Below, piece after piece: positions 1 through 60,752 of a DNA stretch of 60,752 bases. Source of the stretch: Ruminococcus sp. (GTDB taxonomy: Bacteria; Bacillota; Clostridia; Oscillospirales; Ruminococcaceae). Position numbers and translations under genes: made by a program. The notes below the pieces were generated by a model that worked only from the letters and a program-made list of their open reading frames with translations, had not been told where the DNA came from and made no database searches. Numbering within the stretch: the first letter of the stretch is position 1; each line of letters begins with the position of its first letter. Location of the stretch: positions 1-60,752 of the forward strand of contig JAFUAO010000018.1 of NCBI GenBank assembly GCA_017460665.1, in the 5' to 3' direction.

Positions 1-40
1 CATGGGTATATGATTGTGGTGCTATTTTATCAAAATTAGA

Positions 41-87
41 AATCGGCTATATGGCGTCGTTTTTGCTGCTATATAGCCGATTTTTTA
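41..87. terminator. Rho-independent terminator-like hairpin
   Basis: A 12-bp inverted repeat (AATCGGCTATAT at 41-52 with ATATAGCCGATT at 71-82) is followed by a T-rich tract. It probably ends a gene lying left of the window and insulates the TetR gene. Positions 88-194 hold nothing else I recognise. Confidence 0.75.
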
Positions 88-194
88 TTCCTTCACGGCT
101 TGATTTTGCTTCTTTTAGTGGCAAACTTGGGTTATAGCGCATCTCTCCCCTAAAATCAAGTGTTTTTTGTTAATTACAGGCAGAAAGCTCTGTA

Positions 195-223
195 TTGACA
201 AGATCCGTTTTTTATGGTAATAT
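195..223 (+). promoter_or_regulatory. Sigma-A promoter of the TetR-family gene
   Basis: TTGACA at 195-200, a 17-bp spacer and TAATAT at 218-223. It shows that the upstream in-frame ATG at 195 cannot be the true start, because it lies inside the -35 box. Confidence 0.85.
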
Positions 224-263
224 ATTTATGACAATACTTTCACGCTCACCATCGGAGGAACTC

Positions 264-908
264 ATGAACACCGGATCATCAGCAGACAAGCTCAGATCAA
301 AACGAAGCGACGCCGCTGTGAGAGTTGCAGCTCAGCTCTTCCTCTCAAACGGCATAGACAGCGTCAAAATGACGGATATAGCCGACCTCAGCGGAGTCGG
401 GGTAGCTACTCTCTACCGGTATTTCGGTACGAAAACAGGGATCACGATCGCCGCTATGACCTACCTGTGGAACGATCTGAGGTCCATGTTCAGCGGAGTT
501 TTCGAGTCGGAGGTCTTTCTGAAGCAGAAGGGCCTGAAGCAGGCCGGCGACCTGATGAAGATGTTCGTGGTGCTGTATGAGGCTCACCCAAGGTTCATGA
601 AGCTGCTGAGCGAATTCGACCTGATGGTGGTCAGCGAGAACGTCCCCAAGGAGATGCTCAGGGACTACGACAGGTCGATCATCAACTTCTACGGGATCTT
701 TGAGGCGGCCTATCTGACAGGGCTCTCCGACGGCTCCATTCGTGAGATCCCGGACCTGCACCTGTTCTATGTGACCTTCGCCCACGCACTCATGCAGATG
801 AGCATGAAGCTGATCAACGGTGAGCTGCTGCCCTCGGACGATTTCTCCTTGGCAAAGAACGAGCTGGAGCTCCTGATCGAGGCGGCTGTCTGTTATCTTA
901 GGAAGTAA
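264..908 (+). CDS. TetR/AcrR-family transcriptional regulator
   Basis: A 214-residue one-component DNA-binding repressor-type protein. The first 60 residues carry the TetR helix-turn-helix pattern: AAQLFLSNGIDSVKMTDIA followed by GVGVATLYRYFGTK. The helical C-terminal ligand domain is not assignable to a known effector class. I place the start at the ATG at 264 because GGAGGA lies just upstream and the promoter occupies 195-223. The gene is monocistronic, between its own promoter and a terminator. The family usually represses itself and a neighbour, but no obvious target (such as an efflux pump) is adjacent, since the next gene is convergent. Effector and regulon cannot be told from the sequence. 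Confidence 0.9.
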   Translation: MNTGSSADKLRSKRSDAAVRVAAQLFLSNGIDSVKMTDIADLSGVGVATLYRYFGTKTGITIAAMTYLWNDLRSMFSGVFESEVFLKQKGLKQAGDLMKMFVVLYEAHPRFMKLLSEFDLMVVSENVPKEMLRDYDRSIINFYGIFEAAYLTGLSDGSIREIPDLHLFYVTFAHALMQMSMKLINGELLPSDDFSLAKNELELLIEAAVCYLRK

Positions 909-910
909 AA

Positions 911-940
911 AAAGGACTGCTTTTTGCAGTCCTTTTTCTT
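911..940. terminator. Bidirectional terminator between TetR gene and asparagine-synthase homologue
   Basis: AAAGGACTGC (911-920) pairs with GCAGTCCTTT (926-935), with T-runs on both strands, so it can serve both convergent genes. Confidence 0.85.
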
Positions 941-956
941 ATGCTCAAAGAGGTCC

Positions 957-2495
957 TCACCTCTTCACGAAATACTCCTCATACCAAACAAGGAAGGTGT
1001 AGATCGTCCAGACCTTGCGCCAGTTGTCGGAATTTCCGCCGACGTACTCCTGATAGATAGCGTTGATCTGGTCGATGTCGAAGAACCTTGCAGCGTAGTC
1101 GCTGGAGAACTTCGTCCTGACATCGGCGTTGTAGCGCTCGTCTGCCAGCCAGATCCTGACAGGCACGATGAAGCCCAGCTTCTTGCGGAAGGCGATCTCC
1201 TCCGGAAGGACCTTTGCGGCGGCAGTCCTGAACGCCACCTTGTTCTGCTCAGCGTCTACCTTGAACCTTGAGGGCATACGTGAGGCTATGTCGAAGATCC
1301 GCCTGTCGGTCAGAGGCATACGGATCTCAAGGCCGGCTGCCGTGCTCATCTTGTCAACGTTCAGGTAGATGTCGCCCTCCAGCCAGATCTGGATGTCCAC
1401 ATCGGACATCTTGGTCAGCGGGTCAAGGCCCTCGGTCTCCTCGTAGATATAGCGGACAAGGTCGATCGGCAGGACGGAGGGATCGTAGTTTTTCAGGATC
1501 CGCTGCTTCTCGTCCTCCTTCATGATGTTGGTGTTGCCGACGTAGAAGTTTTTCAGTTCGTCGCCGTAGCGCTCGGCATTGCGGTACATATTGTAGCCGC
1601 CGAAGAACTCGTCTGCGCCCTCGCCGGAATAGCAGAGCTTCGTGTGCTGAGCAGTCGCCTGACAGCCTAGGGTGAACACGATCGCCGAGGCATCGCCAAG
1701 GGGCTGCTCCATATTGTACATAACATAGGGCACCACGCCGAAGAAGTCCTGAGGCTGGATATTGGCAACGCTGTGCTCGACTCCCAGCAGCTCGGCGGTC
1801 TTGGCGGCCACACGGGACTCGTCGAAGCGCTCCTCGTCATAGCCGCAGGAGTCCGCACGCTTTGCGTCGCTCATCGCCAGTACATAGGAGGAATCGACTC
1901 CTCCGGAAAGGAAGGACTCAGCGGTCTCATCGGGCTCCTTGACCTCGGTCATGATGTGCTTTAGGGTCGTGTGGATCTCGTCGGCCCACTCCTCCACGGT
2001 CTTTGACTCGTCGGGGGCGAACTCCGGCTTCCAGTAGCGCCCGATCTGGAGCTTGCCGTCCTTGAATTCCAGCCAGTGACCGGGCATGAGCTTCTTCACG
2101 CCCTTGAAAAAGGTCTCCTCACCGGCAACGTATGTCAGGCTCATGTAGATCTGGAGCATCTTCTCGTTGAGCTCCTTGACGAAGCCCTCCTGAGAGATGA
2201 TGTCCCGGATATAGGTGCCGCAGAGCAGTCTGTTGTCGGCGGTGATGTAATAGTAGAAGGGCTTTGTGCCGAACTGGTCACGGAGGCAGAAGAGCTTCTC
2301 CTCCTTCTCGTCCCAAAGGGAAAATGCGAACATACCGTAGATGTGGCCGGCCATTTCCCTGCCCCACTTCTCGTAGGCCGCAGAAATGATCGCTCTCTCA
2401 CGCTCCTCACGGGGAAGGCCTAAGTCCAGCCCCAGCTCCTCGCAGAGCGCCCTCCAGTTGCGGATATGTCCTCTGTATTCACGGATCTGTGCCAT
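957..2495 (-). CDS. Asparagine synthase-like protein lacking the N-terminal Cys glutaminase nucleophile
   Basis: The 512-residue protein carries an AsnB-type synthetase domain with the PP-loop SGGVDSS at about residues 197-203, which activates aspartate with ATP, plus further family motifs (GEGADEFFGGY, EIRMPLTDRR). Canonical AsnB begins Met-Cys-Gly, the Cys being the glutamine-hydrolysing nucleophile. This protein starts roughly 70 residues later, at the segment matching the usual GEIYNYRELR, so half of the glutaminase domain including the Cys is absent. I chose the ATG at 2495 (GAGGTG six bases upstream) over the in-frame GTG at 2504. Only 27 bases separate it from plsY, so no coding room for the missing part exists. 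It may use free ammonia, a partner glutaminase, or a different substrate. Last gene of the DUF512-TraX-der-plsY run. Confidence 0.85.
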   Translation of the reverse strand: MAQIREYRGHIRNWRALCEELGLDLGLPREERERAIISAAYEKWGREMAGHIYGMFAFSLWDEKEEKLFCLRDQFGTKPFYYYITADNRLLCGTYIRDIISQEGFVKELNEKMLQIYMSLTYVAGEETFFKGVKKLMPGHWLEFKDGKLQIGRYWKPEFAPDESKTVEEWADEIHTTLKHIMTEVKEPDETAESFLSGGVDSSYVLAMSDAKRADSCGYDEERFDESRVAAKTAELLGVEHSVANIQPQDFFGVVPYVMYNMEQPLGDASAIVFTLGCQATAQHTKLCYSGEGADEFFGGYNMYRNAERYGDELKNFYVGNTNIMKEDEKQRILKNYDPSVLPIDLVRYIYEETEGLDPLTKMSDVDIQIWLEGDIYLNVDKMSTAAGLEIRMPLTDRRIFDIASRMPSRFKVDAEQNKVAFRTAAAKVLPEEIAFRKKLGFIVPVRIWLADERYNADVRTKFSSDYAARFFDIDQINAIYQEYVGGNSDNWRKVWTIYTFLVWYEEYFVKR

Positions 2496-2522
2496 AATTA
2501 TCACCTCAAAATGAATTTACTC

Positions 2523-3200
2523 TTAATCTTTATGCCCTATCCTGCTGAAAGAGAACTTGGGCTCGGTGTCGTTTTTCAGGCGCTCCATATTGCTCCTGTG
2601 CATCCAGATGACCAGGGCTGCCATCGGCACCGACAGCACCGTATACAGCAGACTTCGGCCAAGGCTCTGGTGCTCTACCACCAGCGCCATGAGGAAGGTA
2701 GCCAGCGGACAGTAGGCTGAGGCGATGATCGACGACAGCGAGACATACCTGCATATCACGAAAATCACCACAAAGATCGCCAGCAGCGCCACAAAGACCT
2801 TGGGGTCCACCATAAGGAAGGTGGAAATGCCCACCAGCACGCCCTTTCCGCCGCGGAACTGGTAGTATATCGGGAACACATGGCCGATAATGGCGAAAAG
2901 TCCGGCGATATAGCCGATGAAGTGGGTGTCGTTGTCCGGTGAGAGCCCGGCATTGAGCCAGCCGGCTATCAGTCGGGCGAGGCCTACCGCAAGGACTCCC
3001 TTGCACAGGTCTCCCACAAGAGTAAGGGCCGCACAGCCTGCTCCGCAGCAGCGGTAGGTGTTGGTCAGGCCGGCGTTGCGGCTGCCCATATCACGGATAT
3101 CCTTACCCTTGACGATGTTGACGATGATTATGGAAAAATTGAGGCTGCCCAGGAAGTATCCCAGAGCTGCGGCGATCAAAAGCGCAAAAAACAGCTTCAT
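2523..3200 (-). CDS. plsY: Glycerol-3-phosphate acyltransferase PlsY
   Basis: A 225-residue polytopic membrane enzyme that transfers the acyl group from acyl-phosphate to glycerol-3-phosphate, the first committed step of phospholipid synthesis in Firmicutes. Recognisable PlsY motifs are GYFLGSLNFS near the N-terminus, the phosphate-binding GSRNAGLTN stretch near residue 39-47, and FRGGKGV in a cytoplasmic loop. Several hydrophobic segments span the rest. The ATG overlaps the der stop codon by one base (TAATG), so the two genes are translationally coupled. The der-plsY pairing is typical of Clostridia. Length is slightly above the usual 200 residues because of a basic C-terminal tail. Confidence 0.95.
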   Translation of the reverse strand: MKLFFALLIAAALGYFLGSLNFSIIIVNIVKGKDIRDMGSRNAGLTNTYRCCGAGCAALTLVGDLCKGVLAVGLARLIAGWLNAGLSPDNDTHFIGYIAGLFAIIGHVFPIYYQFRGGKGVLVGISTFLMVDPKVFVALLAIFVVIFVICRYVSLSSIIASAYCPLATFLMALVVEHQSLGRSLLYTVLSVPMAALVIWMHRSNMERLKNDTEPKFSFSRIGHKD

Positions 3201-4528
3201 TACTTATCGTTTCCTCCCCTCTCACGGACGATGAAGCGCACCGGCGTGCCCTCAAGCCCGAACGTAGAGCGTATTTGGTTTTCGATGTATCTCCTATAGG
3301 AGAAGTGGAACAGGTCCGCCCGGTTGACGAATGTCACGAAGGTAGGCGGCTTGGTGGAGGGCTGGGTCATGTAGTAGATCTTCAGCCTCCTGCCCTTGTC
3401 CGAGGGCGGCTGTACACGGGTGGTGGCGTAGGCCAGGACGTCGTTGAGCATACCGGTGGAAATTCGCATACTGTTCTGCTCAAAGGTGTACTTGATCAGC
3501 TCATAGAGCTTGTTTATGCGCTGGCCGGTCTTGGCGGAGATGAACACGAACGGCACATAGGACATGAAGCTGAAATCGTTTTCCAGCTTCGTGCGGAACT
3601 CCTGCATGGTCTTGTCGTCCTTCTCCACAAGGTCCCACTTGTTGACCGCCACGACACAGGCCTTTCCCTGCTCGTGGGCGTAGCCTGCCACCTTGGAGTC
3701 CTGCTCTGTGAAGCCCTCAGTTGCGTCCAGCATGATCACGCACACGTCAGCTCTGTCAACGGCCATATAAGCCCGGAGAACGCTGTAGTGCTCCACCTTT
3801 TCGGTGACCTTGGACTTCTTCCTGATGCCGGCGGTGTCGATGAATACGAAGTGTCCGTACTCGTTCTGGATCTCGGTATCCGTTGAGTCACGGGTGGTGC
3901 CGGCGATGTCGGAGACGATCACTCTCTCCTCGCCTGCGATTTTATTGATCAGGGAGGACTTTCCGGCGTTGGGCTTGCCGATCACCGCCACCTTGATCAC
4001 GTCCTCGGCGTACTGCTCCTCCTGACCGTCAGGGAGCATATCGTATACGGCGTCCAGCATATCGCCGGTGCCGTGGCCGTGTACTGACGAGATCGGGTAG
4101 GGCTCGCCAAGGCCTAGGTTGTAGAACTCGTAGAGCTCTAAAGGAGGCTCGCCAAGGCTGTCCACCTTGTTCACCGCAAGGACGATGGGCTTGCCGCTTT
4201 TTAGGAGCAGATCGGCAACTGCGTAGTCGTCGGCTGTGACTCCGCAGCGAATATCGGTAACGAAAACGATCACATCGGCCTTCTCGATCGCAAGCTGTGA
4301 CTGACGCCGCATCTGGGCCAGGATCACGTCGCTGCTCTCGGGCTCGATACCGCCTGTATCAACGACCATGAACTCCTTGCCACGCCACTCGCACTTTGAG
4401 TAGATACGGTCACGGGTCACGCCGGGAGTGTCCTCCACGATCGAAAGGCGCTGGCCGATGAGCTTGTTGAACAGAGTGGACTTGCCCACGTTAGGCCGTC
4501 CAACAACTGCCACTATCGGTAATGACAT
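3200..4528 (-). CDS. der: Ribosome-associated GTPase Der (EngA)
   Basis: A 442-residue tandem GTPase needed for maturation of the 50S ribosomal subunit. Two G domains are visible. The first has GRPNVGKST near residue 9, DTPGVTRD and NKVD. The second has GKPNAGKSS near residue 184, DIAGTTRD, DTAGI, NKWD and SAKTG. A C-terminal KH-like domain follows, containing the usual PPTFVTFVNR-type strand. Length matches the family. AAAGGAG lies ten bases before the ATG. It sits between the TraX-like gene (20-base gap upstream) and plsY (one-base overlap), so it is probably transcribed with both. Confidence 0.97.
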   Translation of the reverse strand: MSLPIVAVVGRPNVGKSTLFNKLIGQRLSIVEDTPGVTRDRIYSKCEWRGKEFMVVDTGGIEPESSDVILAQMRRQSQLAIEKADVIVFVTDIRCGVTADDYAVADLLLKSGKPIVLAVNKVDSLGEPPLELYEFYNLGLGEPYPISSVHGHGTGDMLDAVYDMLPDGQEEQYAEDVIKVAVIGKPNAGKSSLINKIAGEERVIVSDIAGTTRDSTDTEIQNEYGHFVFIDTAGIRKKSKVTEKVEHYSVLRAYMAVDRADVCVIMLDATEGFTEQDSKVAGYAHEQGKACVVAVNKWDLVEKDDKTMQEFRTKLENDFSFMSYVPFVFISAKTGQRINKLYELIKYTFEQNSMRISTGMLNDVLAYATTRVQPPSDKGRRLKIYYMTQPSTKPPTFVTFVNRADLFHFSYRRYIENQIRSTFGLEGTPVRFIVRERGGNDK

Positions 4529-4548
4529 ATAAGCATTCTCCTTTCTCT

Positions 4549-5319
4549 TTATTTAAGTATCGCTTTAAGTATGACCGCCAGCAGTATATGCGACGGGTAG
4601 AATATGTAGAAGAACCACTTTGAAAAATTCGGGAATTTGCCCTTTTTGCCGTTATAGAGCACCGTCATCAGGAAGTAGGCGAAGGCAAAGTCGAAGATGT
4701 GGACCAGTGTCACCTCGGCCTCGATCGGAGAAAAGCCGTCCTTCAGCATGGGGATCGTGGTGATCAAGGTGTAGAGGGTCCAAACGCTGGCGTACCAGAT
4801 AAGGCGAGCCTTAGGCTTCTCCCGGAAGACCTGTAGGCCGAAGATAGTGGCAGGTCCAAAGAACATCCACTCGGAAGCGATCGCCAGAGTAGCTCCCACG
4901 CAGAGCACCACAAGGAGGATCCTCTGCCAGAGCTTTAGGCCGCTGTACCAGGCGCAGAGGGCCAGAAGTCCGAAGAAAAGGGCGAACATGACGTTCGTCT
5001 GCCACCAGCCGTAGAACGGGTACCACAGCAGGTAGAATGGGATCTGAGTTATCACGGCGAAGATCAGCAGCCGAAGGGCGTATTTTTTCCGTGAGCGGGT
5101 GTACTTGAAGCCGTCCGCCACGAAGAAGAACATCACCGGCGGCGTCAGCAGGCTGAGCTCGATGAAGAGCCTCTGCCACAGAGGACAGTCCGCAAAAAGG
5201 CCGTCCGGAGGCGTATCGCCTATATTCAGCCAGGCGATAAGATGTCCCCAGAACATGAAGAAAACGATGATGTATTTGATCATGTCACGGTCGATGATCC
5301 TGAGCTTGCTCCTGTCCAT
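4549..5319 (-). CDS. TraX-family integral membrane protein
   Basis: A 256-residue protein with about seven hydrophobic segments. The N-terminal pattern DRDMIKYIIVFFMFWGHL and the PPVMFFFVADGF stretch match the TraX family, named for the F-plasmid pilin N-acetyltransferase but widespread as chromosomal membrane proteins of unknown acyltransferase-like role. It has a strong ribosome binding site (AAGGAGG) four bases before the ATG and lies nine bases after the DUF512 gene, so it is part of that operon. Nothing conjugative is nearby, so a role in pilin processing is unlikely here. The exact substrate is unknown. Confidence 0.8.
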   Translation of the reverse strand: MDRSKLRIIDRDMIKYIIVFFMFWGHLIAWLNIGDTPPDGLFADCPLWQRLFIELSLLTPPVMFFFVADGFKYTRSRKKYALRLLIFAVITQIPFYLLWYPFYGWWQTNVMFALFFGLLALCAWYSGLKLWQRILLVVLCVGATLAIASEWMFFGPATIFGLQVFREKPKARLIWYASVWTLYTLITTIPMLKDGFSPIEAEVTLVHIFDFAFAYFLMTVLYNGKKGKFPNFSKWFFYIFYPSHILLAVILKAILK

Positions 5320-5328
5320 TGATCCTCC

Positions 5329-6630
5329 TTAATACACGGCCCCGAGCATTGCGTCAAGGAGCTCGAAGCCGTCGCTGTCCGTTACCCGGACCTCCACTCC
5401 CAGCTCACGCTCCACATCGGGGATCGTCAGGTCGTCAAGAAAGACGTTGCTGTCCCGTCTGACGGTGGAGGAAGAGAGCAGGAGCTGCTCTCCCAGCTCC
5501 TTGCCCTTTAGCTGGGCGATCAGGTCCTGAGCAGTGATCAGGCCGGTGACTGTGATAGTTTCGCCGAAAAAGTCGTTGCGTATGCGGTAGACGTTGCATT
5601 TTAGTCCCGGGAAGCGCTCCTGGGCCTTTTCTGCGAGCTGGCAGATGATCGGATAGGGCGCATAGCCCGTAGCCATGGAGACTGTCCTCTCGCCGCCCTC
5701 CCACTCGGCCATATCCAATGCCTGATCGAACTCGTCCATCAGCGAGCGCAGCATACCCACGCCGTTCTCGTACTGAGAGTAGTCCTCATAGGCCTCTGCC
5801 GGAGGTATCGGCCTCTGGGCGATCAGGTAGAACTCGTCCGAGGGGAACACTGTCCGGGTGCCGAATTTTCGGAGGAACTCCTGCTGGAACTCCTCGATGA
5901 TGTCGATGGTCTCGCCGGCGCCTTCCTTGGTGAAGCCTGTAAGCGGATAGAGGCCCTTTCTGAACTTCGTGACTCCCACGGGGACCACCGCCATGCTGGT
6001 GATATTGGGCATGAGCTCTCCTAAGTCCCTGAGGGAGCGTCGGAGCTCGTCCCCGTCGTTAAGGCCGGGGCAGCACACGATCTGGCAGTTGAGCTTGATG
6101 CCGCCCTCCGCCATTTGCCGGATGAACCTCAGCTTCTCGCCGGCGTATTTGTTGTGCATCATCTTGACACGGAGCTCCGGGTTCGTGGTATGGACAGACA
6201 CGTTGATGTTCAGCTTCATCTGGATGATCCGGTCGATGTCCTCCTGCTCAAGGTTAGTGAGGGTGACGTAGTTGCCCTGTAAGAACGAGAGCCTTGCGTC
6301 GTCGTCCTTGAAATACAGGGTCTCCCTCATGCCTGGGGGCATCTGGTCTATGAAGCAGAACACGCACCTGTTGCAGCAGGACTGCTTTTTGTCCATGAGG
6401 AAGGTCTCGAACTCCAGTCCTAAGTCGTCGTACTCGTCCTTCTTCACCACCACGTCCAGCTCTGCGCCGTTCCTGAGCAGGCTGAGCCTTACGTCCACAT
6501 CGGCGGCGTAGTACATATAGTCCAGCACATCGCTGACCTTATGGCCGTTTATGGACACAAGTATGTCCTCCGGCAAAACTCCCATTTTGTCAGCAGGAGA
6601 GCCGGGTATAACGCTATTGATCTTGACCAT
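5329..6630 (-). CDS. DUF512 radical SAM protein with N-terminal PDZ-like domain
   Basis: A 433-residue protein with a PDZ-like domain at about residues 1-60 (IPGSPADKMGVLPEDILVSI) and a radical-SAM-like iron-sulfur motif CCNRCVFC that reads as CX3CX2C near residue 85. FIDQMPPGMR and the long C-terminal DUF512 region follow. The family is conserved in Clostridia and Cyanobacteria, usually beside der. A molecular function is not established as far as I know. The start at 6630 is supported by GCAGGAG upstream. It is the first gene of the run to the asparagine-synthase homologue, and I see no promoter of its own between it and the rpmF terminator, so read-through may supply transcription. Confidence 0.9.
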   Translation of the reverse strand: MVKINSVIPGSPADKMGVLPEDILVSINGHKVSDVLDYMYYAADVDVRLSLLRNGAELDVVVKKDEYDDLGLEFETFLMDKKQSCCNRCVFCFIDQMPPGMRETLYFKDDDARLSFLQGNYVTLTNLEQEDIDRIIQMKLNINVSVHTTNPELRVKMMHNKYAGEKLRFIRQMAEGGIKLNCQIVCCPGLNDGDELRRSLRDLGELMPNITSMAVVPVGVTKFRKGLYPLTGFTKEGAGETIDIIEEFQQEFLRKFGTRTVFPSDEFYLIAQRPIPPAEAYEDYSQYENGVGMLRSLMDEFDQALDMAEWEGGERTVSMATGYAPYPIICQLAEKAQERFPGLKCNVYRIRNDFFGETITVTGLITAQDLIAQLKGKELGEQLLLSSSTVRRDSNVFLDDLTIPDVERELGVEVRVTDSDGFELLDAMLGAVY

Positions 6631-6651
6631 AGTTCACTCCTGCATAAAGTT

Positions 6652-6686
6652 AAAAAGGAGAGAAGGACAACTCCCTCTCTCCTCCT
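6652..6686 (-). terminator. Terminator after rpmF
   Basis: On the minus strand a GGAGAGAGGGA/TCCTTCTCTCC hairpin is followed by TTTTT. It lies only about 20 bases before the DUF512 start, so it could act as a partial terminator that sets the ratio of L32 to the downstream operon. Confidence 0.8.
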
Positions 6687-6706
6687 CATGTTTCGAGATC
6701 TGCCGA

Positions 6707-6892
6707 TTATTCAGCGTCCAATTTAAGGACCTCAACGCCCTTATAGAATCCGCAGTTTTTGCAAACCTTGTGCGGAGCCTTATATGCGCCGCAGTGATCG
6801 CACTTGGACATTGCAGGTGCATTCAGCTTCCAAACAGCAGAACGTCTCTTATCACGTCTTGCCTTGGAAGTTTTTCTCTTCGGTACAGCCAT
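6707..6892 (-). CDS. rpmF: 50S ribosomal protein L32
   Basis: A 61-residue large-subunit protein. It begins [17 protein letters not shown], the L32 signature, and carries a zinc-ribbon with cysteine pairs CDHC and CKNC, so this is the zinc-containing form. It follows yceD by 35 bases in the order yceD-rpmF, which is conserved across bacteria. The two probably share the promoter at 7402-7430. Confidence 0.97.
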
Positions 6893-6927
6893 TCTGGCAC
6901 CTCCTTACAAGAGCTTCACAGCTCACT

Positions 6928-7374
6928 TTAGTTGATATGCTCGCAGCTACCTTCATTCAGGTCACAGCCGCAGACCATGCAGAGGCCCTTGCAGTCATCC
7001 CTGCACAGGATCTTCACAGGAAGCTGTAACAATATATCGGTAACAGCGATGTCATTCATTTCGATACGGTCCCCCTCAGCAACGATATAGTCGTCATTGT
7101 CGCTGTTAAGGGAAGGAACGACGATATGGCCGAAGCTGAACTGATAGTCTCTCCGGAAGTCCTTCAGGCACCTGTCACAGGTGTGCATAAGCGTGAAGTC
7201 GGCGCTGTACTCAAGGTACACCACTCCTGCACGGTTATAGACCCTTCCCTTGACGGAAACGGGGCCTGAGAGATCGATCCCACGGATCCCTGAGAGCTCG
7301 TCCGCATTGATCTTAAGATCCAGATCTTTGCTTTCTCCGACGATATCGAAGATCTGCTTCAAATCTATCATCAT
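6928..7374 (-). CDS. yceD: DUF177/YceD family protein
   Basis: A 148-residue protein of the YceD (DUF177) family, which is almost always encoded directly upstream of rpmF and in plants is linked to 23S rRNA accumulation. It has the family CDRCL motif near residue 90 and a second Cys cluster at the C-terminus (CRDDCKGLCMVCG), suggesting metal binding. The two first codons are both ATG, and I keep the outer one because GAAGGAA lies upstream. Its promoter is clear at 7402-7430. Function in bacteria is not settled. Confidence 0.9.
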   Translation of the reverse strand: MMIDLKQIFDIVGESKDLDLKINADELSGIRGIDLSGPVSVKGRVYNRAGVVYLEYSADFTLMHTCDRCLKDFRRDYQFSFGHIVVPSLNSDNDDYIVAEGDRIEMNDIAVTDILLQLPVKILCRDDCKGLCMVCGCDLNEGSCEHIN

Positions 7375-7401
7375 ACTTCAGTTCCTTCAAAGCACCTAAA
7401 C

Positions 7402-7430
7402 ATTATACACCAATTGGCATGATATGTCAA
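7402..7430 (-). promoter_or_regulatory. Sigma-A promoter of yceD-rpmF
   Basis: On the minus strand, TTGACA (7425-7430), a 17-base spacer and TATAAT (7402-7407), 28 bases upstream of yceD. Confidence 0.9.
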
Positions 7431-7449
7431 TACTTTTTTAGAATTTTCC

Positions 7450-7857
7450 TTATTTCAGGAACTGCTTTACGTTGTCAGAGAGTTCGTTCTCGTCAGCGGA
7501 AACTGTGAAGCAGACAGTAGCGTCCTCGCCGGTGAGCTTGTCCAGCTTCTCCAGCATAGCGCCCAGAGCCTCGTAGTCCCTGCCGGCGATCCTGAGGATA
7601 CCGTCAACGTAGATGTCCTTGATGTCGTAGTTTCCGGCAAGCATACCTGCTACGAAGCCGTAAAATGCATCGAAGCCCTCGATACCGAACTGCTGTACAT
7701 CGCACCATCTTACCTTGTAGCTGATAGAGCGGCGAACGTTGTCACCCTTCTCGATGCAAACGATATTGCCATTTGTAGACTTTACGGTCTCGTTGATCTG
7801 GTCGATAAGGATCTTGGTCTTGCCGGTACCCTTTTTGCCGATAATAAGTTTGATCAT
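7450..7857 (-). CDS. Small P-loop ATP-binding protein, function unknown
   Basis: A 135-residue protein with a Walker A motif GKKGTGKTK at about residues 7-15. An aspartate-ending strand (IKDIYVDGI) near residue 80 could serve as Walker B. A further strand (DATVCFTVSADE) near the C-terminus fits a RecA/kinase-like fold. It is too short for a full AAA or ABC ATPase and I do not recognise a named family. The stop lies in a 75-base gap before the yceD promoter, and the start is 66 bases downstream of pgi, so it may be co-transcribed with pgi. A nucleotide-dependent regulator is a guess only. Confidence 0.7.
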   Translation of the reverse strand: MIKLIIGKKGTGKTKILIDQINETVKSTNGNIVCIEKGDNVRRSISYKVRWCDVQQFGIEGFDAFYGFVAGMLAGNYDIKDIYVDGILRIAGRDYEALGAMLEKLDKLTGEDATVCFTVSADENELSDNVKQFLK

Positions 7858-7923
7858 GATTTACTCCTTCCATCGCCTTGCGGCAGTGAGATGTTTGTTA
7901 GTATATAGTAAGCCGGCTTAGGA

Positions 7924-9258
7924 TCAGCCGAGCTTAGCCTCAAGAGCAGCCTTTGCTCCCTCATAGCCGGGCTTTCCGAGGAGAGCGAACATATTCGACT
8001 TGTAGCTCTCTACGCCGGGCTGGTTGAAGGGATTTACGCCGAGGACATAGCCGGAAACAGCGCAGGCCTTCTCAAAGAAGTAGATCATATAGCCAACGCT
8101 TTCCTCGGTAGTATCCTCCAGCTCAAGGATGATGTTGGGGACTCCGCCCTCGGTATGAGCAAGAACAGTTCCCTCAAAGGCCTTGCGGTTAACGACGGAC
8201 ATATTCTGGTCGGTCAGGAAGTTAAGTCCGTCAAGGTTCTCTGCATCGGGCTCTAAGAACAGGTCTGTCTTGGGAGTCTTGATGTCAACGACGGTCTCGA
8301 ACATGATACGGGCGCCGTCCTGGATATACTGGCCCATAGAGTGAAGATCGGTGGAGAAGGTAACAGAGGCCGGGAAGATGCCCTTGTTGTCCTTGCCCTC
8401 GCTCTCGCCGAAGAGCTGCTTGTACCACTCGCTCATCATCACGAAGTTGGGATCATAGGAAACCAGCATCTCAACGGACTTGCCCTTTCTGTAGAGGATG
8501 TTCCTCAAAGCAGCGTACTTGTAGCAGTCGTTATCATCGAAATCTGCACAGAGCTCAGCCTGAGCCTTAGCAGCGCCCTTCATGAGAGCGTCTATGTCGC
8601 AGCCTGCAACAGCGATAGGCAGAAGGCCTACAGCAGTCAGCACGGAGAAGCGTCCGCCAACGTCGTCCGGGATAACGAAGGTCTCATAGCCCTCGGTATC
8701 GGACAGGCTCTTGAGAGTGCCTCTTGCCTTGTCAGTCGTGGCGAAGATGCGGTTTTTAGCCTCTTCCTTGCCGTACTTATCCTCTACCATCTTCTTGAAG
8801 ATGCGGAAGGCCAGAGCGGGCTCGGTGGTAGTACCGGACTTGGAGATCACGTTTACAGAGAAGTCCTTGCCCTCACAGAGCTTGATCACCTCGTTGAGGT
8901 AGTTGGGGTTGATGCTGTTGCCGACGTAGTAGATGTCGGGAGTGTCCTTAGCGATGTTATTGTAAAGGGGCGACTTCAGCAGCTCGATAGCTGCTCTTGC
9001 GCCCAGATAGGAGCCGCCGATACCGATAACGATGAGGATATCAGAGTTCTTCTTGATCCTCTCAGCAGCAGCCTTGATACGGGCGAATTCGTCCTTGTCG
9101 TAAGCTGTAGGGAGCTCTACCCAGCCGAGGAAATCGTTGCCCAGACCGGACTTGTTATGCAGAGCGGCGGCAGCAGCCTCCACCTGATCCTTGATCCCGG
9201 CCATCTCATCGGCATTGATGAAGTCAGCAAGATATTTTGTGTTGAGCTTTAATGACAT
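7924..9258 (-). CDS. pgi: Glucose-6-phosphate isomerase
   Basis: A 444-residue cytosolic glycolytic enzyme that interconverts glucose-6-phosphate and fructose-6-phosphate. It shows the two SIS-type phosphosugar-binding motifs [11 protein letters not shown] (near residue 80) and SKSGTTTEP (near residue 140), plus the conserved [11 protein letters not shown] and NPFNQPGVE segments. The length is that of the compact Firmicute enzyme, not the 550-residue enterobacterial one. A clear promoter lies at 9316-9344. The 5' leader between promoter and start holds a GTGC/GCAC-ended imperfect hairpin (9276-9296) close to the ribosome binding site. Confidence 0.97.
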
Positions 9259-9315
9259 TTATATTACCTCCATAGGTGCAGCGCAGTACGCCGCACGATA
9301 TAATTTACCAACTAT

Positions 9316-9344
9316 ATAATACAATATTTTGAGATTTTTTTCAA
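9316..9344 (-). promoter_or_regulatory. Sigma-A promoter of pgi
   Basis: On the minus strand, TTGAAA (9339-9344), a 17-base spacer and TATTAT (9316-9321), about 58 bases before the ATG. Confidence 0.8.
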
Positions 9345-9404
9345 GTCCCTTTCTATAACTATTTCCACTTTTGTGCAGAGCAAACAACTTTCAACACCGA
9401 TTTT

Positions 9405-10523
9405 TTACAGATCACACAAGAGCTTTTTCAGTGCATACAGATACGAAAGCTCCGGAACATCGGCCTTTGCCACGATGTCGGTCTCGAAGACCAGCGAGTC
9501 TCCGCTGTAGAAGGCCGCCGTGCCGAGCCGCTGGCCCTTTTCCACAGGGGCGTTTATGTAGTCCGGGATCACGGTCACAGTGCGGACCTCCCCCACCGAA
9601 CGGGGGATCACGAGGCTGCTCTGGCCGGCGATCCCCAGCTCCACAGCCAGCTCCCGGCCGCCCTTGACCTTTAAAGGCAGGATCATCTCCTCCGGGAACA
9701 CCGTGGCCGTCACCTTGTAGTCGGAAAAGCCTCTGTTCACCAGGGTCTTGGCCGTTTTTAGGGAGTTCTCGGCGTCCGGCGCTCCCAGCACGACGGCGAT
9801 GAAGATGCTGCCGGAAGCACCCTGTCCGCCCTCCGCCACGGAATAGCCCTCCTCCTCGAAGTGGCAGGCCTTGAAGCCGATGTGCCGGTCGTAGGTCCGG
9901 GAGAGGGTGTTCTCGCTGACCAGCTCGGTCTGGCCGGATCGGACGAAGTCCCGCCATGTGGCAAAATAGGGCCGAAGGAGGTCATACCCCGAGAGCCTTG
10001 CACAGATCACTGCCAGCTCACGGGCGGTGGTGTGATCCCGGTCGTCCCTGTAGCCGCAGCAGCCGTAAAAGGCCGTATCACGCAGGCCAAGGTCGAAGGC
10101 CTCGCTGTTCATCCGGGAGACGAACTCCTCCTGGCTCCCCTCACAGGCGCAGGCAAGTGCAATCATGGCGTCGTTGGCGTTGCCGATGATCACGCTTTTC
10201 AGGAGCTCCTCCACGGTCATTTTGTCTCCCGGCTCGAGCCAGACCACGGCTCCCTTGGTGCCGTAGACCTCCTGCGGAGCAGCGATCTCCTCATCGAGCG
10301 AGAGCTCCCCTGCTTCGATGTCCTCAGCCACCAGCAGCAGGCTCATCAGCTTACTGAGATAGCCGCAGCTCATGATCTGGTCCACGTTTTTGCCCTCCAG
10401 CACCGCACAGGTGGAGGCCTCGATCAGCACATAGGCCTGGCCGGAGAGCTCCTCCTGGGGCTTTTTCACGATCACCGCCGCCAGCATGACTGCTACTGTC
10501 ACCAGCGAAAATATCCTGTTCAT
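9405..10523 (-). CDS. PBP5-like D-Ala-D-Ala carboxypeptidase homologue with degenerate active site
   Basis: A 372-residue exported protein (hydrophobic N-terminus, residues 4-19) with the fold pattern of peptidase S11 carboxypeptidases: the YVLIEAST strand, a KLMS helix and a C-terminal beta-rich domain. All three catalytic motifs are altered. The SxxK nucleophile position reads Y55-L-S-K58, the SxN motif reads N115-A-N117, and KTG reads K218-A-C220. I checked the SxxK codons on the minus strand (TAT CTC AGT AAG). The nucleophile Ser is therefore missing, so hydrolysis of D-Ala-D-Ala by the usual mechanism is not expected. The protein may bind peptidoglycan stems or regulate a partner. It lies after a terminator that closes the adjacent VanY-like gene, and I see no strong promoter of its own. 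Confidence 0.8.
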   Translation of the reverse strand: MNRIFSLVTVAVMLAAVIVKKPQEELSGQAYVLIEASTCAVLEGKNVDQIMSCGYLSKLMSLLLVAEDIEAGELSLDEEIAAPQEVYGTKGAVVWLEPGDKMTVEELLKSVIIGNANDAMIALACACEGSQEEFVSRMNSEAFDLGLRDTAFYGCCGYRDDRDHTTARELAVICARLSGYDLLRPYFATWRDFVRSGQTELVSENTLSRTYDRHIGFKACHFEEEGYSVAEGGQGASGSIFIAVVLGAPDAENSLKTAKTLVNRGFSDYKVTATVFPEEMILPLKVKGGRELAVELGIAGQSSLVIPRSVGEVRTVTVIPDYINAPVEKGQRLGTAAFYSGDSLVFETDIVAKADVPELSYLYALKKLLCDL

Positions 10524-10557
10524 AAGATCACCTCATTAAATTCTACGAGGCTCCGGC

Positions 10558-10590
10558 CAAAAAAATAACAGGCGGCCGATCAGCCGCCTG
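10558..10590 (-). terminator. Terminator after VanY-like gene
   Basis: On the minus strand CAGGCGGC pairs with GCCGCCTG, then TTATTTTTTT follows. Only about 35 bases then separate it from the next start, so the downstream gene may rely on read-through. Confidence 0.8.
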
Positions 10591-10594
10591 AGGT

Positions 10595-11563
10595 TCATTT
10601 CTTTACTGAGGTGATGATGTAGCCGTCTGAGTTGTTGCCGGAGATCTCGTAATTCCCGCTGATCGGGACGCTGATCTTAGCAGACTCGCCCTCGGCAGGG
10701 GCATAGTAGATCTTGTAGGAGGTCTCATCCACGGTGTACTCGTAGGGAGAGTCGCAGGTGAAATCCTTCAGCGCTCCCACATACTCCTCAAGACAGAGGC
10801 CCTTGTCGTGCATAATCGTGGAGTGTACCTTCCCCACATAGCGCAGGTGCCACGGGCAGTATTCCTGACCGGTCTGAGCAGTCTTGTCCTGGGGGTACCT
10901 GACGATGAAGCCGTACTTGTAGCAGTTCTCGTTGACCCAGCCCTGAATGTCGGCGCCGTCGTAGGAGATCACAGACTCCCAGCCGCAGAGCGCCAGATCC
11001 ACGCAGTTTCCGGCAGCGCTCTCTGCGAAGTGCCTCGGACAGTAGGAGCCCTCAGCCGTGTAAGTATCCGTAGTGCCGTACACCACGAAATCCGTGAGCT
11101 GGTAGGTCTCATAGTAGTCTGCCATCATGAGGTTGAAGGCCTCGGCAGCCTCATCGCTGAGCCGAACGTTCTGCTCCACAAGGGTGTAGTATTCATTTTT
11201 CGCCTTAAAAAGGTCAACTGTGTCCTTCTCCTCGATAGCGGACACAGGGTGAGCGTCGTCAGCGATGACCAGAAGGCCCTTCGAGATGCTCTCACTGTCC
11301 ACTGAGAGCTGAGTATAGCCCACGTTCTTAAGCCCCTCAAAGGCCGTAGTAGGCTCGTCCTCGAAATTGAAGGGCAGGGTCCCCTCCACTGACATACCGT
11401 CGGCGGTCTGGGAAATAAAATGCCCGTCCTCCACCTTGACGCCCTCGTTAGTATTTACTCTGAAAATGTCCCGCCTAACGCTGTCGATAGTGACCATCGA
11501 CACGATGACTGCCACCATGGATATGATGACGCTGGCAGGCTTCAGCTTTCTTCCTGATGCCAT
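10595..11563 (-). CDS. VanY-like (peptidase M15B) homologue with substituted zinc and catalytic residues
   Basis: A 322-residue membrane-anchored protein (one N-terminal transmembrane helix, residues 9-26). The C-terminal part matches VanY D,D-carboxypeptidases: a YGFIVRYP strand, then PWHLRYVG and CLEEY. In active enzymes the zinc site is SEHQTGLAVD plus EPWH. Here the first His is Ser182 (AESAAGNCVD), the Asp is kept (D189), the catalytic Glu is Cys236 (CPWH) and the last His is kept (H239). One zinc ligand and the general base are thus lost. It follows the S11 lipoprotein gene by 60 bases with its own CGGAGGAAA ribosome binding site, and a terminator follows. Substrate binding without cleavage is plausible; a changed chemistry using the extra cysteines is an alternative. 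Confidence 0.8.
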   Translation of the reverse strand: MASGRKLKPASVIISMVAVIVSMVTIDSVRRDIFRVNTNEGVKVEDGHFISQTADGMSVEGTLPFNFEDEPTTAFEGLKNVGYTQLSVDSESISKGLLVIADDAHPVSAIEEKDTVDLFKAKNEYYTLVEQNVRLSDEAAEAFNLMMADYYETYQLTDFVVYGTTDTYTAEGSYCPRHFAESAAGNCVDLALCGWESVISYDGADIQGWVNENCYKYGFIVRYPQDKTAQTGQEYCPWHLRYVGKVHSTIMHDKGLCLEEYVGALKDFTCDSPYEYTVDETSYKIYYAPAEGESAKISVPISGNYEISGNNSDGYIITSVKK

Positions 11564-11623
11564 TTTTGTTTCCTCCGATTTTTCTACACATAAGTGGGAA
11601 GTACCTGCTCCCCGGTCTTTTAT

Positions 11624-12679
11624 TTATTTTTTTGCCGGCGGCTCATAGGCCTTCCCTCCGGCGCAGTAGACACTGAACGCACTAAGGGTACCATAGACGG
11701 CGTTCCATTTCGTTGTGCTGCCACACAGCACAAGGATGTAGTCTGTTCCGTTCACGTCCGCAAAGGCTTCTATGCAGTGGAGAGCTTTGTCAGTATAGCC
11801 GGTCTTGCCGCCCTGTATAAGGACGCCGGGCATCTCGTCGCCGTACATTCGGCTGAAGAGAGTGCTCTGGATCTCGATGCCCTCGGGATGCTGTTCCGCA
11901 GGAAGTATGTACTTCTCTGTCATCAGAATCTTCCGGCACAGCTCTATGCTCATGGCATAAGACAGGATCGCTCCCATATCGGCAGCGGTGCTGTAATGCT
12001 GCTTATCGTGAAGGCCGGTGACATTGGTGAAATGCGTCCTCCTAAGACCCATTTCCTCGGCCTTTTGGTTCATCAGCTCCACGAAGGCCTCCTCGCTGCC
12101 TGCGGTGAACTCAGCCGCAGCCTGTGCGGAATCGGCACCGGAAGCAAGGACTATCCCGTAGAGGAGCTCCTCGATGGTAGCGGTCTCGCCGGGCTCATAG
12201 CCGGACCTTGAGGCGTCCGCCTCGATGAACGGGGCGATCATGTCCTCGGTGAAGGTGACCTTAGCTGAAAGGTCCTCCACGTTCTCGACCACTACGATAA
12301 GCGTCATGACTTTTGTCAGGGAAGCCGGCCAGATCAGGACGTTCTCATCCTTATAGGCAACGGTCTGCCCAGTTGCTGCATTGAAAAGGACAGCATTCTT
12401 AGCGTCGATCTCGTCCCCCAGCTCCACGGAAGCGTCCGTTCTTTCCGGGTAAACAAAAAACGCAGCCTGTTCCTCCTCATGTTCCTCCGGCTGAGTGCTC
12501 TGCTCAGTCGTCAAGGGCTCCGTAGCTGCGGATATCTCCGCTGCCGGAACGCTTTTTCTTCCGCCGCAGCCTGACAGAAAAGACGTCAGGACGCCGGAAA
12601 TACTTAGAACAAAAAGGAAAACTGCTGCGCAAGATCTTACTTTGCGGAACTTTGCCCTGCGTTCCCTTTCTTTGTTCAT
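11624..12679 (-). CDS. dacA: Lipoprotein D-alanyl-D-alanine carboxypeptidase (peptidase S11)
   Basis: A 351-residue penicillin-binding-protein-type carboxypeptidase that removes the terminal D-Ala of peptidoglycan stem peptides outside the membrane. The N-terminus has a basic region, a hydrophobic segment and a lipobox LSGC (Cys38), so it is probably lipid-anchored. An acidic Glu/Thr-rich linker follows. The nucleophile motif S120-L-T-K123 and K292-T-G294 are intact. The SxN motif reads S180-G-A182, so the Asn is changed. It has its own strong promoter at 12760-12788 and is followed by the degenerate VanY-like gene. Of the three neighbouring homologues this is the only one with nucleophile and KTG preserved, so it is the likely active member. 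Confidence 0.88.
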   Translation of the reverse strand: MNKERERRAKFRKVRSCAAVFLFVLSISGVLTSFLSGCGGRKSVPAAEISAATEPLTTEQSTQPEEHEEEQAAFFVYPERTDASVELGDEIDAKNAVLFNAATGQTVAYKDENVLIWPASLTKVMTLIVVVENVEDLSAKVTFTEDMIAPFIEADASRSGYEPGETATIEELLYGIVLASGADSAQAAAEFTAGSEEAFVELMNQKAEEMGLRRTHFTNVTGLHDKQHYSTAADMGAILSYAMSIELCRKILMTEKYILPAEQHPEGIEIQSTLFSRMYGDEMPGVLIQGGKTGYTDKALHCIEAFADVNGTDYILVLCGSTTKWNAVYGTLSAFSVYCAGGKAYEPPAKK

Positions 12680-12759
12680 TCTACACCTCGTTACAGACCC
12701 GCATTGGATCGTTTTTTTCTGTTAGATATTGCGTGTCTGTATATTTCTCTGTATTTACC

Positions 12760-12788
12760 ATTATATTACAAATAAGTACTTTTGTCAA
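12760..12788 (-). promoter_or_regulatory. Sigma-A promoter of the carboxypeptidase lipoprotein gene
   Basis: On the minus strand, TTGACA (12783-12788), a 17-base spacer and TATAAT (12760-12765), leaving an 80-base leader. Confidence 0.9.
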
Positions 12789-12880
12789 CTAAAACGGCGA
12801 ATTCCTCCGATTTGCACAAAGCGCCAAGGGCCTGTTATTGCATTTTCACCACCGGGCTGTTGATAGCCTGTGGATAGAGT

Positions 12881-12908
12881 GTTGAATAAACGTTGAACCG
12901 CCGTTGAA
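12881..12908. repeat. Three GTTGAA direct repeats with 11-base period
   Basis: GTTGAA starts at 12881, 12892 and 12903, exactly one helical turn apart, in the 306-base gap between the pectate lyase 3' end and the carboxypeptidase gene, about 100 bases upstream of the carboxypeptidase promoter. A TGTGGATAG word lies at 12869-12877. This could be a regulator binding array. The rest of the gap holds that promoter and the lyase terminator. Confidence 0.4.
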
Positions 12909-12923
12909 ACTCGGTGGAATTGT

Positions 12924-12971
12924 GGAAAACCCGGAGGCTCCGCTGTTTTTTCCACAGCAGCGCCTCCGGGC
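12924..12971 (-). terminator. Terminator of pectate lyase A
   Basis: On the minus strand CCCGGAGGC and GCCTCCGGG form a long stem enclosing a smaller CTGTGG/CAGC hairpin, followed by TTTTCC. Confidence 0.85.
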
Positions 12972-12985
12972 ATTTGTGCAATTTG

Positions 12986-15883
12986 TCATTTGCTGTAATA
13001 AGGCAGCGACTCGATGAGCTCTGCGTCCAGCATCTGGATAGCCAGAGCGTCCATACCGGTAACTCCGTCGCCGGGGTCATAGACGTCTGCGTTGGCGAGG
13101 CCTTCCTCGGTGAGGCCGTACTTCTTCTCGTTGGCAACGTGCTGCAATATCGCAACAGCGTCGTTCAGGTTTACGAAGTCGTCACAGTTGGCATCGCCGG
13201 GCTTCGAGGTGGTCCCCTCCCCTTCTGTAGGCTGTAGGGGAGTGGTAGCAGGAGCAGCCGTAGTTGTGGATATTTCGGCAGTTACGGGCTCTGTCACTGT
13301 TGTGGTGGCAGGAGCTGCGGTGGTAGTGGCAGGAGCCGTCGTCGCAGTAGTAACTACAGGCTTCTCGACTGCCAGAACGAAGTAGCTCATGCACTGATAG
13401 GACTGTCCGTTTGCGCCGATCTTCACCTTTTCGCCGGCCGAGAGCTCCTTCTCATAGAGCTCGAAGGTAACGCTGTTGCTGGTCTGGATAGTGAGGGAGG
13501 TCTTTGTCCAGCCGGAGAGCCATGCTCCGGGAGTCGTCACTCTTGAGTCGAAGGCTGCGTATGCGATGATGTCACGTCCGGCCGTCAGCTCTGCCAGATC
13601 TGACTCAACGGCCTTTGCGTCACAGGCTGTGAGGACTGTCTCAGCACCAGCCACCTGAGAGGAGAGCTGTGAGACTGCACAGGCCTCAGCGGTGCGGTCG
13701 CCGAAAACTGTGTCCCCGGCCTTCAGGCCCTTTCTCAGGGACCAGCCGGAATAGTGCTCGCTGTCAAGGACCTTTACCTCACTAAATAACTCTCCGCTGA
13801 AATTCACATACCATTTCTGGGAGTCGTTCCCGGTAGATGGCCACTGGATAACGTCTGCGCCATCCTCCTTGGAGTCGGACATCACGCCGAAGCAGCTTGC
13901 GTCCGAAGTACACTTTGTGGTGATCGTGAAGGTGCCGTCGCCATTGGGGACGAACTTGAACTTCCTTGCGTCGGACTCGTCATTTGACCAGAGCCCGATG
14001 CTAGTGCCGTTGTCTGTGCTGCCATAGGGAAGGTCGATGCAGAGGCTGCCGTTGCCGGCCGTAGAGTAGATGTAGTAGTAACCGTCGCCGGCGTCTGCCA
14101 GCTTCCAAACGTCAAGGGCCCTGTTGCTGCCCTGCTGGACATTCGTGCCGCTGGAAGGAGATGCGTCGCCTACCTCCAGATACAGGCCGCTGTTCACGTT
14201 CTGTATCAGGTATTCAAGGGAGGTATCGAAAACTGCGCCTGCCTTGGTCTTGAGCTCAACGTGTCTCAGGAAGGGGCAGGGGTAAACTGTAGTTGCCCAG
14301 CCGATAAGGTCGCTGTCGGTGATGTACTTCATGTTTGAGGCCGAGGTCTGGTCTCCGGCGTACTTCGTGCAGAAGGCCTTGGTGTCGGTGCCCTTGGTGT
14401 TGTATGCGTCAAGGAGGGCATAGCCGTAGTTGCTGGTGCCGGGCTGCCACTTGGAGGTGTTCTTGGACTGGAAATTGATCGCAGAGGACGTTCCGTTGAG
14501 TGCCTTTGAAAGGTAGGAGCCGTCGTCTCTTGCAGGGTTCTTGTTGGCGTCTCCGCCCATGGTCAGGGCCTGGCCGACTGTATAGCCGTTGAACATATTG
14601 TTCTGAGAGAGCATCTCGGAGCCGTCTCCGCCGATGATACCGGTTGTTGCTGAGCCGTTGCTGCCGTCGCCGTATGCGGAGTAGTAGTTATTGTAGACAT
14701 GAGCCGAGCCGTTACCGAGCTGAGGACAGCGGCGGACGTTCTGGTCCCACCAGTTGTAGAGCAGGGTCGTCCTGTCACGGGTGATCTCATCGTTCTGAGT
14801 TCCGTAGGCCACCGTCCAGTAGCGGTTTTTCAGGTGACAGTAGGAAATGGTCACATAGTCCGGGCTGCGGAGCCTGTCCTTGGCGTCTCTATAGCTCTCG
14901 TAGGGAGTATTGATCCAGATGAACTTTCCTACCTCGTCCTGGCCGTTGCCGGTGCGGTCGTAGGAGAGCTGGGACTCGAAATAGATATGGTCGATCCAGA
15001 TCTGGCGTGAGGACCAGATGTTGATCAGTATGCGGTTGGGAGTATTCTTGGCCACCATTTTCAGATTCCGGAAGATGATGTTGTCGCTGGGGCTGTCGTT
15101 CTCTGCTCCGTAGGCGTCATTGGTGCGGAACTGGGAGTCGTAGATCGTGTGGGAGCCGTAGCAGCCCACGATCGTCTTATTGTCACGGATACGGGTGTTG
15201 CCCTTCTTCTGCATATCTATATCGGAGGTGATGACGATAGTCTGGGCGCCCACCGTGTTGAGCTGCTTCTCAAGGTCGTCGGCGGTGGAGACATATACCA
15301 CCTCGCCCAAAAGTCCGCCGATCGTGCCGGCCTTTTCACCGGAAGAGGTCATACAGTCTGCTGCAAAGCCCTCCAGACCGTCAAGGTTCAGCTTGTACTT
15401 CTGGTAGGTCTCGCCGCTGTAGCTCTTCAGCGAGAAGCCTGAGCCCTCTGTATAGGTCAGAGCCTTGGAGCTGTCGGCGTTGCTCGTGATCTTATAGTAG
15501 AGATAGTAGCCGTCGAAGTCCTTCTCTACGCCCTCGATCTTCCAGCGCTGATTTGCGCCGTCGGTGTCAGCCGCAAGGGAGACTCCCGTGCCGTTTGCGG
15601 TAAGAATCTGGCCTGTGGAGGAGCTTACGATCTCGAAAACTCCTGAGCTGACGTAGTTCACCGACCACTTCTCGCTGGCTTCGCCGGTCATTTCGGCAGG
15701 CGCAAGGGACGAGCCGCTTGCAGTCACGTTGTTGTCTGTGTCAGCCATCCCAAGCCGGAAAAGCTGTACCGGGTAGCTCACAGCAGCCTCTGCCTCAAGA
15801 GCTGTCTGCGGAAGGGCTCCGGCCATACCCAGAGCCATTGCACCGGCGGTAAAGGCTGCCGCCAGCTTCTTTCTGATACTCAT
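12986..15883 (-). CDS. Secreted pectate lyase (PL1) with ricin-type modules, shared C-terminal module and dockerin
   Basis: A 965-residue cellulosome-type enzyme. Order: signal peptide (residues 1-34), ricin/CBM13-like module (about 35-165), PL1 parallel beta-helix core (about 165-550), a second ricin-like module (about 555-702), a roughly 139-residue module shared with the lyase at 19972 (703-841), a Thr/Ala/Pro linker, and a type I dockerin (about 896-965) with two calcium-loop repeats (GDANCDDFVNLND and DPGDGVTGMDA). Core PL1 marks are IWIDHIYFES, the NWWDQNVRRCPQL stretch and HVYNNYYSAYGDG. It should cleave homogalacturonan by beta-elimination while docked on a scaffoldin. The start at 15883 (GAGGAG six bases upstream) is preferred to the in-frame ATG seven codons earlier. 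Promoter at 15956-15984. Confidence 0.92.
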   Translation of the reverse strand: MSIRKKLAAAFTAGAMALGMAGALPQTALEAEAAVSYPVQLFRLGMADTDNNVTASGSSLAPAEMTGEASEKWSVNYVSSGVFEIVSSSTGQILTANGTGVSLAADTDGANQRWKIEGVEKDFDGYYLYYKITSNADSSKALTYTEGSGFSLKSYSGETYQKYKLNLDGLEGFAADCMTSSGEKAGTIGGLLGEVVYVSTADDLEKQLNTVGAQTIVITSDIDMQKKGNTRIRDNKTIVGCYGSHTIYDSQFRTNDAYGAENDSPSDNIIFRNLKMVAKNTPNRILINIWSSRQIWIDHIYFESQLSYDRTGNGQDEVGKFIWINTPYESYRDAKDRLRSPDYVTISYCHLKNRYWTVAYGTQNDEITRDRTTLLYNWWDQNVRRCPQLGNGSAHVYNNYYSAYGDGSNGSATTGIIGGDGSEMLSQNNMFNGYTVGQALTMGGDANKNPARDDGSYLSKALNGTSSAINFQSKNTSKWQPGTSNYGYALLDAYNTKGTDTKAFCTKYAGDQTSASNMKYITDSDLIGWATTVYPCPFLRHVELKTKAGAVFDTSLEYLIQNVNSGLYLEVGDASPSSGTNVQQGSNRALDVWKLADAGDGYYYIYSTAGNGSLCIDLPYGSTDNGTSIGLWSNDESDARKFKFVPNGDGTFTITTKCTSDASCFGVMSDSKEDGADVIQWPSTGNDSQKWYVNFSGELFSEVKVLDSEHYSGWSLRKGLKAGDTVFGDRTAEACAVSQLSSQVAGAETVLTACDAKAVESDLAELTAGRDIIAYAAFDSRVTTPGAWLSGWTKTSLTIQTSNSVTFELYEKELSAGEKVKIGANGQSYQCMSYFVLAVEKPVVTTATTAPATTTAAPATTTVTEPVTAEISTTTAAPATTPLQPTEGEGTTSKPGDANCDDFVNLNDAVAILQHVANEKKYGLTEEGLANADVYDPGDGVTGMDALAIQMLDAELIESLPYYSK

Positions 15884-15955
15884 AAGTAACTCCTCATTTC
15901 CCATAATGATATTCCCGGCAGAGCCTAAACTGCCGACGAACCTTAGTTCAACAAT

Positions 15956-15984
15956 ATTATAACAATATAAATATCCCTATGCAA
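15956..15984 (-). promoter_or_regulatory. Sigma-A promoter of pectate lyase A
   Basis: On the minus strand TTGCAT (15979-15984), a 17-base spacer and TATAAT (15956-15961), about 70 bases before the start. Confidence 0.8.
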
Positions 15985-16047
15985 TCGATAATAATATCTT
16001 TTTATGAAGATTTTTTGAACTTGTTGCAGTTACATATGTAAAATAAT

Positions 16048-16078
16048 CTCCTCATGATAGACAGTCTATCACGAGGAG
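16048..16078. promoter_or_regulatory. 31-base near-perfect palindrome upstream of pectate lyase A
   Basis: CTCCTC-A-TGATAGAC and GTCTATCA-C-GAGGAG flank a single base, with one mismatch. It sits about 65 bases upstream of the -35 box, and between it and the oadB terminator. It has no T-run on the lyase-proximal side, so an operator for a dimeric regulator is as likely as a hairpin. Confidence 0.45.
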
Positions 16079-16092
16079 CGCACTTTTTTGCA

Positions 16093-16122
16093 CAAAAAAA
16101 CCGCAGCCCTTTCGAGCTGCGG
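16093..16122 (-). terminator. Terminator of the sodium-pump decarboxylase operon
   Basis: On the minus strand CCGCAGC pairs with GCTGCGG, followed by TTTTTTT. Confidence 0.9.
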
Positions 16123-16131
16123 ATCTTAGCT

Positions 16132-17349
16132 TTAGCTGAATACTGCCAGAAGGAAGCCGGCTGCGATAGCAGAGCCGATAACTCCAGCAACGTTGGGTCC
16201 CATTGCGTGCATGAGGAGGAAGTTTGAAGGATTGGCCTTCTGTCCCTCCATCTGAGATACACGGGCGGCCATGGGAACTGCGGAAACTCCGGCAGAACCG
16301 ATGAGGGGATTTACCTTTCCGCCTGTGAGCTTGTACATGATCTTGCCCACTAAAAGTCCACCGACAGTGGAGAAGGCAAATGCTGTAAGTCCCAGCACGA
16401 TGATCATGAGGGTCTTGAGGTTCAGGAAGCTGTCAGCAGCAGTTGTTGCTCCGACAGAAATTCCCAGGAACACGGTGACGATGTTCATGAGGGCGTTCTG
16501 TACAGTGTCGGAAAGACGCTCTGTAACGCCACACTCTCTCCACAGATTTCCCAGCATCAGACAGCCGATAAGAGGCGCTGTTGAGGGCAGGAGAAGGATA
16601 ACGAACATTGCTACGATGATCGGGAAGATGATCTTCTCGGTCTTGGTGACGTTCCTGTTCTGCTCCATTTTGACCTCTCTCTCCTTCTTGGTGGTCAGGA
16701 GCTTCATCAGAGGCGGCTGGATCATAGGGATCAGCGCCATGTAGGAGTAGGCTGCGATGGCGATAGGTCCAAGGAGATGAGGAGCAAGTCTCGTGGTGAG
16801 GAAAATCGCTGTAGGGCCGTCGGCTCCGCCGATGATACCGATAGAAGCGGCCTCCTCCCCGGTAAAGCCGAGGCAGACAGCTCCGAAGAAAGCCAGGAAA
16901 ACTCCCATCTGAGCGGCAGCGCCCAGCAGCAGGCTCTTGGGGTTGGAGATCAGCGGACCGAAGTCTGTCATAGCTCCTACGCCCATGAAGATCAGTGAGG
17001 GGTAGATGCCGGCCTTGACTCCAATATAGAGGATGTCAAGAAGTCCGCCGTGGGCAAGGATAGCGCCGTAGCTATGATAGTCGGTGTGATCGGGATCCAG
17101 GAAATTCGCCCACAGGTCCGGGTGGTAGAGGGCGTCGCTGGACTCAGGTCCGAAGTAGGACAGGTTCACCAGCAGACAGCCGAATGCGATGCCCACCAGC
17201 AGCAGCGGCTCGAATTTCTTTTTGATGCCGAGGTACAGAAGAACGCACGCCACTGCGATCATGATCAGGTTCTTCCAGCCCCCGTCTACGAAGAAGCTCT
17301 GAAAGCCTGAGCCCTCCCAGAGCGACTTTAGGGTCTCTAAAACGTCCAT
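16132..17349 (-). CDS. oadB: Sodium-translocating decarboxylase beta subunit
   Basis: A 405-residue polytopic membrane protein of the OadB/GcdB/MmdB family, which decarboxylates carboxybiotin and exports sodium ions. Family marks are MGVGAMTDFGPL, the IIGGADGPTAI loop near residue 175 with its sodium-coupling Asp, and the C-terminal MHAMGPNVAGVIGSA helix. About ten hydrophobic segments are visible. It is last in the operon alpha - gamma - biotin carrier - beta, with 12 bases to the carrier gene and a terminator directly after. It builds the sodium gradient from decarboxylation. Which carboxylic acid feeds the complex is set by the alpha subunit. Confidence 0.95.
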   Translation of the reverse strand: MDVLETLKSLWEGSGFQSFFVDGGWKNLIMIAVACVLLYLGIKKKFEPLLLVGIAFGCLLVNLSYFGPESSDALYHPDLWANFLDPDHTDYHSYGAILAHGGLLDILYIGVKAGIYPSLIFMGVGAMTDFGPLISNPKSLLLGAAAQMGVFLAFFGAVCLGFTGEEAASIGIIGGADGPTAIFLTTRLAPHLLGPIAIAAYSYMALIPMIQPPLMKLLTTKKEREVKMEQNRNVTKTEKIIFPIIVAMFVILLLPSTAPLIGCLMLGNLWRECGVTERLSDTVQNALMNIVTVFLGISVGATTAADSFLNLKTLMIIVLGLTAFAFSTVGGLLVGKIMYKLTGGKVNPLIGSAGVSAVPMAARVSQMEGQKANPSNFLLMHAMGPNVAGVIGSAIAAGFLLAVFS

Positions 17350-17361
17350 TACTTGCCCTCC

Positions 17362-17763
17362 TTATGCTATGACGACAAGCGGAGCGCCTGTATCTACGAC
17401 AGCGCCCTTGCTGGTGACCACCTGAGCAACGGTGCCGTCCTTGGGGGCAACGATCTCGTTTTCCATTTTCATAGCCTCTAAGATGACGAGGATCTGGCCG
17501 GCAGTCACCTTATCGCCCTCCTTAACGTCGACACGCAGGATATTTCCGGGCATGGGAGCAGATACTGTCTCGCCGGCTGCAAGTGAAGCAGGAGCAGCAG
17601 GTGCGGCGGGAGCAGGTGCAGCAGCAGCCACGGGAGCGGCAGCAGGTGCCGGTGCAGCGGCAGGAGCAGGAGCTAAGGCCTCGTACTCGTCAAGAAGTAC
17701 GGCCTTTCCGTGCTCTACCTCGACCTCATAGGTCTTTCCGTTGAGAGTTACTTTATATTTCAT
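17362..17763 (-). CDS. Biotin carboxyl carrier subunit of the sodium pump
   Basis: A 133-residue carrier protein. Residues 1-30 form a short N-terminal strand region and residues 31-60 are an Ala/Pro swinging linker. Residues 64-133 are a biotinyl domain with the modification site EAMKMEN, in which Lys99 carries biotin. It shuttles the carboxyl group from the alpha subunit to the membrane beta subunit. Two bases separate it from the gamma-subunit gene. The biotin requirement ties in with the bioY transporter gene at 33868. Confidence 0.95.
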   Translation of the reverse strand: MKYKVTLNGKTYEVEVEHGKAVLLDEYEALAPAPAAAPAPAAAPVAAAAPAPAAPAAPASLAAGETVSAPMPGNILRVDVKEGDKVTAGQILVILEAMKMENEIVAPKDGTVAQVVTSKGAVVDTGAPLVVIA

Positions 17764-17765
17764 TG

Positions 17766-18149
17766 TTACTTGACCTCCTTGATAGAAATGAAGTGGAGCT
17801 CGTTAAGGGGCTTCTGCATCTTGTCGGCTACGACAGCCATGATCATGGCGGCCTCCTTATCGGGAACTCCGTGGAGCTTTACATGGCCTGCGCTTCCGGG
17901 AGCCTTAGGAGCCTCCACGGGAGTGACCTTGAGTGGGTTTGCCTCAACTTCTTTCCTTACGTTCTCAAGAGCAGCCTTTGCCTGGGCCTCGGCCTTAGCG
18001 TCCTTGCTCTTGAAATACGCTCCAGTACAATAGAGCACTATCATAAGGAGCACAAGTCCGAAGAATACCACACAGTATCCGAAGATCGCAGTAACTCCGG
18101 CCTCGCCGATAGTCAGCTCACGGAGAGCCTCAGCGTAATCAAAGATCAT
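17766..18149 (-). CDS. oadG: OadG-type gamma subunit of the sodium pump
   Basis: A 127-residue protein with one transmembrane helix (about residues 17-42) and a soluble tail. In the family this subunit anchors the complex and helps assemble alpha with beta. The C-terminal half contains KLHGVPDKEAAMIMAVVAD, a pattern common in clostridial OadG proteins, and is longer than enterobacterial OadG (about 80 residues). It lies 12 bases after the alpha subunit gene. The assignment rests on position plus the membrane-helix and tail pattern. Confidence 0.85.
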   Translation of the reverse strand: MIFDYAEALRELTIGEAGVTAIFGYCVVFFGLVLLMIVLYCTGAYFKSKDAKAEAQAKAALENVRKEVEANPLKVTPVEAPKAPGSAGHVKLHGVPDKEAAMIMAVVADKMQKPLNELHFISIKEVK

Positions 18150-18161
18150 ACCGCAGCCTCC

Positions 18162-19559
18162 TTACATTTCCTCAATGGTGTATACAGCCTCGTTCTCCTC
18201 CTGAGCCTTGCGGTCCTTGAGGAACTTGAGGGTCTGGTCGGGGTAGCAGATATAGCTCATCAGGTCCTCCTCGCAGCGGCAGAGGTCTCCCAGAGCCTCC
18301 TTAGCGGCAGCGAAGTCCTCGCCTGTGCGCTTCTGATCCTCGACACGGCAGTCAACAGGCTCAGCGTCGCCCAGGACCTTCTTTGAGAGCTCGGGGTCGA
18401 TCGGAGCCGGAGCGATGCCGTACTCGCCCTTGATGTAGTTCTTGACTTCCTTGGAGATGTTCTTGTATCTCTCGCCGATCAGCACGTTGGTAACGGCCTG
18501 GTTGCCCACCATCTGGGAAAGAGGAGTCACCAGCGGAGGATAGCCCAGATCTGCTCTTACCTTCGGGATCTCAGCGAGAGCAGCGTCGAACTTGTCCATT
18601 GCGTGCATATCGGTCAGGTTTGCGATCATATTCGAGAGCATACCGCCGGGCACCTTGTACACCAGAGCCTGAGCGTCTGTCGCAAGGCTCTTGGGGTTGA
18701 GCTGGCCGTTATCGATATACTTCTGCTTTACGGGCTTGAAATAGTCATTTACCTTATTGATGATGTCCTCGTTGAGGCCGGTCTCGATGCCGTACTGCTG
18801 GAGGGCATAGAACATAGTCTCGGTGGAGGGCTGAGATGTACCGCCGGAGAAGCATGAGGCAGCCGTATCGATAACGTCGATGCCGGACTCGATAGCCTTT
18901 GTGATGGTCATATAGGCCATTCCGGTGGTGCAGTGAGTGTGGAGGATAAGGGTCATATCGCCGATAGCGTCCTTGATGCCCTTGATCAGGTGCTCTGCCT
19001 CATAGGGCGACATAGTTCCTGCCATGTCCTTCAGACAGATCGTATCGAAGCCCATGGTCTTGAGCTCCTTGCACATCTCGATGTACTTGTCAACTGTATG
19101 TACCGGGCTCTGTGTATAGGAGATACAGCCGGAGGCGATAGTCTTCTCCTTGGCGTACTTCTTTGTGGCGTTCAGAGCTGTCTCGATATTCCTGAAATCG
19201 TTGAGTGCGTCGAAGATACGGATAACGTCGATGCCGTTCTTGATAGAGAGCTCGATGAACTTCTCCACCACATCGTCGTGGTAGTGCTTATAGCCCAACA
19301 GGTTCTGGCCTCTCAGCAGCATCTGGAGACGTGTGTTGGGAAGGTTCTTTCTCAGGCCACGGAGCCTCTCCCAGGGGTCCTCGTTCAGATAACGCAGACA
19401 TGAATCGAATGTTGCGCCGCCCCAGCACTCTACCGAGTAGTAGCCGGCCTTGTCCATATCGGAGAGGATACCCTCGTAATCCGCATAGGGAAGACGGGTA
19501 GCCATCAGCGACTGGTTAGCGTCACGCAGTACGGTCTCTGTCAGTTGCACTTTTTTCAT
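18162..19559 (-). CDS. oadA: Carboxyltransferase alpha subunit (oxaloacetate decarboxylase / pyruvate carboxylase subunit B type)
   Basis: A 465-residue cytosolic TIM-barrel carboxyltransferase that moves the carboxyl group of oxaloacetate onto the biotin carrier. It begins KKVQLTETVLRDANQSLMATR, the family signature with the metal-binding Asp. CLKDMAGTMSP and LHTHCTTGMAYM follow with the metal-binding His residues. The biotinyl domain found at the end of longer OadA proteins is absent and supplied by the separate carrier gene. The start at 19559 has GGAGG at a good distance. The longer frame adds 35 unlikely residues overlapping the promoter region. First gene of the four-gene operon. Confidence 0.93.
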   Translation of the reverse strand: MKKVQLTETVLRDANQSLMATRLPYADYEGILSDMDKAGYYSVECWGGATFDSCLRYLNEDPWERLRGLRKNLPNTRLQMLLRGQNLLGYKHYHDDVVEKFIELSIKNGIDVIRIFDALNDFRNIETALNATKKYAKEKTIASGCISYTQSPVHTVDKYIEMCKELKTMGFDTICLKDMAGTMSPYEAEHLIKGIKDAIGDMTLILHTHCTTGMAYMTITKAIESGIDVIDTAASCFSGGTSQPSTETMFYALQQYGIETGLNEDIINKVNDYFKPVKQKYIDNGQLNPKSLATDAQALVYKVPGGMLSNMIANLTDMHAMDKFDAALAEIPKVRADLGYPPLVTPLSQMVGNQAVTNVLIGERYKNISKEVKNYIKGEYGIAPAPIDPELSKKVLGDAEPVDCRVEDQKRTGEDFAAAKEALGDLCRCEEDLMSYICYPDQTLKFLKDRKAQEENEAVYTIEEM

Positions 19560-19635
19560 GTACATCCTCCTCAAATAATAACTCTGCCTTAGCAGAAATG
19601 TAATACTGTTACTATATAAATAGGTAGACAGCAGT

Positions 19636-19702
19636 GGTTTTTCGCTTCCTTGCGAGAAAACCAATCAAAATCAATTATAACACATCTCAAAAAAAATTTC
19701 TA
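19636..19702 (-). promoter_or_regulatory. Putative promoter and inverted repeat upstream of the sodium-pump operon
   Basis: On the minus strand TAGAAA (19697-19702), a 17-base spacer and TATAAT (19674-19679). Directly downstream an imperfect inverted repeat (GGTTTT-CGC / GCG-GAAAACC, 19636-19662) covers the expected transcript start and could be an operator. The rest of the 411-base divergent region (19560-19971) holds AT-rich sequence and the promoter of pectate lyase B. Confidence 0.5.
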
Positions 19703-19867
19703 CTGCTATTCGGCATTTTTCCTATAGACAAAAATATCTTTTTTAGAGCATTTTATTCCACATCAAATTTCATGACTGCTGTTTTTGGAGGTCGGGATAT
19801 TATTCTGCACAGTCTCACCTGACCGCCAAGAACAATATTGTGACGCAAGTGTGAACTTATTTACATA

Positions 19868-19936
19868 TTGACGGGGAGGCCTTTATGGTGTTATAATCAT
19901 ATCAAGGAAATACGGCCTCCGCCCTCTTACGGAGGC
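19868..19936 (+). promoter_or_regulatory. Promoter and leader hairpin of pectate lyase B
   Basis: TTGACG (19868-19873), an 18-base spacer and TATAAT (19892-19897). The leader carries a perfect 7-bp hairpin, GCCTCCG (19915-19921) with CGGAGGC (19930-19936), 35 bases before the start. The hairpin could stabilise the mRNA. Confidence 0.75.
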
Positions 19937-19971
19937 AAGAAAGAACATCTATTTTCACAGGGGGAATAAAA

Positions 19972-22900
19972 ATGACTAAAAGCAAGACCTTGCGGAGGGC
20001 TGCCGCCTCTCTTATGGCGCTCTCCGTTACAGCCTGCACTGCACTGTCCGGGATCCCGGCTGCTCTGCCAAGCGCAAACGCTGTCTCCTCCACCTCAAGA
20101 GTGCTGGTGGACCTAAACCGCAACGACGGACGTTCGGCCCTTTATGCGCCCAACGCTGAGAACTGGATCTGGGACGGCGGCACGTTCAAGACCTCTACCG
20201 GCGTGACCGTCAAGATCTCTAACGGCAGCGGCAGCGGTTCGCTTGACTGCACCAACAACAAGAAGCTCCAGAAATACGACGGGACTACCGCTTATATCGC
20301 TGCAGACGGCGTGTTCAACAAGGACAACGACTCCAGCGGCGCCCTCACTGTCGAGCTCTCCGGCCTTTCAAACGGGACACACTCCTTCTCCGGCTGGCAC
20401 GCCTGCCTCTACGGGAACGTGGACCCAAGCACTCTGAAGATCTCAGTGAACGGCTCAGTCAAGCAGACAGGTGTCGCCTGCCCCAACAACGCAACTACTG
20501 ACAACGCCGCAGGACGCTCCTATGTGGAGTTCACAGGCACCTCCGCTACGATCAAGATCGAGGGCGAGAAGAACAAGTCCTACAGCAACGCCTGGCTCAA
20601 TGCTTTCGAGATCGACGGCGCAAGCCCCTTCGACTCTATCTCGAAATTCACTCCCGTGGATCAGGAGAAGCACCTGAACATCAGCGACGGCCTCAACTGG
20701 ACCGCCGGCAGCGGCGCCTCCTCCCACGACGTATATATCGGCACTGACAAGAACGCCGTTTTCAATGCGACCAAGTCCTCCCCCGAATACAAGGGCACTG
20801 TCTCAAAGCCCCACTTCGATCTGGACAGCAGCTACTCATCTCTCCCCACTTATTACTGGCGTGTGGACGAGGTGAGCTCCAATGGCACCGTGAAGGGCGC
20901 TGTTTACTCCTTCCAGGTCAACAGACTGGCCTTCCCTACTGCTGAGGGCTACGGACGCTGGGCTAGAGGCGGACGCGGCGGTTATGTTTACCACGTTACC
21001 AACCTCAAGGACTCCGGCGACGGCTCTCTCCGCTACGGCATCGAGGAGCTCAAGGGCGCAAGGACCATCGTGTTCGACGTGGGCGGTATCATACAGCTAG
21101 GCAGCAAGCTCACTATCCCGGCCGACGGCGGAGATGTTTACGTTGCAGGACAGACTGCTCCCGGAGACGGTATCACTCTCACCTATTGGGGCTTCGGACT
21201 GCTGGGCTGCGATGACGTCATCGTCCGTGACGTCCGTGTCCGCCCCGGCGACAGAGGTCTCAGCGGCGTGAACGAGGTCTCCGACGGTATGGGACTTTCC
21301 AGCTCCAACCACTGTATCATCGACCACTGCTCGATCTCATGGTCAACTGATGAGGGCTTCTCTTCACGCTCTGCATCGAATATCACCTTCCAGTGGAACA
21401 TCATCGGCGAGGCTCTCCACGACTCGATCCACTACAACGCTTCAGACCGCACAAAGACTGAGACCCACGCCTTTGCCGGCTCTATAAGCGGAAATATAGG
21501 CAGCTTCCACCACAACCTCCTTGTAGACTGCACAGGCCGTAACTGGTCTCTGGCAGGAGGTATGGAGAACGACGGCGTCACCTACGGCGGTGCTGTAGAC
21601 ATAAGGAACAACGTTGTCTACAACTGGCGTGACAGGACTACTGACGGCGGCGTTCGCAGGCTCAACTTCGTGAACAACTACTACAAGGCCGGCGCTGAGT
21701 CCAACACCGGGCTGCATATCGTTCAGATGGACGGTAATGAGCTGAACACCAGCGACTGCCAGAAGATGTACGTTTCCGGAAACATCATGACGGATACCTC
21801 CGGCAACCAGATCCTGAAGGCCTCAGATGACGCTTGGAGCAAGGGCAAGGCCAAGGCCAACCCCAACTTGGGAAGCTCCAATAACGACGTAAAGCTCAGC
21901 TCAGCCTTCTGTGAGTCCTATGTGGAGACAGACTCCGCTGAGAACGCATTCAAGAGAGTTACTGCTTCCGGCTCAGGCGCCGGCGCAAACGTGCCTGCTC
22001 TGGACTATATCGACAGCAGATACTACACCGAGGTGACTAAGGGCTCCTACACCTACACCGGCAGCAAGCAGCACCTCAAGGGCATCATCGACAGCCAGAA
22101 AGACTGCGGCGGCTACCCCACCTCCAGCAACTTCAAGGGCGGTACTGCTCCTACCGATACCGACAGAGACGGTATGCCCGACGATTGGGAGAAGCTCCAC
22201 GGACTGGACCCCAACAACGGCTCCGACGGCGCTGTCGTTTCCCTTTCCGGCGACGACTACACCAACCTTGAGATGTACCTCAACGAGCTGGCAGGAGATC
22301 CCGTCCAGTTCAACGGTGCTCCTCCCCGCTCCGCCTTTGAAACGATCGAGGCCGAGGACTACGACTCAGAGTCCGGCACAAAGAACGAGGACGGCGAGGG
22401 CGAGACTCACGTTGCTTACATCGAAAGCGGCGACTACATCTCATTCCGCAACGTGAACTTCGAGAACGGCGCTAAGTCCTTTACTGCAAAGATCGCAGGA
22501 AATGCCTCCTACATCGACCTCTACACCGACACGATCGGCGATACACCGGCTGCTACAGTACCCTTCGGCGGAAGCGGCAGCTGGAGCAACTGGCAGGAGC
22601 TGACTGTCAATATCCCCACGATCTCCGGCAAGCACACCCTCTATTTGGTGTTCCGGGGCGGCGAGGGCTATCTGCTCAATATCGACGATCTCGTATTCGG
22701 AAAGGAATACGTTCCTCTAAACGGCAAAAAGCTGACAAATGTCAGCGTGGCTGAGGGCGCTGAGCCTTATAGCTGGAGGATCGTGGAGGACGCTGCTGTA
22801 GACTCGCCTGTTTTCGGCGACAGAGCCTTCACCTTCACATCCCTCCCTGACTCCCTCATCGGAGCAGAGCAGCTCATCACCTCCTGCAGCGCTAAGGCCT

Positions 22901-23481
22901 TCACCGGCGACGCTGCTACCTTTACGGCCGCAGAGGACCTGTCACTGTACATCGCTCTTGACAGCCGTATGCCGAAGGTCCCCGAATGGCTGAGCTCCTA
23001 TGAGCCGACTGAGGAGACCGCCCTCGCCAGCAACGACCTGACCTTCCTGCTGTACAAGCTGGACGTTGCTCAGGGCCAGACCGTCACTATCGGCGGAAAT
23101 GAAGAGGCCTACAGCGTGGTGAACTACACCGTGTTCGCTGCCGATCAGAAGGCCGCCGTGACTACCACAGTCCCCGAAACGACTGCTCCTCCGGTAACTA
23201 CCACAGCTCCGGAGCCCACTGAGCCGCCTGTTACCACTGAGCCTGACACGCCTGTCTCAGACCTGGTGGGCGACGCCAACGTAAACGGCGTGGTGGATCT
23301 GACCGATGCTGTAGCGATCCTGCAATACGTTGCTCTTCCGGCTAAATACGGCCTTACAGAACAGGGCAAGATCAACGCAGACTGCTGCGATACGGGAGAC
23401 GGTATCTCCGGCAAGGACGCACTGGCTATCCAAATGCTCGATGCAGGTCTCGTTGAGAGCCTGCCGATCTACTCAGAATAA
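19972..23481 (+). CDS. Secreted pectate lyase with CBM6-like module, shared C-terminal module and dockerin
   Basis: A 1169-residue enzyme. Order: signal peptide (about 1-37), a beta-rich carbohydrate-binding-like region (about 42-215), an FN3-like region (about 220-320), a PL1-type beta-helix core starting FPTAEGYGRWARGGRGG near residue 323, a DTDRDGMPDDWE calcium-type segment near residue 725, a CBM6-like module (about 787-918, EAEDYDS and SGDYISF), a module shared with the lyase at 12986 (919-1060), a Thr/Pro linker and a type I dockerin (GDANVNGVVDLTD and DTGDGISGKDA). Core marks are IDHCSISWSTDE and FHHNLLVDCTGRN. It should depolymerise pectate outside the cell within a cellulosome. The start has AGGGGGA seven bases upstream. 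It is divergent from the sodium-pump operon and convergent with the GTPase gene. Confidence 0.92.
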   Translation: MTKSKTLRRAAASLMALSVTACTALSGIPAALPSANAVSSTSRVLVDLNRNDGRSALYAPNAENWIWDGGTFKTSTGVTVKISNGSGSGSLDCTNNKKLQKYDGTTAYIAADGVFNKDNDSSGALTVELSGLSNGTHSFSGWHACLYGNVDPSTLKISVNGSVKQTGVACPNNATTDNAAGRSYVEFTGTSATIKIEGEKNKSYSNAWLNAFEIDGASPFDSISKFTPVDQEKHLNISDGLNWTAGSGASSHDVYIGTDKNAVFNATKSSPEYKGTVSKPHFDLDSSYSSLPTYYWRVDEVSSNGTVKGAVYSFQVNRLAFPTAEGYGRWARGGRGGYVYHVTNLKDSGDGSLRYGIEELKGARTIVFDVGGIIQLGSKLTIPADGGDVYVAGQTAPGDGITLTYWGFGLLGCDDVIVRDVRVRPGDRGLSGVNEVSDGMGLSSSNHCIIDHCSISWSTDEGFSSRSASNITFQWNIIGEALHDSIHYNASDRTKTETHAFAGSISGNIGSFHHNLLVDCTGRNWSLAGGMENDGVTYGGAVDIRNNVVYNWRDRTTDGGVRRLNFVNNYYKAGAESNTGLHIVQMDGNELNTSDCQKMYVSGNIMTDTSGNQILKASDDAWSKGKAKANPNLGSSNNDVKLSSAFCESYVETDSAENAFKRVTASGSGAGANVPALDYIDSRYYTEVTKGSYTYTGSKQHLKGIIDSQKDCGGYPTSSNFKGGTAPTDTDRDGMPDDWEKLHGLDPNNGSDGAVVSLSGDDYTNLEMYLNELAGDPVQFNGAPPRSAFETIEAEDYDSESGTKNEDGEGETHVAYIESGDYISFRNVNFENGAKSFTAKIAGNASYIDLYTDTIGDTPAATVPFGGSGSWSNWQELTVNIPTISGKHTLYLVFRGGEGYLLNIDDLVFGKEYVPLNGKKLTNVSVAEGAEPYSWRIVEDAAVDSPVFGDRAFTFTSLPDSLIGAEQLITSCSAKAFTGDAATFTAAEDLSLYIALDSRMPKVPEWLSSYEPTEETALASNDLTFLLYKLDVAQGQTVTIGGNEEAYSVVNYTVFAADQKAAVTTTVPETTAPPVTTTAPEPTEPPVTTEPDTPVSDLVGDANVNGVVDLTDAVAILQYVALPAKYGLTEQGKINADCCDTGDGISGKDALAIQMLDAGLVESLPIYSE

Positions 23482-26091
23482 AAAAACACCGGAGGGGAGC
23501 TCAGCGGCTCCTCTCCGGTTTTTTAAGTCCTCCTGGGTATATTCTCTCATGGCACGCTCGGCCTCCTCCACCCTCGCACGGAGCTCCGCCGCAGGGATCC
23601 TCATGGCGCCGTTGCCCAAAATGATCATCTGCTCAAGTCCGTCAGAGGTGGCCACCAGCACACGGTGCTTCCTTGAAAGCTCGTGGGAGACACGCTCGAT
23701 GTAGCTGTCTGCGGTCTCGGACTCACGGGTGTAGACGATGCTGATCCCGCAGTATTCCTCAACCTCACGGTGCTTTCCGCTGACACGGTAGGCATCGAAG
23801 ACAAGGATCAGCTCACACCCGGCGTAGCCACGGTAGCTGCACAGCCGGTTTATCAGCTCAGCTCTGGCGGCGTCAAGGCTCTCCTGAGCGATCTTTTTCA
23901 GGTCCTCCCAGGCGAAAATAATATTGTACCCGTCCACGAGAAGGTGATCCGGACCTTCATACTCCGGCAGCTTCACCGGCTTGGAGTAGTCTGAGGGCTC
24001 CCTTTCCCGGCGGAAGGCCCGCCTTGGGTCACGATCCAGCTTTCCGTAGGTCCGCTCGAAGATCTCCGTCAGCTCCTTGTCAGAAGCCATGACCGCAGCT
24101 CCGCTCCGGGGCCTCTCACGCCTTTCCTCAGACGGTGCCTCCGGAGGATCTTCCGCCAGAGCCGAGGGCAGGTGCATATGCTCCGGCACCTGATCCCAGG
24201 GCACCACGAAGCCTGCTCCGTGGGCGCAGAACACCGAATCAGCGCTGTTTTCAAGATCTCCGGCGCAGTCGTAGCCCATGGCGCCGATGACCTCCTGAGA
24301 GTTATGGCACTCCCGGTATCCGGCGTTCACGCAGCTCAGCCGCCCTCTGCCCTTGGTGTAGCTTATGACCTGGCTCTGGTAGCCCGAGAGCTCCGAAACG
24401 GGAGCACTTCCGCAGATCAGGGAGTTTTCTCCCACGGTCTCGGGAGCGGAGAACTCCGCCGACATATGCTGTAGGTCGGCTATGGCCCGGCCGACGCACT
24501 CCGACGGCACCTCCAGCTCATAGTCATAGTAGGGCTCCAGCAGGACGCTCTCGGCGCTGCGGAGGCCCTGCCTCACCGCCCGGTAGGTGGCCTGACGGAA
24601 GTCTCCACCCTCGGTGTGCTTAAGGTGAGCCCGCCCGGAGGCCAGTGTTATGGACATATCCGTTATCGGGGAGCCGGTCAGGGCTCCCACATGGATCTTT
24701 TCTTCAAGGTGGGTCAGGATCAGTCTCTGCCAGTTCCGGTCAAGATCGTCCTCCCGGCAGGAGCTGGAAAACCGCAGGCCGCTGCCCCTTGGGAGCTCCT
24801 CCAAGATTAGGTGGACCTCGGCGTAGTGGCGCAGAGGCTCGTAGTGGCCCACGCCCTCGACCCTCCCACGGATCGTTTCCTTGTAGGCGACTGCTCCGCC
24901 GCTGAACGTTACGGACCAGCCGAAGCGCTGAGCGATCACCTGTGTCAGGACCTCCAGTTGGACCGCTCCCATCAGCTGGATATGGATCTGGCGGAGCTGC
25001 TCGTTCCACAGGATATGGAGCTGGGGATCCTCGTCCTCAAGTATCCGCATACACCGCAGGGCCTCGTGGAGATCCACGCCCTCCGGGAAGCCGATCCGGT
25101 AGCTCATGACCGGCTCCAGCACAGAGCGCTCTGAGTTGCGTATGCAGCCTATCCCCTGTCCGGCGTAGGTGCCGTCCAGCCCCGTCACAGCGCAGACCTC
25201 TCCGGCCTTTGCCAGCTCGGCGGTGCGGAACCTCTCGCCAGAATAAAACCGCAGAGAGCTGACCTTAGCGGTGATCTGTTCCCCGTCGGAACCGGTATAG
25301 CTCAGCTCGCTGCGGACCCTCAGCTCTCCGCCCATAATCTTCATGTGGGTCAGGCGGCTGCCCTTGCTGTCGTAGGAGACCTTGTAGACCTTCGCCCCGA
25401 ACTCCGGACTGCGCTGAGGCTCCCTTGTATAGCGGTCGGCGGCGGCAAGGAGCTCCTCCACGCCCTGCAATTTCAGTGCAGAGCCGAAAAAGCATGGGAA
25501 GATCCGGCGCTCCGCAATGGCCTTTGCCATGAGCTCGTCGGAGAGCTCTCCCCTTTCAAGGTACTCCTCCATCAGCTCCTCGCTCAGTGAGGCAGCCTCC
25601 TCGAAGAGCTCCTCCCCGGTCAGGGAGAAGTCCGCACACAGGGGCGAGAGCTGGCGGCGAAGCTTTTCAAGGACGGCGGAGCGGTCAGCTCCCACCAGGT
25701 CCATTTTGTTCACGAAGATGAACACCGGCACCTCGTACTTCCTCAGCAGCTTCCACAAGGTGGAGGTATGGCTCTGGACGCCGTCTGTTGCACTGATCAC
25801 CAGCACCGCATAGTCAAGGACGTGCATGGTGCGCTCGGCCTCGGCGGAAAAGTCAACGTGGCCCGGCGTGTCCAACAGGGTCAGCTTCGTTCCGCCGTAT
25901 TCCAGCTCCGCCTGATGAGCGAAGATCGTGATCCCACGGCTGCGCTCGATAGCGTCCGTATCAAGAAATGAGCTGCCCTTGTCCACTCGGCCGAGGCTCC
26001 TTATCTGCCCGGAGGTATACAGCATCGCCTCCGCTAAGGTGGTCTTTCCCGAGTCGACATGGGCGGTTATCCCAAGTGTTATAGTTTTCAT
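23473..26091 (-). CDS. TetM/EF-G-like GTPase fused to a C-terminal YacP/Rae1-like NYN nuclease domain
   Basis: An 872-residue fusion. Residues 1 to about 640 follow ribosomal protection proteins of the TetM/TetO type: AHVDSGKTT (G1), RGITI, DTPGHVDF (G3), NKMD (G4), then domain IV marks HLKHTEGGDFRQATYRAVRQ and SYTKGRGRL. After a charged Pro/Arg linker, residues 713-872 form a NYN (PIN-like) domain very like Bacillus YacP/Rae1, which cleaves mRNA in the ribosomal A site. The acidic residues are in LLVDGYNIIFAW, LILVFDAYRV, ETADSYIE and VATSDGLEQ. The start at 26091 gives the usual MKTITLG beginning. Its 3' end overlaps the pectate lyase gene by nine bases. Tetracycline resistance cannot be assumed; a translational-rescue factor is equally possible. 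Confidence 0.9.
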   Translation of the reverse strand: MKTITLGITAHVDSGKTTLAEAMLYTSGQIRSLGRVDKGSSFLDTDAIERSRGITIFAHQAELEYGGTKLTLLDTPGHVDFSAEAERTMHVLDYAVLVISATDGVQSHTSTLWKLLRKYEVPVFIFVNKMDLVGADRSAVLEKLRRQLSPLCADFSLTGEELFEEAASLSEELMEEYLERGELSDELMAKAIAERRIFPCFFGSALKLQGVEELLAAADRYTREPQRSPEFGAKVYKVSYDSKGSRLTHMKIMGGELRVRSELSYTGSDGEQITAKVSSLRFYSGERFRTAELAKAGEVCAVTGLDGTYAGQGIGCIRNSERSVLEPVMSYRIGFPEGVDLHEALRCMRILEDEDPQLHILWNEQLRQIHIQLMGAVQLEVLTQVIAQRFGWSVTFSGGAVAYKETIRGRVEGVGHYEPLRHYAEVHLILEELPRGSGLRFSSSCREDDLDRNWQRLILTHLEEKIHVGALTGSPITDMSITLASGRAHLKHTEGGDFRQATYRAVRQGLRSAESVLLEPYYDYELEVPSECVGRAIADLQHMSAEFSAPETVGENSLICGSAPVSELSGYQSQVISYTKGRGRLSCVNAGYRECHNSQEVIGAMGYDCAGDLENSADSVFCAHGAGFVVPWDQVPEHMHLPSALAEDPPEAPSEERRERPRSGAAVMASDKELTEIFERTYGKLDRDPRRAFRREREPSDYSKPVKLPEYEGPDHLLVDGYNIIFAWEDLKKIAQESLDAARAELINRLCSYRGYAGCELILVFDAYRVSGKHREVEEYCGISIVYTRESETADSYIERVSHELSRKHRVLVATSDGLEQMIILGNGAMRIPAAELRARVEEAERAMREYTQEDLKNRRGAAELPSGVFLF
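23488..23525 (+). terminator. Terminator of pectate lyase B, inside the convergent GTPase-nuclease gene
   Basis: ACCGGAG and CTCCGGT with an inner GGAGC/GCTCC stem, then TTTTTT. The hairpin lies within the last codons of the minus-strand gene. Confidence 0.85.
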
Positions 26092-26115
26092 AGCTTCTTC
26101 CATTCTCTTTCGGCT

Positions 26116-26256
26116 CTACAGGCCGTTTTTTTGCAGGAACTCCCTGAAGATCCCGGCCAGCTTATCGGGGAGCCCTGCGTACATCATGTGGTCCTCGTCT
26201 AAATAGACGTTTATCTGAGTCTGGCCCACCTTAGCGAGCCTCCCATAGTTTTCCAT
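26116..26256 (-). CDS. 46-residue small protein upstream of the GTPase-nuclease fusion
   Basis: A short ORF that starts MENYGRLAKVGQTQINVY. The longer in-frame reading of 98 residues is rejected because the promoter at 26284-26312 lies inside it and AAGGGG sits five bases before the ATG at 26256. Between promoter and the large fusion gene this is the first coding sequence, ending 24 bases before the fusion start. The protein is mixed polar with a possible amphipathic C-terminal helix (KLAGIFREFLQKNG). I do not recognise a family. It could be a leader peptide or a small partner protein. Confidence 0.65.
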   Translation of the reverse strand: MENYGRLAKVGQTQINVYLDEDHMMYAGLPDKLAGIFREFLQKNGL

Positions 26257-26283
26257 AAGATCGCCCCTTATCATTTTACTATG

Positions 26284-26312
26284 ATTATACACCGGAAGGG
26301 ACGCAAAGTCAA
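26284..26312 (-). promoter_or_regulatory. Sigma-A promoter of the small ORF and GTPase-nuclease gene
   Basis: On the minus strand TTGACT (26307-26312), a 17-base spacer and TATAAT (26284-26289), 27 bases before the small ORF. Confidence 0.85.
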
Positions 26313-26431
26313 CTCCCGGCTCGATAACGGCATTATCCGGAAAGTTTTTCTCCCTTTCCGTCACCTTTTGACGGTCTGCTGAATATAATGGAGCAAGTGC
26401 AGAAATGTACAACTACTTAAGGAGGTTCTTT

Positions 26432-27178
26432 ATGAGCGATCTCATCAATGACCGCCGGTATGCCTCGGACGGCGTCCCGGTAAGGGTGAACAGGATCTTC
26501 GACAGCTGCAGCGACAGGGACTGCCTCAGCAGCCTTCCCGTCACACTGAGCGAGGGCCCTCTCCCCGAAAACATCAACATACTCCGCAGCCGCTGCGCTC
26601 AGGTGGACAGCGTCTGCATCTCCGTAGAGCCGGTCCCATTCGACCGAGGCTTCTACCAGATCGACCTTTCGTTCACATTCAGCCTTGAGCTGCTGGGCTA
26701 TGAGCGCTCCTGCTCCGCCCCGGTGACGCTTTCCGGCACCGCCTACGCCACCAAGAGCTGCATACTCTACGGCAGCGAGTCCTCCGCAAGGATCTTCTCG
26801 TCGGCCGACAGCTCCTCCACGGAGAGCCGTGACTGCTGCCGTCGGGACGACCTGCCTGTGGCAAATGTCTCAGTTTTGGAGCCCATAGTCCTCGAAACGA
26901 AGATCGCATCGCTCTGTCCGGCGGAGGGTCCCGGTCTCCCCGAGCAAAGGGGCGTTCTGGTGACCTTAGGGCTGTTCTCCGTGGTGGAGCTCACTCGTCC
27001 GGCGGCGGTCATGGTGCCGGCGCTCAGGTACAGTATCCCCCGGAAGGAGAGCTGCTGCGACACAGAGACTCCCTGCGAGATCTTCCAGAGGCTGAAATTC
27101 CCGGAGGAGGAGTTCGATCCGCTGACGATCGAGCGCTCCGAGCAAATGGATGAGCTGCCGCCGGAGGGGCTGAGCTGA
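26432..27178 (+). CDS. Cys-rich conserved clostridial protein, probably sporulation-linked
   Basis: A 248-residue soluble protein without a signal peptide. Near the N-terminus it has RIFDSCSDRDCL, a pattern I associate with conserved uncharacterised clostridial proteins. Cysteines recur through the sequence (for example RDCCRRDD and SCCDTETPC), which would fit disulfide cross-linking in a spore coat. The start at 26432 has AAGGAGG six bases upstream and is preferred to the in-frame start nine codons earlier. It overlaps nothing and is followed two bases later by the yunB-like gene, which suggests a sporulation operon. A 6-bp palindrome (CCGTCA/TGACGG) lies upstream, with no clear sigma-A promoter, so a sporulation sigma factor could be used. 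Function unknown. Confidence 0.65.
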   Translation: MSDLINDRRYASDGVPVRVNRIFDSCSDRDCLSSLPVTLSEGPLPENINILRSRCAQVDSVCISVEPVPFDRGFYQIDLSFTFSLELLGYERSCSAPVTLSGTAYATKSCILYGSESSARIFSSADSSSTESRDCCRRDDLPVANVSVLEPIVLETKIASLCPAEGPGLPEQRGVLVTLGLFSVVELTRPAAVMVPALRYSIPRKESCCDTETPCEIFQRLKFPEEEFDPLTIERSEQMDELPPEGLS

Positions 27179-27179
27179 T

Positions 27180-27821
27180 TTGAGAAGGCGAGGCCGGGCA
27201 GAGAAAAAGCGGATCCTTCTCCGGGGAGCCGCCTGTGCCGGGGCAGTTTTGATAGCAGGAGCGGCGCTGCTCCACACTGAGCGGAAGGCCGGTCCTATCG
27301 CAAGACAGCAGGCCGAGCAGCTCGCCCGGCACACAGCCGGAGAGGTCATGAGCCGGGCGGTGGCGGAGTATCTCGATGATGAACGCTTCACCGCCTGCGA
27401 CTTTGCCGCTGTGCTCTACGATGAGGAGGGAAAGCCGGTCTCGGTGGAGGCCCTCCCCTACACGATCAACCGGGTCCAGGCGGAGCTGACGCTGGCCATA
27501 GAGAGGGGGCTCGAAGAGGCCGGGAGCGTTTCTGCAAAGATCCCGGTGGGCTCCCTTTGGAGCTCCTATCTCCTTGCCGGGAAGGGGCCCTCGGTGCGTG
27601 TCAGGATCTGTCCGGTGGGAGAGGTCTCGGTGAGGCTCCGGAGCAGCTTCACCTCCGCCGGGATCAACCAGACCTGTCACAGGATCAGCGCTGAGATCAC
27701 TGCGGAGATGTCAGCGGCTCTGCCGCTGTACAGCTTCCAGACCAGTGAGAGCTTCGAGTTTTTGCTTTGCGAGAGCGTTCTTGTGGGGGAAACTCCCCAG
27801 ATCTCGCCGTATTTGAACTAA
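27180..27821 (+). CDS. yunB: Sporulation protein YunB
   Basis: A 213-residue protein with one N-terminal transmembrane helix (about residues 11-28) and an extracytoplasmic domain. Family marks are ARQQAEQLARHT near residue 40, IPVGSLW, the PVGEVSVRLRSSF strand and the conserved SAGINQTCHRI segment, then LPLYSFQT and a terminal VGETPQISPYLN. YunB is made in the mother cell under sigma-E in Bacillus. The start is TTG at 27180, with GGAGGGG upstream inside the end of the preceding gene. It supports a spore-forming host. The tandem hairpin cluster follows. Confidence 0.88.
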   Translation: MRRRGRAEKKRILLRGAACAGAVLIAGAALLHTERKAGPIARQQAEQLARHTAGEVMSRAVAEYLDDERFTACDFAAVLYDEEGKPVSVEALPYTINRVQAELTLAIERGLEEAGSVSAKIPVGSLWSSYLLAGKGPSVRVRICPVGEVSVRLRSSFTSAGINQTCHRISAEITAEMSAALPLYSFQTSESFEFLLCESVLVGETPQISPYLN

Positions 27822-27831
27822 GATCGGGTTT

Positions 27832-27903
27832 CCAAAGGGATCACATCCCTTTGGCAGGGTCTGGGACAGAGTCCCAGCGGGAGTCTGAGGGCAGAGCCCT
27901 CAG
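27832..27903. repeat. Cluster of three consecutive perfect hairpins (intergenic palindromic repeat)
   Basis: CCAAAGGGA/TCCCTTTGG (27832-27854), CTGGGAC/GTCCCAG (27861-27877) and CTGAGGGC/GCCCTCAG (27885-27903) follow one another, the last two with AGA loops and separated by the related spacers GCAGGG and GCGGGAG. This resembles the palindromic intergenic elements scattered through Ruminococcaceae genomes. It lies just after yunB, so it may protect or end that transcript. Confidence 0.7.
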
Positions 27904-27932
27904 TGGCTTAAAGCGCCCTGCAAGGGGTGAAT

Positions 27933-27992
27933 AAAAAAACAGTCCGGGGGACTGTTTTTTTGAGGGGACGCTCTGCAAGTGAGAGCGTCCCC
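27933..27992. terminator. Bidirectional terminator plus adjacent long hairpin
   Basis: AAAAAAACAGTCC (27933-27945) pairs with GGACTGTTTTTTT (27949-27961), a perfect bidirectional terminator for yunB and the convergent ATPase gene. An 11-bp hairpin, GGGGACGCTCT with AGAGCGTCCCC (27964-27992), stands beside it. Confidence 0.9.
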
Positions 27993-28019
27993 TTGTATGG
28001 GTCTTAAGATCGTTATCCT

Positions 28020-28054
28020 CAGACCGCTTGCCGGTCTGACGATATATCAGACCG
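28020..28054. repeat. Overlapping alternative hairpins after the CtpE-like ATPase gene
   Basis: Three arms CAGACCG, CGGTCTGA and TCAGACCG allow two mutually exclusive stems (28020-28038 or 28032-28054). No T-run follows either of them closely. Confidence 0.5.
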
Positions 28055-28064
28055 GACAAGGACC

Positions 28065-30548
28065 TTATTCCACATCGATATTGATGTCGTTTTTCTCCGG
28101 GTAGGCGATACGGTCGTCCGGGTCGGGATAGTCGTTGATCCCGTCGGTGATCACCGGCGAGTCCGTTTTGCTGTGCTTCATGAAGAGCCTCCGCAGAGTC
28201 GTTATGGTCAGCGTCAGGTACCTCATCAGCGGCTCGGCGATTATGGAGAAGTCCACGCACAGCAGCACGCACTGTATGCTCATGGCGGAGATACCGAAAA
28301 AGTCGCTGAAAAAGATCATGCTCCCCACGAGCCCGGCGGCGCAGAAGATCCAGATCCCCCACTTGAAGCTGTTCATCGGACGGCTTATCCGGTACAGGAT
28401 CATCAGTCCCACAATGCTCATGAGTATGGTGGAGGCCGTGGAGATGTCGTTCTGGTCGGAGTTGAATATGTTCCCGAAGAACACCATCAGCGCCACGATG
28501 ATCGTGTTGGTAAGTCCCGCCGGCAGAGCCTTCAGCAGGATATTCGTCATGAATTTCCCCCGGATCAGGTCCTTGTTAGGGATCTGGGACAGGAAAAACG
28601 CCGGTATGCCGATCGTGAACATACTGATCAGCGAGATATGGGCCGGCTTCAGCGGATAGGTCATGCCAAGGAAAATGGTCATCACCGACATCAGCAGCGA
28701 GAAGATGTTCTTTACAAGGAACAGGCTGCCAGAGCGCTCAAGGTTATTGACCACCTTTCGGCCCTCCATGACTACATCGGGCATCTTGGAGAAGTCGCTC
28801 TCCAGCAGAACGAGCTGTGAGGCCTGAGCTGCCGCCTCGCTGCCTGAGGCCATTGCCACGGAGCAGTCTGCGTCCTTTAGGGCGAGCACGTCGTTCACTC
28901 CGTCACCGGTCATGGCAACGGTCTTGCCGGCGGCCTTGAGCGCCCGGACGAAGCTGCGCTTCTGGTCGGGAGTGACTCTGCCGAAAACGGTGTAGTTCAA
29001 AACGGCGTCCTTTACCGAGGCGTCGGTGGTAAGGGTGGAGGCGTCGATATAGTTCCCGGCATTGCGGATACCGGCCTGCTTTGCGATCTCGGAAACGGTA
29101 ACGGGATTGTCACCGGAGATCACCTTGATCTCGACCCCTTGCTCAACAAAGAAACGGAAAGTATCCGGAGCGTTCTTCCTGACGGGATTTGAAAGGATCA
29201 CAAAGCAGATCGGCTCAAATCTCTCAGTTAGGGCCTTTCCGTCGGGGATCCCGTCGTAGGAGCCGAAGGCTATTACACGGTAGCCCTTCCTGCTGCGCTC
29301 GTCGATGGTCTGGCGGTAGAGTCCGATCTGGTCCCCAAGGACGAACTCCGGCGCTCCCAGAACATAGGAGCCCTTCTCCATGGTGACGCTGCTGTACTTG
29401 AACTCAGAGGAGAAGCCGGTATAGCCAAGGATCGGATCGCCTGTAGGAGTGCGGAAGAAGTTCTTGATAGCGGTCATGGTTGCGTTATCGGCGGACTGGG
29501 CGGAGGCGAAGTCGCTGAGCAGAGACATTACCTGCTCCTCAGTGACTGTATCGTCCACGGGAAGGACCGAGTAAACCGTCATATCGTTCTCGGTGATGGT
29601 CCCGGTCTTGTCCACACACAGCACATCGACACGGGCAAGGGTCTCGATACACTTCATGTCGTGGACCAGCACCTTCCCAAGGGCAAGGCGCATGGCACTG
29701 ATGACGAGGGTGGTGCTGGCAAGGAGGAACAGTCCCTCGGGGATCATACCTATGACAGAAGCCACCATCGCCTGTATGCTCTCCTTGACGGAGATCCCGT
29801 TGACGAAGTGCTGGAGGTAGAACATACAAAGTCCGATCGGGATTATGATTATGCCGGCGATCATTACGATCTTGTTCAGGGAGCGGATCATCTCCGACTG
29901 CTCTCCCTTGCGGCTCTTTTTGGCCTGTATGGAGAGCTGTGACACATAGGAGGCAGCTCCAACACGCTCCAGCCTTGCCCGGCATTTTCCTGAGACTATG
30001 AAGCTGCCGGACATGAGCCTGTCCCCGGAGCCCTTGGCGATCTCGTCTGCCTCGCCGGTCAGGAGAGACTCGTTGGCGGAGGCGTTGCCGTCGATAACTA
30101 CGGCGTCGGCGCTGATCTGGTCTCCGGCACGGAAAACTGCGATGTCGTCCAGCACCAGATCCTTGGACAGCACGCTTACCTCCCTTCCGTCACGGATAAC
30201 GGTGGTGGTGGGAGCGTTCAGCACCGTCAGCTTGTCCAGGACACGCTTCGAGCGGAGCTCCTGTATGATACCGATGAGGGTGTTGGCTATGATGATCGGC
30301 ATGAATGTCAGGTCCCGGTAGGTCCCGGCGTAGATGATCAGGGCTGCCATTATGAGGAAGATGAAGTTGAAATAGGTGAAAACGTTGTCCGCAACGATCT
30401 CCTTCACCGACTTCGAGGGCGGCTCGGGAGGCCTGTTGTCGTAGCCTGCGCTGCGGCGCTCCTCGGCCTGTGCTGAGGTCAGTCCCATATCCGGGTCCGC
30501 AAGGATCCTTTCCGGCTCAGGCAGGATCACCGGCTCTTTTCGTTTCAT
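28065..30548 (-). CDS. P-type cation ATPase, CtpE-like
   Basis: An 827-residue membrane pump with the P-type ATPase set: LTGEAD actuator motif, DKTGT phosphorylation site near residue 314, and GDGVND hinge. The transmembrane motif is IPEGL, as in the CtpE-type group that mycobacteria use for calcium, not the CPC of copper pumps. No metal-binding N-terminal domain is present and the N-terminus is of the cation-ATPase type (GLTSAQAEERRSAGYDN). The C-terminal membrane half has about six helices, then an acidic tail. Calcium or magnesium transport is inferred from the group only. Promoter at 30582-30610. Confidence 0.9.
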   Translation of the reverse strand: MKRKEPVILPEPERILADPDMGLTSAQAEERRSAGYDNRPPEPPSKSVKEIVADNVFTYFNFIFLIMAALIIYAGTYRDLTFMPIIIANTLIGIIQELRSKRVLDKLTVLNAPTTTVIRDGREVSVLSKDLVLDDIAVFRAGDQISADAVVIDGNASANESLLTGEADEIAKGSGDRLMSGSFIVSGKCRARLERVGAASYVSQLSIQAKKSRKGEQSEMIRSLNKIVMIAGIIIIPIGLCMFYLQHFVNGISVKESIQAMVASVIGMIPEGLFLLASTTLVISAMRLALGKVLVHDMKCIETLARVDVLCVDKTGTITENDMTVYSVLPVDDTVTEEQVMSLLSDFASAQSADNATMTAIKNFFRTPTGDPILGYTGFSSEFKYSSVTMEKGSYVLGAPEFVLGDQIGLYRQTIDERSRKGYRVIAFGSYDGIPDGKALTERFEPICFVILSNPVRKNAPDTFRFFVEQGVEIKVISGDNPVTVSEIAKQAGIRNAGNYIDASTLTTDASVKDAVLNYTVFGRVTPDQKRSFVRALKAAGKTVAMTGDGVNDVLALKDADCSVAMASGSEAAAQASQLVLLESDFSKMPDVVMEGRKVVNNLERSGSLFLVKNIFSLLMSVMTIFLGMTYPLKPAHISLISMFTIGIPAFFLSQIPNKDLIRGKFMTNILLKALPAGLTNTIIVALMVFFGNIFNSDQNDISTASTILMSIVGLMILYRISRPMNSFKWGIWIFCAAGLVGSMIFFSDFFGISAMSIQCVLLCVDFSIIAEPLMRYLTLTITTLRRLFMKHSKTDSPVITDGINDYPDPDDRIAYPEKNDINIDVE

Positions 30549-30581
30549 AGCTTGCCTTCTTTCAAAAAACTATTATTATTT

Positions 30582-30610
30582 ATTATACCACAGTTTTCTG
30601 CATTAAGCAA
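30582..30610 (-). promoter_or_regulatory. Sigma-A promoter of the CtpE-like ATPase gene
   Basis: On the minus strand TTGCTT (30605-30610), a 17-base spacer and TATAAT (30582-30587), directly after the DinB-like gene. Confidence 0.75.
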
Positions 30611-30612
30611 CT

Positions 30613-31083
30613 TCAGTCCTTCGTATTTGAGTGCCAGGGCGTGAAGATCCCCTTTTCTGCGGCTGTTTGACCGTTGAGCATTCCCGTGTGGAAGGACAGA
30701 TGTCTGAACTGCATGAGGACAAGCTCCACGCGGGTGAAGCTGCACTTCTCCGGGCATTCATAGAGCATCTCGTCGGTCAGGGAGTCGATGTAGTCATAGG
30801 TCTTTTGCTCGATGCGGTCAAGGTAGCTCAGCAGCTCCTCGTCGGAAAGAACAACTGAGCAGGGCATATCCGGGTCGTCCATGCCCTCCTCATGGAAGGG
30901 CGGCTCCTCGAAAACGAAGGGGTCGATGAACCACTTGTCTGCTGAGTGCAGCGCATGGTAGGCCCACCTCCAGCAGGGCGAGCCGCAGCAGAGGGCCTCC
31001 CGGTCGTAGGTCAGGAGAGCCTCCCGAATATTGGCGAAATTTGGCCTGATGGTCTCCTTTATCATCTTACACAGCTCGTTCAT
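30613..31083 (-). CDS. DinB-like four-helix protein
   Basis: A 156-residue soluble protein with the pattern of the DinB/YfiT metal-binding four-helix bundle: WRWAYHALHSADKW near residue 38-51 and FRHLSFHTGML near residue 127-137. Together these supply three His residues for a divalent metal. Members act in thiol transfer or damage-induced roles, but most are uncharacterised. An ACGGAGG ribosome binding site precedes the ATG, and a promoter lies at 31113-31142. It is divergent from copA, and no functional link to copper is evident. Confidence 0.7.
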   Translation of the reverse strand: MNELCKMIKETIRPNFANIREALLTYDREALCCGSPCWRWAYHALHSADKWFIDPFVFEEPPFHEEGMDDPDMPCSVVLSDEELLSYLDRIEQKTYDYIDSLTDEMLYECPEKCSFTRVELVLMQFRHLSFHTGMLNGQTAAEKGIFTPWHSNTKD

Positions 31084-31112
31084 AGCTTTGACCTCCGTAA
31101 ACGTTTTATTCT

Positions 31113-31142
31113 ATCATACTCCACCTTGCCCCAATTTGTCAA
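31113..31142 (-). promoter_or_regulatory. Promoter of the DinB-like gene
   Basis: On the minus strand TTGACA (31137-31142), an 18-base spacer and TATGAT (31113-31118). Confidence 0.75.
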
Positions 31143-31199
31143 CTGGACGGGGCTCTTACCGCAATTATCGCCCGGTATGTTTCCTTAGAGCAACAATAG

Positions 31200-31228
31200 T
31201 TGAAATATCAAGATCTTTGTGATACAAT
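31200..31228 (+). promoter_or_regulatory. Promoter of the copper ATPase gene
   Basis: TTGAAA (31200-31205), a 17-base spacer and TACAAT (31223-31228). No clear CopY or CsoR operator is visible around it. Confidence 0.75.
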
Positions 31229-31260
31229 CATAGTGGAATACTATGCAAAAGGGTGATGTC

Positions 31261-33783
31261 ATGGAACAGTATAACGTTACAGGAATGAGCTGCGCTGCGT
31301 GCAGTGCAAGAGTTGAAAAGGCCGTAAATTCGGTGCCGGGAGTGACCTCCTGCGCCGTCAGCCTCCTTACCAACTCAATGGGAGTGGAGGGGACGGCTTC
31401 CCCGGAGGCTGTGATCTCGGCGGTGAAAAATGCCGGGTACGGCGCCTCGCTGAAGGGAGCTTCCTCCGCAAAGCAGCAGGACGAGAGCGCCCTTGAGGAC
31501 ACCGAGACCCCCAAGCTGAAAAAGCGCCTCATCGCCTCGCTGATCTTCCTTGCGGTGCTGATGTATATGTCCATGGGACACATGATGTGGGGCTGGCCTC
31601 TGCCGGGCTTCTTCGACGGGAACCACGTCGCTATGGGCCTTGCACAGCTCCTGCTGGCTGCGGTCGTCATGGTGATAAACCAGAAATTCTTCATCAGCGG
31701 CTTTAAAGCCCTGATCCACCGCTCCCCCAATATGGACACCCTCGTTGCTATGGGCTCGGCGGCGTCCTTCATTTGGAGCGTGGTGGAGCTCTTCGCAATG
31801 ACAAGAGCTCAGGCAGACGGCGACAGCGAGGCCGTGATGCGCTATATGCACGACTTTTGGTTCGAGTCGGCGGCAATGATCCTGACGCTGATCACCGTCG
31901 GGAAAATGCTAGAGGCTCGCTCAAAGGGCAAGACCACTGACGCTCTCAAGGGCCTGATGAAGCTGGCGCCCAAGACCGCTGTAGTCGAGCGTGATGGCGG
32001 CGAGGTCACTGTTCCGGCCGAGCAGGTAAGGATCGGCGACGTTTTCGTGGTGCGGCCCGGCGAGAATATCCCCGTGGACGGCGTCGTGATCGAGGGTTCG
32101 AGCGCTGTCAATGAGGCCTCACTGACCGGCGAGAGCATACCTGCGGACAAGTCCGTGGGCGACAGCGTTTCCTCCGGCACGATCAACCAGTCCGGCTTTA
32201 TCCGCTGTCAGGCCACCCGTGTGGGCGAGGACACCACTCTTTCAAGGATAATAAAAATGGTCAGCGAGGCCTCGGCTACCAAGGCGCCTATCGCTAAGAT
32301 CGCCGACAAGGTCTCCGGGATCTTCGTGCCGGTAGTCATAAGTATCGCCGTGATCACTACAGTGATCTGGCTCCTGACAGGACAGACCCTCAGCTATGCA
32401 CTGGCCAGAGGCATCTCGGTGCTGGTCATTAGCTGTCCCTGCGCATTGGGTCTGGCAACTCCCGTTGCGATCATGGTGGGGAGCGGCATAGGCGCCCGGA
32501 ACGGCATACTTTTCAAGACCGCCGTTTCCCTGGAAGAGACCGGAAAGGTGCAGATCGTGGCGCTGGACAAGACCGGCACTATCACCTCCGGAGAGCCCGT
32601 TGTTACCGACATCGTGCCGGCCGGTCAGGTCTCCGAGGAGGAACTGCTGACTCTGGCCTACTCGATCGAAAAGCTGAGCGAGCACCCTCTTGCAGGAGCC
32701 GTGGTGGAGCTTGCACAGCAGCGCTCAGTCAAGGCTCTTCCGGTGGAGGAGCTCTCCTCTCTGCCCGGAAACGGCCTGAAGGCGGTCCTCGACGGGAAGG
32801 ATCTGATCGGCGGCAGCATGAGATTCGTCGGGAGCCTTATCACTGTCCCTCAGGAGGTCACCGATAAGGCCGAGGAGCTGGCCGCTCTGGGAAAAACTCC
32901 CATGCTCTTCGTTCACGGGGATAGGCTCCTGGGAATGATCGCTGTGGCCGACGTGATCAAGGAGGACAGCCCGAGAGCTGTCTCTGAGCTGAAAAATATG
33001 GGGATCCGGGTGGTCATGCTCACCGGCGACAACGAGCGCACGGCTAAGGCTATCGGCGCTCAGGCCGGAGTAGATGATGTGATCGCAGGGGTCCTCCCGG
33101 ACGGAAAGGAGTCCGTTATCCGGAGGCTCAAAGAGCACGGCAAGGTGACCATGGTGGGCGACGGTATCAATGACGCTCCGGCTCTGACCCGTGCGGACAT
33201 GGGCATCGCTATCGGCGCAGGGACTGACGTGGCTATCGACGCTGCTGACATCGTCCTCATGAAGAGCAGGCTGTCCGATGTTTCTGCTGCGATCAGGCTT
33301 AGCCGTGCTGCGATCCGCAATATCAAGCAGAACCTGTTCTGGGCCTTCATCTACAACATCATCGGGATCCCTCTTGCAGCCGGAGCCTTCGTTCATCTCT
33401 TCGGCTGGACGCTTGACCCCATGTACGGCGCCGCAGCAATGAGCCTTTCCAGCTTTTTCGTAGTGACCAACGCCCTGCGGCTGAACCTGATAAACATCCA
33501 CGATCCTAAGCACGACAGGCCTCTCAAGGAGCCTGTAGGAGCCATAGATCTTGGCGGCCGAGAGCTTTCGGGAGAGACAAGGACCCTCAAGATCAAGGGC
33601 ATGATGTGTGCTCACTGCGAGGCAAGGGTCAAGTCCGCTCTGGAGGAGCTTCCATTCATTGAGGAGGCAAGGCCCAGCCACGAAGCCGGGAACGCTGTTG
33701 TTTCCCTGAGCGGAGAGCTCTCGGAAAAGGACGTGAAGGCTGCCGTCGAGAAGGCCGGCTATAAGTTCCTTGGGGTAAAATAA
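31261..33783 (+). CDS. copA: Copper-translocating P-type ATPase with N- and C-terminal metal-binding domains
   Basis: An 840-residue P1B-type pump that exports Cu(I). It starts with a heavy-metal-associated domain (MSCAACSARV, Cys11 and Cys14). The membrane metal site CPCALGLATP, DKTGT, the HP motif SEHPLAGA, GDGINDAPAL and MLTGDN follow. A second metal-binding domain (MMCAHCEARV) is attached at the C-terminus, an arrangement found in clostridial CopA where a separate CopZ chaperone has been absorbed. The start at 31261 is preferred to the ATG six codons upstream because AAGGGTGA fits it. No copper-responsive regulator gene is adjacent. Confidence 0.95.
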   Translation: MEQYNVTGMSCAACSARVEKAVNSVPGVTSCAVSLLTNSMGVEGTASPEAVISAVKNAGYGASLKGASSAKQQDESALEDTETPKLKKRLIASLIFLAVLMYMSMGHMMWGWPLPGFFDGNHVAMGLAQLLLAAVVMVINQKFFISGFKALIHRSPNMDTLVAMGSAASFIWSVVELFAMTRAQADGDSEAVMRYMHDFWFESAAMILTLITVGKMLEARSKGKTTDALKGLMKLAPKTAVVERDGGEVTVPAEQVRIGDVFVVRPGENIPVDGVVIEGSSAVNEASLTGESIPADKSVGDSVSSGTINQSGFIRCQATRVGEDTTLSRIIKMVSEASATKAPIAKIADKVSGIFVPVVISIAVITTVIWLLTGQTLSYALARGISVLVISCPCALGLATPVAIMVGSGIGARNGILFKTAVSLEETGKVQIVALDKTGTITSGEPVVTDIVPAGQVSEEELLTLAYSIEKLSEHPLAGAVVELAQQRSVKALPVEELSSLPGNGLKAVLDGKDLIGGSMRFVGSLITVPQEVTDKAEELAALGKTPMLFVHGDRLLGMIAVADVIKEDSPRAVSELKNMGIRVVMLTGDNERTAKAIGAQAGVDDVIAGVLPDGKESVIRRLKEHGKVTMVGDGINDAPALTRADMGIAIGAGTDVAIDAADIVLMKSRLSDVSAAIRLSRAAIRNIKQNLFWAFIYNIIGIPLAAGAFVHLFGWTLDPMYGAAAMSLSSFFVVTNALRLNLINIHDPKHDRPLKEPVGAIDLGGRELSGETRTLKIKGMMCAHCEARVKSALEELPFIEEARPSHEAGNAVVSLSGELSEKDVKAAVEKAGYKFLGVK

Positions 33784-33784
33784 T

Positions 33785-33836
33785 GTCAACTAAATTCTAA
33801 AATACGGTTGACAAACGTCAACTAAAGTGATATAAT
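33785..33836 (+). promoter_or_regulatory. bioY promoter with overlapping GTCAAC/GTTGAC operator-like repeats
   Basis: The promoter is TTGACA (33808-33813), a 17-base spacer and TATAAT (33831-33836). Half-sites GTCAAC (33785-33790), GTTGAC (33807-33812) and GTCAAC (33817-33822) surround the -35 box. The first pair is an inverted repeat spaced by 16 bases, similar in layout to BirA operators (a TTGTTAAC-type arm, about 15-16 bases, then its inverse). Confidence 0.65.
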
Positions 33837-33867
33837 AAGTTCACAATGAAATTTTAGGAGGCTTATT

Positions 33868-34446
33868 ATGTCACAAGCAGCAGCAGCTCCCGCAAGGAGC
33901 AAATTCACCACAAAAGAAATAGTCCTCATCGCACTTATGGCCGTGATCACAGCAGTTTGCTCATGGATCTCGGTGCCGACTGAGGTGCCGTTCACCTTGC
34001 AGACCTTCGCAGTTTTCTGCTCTCTCCTTCTCCTTGGAGGACGAAACGGCTTCTTCTCCGTTTTGGTATACATTCTCCTGGGAGCTGTCGGAATACCCGT
34101 TTTTGCCGGATTTTCCGGAGGAATGGGCGTTATCCTCGGCACGACCGGCGGCTACATCGTGGGATTTCTCCTGCTTGCTCTGGTCTACTGGCTGGCCGAG
34201 AAGATCCCGGTGAGCGGAAAGGCTCCTCGGATCTGTGTCAATGTCATAGCTCTCGTTATGGGAACTGTCCTGTGCTACGCCTTCGGGACCTTCTGGTTCA
34301 TGCACGTTTACGCTAAAGAGGCGGAGGCGATCGACCTTGGGACTGCCATGAAATGGTGCGTTATCCCCTTCATTCCCTTCGATCTGATCAAGCTGGCTGT
34401 GGCCGTTCCGCTGTGCGAGAGCATAAAAAAATATGCAAAGCTCTGA
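33868..34446 (+). CDS. bioY: Biotin transporter substrate-binding subunit BioY
   Basis: A 192-residue membrane protein of the ECF-type S-component family that captures biotin. Six hydrophobic segments are visible, with the family marks SVPTEVPFTLQTFAV (residues 35-49) and GAVGIPVFAGFSGG. No ATPase or T-component genes are adjacent, so it either works alone or with a shared ECF module elsewhere. AGGAGG precedes the ATG. Biotin uptake would serve the biotin carrier of the sodium pump at 17362. Overlaps the DUF1284 gene by 14 bases. Confidence 0.93.
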   Translation: MSQAAAAPARSKFTTKEIVLIALMAVITAVCSWISVPTEVPFTLQTFAVFCSLLLLGGRNGFFSVLVYILLGAVGIPVFAGFSGGMGVILGTTGGYIVGFLLLALVYWLAEKIPVSGKAPRICVNVIALVMGTVLCYAFGTFWFMHVYAKEAEAIDLGTAMKWCVIPFIPFDLIKLAVAVPLCESIKKYAKL

Positions 34447-34807
34447 GATCAGGCCTCACCATGCCCTATGTACAGCCTTTTTTGAAGGGAAGGGCTACAG
34501 CGGAGAGTTCGTCCGGAACATGGCTGCGGTCAAGGAGAGGCTTGCCTCGGAGGACCCGGAGGTCAGGCTGACAGCCGGCTGGGACATGATCTGCAGGGGC
34601 TGCCCTCACTCCCAAGGGACCTGCGGCGAAAAGGCGGTCCGCTACGACAGGGCCGTGCTGGAGATCTGCGGACTTCCTGAGGGCCAGATCATCAGGTGGA
34701 GCCGGCTCTCACGGCTGGTCCATGAGAAGATCATAACAGCCGGAAAGCTCCCTCAGGTCTGCGGAGACTGCCGGTGGAGCTATATCTGCTCGGAAAAATG
34801 CAAATAA
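34433..34807 (+). CDS. DUF1284 Cys-rich protein
   Basis: A 124-residue protein beginning with the DUF1284 pattern IRPHHALCTAFFEGKGYS near residues 6-23. Conserved cysteine groups (CRGCPHSQGTC near the middle, CGDCRWSYICSEKC at the end) suggest an iron-sulfur cluster or zinc site. The start overlaps bioY by 14 bases, so it is translationally coupled. A terminator follows. No function has been established for the family that I know of. A redox or metal role linked to biotin metabolism is only a guess from position. Confidence 0.8.
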   Translation: MQSSEIRPHHALCTAFFEGKGYSGEFVRNMAAVKERLASEDPEVRLTAGWDMICRGCPHSQGTCGEKAVRYDRAVLEICGLPEGQIIRWSRLSRLVHEKIITAGKLPQVCGDCRWSYICSEKCK

Positions 34808-34811
34808 AAGT

Positions 34812-34849
34812 GCCCGGAGCTCTTTTTCGGAAGGCTCCGGGCTCTTTTT
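34812..34849 (+). terminator. Terminator after bioY-DUF1284
   Basis: GCCCGGAGC (34812-34820) pairs with GCTCCGGGC (34834-34842), then TCTTTTT. Confidence 0.9.
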
Positions 34850-34850
34850 A

Positions 34851-35339
34851 TCACAGCCAGCTCAAAAAACGCTCTATCAGGTAAACGGAAACGGCCACCT
34901 TCATCAAGCCCAGCGTACCGGCTGCGATAAGTGCTCCAAATACCGCTTTCCCTGTGATACAAAGGGCTGCGATGCCCTTGGTCTCGTCCATGTCTCTATA
35001 GAAGCAGAAGCGGTGGAGATCATTCGGATCCACTCGGACGAAGATACAGTCGCCCCGTTCAGCGATCTCCTCCAGCTCAGTTATGGACTTGCAGAAACGG
35101 GTGTCCAGAGCGCCGGTGTAACGCTTGCCCTCGATCTCGTACTTCATGAAGAGGGTGTAGTGTCCGCCGTCGTAGCCCACCTCGGGAGAGTCCGCCATGC
35201 AGCTCACCCCAAGCTCCCGATAGCGCCGGAAGTCCGCTCCGTTCTTGATGTCCCGGACCATGCTCAGCAGCAGGCTTGCTCCTCCGGCTATGCCTACACC
35301 GATGATCGCTAACAAAAATATCCTCAGGAAAATATACAT
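34851..35339 (-). CDS. DUF3592-like membrane protein
   Basis: A 162-residue protein with two transmembrane helices, about residues 1-22 and 127-150. Between them is a soluble domain containing YTLFMKYEIEGKRYTGAL and a FVRVDPNDLHRFCF stretch, which fits the DUF3592 pattern of bacterial membrane proteins of unknown role. The start at 35339 (AAAGGAGG seven bases upstream) is chosen over the longer frame that begins at 35429. The gene is monocistronic. Confidence 0.65.
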   Translation of the reverse strand: MYIFLRIFLLAIIGVGIAGGASLLLSMVRDIKNGADFRRYRELGVSCMADSPEVGYDGGHYTLFMKYEIEGKRYTGALDTRFCKSITELEEIAERGDCIFVRVDPNDLHRFCFYRDMDETKGIAALCITGKAVFGALIAAGTLGLMKVAVSVYLIERFLSWL

Positions 35340-35426
35340 GACCATTCCTCCTTTCACTGTCCTTATCATACCAGAAAAGACCATGGATCTGAAGGTATGA
35401 TCTGTCACTTTCGCAGTTACAAATGT

Positions 35427-35454
35427 CACAAAAAGGACGGCTGATCAGCCGTCC
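35427..35454 (-). terminator. Terminator overlapping the end of the YdbT-like gene
   Basis: On the minus strand AAGGACGGC and GCCGTCCTT flank TGATCA, followed by TTTTTG. The TGA stop codon of the gene is in the hairpin loop. Confidence 0.85.
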
Positions 35455-36920
35455 TTACTCTTTTTATGCTGATGACGAACGTCGTGCTCCAGCAGCTTGA
35501 CGATCTTTGCAGCGTCCCGGAGCCTCAGCGCCCGGACCCTGTACTTGGCCACGGTCTCTCCGCAGAGCCACACGCACAGAGTACACCTCCGGCTGGGCTT
35601 CTGGAGGAAGCTCTGGTAGATCTGGACCTTCACCACGTTCTCCTTGTCGGCGATCACTGTATGGAATGCGGTCCAGTTGGAGCACCGAATCACCAGCTTC
35701 CTGTCGTAGATCGAGACTCCGCTGGTGAAGGTGGCCGTGGTCTTGACTGCCACCAGCCAGACCGTAGGGATCTCCAGCATTATAGCCGCAAAGAGAGAGA
35801 GCTCTGCCCAGTGGGGGAAGAACTTGGTCAAAAGGTCGCTCAGAGGGAAGATCGCCAGGGCCGCTGCCACCGGCCAGAAGATATACGAGCCAATACCGGC
35901 AGGGCTCGGCCGGAAATCCAGCTTCACTCCGCCAACTACCCCCAAGGGCTCCAATTCCCTCCCCAGCTTCCGCTCACGCTTTATGGGCATGAGCACGGGC
36001 AGGTGCTGTGAGTCGGCTCCGTAGCCGGCACAGTTGATGTTCACGGTCACGGCTCCGCAGAGCTTCATGATCAGGTTCTGGCGCAGGTCGGTGAAGTTTA
36101 TGTGGTCGGAGGTGATCTTGTACACTCGCCTGTTGATCACTCCGCAGCCGATATTCAGCGATCTGTTGTCGCTCTCAACGTGAAATCTGGAGTAGCGGAA
36201 AAGGTTGACGATGAAGGAGAGCAGCCATGCTGCGATGAAGAAGATCCCCACTGCGATCGCTGTTGCCGGGATCTTCTGCAGGACCCCGAAGGTCAGCTTC
36301 GAGGTGGTCTCCGTCAGGCGGTTCAGGGACCGGGTGATGATGTCCTTGGCGATGTCTCCGCCCTTGAAAAAGAAGGCGGCGATGTAGACGGCTCCCGAGA
36401 AGCCGCTGGAGAAGAACACCGAGAACAGCAGCACCGACCAGATATTCGCCTTCGGTATGTCGGTGAGCCTCTTCTTGCGGTCGATGTCGGGAACGCACTT
36501 CATCAGCTCCGCAGCCACCTTCCGGGTGACCAGGAGCTTCATATCTATGGACTTGAACAGGCCTGCACGGGTATCACAGCTGAACCTGACGCCCTTGAAG
36601 GGGGTCAGCAGCAGCGGATATTCAGCAATGGCAACGCTTATGCTCGAGATCGGTATGGCCGTGCGGACCCTCAGCAGCACGCCCTCACGGTGGACGATGC
36701 TGTCCTCGGTGATATCGATCCGGGAGAAATTCCACCTCACCAGACCGAACATGATGATCGCTCCCAGGATCAAAATGTCGAACCATGCGCCTCTCAGCCA
36801 CGCATAGATGCCCTCCGGGTCGAAGCGGAAGGCCTGGATACCTCTCAGCAGAGGGAAGAGTAGCAGCCAGATGTTCTTGGCGGAATATCGCAGGATCCTC
36901 AGGGGGTGCTCATGGTACAT
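35445..36920 (-). CDS. YdbT-like PH-domain membrane protein
   Basis: A 491-residue membrane protein with several paired transmembrane helices and repeated bacterial PH (bPH2) domains, seen at about residues 60-160 (DITEDSIVHREGVLLRVRTAIP), 240-340 (the INRRVYKITSDHINFTDLRQNL stretch, 22 residues long, truncated here to VYKITSDHINFTDLRQN) and 400-480. This triple arrangement is that of YdbT, which with YdbS gives resistance to certain bacteriocins in Bacillus. I start it at the ATG at 36920 with GGAGGGAGG upstream. The 78 residues before it are in the frame overlapping the partner gene. The gene overlaps the YdbS-like gene by 11 bases. Confidence 0.8.
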   Translation of the reverse strand: MYHEHPLRILRYSAKNIWLLLFPLLRGIQAFRFDPEGIYAWLRGAWFDILILGAIIMFGLVRWNFSRIDITEDSIVHREGVLLRVRTAIPISSISVAIAEYPLLLTPFKGVRFSCDTRAGLFKSIDMKLLVTRKVAAELMKCVPDIDRKKRLTDIPKANIWSVLLFSVFFSSGFSGAVYIAAFFFKGGDIAKDIITRSLNRLTETTSKLTFGVLQKIPATAIAVGIFFIAAWLLSFIVNLFRYSRFHVESDNRSLNIGCGVINRRVYKITSDHINFTDLRQNLIMKLCGAVTVNINCAGYGADSQHLPVLMPIKRERKLGRELEPLGVVGGVKLDFRPSPAGIGSYIFWPVAAALAIFPLSDLLTKFFPHWAELSLFAAIMLEIPTVWLVAVKTTATFTSGVSIYDRKLVIRCSNWTAFHTVIADKENVVKVQIYQSFLQKPSRRCTLCVWLCGETVAKYRVRALRLRDAAKIVKLLEHDVRHQHKKSKDG

Positions 36921-37368
36921 CGCTTTGGCCTCCCTCCGGCGGATCGTGGAGACTTGTACGCCCAAGGATCTCCATGGCGTCGTCGTAGCGCAGGAACAGG
37001 AGCCTGAGCTGGCCTCCGTAAACGAAGAAGATGACGAAGTTGAAGCCTGTATGCCGGGCAAAGGGCGTTGTGACCACGGTGGTGTACTGGACCGTGGAGT
37101 AGAGCACCGATTGGTGGGACTTGATGAAAACTCCGCTGTGCTTGATGATCTCACGGTCGGTGGAGTCGTAGCTCAGCGAGCGGAAATACAGCGGAAAATA
37201 CACGAACATGGAGAAGATAGCCACTGTCCCAACTGCGGCAGCCATTATGATAACGATCATCTTCACCGGGATAAAATACCAGACTGCTCCGATAAGTACA
37301 GCCGATGCAAGAAGGATCAGCAGGCGGAGCGTGGCCAGTCCGTTCCTGTCAGGCTCGTATGTCTTCAA
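36910..37368 (-). CDS. YdbS-like PH-domain membrane protein
   Basis: A 152-residue protein with two transmembrane helices (about residues 10-50) and one bPH2 domain (SYDSTDREIIKHSGVFIK onward). It pairs with the YdbT-like gene, which starts inside its last codons. The likely start is the TTG at 37368, because GGAGGGG lies at a suitable distance. The longer frame to 37428 would start in the AT-rich divergent promoter region. YdbS/YdbT modules are known from other Firmicutes and sit in the membrane, but their biochemical activity is not known. Confidence 0.75.
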   Translation of the reverse strand: MKTYEPDRNGLATLRLLILLASAVLIGAVWYFIPVKMIVIIMAAAVGTVAIFSMFVYFPLYFRSLSYDSTDREIIKHSGVFIKSHQSVLYSTVQYTTVVTTPFARHTGFNFVIFFVYGGQLRLLFLRYDDAMEILGRTSLHDPPEGGQSDVP

Positions 37369-37478
37369 TGGCTCCCCTCCCCCCAAAAAGTTCTTCCAAA
37401 AAGTTGTTATATTTATATTATAACACAAATATCCTTTATTGTATACCTTATTTTGTAAATTTTTCGGAGGTGGAGACG

Positions 37479-38720
37479 ATGAAGGAGGTACTTGAGCAGA
37501 TCTGCGGGCTGGTCTGGGGGAAGGCTCTGGTTTTCCTGCTGCTGGGAACGGGGGCGGTGTGTACCCTGCGGCTGGGCTTCGTGCAGCTCAGGCTCTTCTC
37601 AGGGCTGAGGGGCGAGCTTCGCCGTGGCAGAGGGAAAAACGGCGGTCTTTCCCAGCTAAAGACGGTGTGCCTTTCCCTTGGAGCCGCCATGGGTACCGGC
37701 AACATCACCGGCGTGGCGGCTGCCCTTGCTGCCGGAGGACCGGGAGCAGTTTTCTGGATGTGGGTGTCGGCATTCTTCGGCATGGCCCTTGTTTTCGCCG
37801 AAAACGAGCTCTCCGTCATGTTCTCCGAGGGCGGCCTCCGGGGACCTATGGCCTATCTCAGGAAGGGCCTCGGCAGCAGGGCTCTTGCCGGCTTTTTTGC
37901 CCTTTCATGCACCTTAGCGGCCTTCGGTATGGGAGGCATGGTGCAGGTAAGCGCTGTCCGGGACGCCATGCCAGATCTGCCGGAGAGGGCCGCTTTTCCC
38001 CTTGCCATAGCCGTTTTCGCAGGGATCCTCTTCGTCATAAGCGGCGGTGCAGAGCGCTCCGGACAGGCGGCACAGATACTCCTTCCGGCGGCATCGCTGG
38101 TCTACGCCGTGCTGTGTCTGGCAGTGATCCTGCGCTTTAGAGAAAGGCTCCCCCATGTTTTCGGGGAGATCCTCCGCTGCGCCTTTGGCCCGAAGCAGGC
38201 CGCCGGTGGAGCTCTCGGCTACACTGTTTCGGTGGGGATCAGGCGCGGGATATTCTCCAACGAGGCCGGTCTTGGGAGCTCCCCGATCCTCCACAGCGCC
38301 GCCGAGAGTGGCCGCCCCGGACAGCAGGGCTTCTGGAGTATGTTCGAGGTCTTTTTCGACACGGTCCTGTGCTGCACCCTCACAGCTGTGACGCTGCTAT
38401 GCGCCGGGGAAGCCTCCCCCGGGAGGGCCTTCTCCCTGATCATCGGGGCCGCCGGAGAGCCCCTGATCTGCGCCGAAACAGCGGTCTTCGCCTTCTGCAC
38501 TGTCATCGGCTGGCACTTCTGCGGCGAGACCGCCTTCCGGTACCTTTTCGGGGAGCGCTTCGCTCCAGCGGCACGGGTGATCTTCGCCGCCGCAGCCGCC
38601 TCCGGGATCCTGATCTCCCTTGAAACGGTGTGGGTGCTCTCGGACATTTTCAACGCACTCATGGCCTTCCCGAACCTGATCGGGATCCTTCTGTTGAGCA
38701 AAAGGCTGAAAAGTGAATAG
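37479..38720 (+). CDS. Sodium/alanine-glycine symporter (AGCS family)
   Basis: A 413-residue polytopic membrane protein that imports alanine or glycine with sodium. AGCS marks are SLGAAMGTGNITGVAAALAAGGPGA, here read across residues 60-85, GIFSNEAGLGSSPI near residue 263 and WHFCGETAFRYLFG near residue 347. About ten helices can be counted. The start at 37479 has GGAGG eight bases upstream. The longer frame from 37305 overlaps the divergent gene and is discarded. Use of sodium links it to the gradient made by the decarboxylase pump. The next gene follows after 48 bases. Confidence 0.88.
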   Translation: MKEVLEQICGLVWGKALVFLLLGTGAVCTLRLGFVQLRLFSGLRGELRRGRGKNGGLSQLKTVCLSLGAAMGTGNITGVAAALAAGGPGAVFWMWVSAFFGMALVFAENELSVMFSEGGLRGPMAYLRKGLGSRALAGFFALSCTLAAFGMGGMVQVSAVRDAMPDLPERAAFPLAIAVFAGILFVISGGAERSGQAAQILLPAASLVYAVLCLAVILRFRERLPHVFGEILRCAFGPKQAAGGALGYTVSVGIRRGIFSNEAGLGSSPILHSAAESGRPGQQGFWSMFEVFFDTVLCCTLTAVTLLCAGEASPGRAFSLIIGAAGEPLICAETAVFAFCTVIGWHFCGETAFRYLFGERFAPAARVIFAAAAASGILISLETVWVLSDIFNALMAFPNLIGILLLSKRLKSE

Positions 38721-38768
38721 ATCCCTGTTTTTCGCCAATACTCCCAAAAAAAGCAAAGGAGCGATCAT

Positions 38769-39839
38769 ATGACAGATCTTAACGAAAACAGGATCTTTTC
38801 CTTCTCCGACGGCTGCTGGGAGGCACTTTCCGGGGCAGGCTCTCGGGAGGCCGCCCAGATAGGCCGCCGCCTTGCCGGGAGCTTCCGACGGATCCACATG
38901 GGCTGCGATCAGTTCAGCCAGCTCCACCTCCTCTACGCCCTGTGCAGCGGTGCCTCGGAGCGTGGCAGCGAGGTGTGGCTGTGCGAGAACACCGACCTGC
39001 CCTCGCTGCGGTTCGGGGGAAGGATCACTGGGGCGGACTGCACGGTCTTTGTCCACGGCAATGGGCTGAGGCTGCTCATCTTCGGAAGGGACGGCTTTCC
39101 CCTGCCCAGCGAAAATCTCCGTGAGATAGCCTCCTCTCAGGCGGACAGGCCCTCCAAGGAGCCCGGCGCCATACGGTCCGTCACCTCCTTCAAGAACATC
39201 TACGTCAGTAACATCGCCGACAATGCCGGTGGCAGAAGAGCCTCCCTCAGCGCCGGGATAAGCTGCGGCAGCAGGTCGGTCAGGTCCCTGTGGCTGGAGT
39301 TCTTCACCGGCTCCGACGACGAGCTTGTCTTCCAGATCTCCGAGGAGGGCATGAGGGTCAACGCATACTCCTCAAGGATCGGCTTCATTTCGGGAGAAAA
39401 ACTCACTATCGCCTACGCCTGTCAGGTGGCTGCAAGAGGTGAGACCGTCTGGCTGCCGGAGGAGATCCACTTCGCTGCGGACTCTCTAAAGGGCGATATA
39501 CGGCGGTTCCCGGAGGACAGCGTCCCTCCGGCAGCTGCGGCCCAGCGCTTCCTCACCGATCCTCTCTTCATGTGCGTGGAGCTGGCCTCCGACCGGGAAA
39601 GGCTCCTGCGGACGGTCTCGGAGCTGCCGGGCATGGCCACTGTCCGCAGAGAGGTGGCCCTCCAGCCCGGGGCCTCGCTGTCAGGAAGGACCGAGCTCTC
39701 CGCAGAAAACGGCCGGATCATCGCTCAGCCCAGCGGCCGTGGACGTATCCTTGTGATCGCTCAGTCTGCCTCCATGGAGGCCGCCTCAGAGCTCTGTGCA
39801 GACTGGTGCCAGAGGCTCAGGAGGGCGCCATCGAAGTGA
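38769..39839 (+). CDS. Degenerate phosphohexomutase-like protein
   Basis: A 356-residue protein that reads like a shrunken alpha-D-phosphohexomutase (GlmM/PMM family, normally about 450 residues). IHMGCDQFSQLHL occupies the place of the usual VGYDxRxSS, ENTDLPSLRF that of the TP segment, and CTVFVHGNGLRL that of the catalytic TASHNP loop, so the phosphoserine is missing. GRDGFPLPSE matches the following strand. The C-terminus (IIAQPSGRGRILVIAQS) is reminiscent of the RPSGTEP phosphate loop with its key residues changed. It lacks the metal loop DGDxDR. It is unlikely to be a mutase. A regulatory or binding role is possible. Located between the symporter gene and the RNase J leader. Confidence 0.5.
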   Translation: MTDLNENRIFSFSDGCWEALSGAGSREAAQIGRRLAGSFRRIHMGCDQFSQLHLLYALCSGASERGSEVWLCENTDLPSLRFGGRITGADCTVFVHGNGLRLLIFGRDGFPLPSENLREIASSQADRPSKEPGAIRSVTSFKNIYVSNIADNAGGRRASLSAGISCGSRSVRSLWLEFFTGSDDELVFQISEEGMRVNAYSSRIGFISGEKLTIAYACQVAARGETVWLPEEIHFAADSLKGDIRRFPEDSVPPAAAAQRFLTDPLFMCVELASDRERLLRTVSELPGMATVRREVALQPGASLSGRTELSAENGRIIAQPSGRGRILVIAQSASMEAASELCADWCQRLRRAPSK

Positions 39840-39902
39840 TCTCATGGCGGTGCAGTTTTTTTGTGTAAATTTCCTAATTATCAACAAGGAGCCGTTTTTC
39901 TA

Positions 39903-39931
39903 TTGACATTCCTGCGGCTTTTTCGTATAAT
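39903..39931 (+). promoter_or_regulatory. Strong sigma-A promoter of the RNase J leader
   Basis: TTGACA (39903-39908), a 17-base spacer and TATAAT (39926-39931), more than 300 bases before the coding start. Confidence 0.9.
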
Positions 39932-39937
39932 AATAAT

Positions 39938-40241
39938 GTATAAGTGTCTCCGGAGGAGCCTCCGGAGACCTTCATTGAGGCTTTATTGGCTATGCCATTA
40001 AGATATCAGGAGCTCCCATCTACGGGCTCCGCCAAAAAAGTACCGGACTATCGCCGCTTAGGATCTTTTCCTACGATGAAGAAAAGCGGCTTTTTCAGCC
40101 TGCACCGATCCAGACGATGCTCTAAAAATCATTCCAGCCGATCTGCCTGCTGATACACCGGACTTCCATACGCATACTTATTTGAGGAGCTGCGGCGACC
40201 CTTTCCGCTGCTCCTCCGTACCACGAAAGCGAGGTCACATA
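39938..40241 (+). ncRNA. Long structured leader or small RNA upstream of RNase J
   Basis: About 300 bases with no credible coding frame. Helices: GTCTCCGGAG/CTCCGGAGAC (39946-39969), TTGGC/GCCAA (39986-40035) enclosing GGAGC/GCTCC (40009-40030), a terminator-like hairpin ending in TTTTT (40053-40095), and GAGGAGC/GCTCCTC (40184-40216) just before the GAGGT ribosome binding site. The word GGAGGAGC at 39952-39959 can also pair with GCTCCTCC at 40210-40217, in competition with the copy at 40184-40190. It could be an attenuated leader or a 160-nt small RNA followed by read-through. No known riboswitch class is recognised. Confidence 0.55.
40053..40095 (+). terminator. Intrinsic terminator-like hairpin inside the RNase J leader
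   Basis: GCCGCTT (40053-40059) pairs with AAGCGGC (40084-40090), with an inner TAGGA/TCCTA stem, followed by TTTTT. It stands about 150 bases before the coding start. Confidence 0.65.
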
Positions 40242-42077
40242 GTGAACGAAAAGGACAACTCAGTTAAAAAGCCACGCAGACGCACTTCCTCTGCTCCTGC
40301 CGGGACCAGACAGCGTGCCGTTAAGAAAAAGGCTGCGGCAGAGGCCACTGTTATCCAGGAGAGCGCTGCTAAGGCTCCTGCAAAGCGCACCCGCACCACA
40401 CGCACCAAGGAGGTCAAGAAGACTCCCGTAAGGATCATCCCTCTGGGAGGCCTCAACGAGATCGGCAAGAACATGACCGTCTTTGAATGCTCCAATGATA
40501 TGTTCATACTGGACTGCGGACTTGCCTTCCCCGACGCCGATATGCCCGGCGTTGACATCGTTATCCCCGATTTTACCTACGTCGAGCGCAATGCCGACAA
40601 GATCCGTGGCATCGTCATCACCCACGGCCATGAGGACCACATCGGCGGTCTGGCTTACCTGCTGAAAAGGGTGAACGTCCCCGTTTATGCCACGAGACTG
40701 ACTATCGGCCTTATCGAGGCCAAGCTCAAGGAGCAGGGCCTGTCCGGAAAGGTCCGCCTCAATGTAGTGGAGCCCAAAAAGACCGTGAAAATGGGCTGTA
40801 TGGCAGTTGAATTCATCAAGGTCAACCACTCGATCCCCGATTCTGTGGGAATGGCTATACACACTCCTGCCGGTATCATCGTACACACCGGCGATTTCAA
40901 GGTGGATTACTCCCCTATCGACGGCAAGATCATCGACCTTGCCCGCTTCGGCGAGCTGGGGAGCAGAGGCGTCCTTGCTCTTATGGCGGACTCCACAAAT
41001 GCCGAGCGCCCGGGCTACACTCACTCTGAGCGCACTGTGGGAGAGTCCTTCGACAGGCTCTTCAAGAAGGGCGAGGGCAAGCGCATCATCATCGCTACCT
41101 TCTCCTCAAATATCCACCGTGTACAGCAGATCATCAACTGCGCTGTCCGCTACGGCAGAAAGGTCGCCGTTTTCGGACGCAGCATGATCAATGTCATCAA
41201 TACCGCTATAGAGCTGGGCTATCTTGACGTTCCCGACGGCGTGATCATCGACATAGAGCTGATGAACCGCTATGAGAACGAGAGGATCGTCCTTATAACT
41301 ACCGGAAGTCAGGGCGAGCCTATGTCCGCTCTCACCAGAATGGCCATGAACGACCACAAGAAGGTCAACATCACGCCCATGGACTTCATCATAATCTCCG
41401 CTACCCCTATCCCCGGCAACGAAAAGTTCGTCACCCGTGTGGTCAACGAGCTGATGAAGTCCGGCGCTGAGGTGGTCTATGAGGCTATGTACGAGGTACA
41501 CGTTTCCGGCCACGCCTGCCAGGAGGAGCTAAAGCTCATGCAGGCCCTTACCAAGCCAAAATTTTTCATCCCCGTCCATGGTGAGTACAAGCACCTTAAA
41601 AAACACGCCGACCTTGCCGTACAAATGGGTATCCCCAAGGAGAACGTGATCATCGCTGAGATCGGCAACGTGATCGAAACTGACGGAAACTCCATGAAGA
41701 TCGTTTCTCAGGTGCCCTCCGGAAGGATTCTGGTCGACGGCCTCGGAGTCGGCGACGTGGGCTCGATCGTGCTCCGTGACAGAAAGCACCTTGCTCAGGA
41801 CGGCCTGATCATCATAGTTATCGGCATTGAGAGAGCCACCAATGAGATCGTTGCCGGACCCGACATCATCTCAAGAGGCTTCGTTTATGTAAGAGAGTCC
41901 GAGGAGCTCATGGAGGAGGCAAAGGCTATCCTTTCAAACACCCTGGCCGGCTGCTCCTACGCCGAGCTCAAGGAGTGGAACACCCTCAAGGGCAAGATGA
42001 GGGACGCTCTTTCTGACTACATCTACCAGAAGACTAAGCGCAGTCCCATGATACTCCCGATCATCATGGAGACCTGA
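40242..42077 (+). CDS. rnj: Ribonuclease J
   Basis: A 611-residue metallo-beta-lactamase/beta-CASP ribonuclease with 5' exonuclease and endonuclease activity in mRNA decay and rRNA processing. The catalytic THGHEDHIGG lies near residue 127, the GDFKVD and DSTNAERPGYT strands follow, and VSGHACQEEL marks the beta-CASP part. The GTG start at 40242 has GAGGT upstream. The first 60 residues are a Lys/Arg/Ala-rich extension (KKPRRRTSS, AKAPAKRTRTTR) absent from Bacillus RNase J and probably RNA-binding. First coding gene after the structured leader, followed by gdpP after 33 bases. Confidence 0.95.
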   Translation: MNEKDNSVKKPRRRTSSAPAGTRQRAVKKKAAAEATVIQESAAKAPAKRTRTTRTKEVKKTPVRIIPLGGLNEIGKNMTVFECSNDMFILDCGLAFPDADMPGVDIVIPDFTYVERNADKIRGIVITHGHEDHIGGLAYLLKRVNVPVYATRLTIGLIEAKLKEQGLSGKVRLNVVEPKKTVKMGCMAVEFIKVNHSIPDSVGMAIHTPAGIIVHTGDFKVDYSPIDGKIIDLARFGELGSRGVLALMADSTNAERPGYTHSERTVGESFDRLFKKGEGKRIIIATFSSNIHRVQQIINCAVRYGRKVAVFGRSMINVINTAIELGYLDVPDGVIIDIELMNRYENERIVLITTGSQGEPMSALTRMAMNDHKKVNITPMDFIIISATPIPGNEKFVTRVVNELMKSGAEVVYEAMYEVHVSGHACQEELKLMQALTKPKFFIPVHGEYKHLKKHADLAVQMGIPKENVIIAEIGNVIETDGNSMKIVSQVPSGRILVDGLGVGDVGSIVLRDRKHLAQDGLIIIVIGIERATNEIVAGPDIISRGFVYVRESEELMEEAKAILSNTLAGCSYAELKEWNTLKGKMRDALSDYIYQKTKRSPMILPIIMET

Positions 42078-42110
42078 TAATAACGAGACTCAACGAAAGG
42101 AGCTGAGGAC

Positions 42111-44081
42111 TTGAGGAACAGATTTCCCGCATTATTCGTGGTGCTCCTGCTTCTGCTACTGGCAGACTCAGGCGCCTGTGCGGCGATGCTGTACAAGTAT
42201 AACAACACCTGTGGACTGATCTGCATGGCTGTTGCTGCTGCGCTGATACTGGGACTTATAGTCCTCGCTGTATTCTACGGCAGGAACTCGATCAGGCACG
42301 TCTCAAAGATGAACGCTCATCTGGAGAACTCTGCCGCTGAGTTCATGGAGAGCCTCCCGGCGCCTGTGGCCGTTATCGACGCCCAGAACAGGTTCGTCTG
42401 GTACAACCACCTCTTCGCCGAGAGGATAAGCCTCGGCTCCGACCCCTACGGTATGGAGCTGGAGGGCTATGTGAAGCTGGACGTGCGGACCCTGACGGAG
42501 GAGGGCTATTCCTTCTGCCACGTCAACGGCTCCTTCTATAAGGTGACTGCGGAGAAGTTCACCAAGAACGATCTGACCTTCTTCATACTATACTTCCACG
42601 ACGAGACCGCCTATATCACCCTGAAAAAGAACTCAGAGGCAGCTCACCCCAACGTGGTGATCCTAACTATCGACAACTACGACGACATCGTCCAGAACGC
42701 CAAGGAGAGCGAAAAGGCTCAGGCCTCGCTGGAGATCGAAAAGCTGATCGAGCGCTTCATGGGGAGCACCTCTGGATTCATCAAGCGGACCTCCTCCAAC
42801 ACCTTCTACGCCGTGCTGGAGAACCGCCACCTAGAGGAGAAGATCAGCGACAAGTTCAAGATCCTCGATGCCGCCCGTGAGATCAAGATCGCCGGGAAGT
42901 TCCCGCTGACCTTCTCTATCGGAGTGGGTCAGGGCGCCGATACCCTCGACGAGAGCGAGCGGATCGCAAGACAGTGCCTGGATATGGCCCTCGGACGGGG
43001 CGGAGATCAGGCAGTCGTCAAGACCGAGGCCGGCTACCGCTTCTTCGGCGGAGTCTCGAAGGGCGTGGAGAAGATGTCACGGTCTAAAACGAGGATCATC
43101 GCCAATGCTCTCCAGGACCTGATCATGAACTCTGATACGGTCTTTATCATGGGACACCGCTTCGGCGACCTTGACTCGGTAGGCGCTTCCTGCGGCATGG
43201 CGGGGGCTGTGAGACTGCTGGGGAAGAACGCAAGGATCGCTGTTGACAGGCACAAGAACCTTGCCTCGCACCTCATCGACATCGTCGAGGAGCAAATGGG
43301 CGAGGACCTGTTCATAACTCCCGGCCAGGCCGCCGATGAGATCTCATCCGGAGACCTGCTGATCGTTACCGACACCCATAACAAGGACTTCATCGAGAGC
43401 CGTGAGCTCTACGAGAAGGCAAAAAGCGTGGTAGTCATCGACCACCACCGCAAGACGGTCAACTTCATCGACAACGCTGTTATCTTCCACCACGAGCCCT
43501 ATGCCTCCTCCGCTTCGGAAATGGTGGCTGAGCTCATACAGTATTTCAACTTCGACACGGACGAGCGTATCCCCTCCTGCGTGGCGGACGCTCTGCTCTC
43601 AGGCATCATGCTGGACACCAAGAACTTCGTCATGAGGACCGGCGTGAGGACCTTCGAGGCTGCTGCTTTCCTGAAAAAAATGGGGGCAGATACCGTGGCG
43701 GTGAAGCTGCTGTTCTCAAATTCTATCGACTCTTACAGGCGCAAGACCCAGATCGTTGCGTCTGCAAAGATACATGACCGGTGCGCTGTCGCTGCGGCGG
43801 ACTTCCGCTCGGACGACATACGCCTGGTGGCTCCTCAGGCCGCTGACGAGCTGCTGAGCATCTCCGACGTGGACGCCTCATTCGTCCTCTACAAGACAGG
43901 AGCTACCGTGAACATCTCCGCCAGATCCCTGGGCGCAGTGAACGTGCAGGTGATCATGGAGAAGCTGGGGGGCGGCGGTCATCAGACCATGGCTGCGGCC
44001 CAGCTGGAGGGCGTTTCCGTGGAGGAGGCCGTGAAGGCTCTCTTCCGTGCTATCGACGAGCGCTCAGAGGACGTGAACTGA
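42111..44081 (+). CDS. gdpP: GdpP-type cyclic-di-AMP phosphodiesterase
   Basis: A 656-residue membrane enzyme. Two transmembrane helices (about 6-25 and 31-53) are followed by a PAS-like domain (about 75-155), a degenerate GGDEF domain (about 170-300), a DHH phosphoesterase domain ([12 protein letters not shown] near residue 347, VVIDHHR near residue 443) and a DHHA1 domain ending [13 protein letters not shown]. It hydrolyses the second messenger c-di-AMP. The order gdpP-rplI-dnaB is conserved in Firmicutes. The start is TTG at 42111 with AAAGGAG upstream. An internal terminator lies between it and rplI. Confidence 0.95.
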
Positions 44082-44090
44082 TAATGATAA

Positions 44091-44126
44091 ATGTAAGCCG
44101 CCTTTTCGGAGGCTTACATATTTTTT
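44091..44126 (+). terminator. Internal terminator-like hairpin between gdpP and rplI
   Basis: ATGTAAGCC (44091-44099) pairs with GGCTTACAT (44111-44119), then ATTTTTT. It ends about 20 bases before the rplI start and probably allows partial read-through. Confidence 0.8.
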
Positions 44127-44145
44127 ACGAAAGGCTGGTATAAAT

Positions 44146-44592
44146 ATGAAAGTCATTTTCTTACAGGACGTTAAGGGATCAGGCAAAAAGGGCGAGGTCA
44201 AGAACGTGGCCGACGGCTACGCAAGGAATATGCTCCTGCCCAAGGGCCTGGCTGTAGAGGCCAACAACGCCAATATGAGCAAGCTGGCTGGCCAGCAGGC
44301 CTCTGCCGCACACAAGATCGAGGTGGAGAAGCAGGCCGCCAACGACGCTGCTGCAAAGCTGAAGGACAAGAAGGTCATCATCAAGGCCAAGGCAGGCAGC
44401 GGCAGCCGTCTATTCGGCTCGGTGACTGCCGCTCATGTCTCTCAGGCTATCAAGGAGCAGTTCGGCGTCGATGTGGACAAGAAGAAGATCGCCCTCTCCA
44501 CAGACATCAAGAGCTTCGGCTCATACAAGGCCACGGTCAAGCTGTACACCGGGATCTCCGAGACAGTTGACGTAGAAGTTACTGAGGGCTGA
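44146..44592 (+). CDS. rplI: 50S ribosomal protein L9
   Basis: A 148-residue large-subunit protein with the typical dumbbell. The N-terminal globular domain begins [17 protein letters not shown] with [17 protein letters not shown], then a long connecting helix (residues 45-75) and the C-terminal domain with [13 protein letters not shown]. Full length. It lies 20 bases after the internal hairpin, and its stop is separated from the dnaB start by one base, so the two are coupled. Confidence 0.98.
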
Positions 44593-44593
44593 T

Positions 44594-45946
44594 ATGGACG
44601 AGAACAACTTGTTTTCTCAGGAAGGAGTGCTACCCCACAGTATCGAGGCGGAGCAGTCCGTCCTCGGCGCTATCCTCGCCGATCCCTCGATCCTGCCCAG
44701 CGTAGTCGAGCAGATCAGGGGGGATTATTTCTACAGCGAGCAGCACAAGGGACTGTACTCCATCATCATGCGTATGTTCACCTCAGGCGTGCCGGTGGAC
44801 ATCGTCACTGTGCTCAACGAGGCGGAAAAGCTCCACATCTTCGAGAGCGCTGCCGACGGCCGGCGGTATTTGGCGGAGATCGGCAATATGCTGCCCTCCA
44901 CCGCCCACATCGACAGCTACTGCAAGATCGTTGCGGACAAGTATTACCTGCGGAGCCTGAGCTACGTCGCCCAGTCGATCATGGACGAGATCCGCTCCGG
45001 CGAGGCCGACGCAAAGCTGCTCATGGACTCCGCCGAGCAGAAGATCTATGACATACGCCAGGGCCGTGACGTGAAGGGCCTCTCCCCTCTTGGGGACGCC
45101 ATTATCGAGGCATATGACCGTATCGGAAAGCTGGCCAGCCCCGACAGAGAAAAGTACATCGGCGCAAGGACCGGCTATACGCTCCTGGACACGATCACGT
45201 CAGGCCTCAACAAGTCAGACCTGATCATCATCGCTGCCCGTCCCGGTATGGGAAAGACCTCCTTCGCCATGAATATCGCCACGAATGTGGCAAGGCGCAA
45301 CGACAAGGACGTGGTCACCTTCAATCTGGAAATGTCCAAGGAGCAGCTCGCTACCCGTATCCTCTCCACTGAGGCGCTGGTGGACTCAAGCTCCCTGAGG
45401 AACGGACGGATCAAGCAGGACGACTGGTCAAGGCTGGCTACCAGCGCAGGCTTCCTCAGCACTCTGCCGATGTATATTGACGATACTGCCAGCATGACGG
45501 TCCAGCAGATGAAGGCCAAGCTCAGAAGAGTGAAGAACCTAGGGCTGGTCATCATCGACTACTTGCAGCTCATGGACTCAAATTCACGCTCAGACAACCG
45601 TGTCACCGTCATCTCGGAGATCACCCGTCAGCTAAAGGTCATGGCCAAGGAGCTGAACGTGCCGGTGATCCTTCTGTCACAGCTCTCACGAGCCGTGGAG
45701 AGCCGTACCGACAAGCGGCCCATGCTGTCGGATCTGCGTGAATCGGGCTCTATCGAGCAGGACGCTGACATCGTTCTTTTCCTGTACCGTGATGCGTACT
45801 ATAATAAGGAAAGCCAGCGGCAGAACATCTCGGAGTGCATCATCGCCAAGAACCGTCACGGCGAGACCGGTACTGTGGAGCTGATCTGGGACGGTCAGTA
45901 CACTCGCTTCTCCAATCCGGAGTACAACGCTCCGCCGGAAAACTGA
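44594..45946 (+). CDS. dnaB: Replicative DNA helicase
   Basis: A 450-residue hexameric helicase that unwinds DNA at the replication fork. The N-terminal primase-interacting domain (PHSIEAEQSVLGAIL) is followed by a RecA-like ATPase with Walker A ARPGMGKTSFAMN near residue 217, Walker B VIIDYLQLM and DLRESGSIEQDADIV. Length is as expected, so no intein is present. In Bacillus nomenclature this gene is dnaC. It is tightly packed between rplI and tilS, one base from each. Confidence 0.97.
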   Translation: MDENNLFSQEGVLPHSIEAEQSVLGAILADPSILPSVVEQIRGDYFYSEQHKGLYSIIMRMFTSGVPVDIVTVLNEAEKLHIFESAADGRRYLAEIGNMLPSTAHIDSYCKIVADKYYLRSLSYVAQSIMDEIRSGEADAKLLMDSAEQKIYDIRQGRDVKGLSPLGDAIIEAYDRIGKLASPDREKYIGARTGYTLLDTITSGLNKSDLIIIAARPGMGKTSFAMNIATNVARRNDKDVVTFNLEMSKEQLATRILSTEALVDSSSLRNGRIKQDDWSRLATSAGFLSTLPMYIDDTASMTVQQMKAKLRRVKNLGLVIIDYLQLMDSNSRSDNRVTVISEITRQLKVMAKELNVPVILLSQLSRAVESRTDKRPMLSDLRESGSIEQDADIVLFLYRDAYYNKESQRQNISECIIAKNRHGETGTVELIWDGQYTRFSNPEYNAPPEN

Positions 45947-45947
45947 T

Positions 45948-47321
45948 ATGCTGGATAAGATCTTAGGGACTATCCGGAGATACGGTATGCTGGAAAGCGG
46001 CGAAACGGCCGTCTGCGGCCTTTCAGGAGGTGCGGACAGCGTTTGCCTGCTGCTGGCTCTGCTGGAGCTCAGCCCAAAACTGGGCATCACCGTGGAGGCC
46101 GTCCATGTGGACCACTGCCTCAGAGGTGAGGAGAGCAAGCGTGACGAGGCCTTTTGCAGGGAGCTCTGCCAGAGGCTGGGCGTGGCTTACTCCGCCGTGA
46201 GCTGCGATGTGAAGGGCTTTGCCCGGGAAAAGGGGCTCTCTACCGAGGAGGCCGCCCGTGAGCTGCGCTACGGGATCTTCGCAGAGCGCTCTGCCGGGAA
46301 AAAGCTGGCTACCGCCCACAACGCCGGGGACTGCCTTGAAACTGCCCTGCTGAACCTGACAAGGGGGACGGCTCTCAGGGGAATGTGCGGGATCCCACCT
46401 GTCCGTGGGAACGTGATCCGGCCCCTCATTGCGGTGACTCGCCGTGAGATCGAGGCTTTTCTCAGGGAAAGACAGCAGCCCTTCGTTACCGATTCCACCA
46501 ATCTGTCAGACGACTACAGCCGCAACAGGATCCGCCATACCGTGATCCCGGCCTTGGAGGAGATCAACGGCTCGGTGATCGAGACCTCTGTGCGCTCCCT
46601 TGAGGCCATGCGTGAGGAGAACTCCCTTATCGAGGAGCTGACAGACCAGGCCATGGCTAAATGCCGGCAGGGAGAGTCGCTGGTGGGGCTTTCGGAGCTC
46701 CACGGGGCCATCAGGCGGCGGTGCATAGCAAGGCTCCTGACCGAACGGAGCCTCCCCTACTCCTACGAGAGACTCAAAGAGGCGGAAAGGATCGCTGAAA
46801 AAGGCGGAAAGCTCTGCGTTTCCGGGGACCTTTTCCTGGTGGGAGAGGCCGGTGTCCTCAGCCTTGAAAGGCTCAGCAGCGAGCCTGTCCCTTATGTGGA
46901 GAAGGAGCTGGTGATCGGCGAGAACAGGCTCTTCGACGGCAGGATCCTACTCTGTCAGGAGGCTGATCGTGATGAAATGGAGAAAGTTTTCTCCGTTCAC
47001 AATAAATTAACAATTCAGTTCCTGGATCATGATAAAATAAAAGGACGGGCCGTGCTCAGGAGCAGGAAATTCGGCGACCGCATAAGGCTCGCCGGAAGAG
47101 ATCATTCCTCCTCCGTCAAAAAGCTGATAAACGAGAATATCCCTCGGGAGCTCCGCAGCACCCTCCATTTCATCGAGGACGAGGCGGGCACGATCTACGC
47201 TGAGGGCCTCGGTATCGCTCAGAGCGCTGCACCGGATCAGTCCACCAAACGACTGCTGAAGATAAGTGTAATAAAAACTATGTCCGATTGGAGTGAAACG
47301 CTTGACACCAAAAAGAAATAA
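45948..47321 (+). CDS. tilS: tRNA(Ile)-lysidine synthase
   Basis: A 457-residue enzyme that converts the wobble cytidine of the CAU-anticodon tRNA-Ile to lysidine, so that it reads AUA. The PP-loop motif [12 protein letters not shown] lies near residue 24-35, HNAGDCLET near residue 125 and [10 protein letters not shown] near residue 185. A TilS substrate-binding domain and the C-terminal [17 protein letters not shown] segment complete it. One base after dnaB and overlapping ftsH by 20 bases, as in many Firmicutes where tilS and ftsH are neighbours. Confidence 0.95.
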
Positions 47322-49227
47322 CGGCATCATCACCTATATCCTCATAATCCTCATCGCTATAGGCTGTATCTTCTTCGTCAGCTCAAAGCTGGCCGATACC
47401 GCTGACCGCACCGAGTATTCCTCTGTGATCAGCCATTTCGACAACTACGAGGTGTGCTACTATGAGCTGGATCTGGGTACCGGCGAGCTGACTTACCAGC
47501 TCAGAGGCGAGGAGAACAAGAGGAAGTACAACGTTCCCAACGTGGATATCTTCTACCACGATACCGAGAACTACCGTCAGGAGTACAAGGAACGCTACCC
47601 CGACGAGGACCTGTGGCAGGACTATATCAAGATCACTGACAGGACCTGGCTTTATTCGCTGATCCCTGTGATCCTTACCGTGATTCTGGGCTGCGCTATC
47701 CTCTACTTCATGATGAAGCAGAGCGGAGGCGGCGGAAAGTATACCTCCTTCGGAAAGGCCAACCTTAAGGCTCAGGCCAGCGCAAGAAAGGCTACATTCA
47801 AGGACGTGGCCGGTGCGGACGAGGAAAAGCAGGAGCTCCAGGAGATAGTGGACTTCCTAAAGCACCCCAACAAGTACTCACAGTTGGGCGCTAAGGTGCC
47901 TAAGGGCGTGCTGCTGCTGGGACCTCCCGGAACAGGTAAGACATTGCTTGCAAGAGCTGTGGCCGGCGAGGCCGGCTGCCCCTTCTTCCCGATCTCCGGC
48001 TCGGACTTCGTTGAGATGTTCGTGGGCGTGGGAGCCTCCCGTGTGAGAGATCTGTTCGAGCAGGCCAAAAAACACGCTCCGGCTATCATCTTCATCGACG
48101 AGATCGACGCTGTCGGCCGTCACAGAGGCGCCGGACTCGGCGGAGGCCATGACGAGCGTGAGCAGACCCTCAACCAGCTCCTTGTTGAAATGGACGGCTT
48201 TACCGGCAACGAGAGCGTTATCGTGATCGCTGCCACTAACCGCCGTGATATACTCGATCCCGCTCTTCTCCGTCCCGGACGCTTCGACCGCCAGATCGTG
48301 GTTGGCTACCCCGACGTCAAGGGCCGTGAGGAGATCCTGAAGGTCCATGCCGCTAACAAGTCCATCGGACCGGACGTTGACCTAAAGGTCATCGCTCAGA
48401 CGACTCAGGGCTTCACCGGCGCAGATCTTGAGAACCTGCTGAACGAAGCCGCTCTCCTTGCTGCAAGAAATAACCGCAAGGCCATCACTGAGGGCGACAT
48501 CGAGGAGGCCACCATGAAGGTCATCGCCGGACCTGAGAAGAAGTCCCGTATCGTCACCGAGCGTGACAAGAGAGTCACCGCCTACCATGAGGCCGGCCAT
48601 GCGATCGCTGCCTATAACCTGCCGACTCAGGACAAGGTACACCAGGTAACGATCATCCAGCGTGGAATGGCCGCAGGTCTGACTGTGACCCGTCCCGATA
48701 ACGACGACCAGCACGTCTCCCGGAACCAGATGCGTGAGAACATCATCATGCTGCTGGGCGGAAGAGTCGCTGAGGAGCTGATCCTTGACGACATCTGCAC
48801 AGGCGCCTCCAACGACATCGAGCGTGCCACTAAGACCGCAAGGAACATGGTCACAAAGTACGGTTTCTCCAAGAAGCTGGGAACTGTGGTCTACGGCTCG
48901 GACAGCGATGAGGTGTTCCTGGGCAAGGATTACGGCCACACACGCAACTACAGCGAGACTATCGCTGCTCAGATCGACGAGGAGGTCAAGTCTATCATCG
49001 AGAAGGCCTATGAGGACTGTAAGGTGATCCTGACCGCCAATACCGATAAGCTCCACCTGCTGGCAAAGTACCTGCTGAAATATGAGAAGATCAGCGGTGA
49101 GGACTTTGAAAAGCTCATGAAGGGCCAGATGGGCGATGAGGTCTTCGCTGACCAGCCTGCTGAGCCTGAGGCTCCCAAGGAGCGGGACGATGGGTCCTCC
49201 TACTCCGAGGACGGCATAATCGAATAA
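47302..49227 (+). CDS. ftsH: ATP-dependent zinc metalloprotease FtsH
   Basis: A 641-residue membrane-anchored AAA protease that degrades misfolded membrane and regulatory proteins. Two transmembrane helices (about 10-29 and 120-139) flank a short outer domain. Then come the Walker [14 protein letters not shown], Walker [13 protein letters not shown], the SRH region ([20 protein letters not shown], exactly 20 residues) and the zinc site HEAGH. The TTG at 47302, with GGAG eight bases upstream, fits better than the GTG at 47293, which lacks a ribosome binding site. It overlaps tilS by 20 bases. Last gene of the rnj-gdpP-rplI-dnaB-tilS-ftsH block, closed by a strong terminator. Confidence 0.95.
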
Positions 49228-49233
49228 AAAAGC

Positions 49234-49263
49234 GCTCCCGGAGCTTTTCCGGGAGCTTTTTTG
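49234..49263 (+). terminator. Terminator of the rnj-ftsH block
   Basis: GCTCCCGGA (49234-49242) pairs with TCCGGGAGC (49248-49256), then TTTTTT. Confidence 0.95.
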
Positions 49264-49272
49264 CGTTATGTG

Positions 49273-49321
49273 CTCCCATGAGATATTTATTGTTGACTTA
49301 TGGGAGTTTTTGTGGTAAAAT
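49273..49321 (+). promoter_or_regulatory. Promoter with flanking inverted repeat for the PH-domain gene
   Basis: TTGACT (49293-49298), a 17-base spacer and TAAAAT (49316-49321). CTCCCAT (49273-49279) and ATGGGAG (49300-49306) bracket the -35 box as an inverted repeat with a 20-base gap, possibly an operator. Confidence 0.7.
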
Positions 49322-49386
49322 AAGAGAAAGGCGGTCTGCGCTGTGTGCAGAGGGCCGCTCATCTTCTCGATCAGGAGGGCTATATT

Positions 49387-49794
49387 ATGGGAAAGAAAGA
49401 TATAAACTACGTCTGGACAGACAAAAAGCGCACTCTCTTCGGCTGGCCTCTCTCCTTCACAAGATACTACCTTACTGAGACCAAGTTCATCACCCAGCGT
49501 GGCTTTCTCAGCATTGATGAGGACGAGATCGATCTTTACAAAATCACCGATAAAAAGGTAAAGCGTCCCTTCTTCCAGAGAATGTTCGGCTGCGGCTCTA
49601 TAATCATCTACAGCAGAGATGCCGATACTCCCACCAAGGAGGTACACTGCGTGAAAAACGTCCGTGCTGTCTCCGACCAGATCGACAAGTACCTGAATAT
49701 CATGCGTGACAGATACGGTATCCGTGGAAGAGATATGATCATGCACGACGGCTTCCATGATGTTGACGGCGACGGTATCGACGACAGCTATTGA
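49387..49794 (+). CDS. Soluble bacterial PH-domain protein with Asp-rich tail
   Basis: A 135-residue cytosolic protein without membrane helices. Residues 15-105 form a bPH2-like fold (RYYLTETKFITQRGFLSIDEDEIDLY read across residues 26-51; then the CGSIIIYSRD strand and a closing helix). Residues 122-134 end with DVDGDGIDD, an EF-hand-like calcium loop pattern without a visible partner helix. GGAGGG precedes the ATG. The next gene starts 12 bases later, so they probably form an operon. Function unknown; this differs from the membrane PH pair at 35445-37368. Confidence 0.7.
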   Translation: MGKKDINYVWTDKKRTLFGWPLSFTRYYLTETKFITQRGFLSIDEDEIDLYKITDKKVKRPFFQRMFGCGSIIIYSRDADTPTKEVHCVKNVRAVSDQIDKYLNIMRDRYGIRGRDMIMHDGFHDVDGDGIDDSY

Positions 49795-49806
49795 TAGGTG
49801 ACAGGA

Positions 49807-50871
49807 ATGATCTCATTTATTAAGGAAAAAGTCTCCTGCTGGGACAGGCTCGCTGCTGAGACTCGGCCTATCTTCATCTATGGCATGGGCGACGGCGCAC
49901 TTAAGATCATGGCGGTCTTCCGGGAAAAGGGCATAACCCTCTCCGGGATCTTCGCCAGCGATGACTTCGTTAGAGGCCATTACTTCGAGGGGTATAAGGT
50001 CCACAAGCTCTCTGAGATCGAGGCTATGGTGGACGACTTCGTAGTGGTGCTGGCCTTCGCAGCAGGCTATCAGGAGATCGTGGACAAGATCCATGACATC
50101 GCAAGCCGCCATACTCTCTATGTTCCCGATGTACCGGTGGCCGGAGGCGGCCTCTTCACCTACGATTACTGCGTGGAGAACGCCGAGAAGCTGAGGGCAG
50201 TTTACGATATGCTGGCCGATGACTACTCCCGGAAGGTATACGCTAATATCATAAATTTCAAGATAAGCGGAAGGATCGAGTACCTCTCCTCCGTCACCAC
50301 TCCTAAGGAGGAGATCTACCGCAGTATCATAAGGCCCCATGAGAACGAGGTCTATGTGGATCTGGGGGCCTACAACGGCGATACGATCAAGGAGCTCCTT
50401 GAGTTCACAAGGGGCAGGTACAACTCGATCTACGCCCTTGAGCCGGATCGAAAGAATTTCAAGAAGCTGGCAAAGTTCGTTGACGGCATGAGCCATGTTT
50501 TCGCCTATAATGCGGCGGCTTGGTGCCTTGATACAGAGCTTCCCTTCTCCAATAAGGCCGGAAGACAGTCGGCGATCTCAGCCTCCTCTGAGACCTACAT
50601 CGCCGCAAGGAGCGTTGACAGCGTCTTGGGCAGGAAGGCCGCCACGATCATCAAAATGGACGTGGAGGGCTTTGAGCGTGAGGCCATTTGGGGCGCCGCT
50701 CAGACTATCGCCCATTACTCCCCGAAAATGATGGTGTCCCTCTACCACAGGAACGAGGACATCTTTGAGCTCCCACTGCTCATAAAGAGCATAAACCCGA
50801 ATTACAGGATGTTTATCCGCCACCAGCTCTATATCCCGGCGTGGGAAACGAACCTGTATGCGGTCCTATAG
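49807..50871 (+). CDS. FkbM-family methyltransferase with N-terminal nucleotide-binding-like domain
   Basis: A 354-residue protein. Residues about 20-125 resemble a Rossmann-type domain (RPIFIYGMGDGALKIM). The C-terminal part (about 180-350) is an FkbM-type S-adenosylmethionine methyltransferase: EVYVDLGAYNGDT (motif I), IYALEPDRKNF, and IIKMDVEGFE. Such proteins methylate sugars or small molecules, often for surface glycans, but no glycan gene is adjacent. I take the ATG at 49807 with TAGGTG upstream, while a GTG three codons earlier is possible. It is followed by the folded leader of dcd. Confidence 0.85.
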   Translation: MISFIKEKVSCWDRLAAETRPIFIYGMGDGALKIMAVFREKGITLSGIFASDDFVRGHYFEGYKVHKLSEIEAMVDDFVVVLAFAAGYQEIVDKIHDIASRHTLYVPDVPVAGGGLFTYDYCVENAEKLRAVYDMLADDYSRKVYANIINFKISGRIEYLSSVTTPKEEIYRSIIRPHENEVYVDLGAYNGDTIKELLEFTRGRYNSIYALEPDRKNFKKLAKFVDGMSHVFAYNAAAWCLDTELPFSNKAGRQSAISASSETYIAARSVDSVLGRKAATIIKMDVEGFEREAIWGAAQTIAHYSPKMMVSLYHRNEDIFELPLLIKSINPNYRMFIRHQLYIPAWETNLYAVL

Positions 50872-50879
50872 GCCCGTAA

Positions 50880-50959
50880 CGGCAGGGTGCTGATACAGAG
50901 CTTTGCGCCATAGCTCCTCTTAGCTGAAAGGCTGAGATGCTATGACCAAGACCCTACCG
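50880..50959 (+). ncRNA. Candidate cis-regulatory RNA upstream of dcd
   Basis: A closing helix CGGCAGGGT/ACCCTACCG (50880-50888 with 50951-50959, one mismatch) encloses a hairpin made of CATAGC/GCTATG (50909-50944) and CTTAGC/GCTGAG (50919-50936). The words GGGTGC, GGCTGAGATG and ACCC resemble the pyrimidine-binding half of a TPP riboswitch, but the pyrophosphate arm is not found. It ends a few bases before the AGAGG ribosome binding site of dcd, so it could influence translation initiation. Confidence 0.45.
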
Positions 50960-50976
50960 CAAGAGAGGATGTTTGG

Positions 50977-51513
50977 ATGATACTTTCAGATAAGACGATC
51001 ATGAGAATGCTGGACGAAAAATCACTGGTGATCAAGCCGCTTACCAAGGAACAGATCCAGCCTGCAAGCGTGGATATCCGCTTGGGCGATACCTTCAGCA
51101 TAGTGGAGGATACTCCTTCAGGGATCATCACCTTGAACAGTCAGATCAGCTACAAAACGATCAAGTCCGACAGCTATTTGCTGCTGCCCGGTCAGTTCGT
51201 TCTGGCAACTACTATGGAATACTTTGAGCTGCCAGATGATCTTACTGCTTTTGTGGAAGGAAGAAGCTCACTGGGCAGAATGGGCCTGTTCATTCAAAAC
51301 GCCGGCTGGGTGGATCCCGGTTTCAAGGGCGAGATCACTCTGGAGCTCTTCAACGCCAACAGATGCGCTATCGAGCTAAAACACGGCCGCAGAGTCGGCC
51401 AGCTGGTATTCGCCAAAATGGACGACCACGCCCTCTCTCCGTACAATGGAAAATATCAGGGACAGATCGGTGCCACTGGATCAAGAGTTTTCATGGATCC
51501 CGACAGCATCTGA
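50977..51513 (+). CDS. dcd: dCTP deaminase
   Basis: A 178-residue trimeric enzyme that deaminates dCTP to dUTP (or, in bifunctional members, to dUMP), feeding thymidylate synthesis. Family marks are IQPASVDIRLG near residue 26, LPGQFVLATTMEYFELP, the catalytic VEGRSSLGRMGL near residue 92, and WVDPGFKGEITLELFN. Length matches the family. The start has AGAGG nine bases upstream and the folded leader before that. It is the last gene of the core-type sequence before the AT-richer accessory region. Confidence 0.95.
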   Translation: MILSDKTIMRMLDEKSLVIKPLTKEQIQPASVDIRLGDTFSIVEDTPSGIITLNSQISYKTIKSDSYLLLPGQFVLATTMEYFELPDDLTAFVEGRSSLGRMGLFIQNAGWVDPGFKGEITLELFNANRCAIELKHGRRVGQLVFAKMDDHALSPYNGKYQGQIGATGSRVFMDPDSI

Positions 51514-51615
51514 GCCTAGTCTACACAAAAGCCCCGGAGCAGCTCAAGTAGGTACTCATATAGTAGTTTTTCAACAACTATTATGTAAAGACCTATACAG
51601 CAGGCTATGAAACAG

Positions 51616-51656
51616 AACAGGCAGATACTTCCACAAGAGGTATCTGCCTGTTTTCG
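51616..51656. terminator. Terminator after dcd
   Basis: AACAGGCAGATAC (51616-51628) pairs with GTATCTGCCTGTT (51640-51652), followed by TTCG with T4 counting the stem end. It separates dcd from the convergent ABC ATPase gene. Confidence 0.8.
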
Positions 51657-51663
51657 TATGTAT

Positions 51664-52428
51664 TTACTTATAAAATTCGTTTTCGTCAGGCTCACCAAAA
51701 CAACTATGGCAGATATAAGGCTCAGATGCTTCTCTTATCCCGTCAGCGGTCAATTTCAGTTCCCGTGTGATAAATGGGAATATCCTGCAATGACTGATCA
51801 TTAAAACACCCATATTGGGGTTTTCACGTATCACTTTATTGATAAGATTGCTTATATGCCTTGCATTTACGAAGTCAAGATTGTTAAGCGGTTCGTCTAT
51901 AATCAGCAAATCCGAATCTGAACGAGTAGCGATGACAGAGAATACTTGCAGAAGCCTTTGCTCACCGCCGCTGAATTTACCTGGTTTGGACTTAGCATCG
52001 AATATCCTGCTGTTATCTCCTCGGCGTGGAAGCCACTTGTCAATAAGGTCATTGACCTCTGAATAGCTCATGTAGCTGTCAGAATGAGCTTCACCGCTGT
52101 TGCAGATAACATCTCTTACCTGTATACGTCCCATTTCAGAGTATTCGTCCTTTTGAGGAATATAAGCAATGCTCGAACGAAATCGCTGGAGTTCAGTATC
52201 ATCTAAAGCCATGATATTTCCGAAGCTATGGTGAACGATCTCACCGCATATCTTCTTGCCCTCTGTTTCCAAACGCATAATGCTTTTCAAGATGGAGCAT
52301 TTGCCGATGCCGTTCTCGCCTGAGAGCAATACTACTTCACCGCTGCCAACATCAAAAGAAATATTCTGCATTAGTGTCCGCTGCTTGATCTGTATTGACA
52401 AAGCTCTTATGCTTATAATACTTTCCAT
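51664..52428 (-). CDS. Orphan ABC transporter ATP-binding protein with Cys in Walker A
   Basis: A 254-residue ABC ATPase. Walker A reads GENGIGKCS, with Cys where Ser or Thr normally binds magnesium (codon TGC, checked on the minus strand). The Q-loop region (IAYIPQKDEY), the signature FSGGEQRLL, Walker B LLIIDEPLNNLD and the H-loop ISH are present. The C-terminus ends with a CHSC group. No permease or partner gene is adjacent, so it may serve a distant transporter or a non-transport role. The start at 52428 has GGAGGA seven bases upstream, preferred to the ATG five codons earlier. Confidence 0.85.
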   Translation of the reverse strand: MESIISIRALSIQIKQRTLMQNISFDVGSGEVVLLSGENGIGKCSILKSIMRLETEGKKICGEIVHHSFGNIMALDDTELQRFRSSIAYIPQKDEYSEMGRIQVRDVICNSGEAHSDSYMSYSEVNDLIDKWLPRRGDNSRIFDAKSKPGKFSGGEQRLLQVFSVIATRSDSDLLIIDEPLNNLDFVNARHISNLINKVIRENPNMGVLMISHCRIFPFITRELKLTADGIREASEPYICHSCFGEPDENEFYK

Positions 52429-52582
52429 GATCATTTCCTCCATAGCCGCCTGTTGGTTATTGTAGTCGCTGTAAATAGTGTTATAAGCTCAATTATCGGT
52501 ATGCTTAAGTGATTTAGGGAAGTAACGTTCACAAAAAATTTACAAACAAAAAAATGTGGGCAGGTAAAGCTACTTGTAACTA

Positions 52583-52680
52583 AAAAATACAAGCGTTTCC
52601 AACAGAGAAATGCTTGACGAAAACAATCAAATAATCACGAAAACAGCGTTTCTCAAAAAAGTTGGGAAACGCTGTTTTTT
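52583..52680. promoter_or_regulatory. Opposed terminators in the RepA leader (attenuator or antisense control region)
   Basis: CAAGCGTTTC/GAAATGCTTG (52590-52616) acts as a terminator on the minus strand, where it is followed by TATTTTTTAG. AAAACAGCGTTTC/GAAACGCTGTTTT (52640-52678) with TTTTTT is a plus-strand terminator about 30 bases before the first RepA-type start. A weak plus-strand promoter (TTGTAG-N16-TATAAG, 52460-52487) lies upstream. The layout fits antisense-controlled attenuation as in RepA_N plasmids. No other coding sequence is seen in 52429-52709. Confidence 0.55.
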
Positions 52681-52709
52681 CTCCCATAATTGACAAGGAG
52701 ATGGGAACT

Positions 52710-53024
52710 GTGTTTGATTATTTGTATGAAAAAGATGTTGCTGCTATGCAGACGATTATAATTCCGAAAGTATTGTTTTCCTCGGATAAATTTTCAAAGC
52801 TATCAGCGGAGGCAAAGGTGTTGTATGCACTTTTGCTTGGCTGTTTTGAGAATGGCTGTCAATATGCCCGTTATTCTGTTCAGAAAATCCGCAATGACTT
52901 ATGCTGCTCGGCAGAAAGGGCTGCGGAGCTGTTGACGGAGCTTTCAGACTTTCACCTTATTCAATTTGAAAATAACCGGATCAATGTTATCAGTCTTTGG
53001 GAAAGGGAGGACAGCAATGTTTGA
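52710..53024 (+). CDS. Short RepA_N-like protein (partial duplicate)
   Basis: A 104-residue protein that aligns with the first 90 residues of the following RepA-like protein: MFDYLYEK against MFDYIYCN, then IPKVLFSSDKFSKLSAEAKVLYALLL. This is the winged-helix N-terminal domain of RepA_N replication initiators (LPxxLFxxxxFxxLSxxxKxLYALLL). The C-terminal part is absent. I use the GTG at 52710 because of this match and the AAGGAG nine bases upstream. It overlaps the next gene by eight bases. It may be a diverged duplicate that modulates initiation, or a decaying copy. Confidence 0.7.
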   Translation: MFDYLYEKDVAAMQTIIIPKVLFSSDKFSKLSAEAKVLYALLLGCFENGCQYARYSVQKIRNDLCCSAERAAELLTELSDFHLIQFENNRINVISLWEREDSNV

Positions 53025-53997
53025 CTATATCTATTGCAATGAGCGCAGACAATTCAGTTTTATCCGTTTGCCGCAGATACTGTTTACCAATGAACAATTT
53101 CGTTCCCTTTCAAGTGACAGTAAAATCCTCTATGCTCTCCTGCTTGATAGGACAGGTTTGTCTATTAAAAATCATTGGATCGATTCCGAGGGAAAGGTGT
53201 TTATCAATTTTCCTATTGCGGAGATCGCTGAAAAGCTTGGTATAGGCTTACAAAAAGCAGGCAAGATTCTGCGTGAGCTTGATGTTTTCGGACTTATTGA
53301 ACGTGTACGGCTCGGTCTTGGGAAACCTGACAGAATATTTGTCAAGCATTGTGTTCGGAAGACGGAGGTTGGCGAGTCTGTTTCCGATTCGGAGAACAAT
53401 GTCGAAGTTACAGAGGAAAGTGTCCCGTCTGATACATCGGATTCATCTTTCTTGAATTGTGAAAATCATCATTCAGGAAATGTGAAAATCGCAGGTCAAG
53501 ATATACCAAAATCATCATTCCCACTATATAGTCAGACTAAAAGAGTCACACTGAATAAATCAGATCATATCTATCAATCCGCAGGACAGATTGATGAGAT
53601 TGATTTTATCGAGCAGAGAGATAGCTATGAGCAGATCATTAAGGACAACATCGAGTACGATTGGTTTTCAGAGGCTTTCTCTATGCCTCATGACAAGCAT
53701 AGGCTGAACGGCAGTCAAGAGGAATTGGACGATTTGGTAACGATCATGCCCGACTGTGTATGTTCCTCTGCTACAACAGTGCGTGTGAATGGTGAAAATA
53801 TGCCGACAGAGGTCGTTCGCGCCCAATTTCTGAAACTGAGCAGCGAGCATATTCAGTATGTCTTTGACTGTCTGTATCAGCATACCTCCGAGGTGACTAA
53901 CGTTAGGGCATATCTCATCACCACGCTGTATAATGCCTCTGTGACAATGAACACTGCTTTCGGATTTGACTTTCGGTCAACGTTTGGGAGTATGTGA
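53017..53997 (+). CDS. repA: RepA-type replication initiator
   Basis: A 326-residue protein. The N-terminal winged-helix domain (residues 1-110) has LPQILFTNEQFRSLSSDSK and a helix-turn-helix IAEKLGIGLQKAGKILREL. A variable Ser/Asp-rich middle follows, and a C-terminal domain (about 205-326) has YEQIIKDNIEYDW and VRAYLITTLYNA, as in initiators from clostridial integrative elements. It would start replication of the element or stabilise it. The ATG at 53017 has GGGAGG upstream and overlaps the previous gene. A parA gene, which usually follows, is missing. Confidence 0.82.
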   Translation: MFDYIYCNERRQFSFIRLPQILFTNEQFRSLSSDSKILYALLLDRTGLSIKNHWIDSEGKVFINFPIAEIAEKLGIGLQKAGKILRELDVFGLIERVRLGLGKPDRIFVKHCVRKTEVGESVSDSENNVEVTEESVPSDTSDSSFLNCENHHSGNVKIAGQDIPKSSFPLYSQTKRVTLNKSDHIYQSAGQIDEIDFIEQRDSYEQIIKDNIEYDWFSEAFSMPHDKHRLNGSQEELDDLVTIMPDCVCSSATTVRVNGENMPTEVVRAQFLKLSSEHIQYVFDCLYQHTSEVTNVRAYLITTLYNASVTMNTAFGFDFRSTFGSM

Positions 53998-54021
53998 CTT
54001 CTGCCCCAGTGGGGTAGAAGT
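53997..54021. repeat. Perfect hairpin, left copy of a paired element
   Basis: ACTTCTACCCCA-type arms: ACTTCTGCCCCA (53997-54008) and TGGGGTAGAAGT (54010-54021) around one base, with one G/T-type mismatch. A closely related hairpin occurs at 60001-60026, so the pair encloses the cargo genes. Confidence 0.7.
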
Positions 54022-54032
54022 ATAAAGTCTGA

Positions 54033-54782
54033 TCAACCGCCGTTTAGGTTAATATGCTTGAACTCACGATTGCGATACTGCTTGGGACTGGTATCATAAT
54101 ATTTTCTGAACGTCCTCGCAAAATGGCTATATGATGAAAAATGCAGAATATCAGAAATTTCATTCAGCGTATAGTCGGAATATTTCAACATATTCTCCGC
54201 CGCTTCCATTCGCTTGACGATAACATACTCGGTGATATTCATACCGACCTCACGCTTGAATAAAACGGACAGATACGATTCATTCAGCTTGACCATTTTT
54301 GCAAGCTGACCAACAACGATCTGCTCGTGGAGATGATAGTGAATGTAGTCCATGCATTGAATGACTTGTTTTGAAAAGACATTTTCCTTTTTCGCCGCAG
54401 CTACAGCTTTCACGAAATATCCGATCATCTCATCATGGAGGCCATATATCACATCAACCGATTTTGCACTATCATATTTCTGAATATACAAGTCACTTGC
54501 GTTATACGCTTTCTCTGCGTTCATGCCGCCCTCGATAGCAAAGCGTGTAACAAGAGTAATATTGCAAATACACAGATACAGCAGATTTTTCAGAGGATCA
54601 TCAGATAAGTGTCCTGTTTCGGCAGAATGTATCATGCGCCTTGCCTCATCTATTGCTCTTATATCGCCGTTCTTGATATACTCATACTGGAGCATTTCTT
54701 CGTTGTATTTATGGTGATGAAAGTCATTCTCACGATTGATAAATTCAAGGTAAGCAACCTTTTTGTCTATGCTTTCTCTCAA
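54033..54782 (-). CDS. AraC-family transcriptional regulator
   Basis: A 249-residue regulator with a variable N-terminal domain (about 1-140) and a C-terminal AraC/XylS DNA-binding domain with two helix-turn-helix units (VVGQLAKMVKLNESYLSVLFK and LNEISDILHFSSYSHFAR; the first is read in two parts, VVGQLAKMVKL and NESYLSVLFK). The start is the TTG at 54782, since the longer frame begins with the GGAGG ribosome binding site itself. It is divergent from the alcohol dehydrogenase gene, with its own promoter, and probably activates the dehydrogenase operon through the repeats at 54832-54859. Confidence 0.88.
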   Translation of the reverse strand: MRESIDKKVAYLEFINRENDFHHHKYNEEMLQYEYIKNGDIRAIDEARRMIHSAETGHLSDDPLKNLLYLCICNITLVTRFAIEGGMNAEKAYNASDLYIQKYDSAKSVDVIYGLHDEMIGYFVKAVAAAKKENVFSKQVIQCMDYIHYHLHEQIVVGQLAKMVKLNESYLSVLFKREVGMNITEYVIVKRMEAAENMLKYSDYTLNEISDILHFSSYSHFARTFRKYYDTSPKQYRNREFKHINLNGG

Positions 54783-54801
54783 AATAACCGCCTCCAAAAA
54801 T

Positions 54802-54830
54802 ATTATAGCACACTTTTGAAATTAAGTCAA
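54802..54830 (-). promoter_or_regulatory. Sigma-A promoter of the AraC-family gene
   Basis: On the minus strand TTGACT (54825-54830), a 17-base spacer and TATAAT (54802-54807). Confidence 0.85.
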
Positions 54831-54831
54831 G

Positions 54832-54859
54832 ATAAGTGACGAAAACACAAAATAAGTGA
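54832..54859. promoter_or_regulatory. Direct repeats, candidate AraC-type operator
   Basis: ATAAGTGA occurs at 54832-54839 and 54852-54859, 20 bases apart and so on about the same face of the helix. It lies between the AraC promoter and the dehydrogenase gene, whose own promoter is weak, as expected for an activated gene. Confidence 0.55.
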
Positions 54860-54932
54860 TATACAAATCAATGATTATGTGCTATGATATAGATACCGAA
54901 AAACAAACCAAACCCAACAGGAGGAACGATGT

Positions 54933-56096
54933 ATGTACAATTTCAATTTCTATATGCCCACAAAGGTGCTGTTCGGACCGGGCAAGCTGAACGAGCTGCA
55001 CAGCGAAACTCTCCCCGGCAAAAAGGCTCTTATCGTTACCACGAACGGAACAAGCGTTAAGAAGTACGGCTATCTTGAAAGAGTGCAGAAAGAGCTTGAT
55101 CTCGCTGGTGTGGAGTACGCTGTTTTTGCTGAGATCAGACCGAACCCCACCGACATAAACGTTATGGACGGTGCAAAGGCTGTCAAGGAAAACGGCTGTG
55201 ATTTCGTGATCGCTCTCGGCGGCGGCTCGGTCATGGACTGCTCAAAGTGTATCGCTCTTATGGCTGCTAACTCCGGAGATATTTGGGACTATTCTCTCTC
55301 CGCAACAGGAGGCAAGAAGAATGCAGAATTTCCTGCTATTCCTATCGTCTGCATTACTACCTCCGCAGGAACGGCAAGCGAGGTGGATATTGCGTCCGTT
55401 ATCACAAATGATACTACGCAGGAAAAGACAGGTATCTTCTTCCCCTCGATGTTCCCGACACTCTCCGTTGTTGACAGCGATCTGATGATGAGCGTACCGC
55501 CGAAGTTTACAGCATATCAGGGAATGGACGCTTTCTTCCACGCCTCCGAAACGGTTGTAAACAAGAACGTTCACCCTATGGCTGAAATGTTCGCCCTGAA
55601 AACAATCGAACTTGTTGCAAAGTATCTTCCGACAGCAGTTAAAGATGGCAGCAACAAAGAGGCTCGTGAGATGATGGCTTATGCAAACACTTTTGCAGGC
55701 TATTATATGATGTGTACCTCTGCTCACACAATGGAACACGTTATGGGTAGTTTCCACGATGACCTTGTGCATGGTGCAGGACTGATCGAGATCGCTCACG
55801 CTTACTATGATTTCTTTGCGGAGCGTCAGGCAGCCGAAGAACCGATGAAGAAAATGGCAAAGGCTATGGGTGTAGAAAATCCGCAGACAGGCAAAGACTT
55901 TATCGCCGCACTTGACAAGCTGATCGCAGACGTTGGCTGTGCCGATCTGAAGATGAGCAACGAGGGCATTACGGAGGAGGAGCTTGAAAAGTATCCTGCC
56001 AAAGTCCACGAAGTCCTCGGCGGTGATATTACGGCTGATCCGCTGCCCCTTTCCGATGAGGACTATCTGACGATATTCAAGAACGCATATAAATAA
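54933..56096 (+). CDS. Iron-containing alcohol dehydrogenase
   Basis: A 387-residue group III alcohol dehydrogenase of the YqhD/butanol dehydrogenase type. It uses NAD(P)H to interconvert aldehydes and alcohols. The nucleotide-binding GGGSVMDCSK lies near residue 95. The iron ligands lie in YQGMDAFFHASE (Asp and His) and in TMEHVMGSFHDD, with two further His residues. Full length. AGGAGG lies eight bases before the ATG. It is first in a plus-strand series through the SDR gene. A role in detoxifying reactive aldehydes, or in alcohol fermentation, fits. Confidence 0.93.
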   Translation: MYNFNFYMPTKVLFGPGKLNELHSETLPGKKALIVTTNGTSVKKYGYLERVQKELDLAGVEYAVFAEIRPNPTDINVMDGAKAVKENGCDFVIALGGGSVMDCSKCIALMAANSGDIWDYSLSATGGKKNAEFPAIPIVCITTSAGTASEVDIASVITNDTTQEKTGIFFPSMFPTLSVVDSDLMMSVPPKFTAYQGMDAFFHASETVVNKNVHPMAEMFALKTIELVAKYLPTAVKDGSNKEAREMMAYANTFAGYYMMCTSAHTMEHVMGSFHDDLVHGAGLIEIAHAYYDFFAERQAAEEPMKKMAKAMGVENPQTGKDFIAALDKLIADVGCADLKMSNEGITEEELEKYPAKVHEVLGGDITADPLPLSDEDYLTIFKNAYK

Positions 56097-56156
56097 TCAC
56101 AAATAGGGGCTGTGCCTGCGGTGCAGCTCCTATCGCAATATAGAAAGAATGATGAT

Positions 56157-57536
56157 ATGAAAGCAAATACCCTGAACATGACCGAAGGTAATATCCTCAA
56201 AAACCTGATATATTTCGCTATCCCTGTGCTGATCGGCAATATTTTTCAGCAGCTATACAATGTTGCCGATACTGCGATCATCGGGAATATCCTCGGTGAT
56301 ACCGCCCTTGCTGCTGTGGGAGCCGCCGCACCTGTGTATGGTCTTATGATAGGCTTTGCAGGCGGTCTGACTAACGGATTTGCAGTTATCATTGCAAGAT
56401 ATTTCGGAGCAAATAATGAGCGAGAAATGAAAAAATCGGTCGCTCTGACCTATATCCTCTCTGCTTTTATCGCTGTTATTCTGACAATAGGTAGCGTGTC
56501 AATTCTCCACCCGCTTATGAAAGCCTTGAAAACTCCAGATGAAATAATTCGTGACACCGAAAGCTATATGCGTATCATCATGCTGTTTTCGGTGATAACG
56601 ATAGCCTACAATATGCTTGCAGGAATGATGAGGGCGATAGGCAACAGCAAAGCACCTTTGTATTTCCTTATCGTTTCTACTTTCGTCAATATCGGGCTGG
56701 ATTTTCTGTTCGTCAAGGGCTTTGATATGGGAGTAGCAGGAGCCGCCTATGCAACAGTTATCTCGCAGGGAGTGTCCGTTGTGCTGTGCTTTGTGTATGC
56801 TCTAAAAAAGTGTGATTTTCTGATATTCCGCAAATCTGAATTACAATGGGATAAATCCCTACTTTCAGACTTGACAAGCACAGGTCTTTCAATGGGGCTT
56901 ATGTATGCGATTGTGTCTGTCGGCTCGGTAATACTGCAAGGTGCGGTCAATTCTTTCGGAACAAGCACCATAACTGCCCATACCGCCGCAAGGAAGATAG
57001 ACGATATTTTCATGCTCCCTCTCGGCACGATCTCTATGGCTTCATCGACATTCGCAAGTCAGAACTTTGGTGCTGGGAAAATGGATAGGGTAAAACAGGG
57101 CATACGCTATGGCATTATAATTTCGGTGATTTGGAGTGCATTTTCTGTTTTGATATGCGTACTGCTCCGCCGCCCGATGATACAGGCTCTCACAGGGACA
57201 ACGGACAAAGCGGTCATAGCTGCTGCTTCAAGGTATATCATCTGGAACATCTCGTTTTTCTTTATTCTTGGCATACTTCTCGTTCTGCGCAGCAGCTTGC
57301 AGGGTGTGGGCAGAAAGCTCGTCCCTGTTATGGGAAGTGTGATAGAGTTTCTGCTGAAAATACTTGCCGTGGCGGTACTTGCACCAAAACTTGGGTACTT
57401 TGGTATCTGCATTTTAGAGCCGATAATTTGGATTGTTTGTGCGGCTATCGTTGTAGTTGATTATTCCGTATTCATTCGTAAAAATTTGAAAAGCAGCACA
57501 GTATTGATTGACAAAGTGAGTGCTTCTATGCTATGA
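56157..57536 (+). CDS. MATE-family efflux transporter
   Basis: A 459-residue polytopic protein with about twelve helices. MATE marks are GNILKNLIYFAIPVLIGNIF near the start (20 residues), LYNVADTAIIGNILG, AAAPVYGLMIGFAGG and the second-half repeat beginning TGLSMGLMY. It exports cationic drugs or metabolites using sodium or protons. The start at 56157 lacks a strong ribosome binding site. The frame could extend to 56112, but the shorter form begins at the usual family position. It lies 60 bases after the dehydrogenase gene. A sodium-driven member could draw on the decarboxylase pump. Confidence 0.93.
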   Translation: MKANTLNMTEGNILKNLIYFAIPVLIGNIFQQLYNVADTAIIGNILGDTALAAVGAAAPVYGLMIGFAGGLTNGFAVIIARYFGANNEREMKKSVALTYILSAFIAVILTIGSVSILHPLMKALKTPDEIIRDTESYMRIIMLFSVITIAYNMLAGMMRAIGNSKAPLYFLIVSTFVNIGLDFLFVKGFDMGVAGAAYATVISQGVSVVLCFVYALKKCDFLIFRKSELQWDKSLLSDLTSTGLSMGLMYAIVSVGSVILQGAVNSFGTSTITAHTAARKIDDIFMLPLGTISMASSTFASQNFGAGKMDRVKQGIRYGIIISVIWSAFSVLICVLLRRPMIQALTGTTDKAVIAAASRYIIWNISFFFILGILLVLRSSLQGVGRKLVPVMGSVIEFLLKILAVAVLAPKLGYFGICILEPIIWIVCAAIVVVDYSVFIRKNLKSSTVLIDKVSASML

Positions 57537-57559
57537 TATGCAAAAGGAGGTGAATGTCT

Positions 57560-58237
57560 ATGAAAGGTATGTGCTTCACTATTAATTCACAAGATGACTT
57601 GATAGAAGCAATCAATAAATATGGCTTTCTGCCGTATTTCAGAAATTCGATAGAGGGCTTTTCCATAGAAGAACACATCAATTCACGTTATTGGTTTGGC
57701 GACGAGAACGGAGCGTGGGAATGGAAAGGTAGCGTTATTAAAAAAACGGGCTGTGCATACGGAAAATTTCTTGAACGGAAAGCCGTGTATATAAGTCGTG
57801 AGTGGTTTCCCGATTTTGCAAATTATCGTAGGGACGGTTATGATTTTGATTCGCTGTATGATGAGGGCTTGGCAAAACGCAGCGATAAAATACTGTTTGA
57901 CCTTGTTGAAAGCAATGCACCCATAATGTCAAAAGAACTGAAAAAACTTGGTGATTACCGAAAGGGCGGAAACAAAGGATTCGACTCCTCTATTACCCGC
58001 TTGCAGGAGCAGTGCTATATTCTTATCAGCAATTTTATATATCTGACTGATAAGTACGGACAGCCCTACGGTTGGGGAGTGGCAGAGTATGCAACACCAG
58101 AAATATTTATGGGCAATCACTTTACAGATAATGTCTATCAGCGTGAGCCGCAGGAATCCTATGAACGGATTTTTGAACATCTGAAAAAGCTGCTGCCAAA
58201 TGTTTCTGACGACCAAATCAGAAAAATATTGAAATAG
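57560..58237 (+). CDS. AlkZ-related protein
   Basis: A 225-residue soluble protein. The stretch GAWEWKGSVIKKTGCAYGKF near residue 50 (20 residues) and KAVYISREWFPDF match proteins annotated as AlkZ-related, after the AlkZ DNA glycosylases that repair interstrand crosslinks and azinomycin damage. It lacks obvious membrane or secretion signals. AAGGAGG lies nine bases before the ATG at 57560; an ATG two codons earlier is too close to it. A DNA-repair role is uncertain because this family is only distantly like the true glycosylases. Two bases in frame-gap before the acetyltransferase gene suggest one operon. Confidence 0.6.
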   Translation: MKGMCFTINSQDDLIEAINKYGFLPYFRNSIEGFSIEEHINSRYWFGDENGAWEWKGSVIKKTGCAYGKFLERKAVYISREWFPDFANYRRDGYDFDSLYDEGLAKRSDKILFDLVESNAPIMSKELKKLGDYRKGGNKGFDSSITRLQEQCYILISNFIYLTDKYGQPYGWGVAEYATPEIFMGNHFTDNVYQREPQESYERIFEHLKKLLPNVSDDQIRKILK

Positions 58238-58248
58238 GAGTGACTATT

Positions 58249-58818
58249 ATGACCGAATTAGAAAAGCTCGAAGCAGGACTTGAATACTGCTATGATGATG
58301 CGGAAGTTTCCGCAAGAAAAGAGAACGCTATTATCCAGTGCAAAAAATACAATGCTATCGACGATACCGATTACGAAGCGCAGTACGCCCAGCTCAAAAC
58401 AATGCTCGGCAGCGTAGGCGAAAAGGTGTGGATAGCCAAGACATTCAACTGCGACAACGGCAAGAAAATATTTATCGGCAACAACTTCACCGGAAACTAC
58501 AATCTGACTATCCTTGATATTCGTGAGGTGTATATCGGGGACAATGTGATGATAGGTCCGAACACGCTGATAACCACAGTCGGGCACCCTCTCTCACCTA
58601 TGGGCAGACGAAAACACCTCGGTATCGCAAAGCCTGTCCGTATCGGAAATGATGTGTGGATAGGCGGCAATGTGACTATACTGCCGGGCGTAACGATAGG
58701 TAACAATGTTGTTGTAGCTGCCGGGGCTGTTGTGACTAAGGATATTCCCGATAACTGCGTTGTTGGCGGTGTGCCTGCACGGAAGATCAAGGATATTGAG
58801 GACGATACGGAGGAGTAA
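58249..58818 (+). CDS. Maltose/galactoside O-acetyltransferase-like enzyme
   Basis: A 189-residue left-handed beta-helix acetyltransferase of the LacA/Maa/NodL type, which acetylates sugar hydroxyls with acetyl-CoA. The N-terminal helical maltose-acetyltransferase domain is present. The catalytic His lies in TTVGHPLSP near residue 112. Hexapeptide repeats IGNDVWIGGNVTILPGVTIG (20 residues) and NNVVVAAGAVVTKDIP follow. AGGAG lies eight bases before the ATG. It may tag imported sugars or small toxic compounds. It lies two bases from the following SDR gene. Confidence 0.9.
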   Translation: MTELEKLEAGLEYCYDDAEVSARKENAIIQCKKYNAIDDTDYEAQYAQLKTMLGSVGEKVWIAKTFNCDNGKKIFIGNNFTGNYNLTILDIREVYIGDNVMIGPNTLITTVGHPLSPMGRRKHLGIAKPVRIGNDVWIGGNVTILPGVTIGNNVVVAAGAVVTKDIPDNCVVGGVPARKIKDIEDDTEE

Positions 58819-58820
58819 AA

Positions 58821-59528
58821 ATGTTCAAAGGGAAGGTCGCTGTCATAACAGGCGGAGCGAACGGTATTGGCAAGTGCATTGCCGAGGAGTTTCAAAAGAA
58901 TGGTGCTAATGTCTGCGTAATAGATAAAGCAGAGGGAGATCACTATGTCGGTGATATTTCCGACAAGGCGGTGCTCGAAGCCTTTGCTGACAGCGTTATT
59001 ACACAGTATGGTCATGTCGACTATCTGATAAACAATGCTCTGCCGCTTATGAAGGGCATCAATGAGTGCAGCTATGAGGAGTTTCAGTATGCACTTTCTG
59101 TCGGGGTGACTGCGCCGTTTTATCTGTCAAAGCTGTTTATGCCGTACTTCAATGAGGGTGGCTCTGTCATCAATATCTCGTCCTCCCGTGACCGTATGAG
59201 CCAGCCGCAGACGGAGAGCTACACTGCGGCAAAGGGCGGTATCTCTGCACTTACTCACGCTCTGGCTGTGAGCCTTGCAGGTAAAGTCAGGGTAAACTCT
59301 ATCTCGCCCGGCTGGATAGATACGCAGTTTCGTGTCTACGAGGGGGCAGACGCTGTTCAGCAGCCCTGTGGTCGAGTAGGAAATCCTCTTGATATTGCAA
59401 GTATGGTGCTGTTTCTCTGCTCCGATAAGGCTGGATTCATCACAGGTGAGAACATCTGCATTGACGGGGGGATGACAAAGCAGATGATCTATCATGGGGA
59501 TAATGGGTGGCAACTGAATAATAATTGA
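58821..59528 (+). CDS. Short-chain dehydrogenase/reductase
   Basis: A 235-residue Rossmann-fold oxidoreductase. The cofactor motif TGGANGIGK lies near residue 10. The NNA motif is present as LINNALPL. Catalytic Ser in INISSSRDR and the YxxxK pair in SYTAAKG near residue 133 are intact. ISPGWIDT and ICIDGG close the fold. It should reduce or oxidise an alcohol or ketone with NAD(P). It ends the cargo operon, with a terminator following. With the alcohol dehydrogenase it suggests a detoxification or small-molecule conversion module. Confidence 0.93.
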   Translation: MFKGKVAVITGGANGIGKCIAEEFQKNGANVCVIDKAEGDHYVGDISDKAVLEAFADSVITQYGHVDYLINNALPLMKGINECSYEEFQYALSVGVTAPFYLSKLFMPYFNEGGSVINISSSRDRMSQPQTESYTAAKGGISALTHALAVSLAGKVRVNSISPGWIDTQFRVYEGADAVQQPCGRVGNPLDIASMVLFLCSDKAGFITGENICIDGGMTKQMIYHGDNGWQLNNN

Positions 59529-59543
59529 ATTGATTAAAAAACG

Positions 59544-59580
59544 AAAGGCTATTGCAACGCTCTTGCAATAGCCTTTATAT
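59544..59580. terminator. Bidirectional terminator after the SDR gene
   Basis: AAAGGCTATTGCA (59544-59556) pairs with TGCAATAGCCTTT (59564-59576). Plus strand runs into TATATT, minus strand into CGTTTTTT. Confidence 0.85.
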
Positions 59581-59975
59581 TATGCGTAAATTATCGTATC
59601 ATAGACGATTTCTCTTGCCATACTCTGCAAACAATTTACAAGTCTTACGGCTTTTAATGTATCTTCTGCTATGATCGCTGCCTGATATTCTTTGTCTGAT
59701 ATTTTCCATTTCTCAATCTGTCTGTCAACTGCTTTAATCGCTCTTGTTTCAAGTCCGTCAAGATAACCGATAATCTTGCCTTCATCAACGAGTTTTTGTA
59801 ATCTTTCAGGGTGTTTGCTTGCCACATAGCGGAGATGATCTTTTACATAATCGGTATGAAAGTCGGTTACATTTTTTTTGCCCGTATCTCGTTCAAAATT
59901 GGTAACTGTTCTTTTCGCAGTATCAAGTACCCATTCGGGATAGCCGTTGCTGATAGTTTTACTTTTGATAATCAT
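59580..59975 (-). CDS. Hypothetical protein, likely element-borne
   Basis: A 131-residue soluble, charged, mostly helical protein with no motif that I recognise. Segments such as NGYPEWVLDTAKRTVTNFE and a Lys/Glu-rich helix near residue 85 suggest a helical bundle. The start at 59975 has GGAGG seven bases upstream, preferred to the longer frame. It stands alone between the cargo terminator and the right hairpin. Base composition is like the rest of the island. No function is proposed. Confidence 0.6.
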   Translation of the reverse strand: MIIKSKTISNGYPEWVLDTAKRTVTNFERDTGKKNVTDFHTDYVKDHLRYVASKHPERLQKLVDEGKIIGYLDGLETRAIKAVDRQIEKWKISDKEYQAAIIAEDTLKAVRLVNCLQSMAREIVYDTIIYA

Positions 59976-60000
59976 ATTCGTACCTCCTGTTGCTTTATTC

Positions 60001-60026
60001 AACTTCTGCCCCACTGGGGCAAAAGT
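60001..60026. repeat. Hairpin, right copy of the paired element
   Basis: AACTTCTGCCCC pairs with GGGGCAAAAGTT around ACT, with one mismatch. The core ACTTCTGCCCCA is identical to the copy at 53997. It flanks the cargo block on the right. Confidence 0.7.
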
Positions 60027-60117
60027 TTCTCGGTATCAGTATTATACTATACAGTCACAGGATTTTCAAGCATATTCCTTCAGCATGAAGAAAGTTTGTG
60101 AAATGCGCCTCAAATCG

Positions 60118-60447
60118 CTAATGCTCCCCGGTGCAAAATGCTGTGATATTTTCCGATACATTCAGTATCTTCTTACCTTGTTGCTTGGCATACTGCACTG
60201 TCTTGTATGCTCCGCCGCTTGCACGTTCGATACAGCATACAACGAGGTCGGAACGGTCTACCATATCCCTGTTGCGTATCTGGATAGCCGCCTTAAAATG
60301 AGCCGTTGCCGATTTCTCGCAAATCTCCACTTCATCATAATAGTCAAGAAAATTCTGCTGATTATCCCGATACTCCGCTTTCATATACGGCAGCACAAGA
60401 ACAAGTGCAGAATTTCCGTAGCCGTACTCCTTGACAGTCCTTTTGAT
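60118..60447 (-). pseudogene. C-terminal fragment of a SLOG/DUF1273 (YpsA-like) protein
   Basis: An open frame of about 110 residues that runs from a TAG stop at 60448-60450 without a start codon in good context. It has the C-terminal half of the SLOG-type DUF1273 family: VLPYMKAEY, IRNRDMVDRSD and SGGAYKTVQYAKQQGK. The N-terminal half with the GHRP and glycine-rich nucleotide-binding motif is missing. A 92-residue product from the GTG at 60396 is possible but would lack the binding site. SLOG genes are common in clostridial mobile elements, so this is probably a deletion remnant. Confidence 0.6.
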
Positions 60448-60518
60448 CTATATCAATTTTGTCTAAATATTATTTTCAAACTAATAATTTGTGATCATAA
60501 CGCTTATAAAATACAAAA

Positions 60519-60558
60519 GCAAGGCAGCATCGAACAGTATATGTCCGATGCTGCTTTA
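60519..60558. terminator. Terminator-like hairpin near the right end
   Basis: AAGGCAGCATCG (60521-60532) pairs with CGATGCTGCTTT (60546-60557). Flanking AT tracts are present. It separates the SLOG fragment from the partial gene at the window end. Confidence 0.65.
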
Positions 60559-60626
60559 AAAATTGTTGCTCCGGCAACAGATTTATGATAATTTATCTGA
60601 TACAATATAGGCAAGAGGTGATGCTT

Positions 60627-60752
60627 ATGAACGAAGTGATCGGGGAAACCTATTCGGTCGCTGCCAATAATACTCCTGTCAGGGGCTGTACCGTATCTAA
60701 GCAGGTACTAAATACGCCGTCGCTCGGCATCTACTATTTTTCTCTTGCCGAG
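60627..60752 (+). CDS. Partial gene running off the window, product unknown
   Basis: An open frame of 42 codons from ATG at 60627 to the window end, with GAGGTG upstream. The visible N-terminus starts MNEVIGETYSVAANN and ends YYFSLAE. No domain can be assigned from this part. A TACAAT-like -10 box lies shortly before it. It is probably the next gene of the mobile element. Confidence 0.55.
   Translation, partial: MNEVIGETYSVAANNTPVRGCTVSKQVLNTPSLGIYYFSLAE

Follow-up and report, generated by a model that had tools for sequence, protein, structure and literature searches.

A TetM/EF-G-like GTPase fused to a Rae1-type NYN nuclease domain may replace separate Rae1 in Clostridia

Rae1 (YacP) of Bacillus subtilis is a free NYN-domain protein of about 170 aa, with spyTA, bmrCD and S1025 among its known targets. 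Factors of the TetM/EF-G type act on 70S ribosomes, and in Tet ribosomal protection proteins the S-P-V/A tip of loop III in domain IV has a role in drug displacement. Rae1 has been listed as capable of attacking mRNA in the A site (PMC12320835), while one sentence of Atkinson 2015 (PMC4342817) places Tet proteins with a YacP-like NYN domain in ten Clostridiales species and suggests a resistance-linked RNase. These printed fusions have the same architecture as the protein described here, a Tet/EF-G-like protein running into a YacP-like NYN domain, but that passage files them as Tet proteins, gives a function as a suggestion and draws no link to the loss of standalone Rae1. The preliminary description of the present locus knew of no described function for such a fusion; nothing in the literature listings contradicts this, although the fusion itself had thus been reported, together with the resistance-linked suggestion. 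What is new beyond the printed fusion is a distinct GTPase subfamily with unfused sisters, most simply a single origin of the fusion, the near-exclusion of standalone NYN and the absence or decay of rae1 at its usual locus.

The window (the whole 60,752-nt stretch of Ruminococcus sp. DNA that was analysed) contains the fusion as a single ORF of 872 residues, in which Pfam places the EF-G/TetM-like domains G to V ahead of a YacP/Rae1 NYN domain (Table 1). This agrees with the preliminary description, which had seen a TetM/EF-G-like protein continuing into an NYN domain whose acidic residues are preserved; the domain is there, with 142 matched residues and not the 160 first given. The ATG at 26091 is a better start than that at 26103, since it has GGAAG 5 nt upstream and the matches in relatives begin at residues 3-5 (17 of the 18 same-genus genomes with a one-stretch match, residue 1 in the other). 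The terminator-like hairpin takes in roughly the last 15 codons, and two relatives (L032 and L090) stop before it, at residue 856 of the present protein. A short ORF that precedes the gene here had no counterpart in the 13 relatives searched for it, and Rfam gave no match within the window. In three of the 13 relatives a different ORF ends 3-9 nt upstream of the fusion gene.

Table 1. Positions in the window of the fusion gene, its domains and nearby signals
Feature	Position	Strand	Remarks
Fusion gene	23473..26091	-	872 aa from ATG 26091, stop included
Longer frame of the fusion ORF	23473-26103	-	876 aa from ATG 26103
Promoter-like site TTGACT-17-TATAAT	26284..26312	-	some 190 nt ahead of ATG 26091; assigned by consensus only
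GTPase (G) domain	25426..26088	-	residues 6-226; AHVDSGKTT, RGITI, DTPGH, NKMD present
Domains II and III	24904..25398	-	residues 236-400; alignable with EF-G and Tet proteins
Domain IV (EFG_IV)	24553..24897	-	residues 403-517; Pfam
Domain IV tip loop I	24811..24855	-	residues 417-431; family pattern GxGHFEPLRHYAEVH
Domain IV tip loop II	24658..24693	-	residues 471-482; family pattern HxGVLTGSxxTD
Domain IV tip loop III	24595..24636	-	residues 490-503; family pattern GxxHxKHTxGGDFR; TetM-type GLYYSPVSTPADFR
Domain V (EFG_C)	24298..24546	-	residues 520-602; Pfam
Family C-terminal extension	24169..24318	-	residues 596-645
Linker	23947..24168	-	residues 646-719; poorly conserved except one motif
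Linker motif ELxxIFERTYG	24043..24075	-	residues 677-687
NYN_YacP (Rae1-type) nuclease domain	23518..23943	-	residues 721-862; Pfam, structure matches, conserved residues
Terminator-like hairpin	23488..23519	+	between two convergent genes; overlaps last codons of the fusion

The nuclease half matches NYN_YacP (PF05991; residues 721-862) with E 3.2e-48 and 164.3 bits against a curated cut-off of 24.6, and is homologous in sequence to the B. subtilis YacP (Rae1) structures 5mq8 and 5mq9 (E 1e-25). It is by this homology to solved structures that an NYN fold, the check named in the preliminary description, is assigned to it. D724, N727, D770, D799, E803, D821 and Q825 are invariant in 52/52 fused rows (50 genomes) and 41/41 standalone rows, counts from which the mis-cut fused row of L263 (L263_F) was excluded; a degenerate NYN domain was rejected on this basis. 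The acidic residues among them (D724, D770, D799, E803 and D821), which we take to be catalytic, are also found in the printed B. subtilis alignment, although Rae1 stands by itself there, whereas the fusion has the domain at the C-terminal end of an 872-aa GTPase. dN/dS for the NYN part was 0.03-0.10 against four relatives, values which are rough because dS is mostly above 1. R835, present in 41/41 standalone rows yet in just 35/52 fused rows, counts against a replacement of Rae1 by the fusion. NYN relatives also occur in plasmid and phage collections (23 and 12 records, respectively; three plasmid matches were opened).

The fusion is widespread in Clostridia, gut bacteria included, in genomes of many families. 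Of 23 genomes from the same genus, 21 have all or part of it, as one stretch in 18, as two overlapping pieces in G009 and as partial matches at contig ends in G016 and G021, while G015 and G022 gave no fusion match. An assembly error, of which absence from close relatives was to be the sign in the preliminary description, was rejected, as the fusion is present in many assemblies including isolates. In a class sample of 293 genomes, 103 had the fused and 91 the standalone form, with a single genome (G290) having both where 32 were expected by chance, and 100 having neither, so that rae1 has been lost also without the fusion, a point against the replacement reading. Fused and standalone were called mostly by open-frame length; manual calls were made for G078, G174, G178, G179 and G209, where the frame is interrupted or runs off a contig (taken as fused), and for G292 (342 aa) and G227 (160 aa), both taken as standalone, and second NYN matches of G146, G196 and G225 fell below the cut-off and were not counted. 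Of the 103 fused genomes, 102 were without a separate intact NYN and, with three GTPase candidates scored per genome, all 103 without a separate sister GTPase. The 38 genomes of the order of G059, 18 of which are also in the class sample, gave 25 fused and 13 with an intact standalone form, one having both and one neither. Fisher values for such counts ignore kinship. Independent pairs read from a tree of MrnC, RlmB and SigH (36 of the 52 stretches L323-L374) were opposite in 7/7 cases (p 0.016); genomes lacking both forms were kept out of this test, so that the unfused partner has rae1 by selection.

The usual site of the free gene shows the same division. NYN lies between rlmB and sigH in 10/10 standalone genomes whose stretch covers the two flanking genes, and in G290, the genome with both forms, rae1 is likewise kept there, whereas in 12/12 readable fused-only genomes the interval is without an intact rae1, which is either absent or broken. 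Relics of rae1 were recognised between rlmB and sigH in five fused genomes (G059, G696, G697, G698 and G703); additional NYN fragments in G696, G697 and G703 were scored as relics and not as intact genes though some exceed the cut-off, that of G697 reaching 107 bits in a 115-codon frame with the start of the domain missing. Same-family genomes without the fusion have rae1 whole, between rlmB and sigH in G085, G691, G693 and G699, and after rlmB in G702, where sigH is outside the stretch. The single NYN match of the present genome is the fusion itself, on contig C96, with an mrnC-like gene on C61; none lies between rlmB and sigH, a position that is usual for the free gene, not universal, and not a trait of the domain. 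With regard to mrnC, the standalone NYN is located away from it in five of the 16 standalone-only genomes searched (G082, G105, G126, G226 and G328).

Since fused and standalone NYN are near-exclusive and the readable fused genomes have no intact rae1 at the usual locus, we consider it probable (roughly 60%) that the fusion acts as an mRNA endonuclease of the Rae1 type, dependent on translation and permanently joined to a TetM/EF-G-like GTPase from a separate subfamily, and that it replaces separate Rae1. The near-universal loss of the separate enzyme in fused genomes suggests that the cutting of mRNA on ribosomes was taken over by the fusion. In such a scheme the GTPase would dock at the ribosomal factor site and bring the nuclease to ribosomes, the family-specific tip of domain IV would probe the decoding centre on ribosomes whose A site is accessible, the nuclease on its linker of about 75 residues would move into the A site once GTP is hydrolysed and domain IV released, and the NYN domain would cut the mRNA there, with decay and ribosome rescue starting. 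As the decoding site would scarcely hold domain IV together with the nuclease, the likely order is a hand-over from one to the other, or else the nuclease acts on an adjacent ribosome. A bolder version, which we put forward only tentatively, is that this is a GTP-switch-gated ribosomal nuclease in which the tip reads the ribosomal state and hydrolysis hands over the A site, the same being done in trans in other Clostridia by the unfused sister and free Rae1. Rae1 would then be working with a GTPase that has so far gone unrecognised. A fused lineage with a decaying free enzyme points to a GTPase-assisted route, for which the unfused sister GTPase is the candidate partner.

These unfused sisters, which share 41-49% identity with the fusion (mostly over residues 9-645), the same tip loops and the C-terminal extension but are without linker or NYN domain, were found in 21/293 genomes: 15 with a separate rae1, six without any NYN and none with the fusion. 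The 21 genomes were listed by hand with three candidates scored per genome, G221, whose copy is fragmentary, being left out. The six NYN-free genomes among them indicate that this GTPase can function independently of a nuclease, which counts against the tethered-nuclease reading and together with the long and poorly conserved linker would fit two separate jobs joined only for co-expression, the GTPase being an EF-G-like accessory factor and the NYN domain acting as free Rae1. We think this unlikely, as the tree is explained most simply by a single origin of the fusion, which has since been retained over many families, as nearly all fused genomes are without a separate intact NYN and all are without a separate sister GTPase, and as the linker has a conserved motif. 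This motif was counted in 186 records, equal to 170 different linker-NYN stretches, and a search elsewhere in the present genome gave one more match (E 0.86). For the alignment 80 loci were fetched and 43 tried, nine of which were discarded because the matched range is interrupted by an in-frame stop; L263_F and L223_F are on long branches outside the fused clade.

Another proposal would be an rRNA or tRNA maturation factor, with the GTPase in ribosome assembly and the NYN domain trimming rRNA, a role suggested for NYN domains by Anantharaman and Aravind, as cited in Atkinson 2015 (PMC4342817). The NYN gene of a C. difficile record does adjoin rlmB, a 23S rRNA methyltransferase gene, near a gene with an RNase III domain. 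However, Rae1, which among studied proteins is the closest relative, has been described as targeting mRNA in translation, 100/293 genomes are without any NYN_YacP match, and the action of TetM/EF-G-like factors on 70S ribosomes also speaks against it, making a role in maturation improbable.

The GTPase half was compared with Tet proteins and EF-G. Its G domain matches GTP_EFTU (residues 6-226, E 6.5e-52, 176.3 bits against a cut-off of 26.5) and has the G1-G4 motifs and the His after DTPG that mark translational GTPases, with the motif columns mostly invariant and the key residues invariant in 35 aligned sequences, while EF-G_D2 and EFG_III score just under the Pfam cut-offs. Domain IV is the best-conserved domain of this half, and in the extension Y596, C599, Y611, D616, S623, F625, C626, G629, W636 and H644 are conserved in at least 86% of each group (56 fused and 22 unfused rows). 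With EF-G the fusion shares the common domains, the GTPase motifs and the length of loop II, but it scores 291.5 bits against the EF-G (TIGR00484) cut-off of 659.4, is separate in the tree from the EF-G rows (support 100; three EF-G rows), has other tip residues and adds the C-terminal extension and NYN domain. With TetM and TetO it shares the domain order G-II-III-IV-V and, by eye only, an extension C-terminal to domain V, but all three tip loops differ and the fusion falls in a separate clade. Loop III has S494-P495 in 9/9 Tet-type rows (four of them scored, all above the tet_protect cut-off, the others assigned by the tree), where the family has x494-K495-H496 (60 rows: K in 59, R in one; H in 60/60); seven other Tet-like rows are also without S-P and share H496. 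By sequence comparison, the GTPase half forms a subfamily distinct from the Tet resistance proteins and has a conserved domain IV tip peculiar to it.

This bears on the printed suggestion of a ribosomal protection protein, against tetracycline or another drug, to which the NYN domain would add an RNase step (Atkinson 2015, the one sentence in PMC4342817). The overall likeness to TetM and TetO (tet_protect, NF012153, E 4.7e-121; TetM, E 5e-68) is in agreement with it, as is the name 'TetM/TetW/TetO/TetS family tetracycline resistance' given to one relative by NCBI. We nevertheless regard it as quite improbable, since the fusion reaches 405 bits against an NCBIfam cut-off of 775 (two unfused sisters, at 450 and 456, are also below it), lacks the P495 of the Tet-type rows, belongs to a separate clade and stands in for rae1; two fused genomes that were opened, G160 (L235) and G258 (L240), carry a Tet protein above the curated cut-off besides the fusion. 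Plain tetracycline resistance was rejected on the tet_protect score and the tip differences, and these comparisons favour translation quality control, so the preliminary view of a translation-linked nuclease factor gains support as far as comparison goes, from the replacement of standalone Rae1 and the missing TetM S-P-V tip; its guess that relatives are named 'translation factor GTPase' proved true of one opened record. As at least one such protein is publicly named as tetracycline resistance, resistance counts in gut commensals would be inflated if the name is wrong and common.

While nucleases acting at the ribosome are often toxins, the sole point for an effector that arrests translation in phage defence or in the manner of a toxin, such a role is very improbable, as PADLOC models (E 0.001) matched neither the fusion (0 families) nor one unfused GTPase, the fusion occurs in many families and no convincing conserved partner gene accompanies it. 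ORF clustering around 21 fused and 22 unfused loci returned the GTPase itself as the recurring cluster, with no convincing conserved neighbour apart from it. Other recurring neighbour ORFs were, by eye, mostly shadow frames on the antisense strand. ORFs resembling ABC transporters are repeated near five unfused and three fused loci.

The GTPase and nuclease domains lie in one open frame (see the table), in which the Pfam cut-offs are passed by GTP_EFTU, EFG_IV, EFG_C and NYN_YacP and narrowly missed by domains II and III, and for the NYN half there is a match (E 1e-25) to the solved structure of B. subtilis YacP (Rae1); this agrees with the domain composition proposed in the preliminary description. 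Residues are numbered from the ATG at 26103, and the likely start is the ATG at 26091, as had been proposed, since GGAAG is found 5 nt upstream and the one-stretch matches from the same genus begin at residues 3-5 in 17/18 cases (residue 1 in 1/18). Among 23 same-genus genomes the fusion is found in one stretch in 18, in two pieces in one, partially at contig ends in two and not in two, and it is also present in Ruminococcus flavefaciens isolates such as FD-1 and 007c, a recurrence which excludes chance or assembly error as its source. The 1.49 Mb contig L044 (JAMPAJ010000001.1), titled Alistipes, has a fusion 71% identical to that of the window, and is probably a mislabelled Ruminococcus MAG.

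Table. Coordinates of the fusion gene, its linker motif and neighbouring features in the window
Feature	Coordinates	Strand	Remark
Open frame of the fusion	23473-26103	-	876 codons
Linker motif ELxxIFERTYG	24043-24075	-	
Last ~15 codons of the fusion	23473-23520	-	run through the terminator hairpin
Small ORF (MENYGRL...)	26116-26256	-	46 codons; ends 24 nt before the fusion start
Convergent secreted-protein-like ORF	19972-23481	+	1169 aa; lyase-like with dockerin-like end, by eye only

Replacement of Rae1 by the fusion is well supported. The single NYN match in the window's own genome is the fusion, and in a class sample of 293 genomes the NYN domain was found in 193 (fused 103, standalone 91), with both forms in only one genome (G290) versus 32 expected by chance (Fisher 2e-20, kinship ignored); both states occur within six families (f35, f36, f39, f40, f59 and f63). 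The window's order has NYN in 51/147 genomes, as 50 long frames, one broken frame and no standalone gene. A phylum sample gave NYN matches in 136/249 genomes, 16 of them fused and none with both as judged by frame length, and 11 of these 16 belong to five families of other classes than that of the window. The cleanest comparison is the order of the fused genome G059 (38 genomes, 18 shared with the class sample), as rae1 is present in nearly all of its genomes that lack the fusion: 25 genomes are fused, 13 have an intact standalone gene, one has both and one neither, and rae1 is thus kept in 12/13 unfused genomes versus 1/25 fused genomes.

A C. difficile record has the gene order cysS, an RNase III domain gene which we take to be mrnC, thyX, rlmB, the NYN gene (rae1), sigH and tuf. 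We looked for mrnC in 25 fused genomes, 16 standalone genomes and the one with both forms (42 in all, chosen for this purpose), and its surroundings were retrieved in 39. Where rlmB and sigH were both in the stretch, the NYN gene was located between them in 10/10 standalone genomes and in G290, and rae1 was absent or broken in 12/12 fused-only genomes; the remaining fused genomes, including the window's own, were left out for broken synteny or too short a stretch. In the six remaining standalone genomes NYN is within 1.5 kb of mrnC (G231, surroundings not fetched) or away from it (G082, G105, G126, G226 and G328), and hence the rlmB-sigH locus is usual rather than universal. The rlmB-sigH gap of G059 contains a decayed rae1, recognised by matches (46 and 64% identity) that are not in the same frame, one of them with six stops, and the longest frame there is 48 codons. 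Pieces of rae1 were also present in this gap in the fused genomes G696, G697, G698 and G703, the least decayed being the two pieces in different frames of G697, while same-family relatives without the fusion have an intact rae1 between rlmB and sigH (G085, G691, G693 and G699) or after rlmB, in a stretch where no sigH was seen (G702). The C. difficile record L292 (NZ_CP149721.1), labelled "plasmid", contains cysS, rlmB, the NYN gene, sigH, tuf, rplK and other core genes, and is therefore probably a piece of chromosome; 12 Clostridioides records with an NYN match were counted, and gene content was examined in one.

A tree built from MrnC, RlmB and SigH (36 rows) implies approximately 11 changes of the fused state, at least 8 of which fall on well-supported branches. 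Shuffled labels give little more (12.3), which indicates frequent gain or loss of the fusion, with horizontal transfer a possible route. Independent pairs on this tree were opposite in 7/7 cases (p 0.016), but as every row has at least one form, the unfused partner has rae1 by selection, and the test demonstrates only the absence of rae1 from fused partners. The NYN tree (95 rows) gathers the fused domains in a single clade (SH-aLRT 94), except for two long-branched rows, L223_F and the mis-cut L263_F, and these sequences suggest one fusion event, with modest support within the tree of this short domain. A free NYN gene of 173 aa in G226 (L354:4290-4808) falls within the fused clade (SH-aLRT 80), although this genome has the unfused type of GTPase; the gene is not near mrnC-rlmB, and is possibly a fission product or kin of the donor.

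The NYN half is conserved: Asp724, Asn727, Asp770, Asp799, Glu803, Asp821 and Gln825 are invariant in 52/52 fused rows (50 genomes) and 41/41 standalone rows, in line with the intact acidic residues noticed earlier, although Arg835, found in 41/41 standalone but 35/52 fused rows, counts against full conservation. Compared with four relatives (L032, L090, L034 and L049), dN/dS was 0.03-0.10 for the NYN part, 0.05-0.12 for residues 5-602 and 0.10-0.37 for the linker, all rough values because dS was mostly >1, and undefined in a few short segments. The linker, ~75 residues between the extension and NYN, is poorly conserved except for the motif ELxxIFERTYG, present in strict form in 107 and in loose form in 167 of 186 fused records (98 and 151 of 170 different sequences), and altered in several families. 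The strict motif was absent from the unfused GTPases and free NYN genes examined, and among other examined ORFs of at least 100 codons occurred in L096 alone, a split fusion; it may be a binding motif.

A quick tree of 80 GTPase rows united the 39 fused rows (SH-aLRT 98) inside a larger clade with a support of 100, which they share with 22 unfused sister rows from 21 genomes. These sister rows are not supported as a group (45), and 16 Tet-like and three EF-G rows fall outside the larger clade. Against the NCBIfam tet_protect profile (cut-off 775 bits) the fusion reached 405 bits, and the scanned pair of unfused sisters 450 and 456. Domain IV has three tip loops, each strongly conserved across the 60 family rows and different from those of Tet proteins, with mean identity of 0.75 for domain IV, 0.92 for loop I and 0.62 for the G domain. 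The S-P-V position of TetM is x-K-H in this family, position 495 being Lys in 59 rows and Arg in one, whereas it is Pro in 9/9 Tet-type rows; seven more Tet-like rows, below the tet_protect cut-off wherever a score was taken, lack S-P and have His496, and therefore the histidine is not unique to the family. The C-terminal extension (596-645, with Cys599, Cys626, Trp636 and His644) is common to 56 fused and 22 unfused rows, and looks like the TetM C-terminal helix, by eye only.

With three candidates scored per genome, the unfused sister GTPase was found in 21/293 genomes, 15 with standalone rae1, six without NYN and none with the fusion (7.4 expected). Among unfused genomes it is weakly associated with rae1 (15/90 with versus 6/100 without; p 0.02, uncorrected). 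Within genus g47 alone, some genomes carry the fusion, G691 and G693 have the two parts as separate genes, and G085 has rae1 without the GTPase. The fusion stands in for both separate parts and hence, by the Rosetta-stone argument, both would act in one process. TetM/EF-G-like factors place domain IV in the ribosomal A site. Rae1 is described as capable of attacking mRNA at this site (PMC12320835). We view the fusion as a GTPase-tethered Rae1: most simply, and as its architecture suggests, the GTPase half would bring the nuclease to the ribosome, and the two could occupy the A site in turn, with the order of steps a guess.

The portions of Atkinson 2015 (PMC4342817) consulted describe Tet proteins with a YacP-like NYN domain in ten Clostridiales species and suggest a resistance-linked RNase. 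The matches listed included no further paper evidently concerned with the fusion, and the fusion is not treated in the portions consulted of the candidate paper PMC7180214; replacement of rae1 by the fusion may have been noted before. Two unannotated records from human faeces that are filed as phage (MT835563.1 and MT835514.1) contain NYN_YacP-like stretches 60% and 52% identical to that of the window. The small ORF has no counterpart upstream of the fusion in 13 relatives. The fusion and the convergent ORF have a terminator region in common, and in the relatives L032 and L090 the fusion ends before the terminator hairpin.
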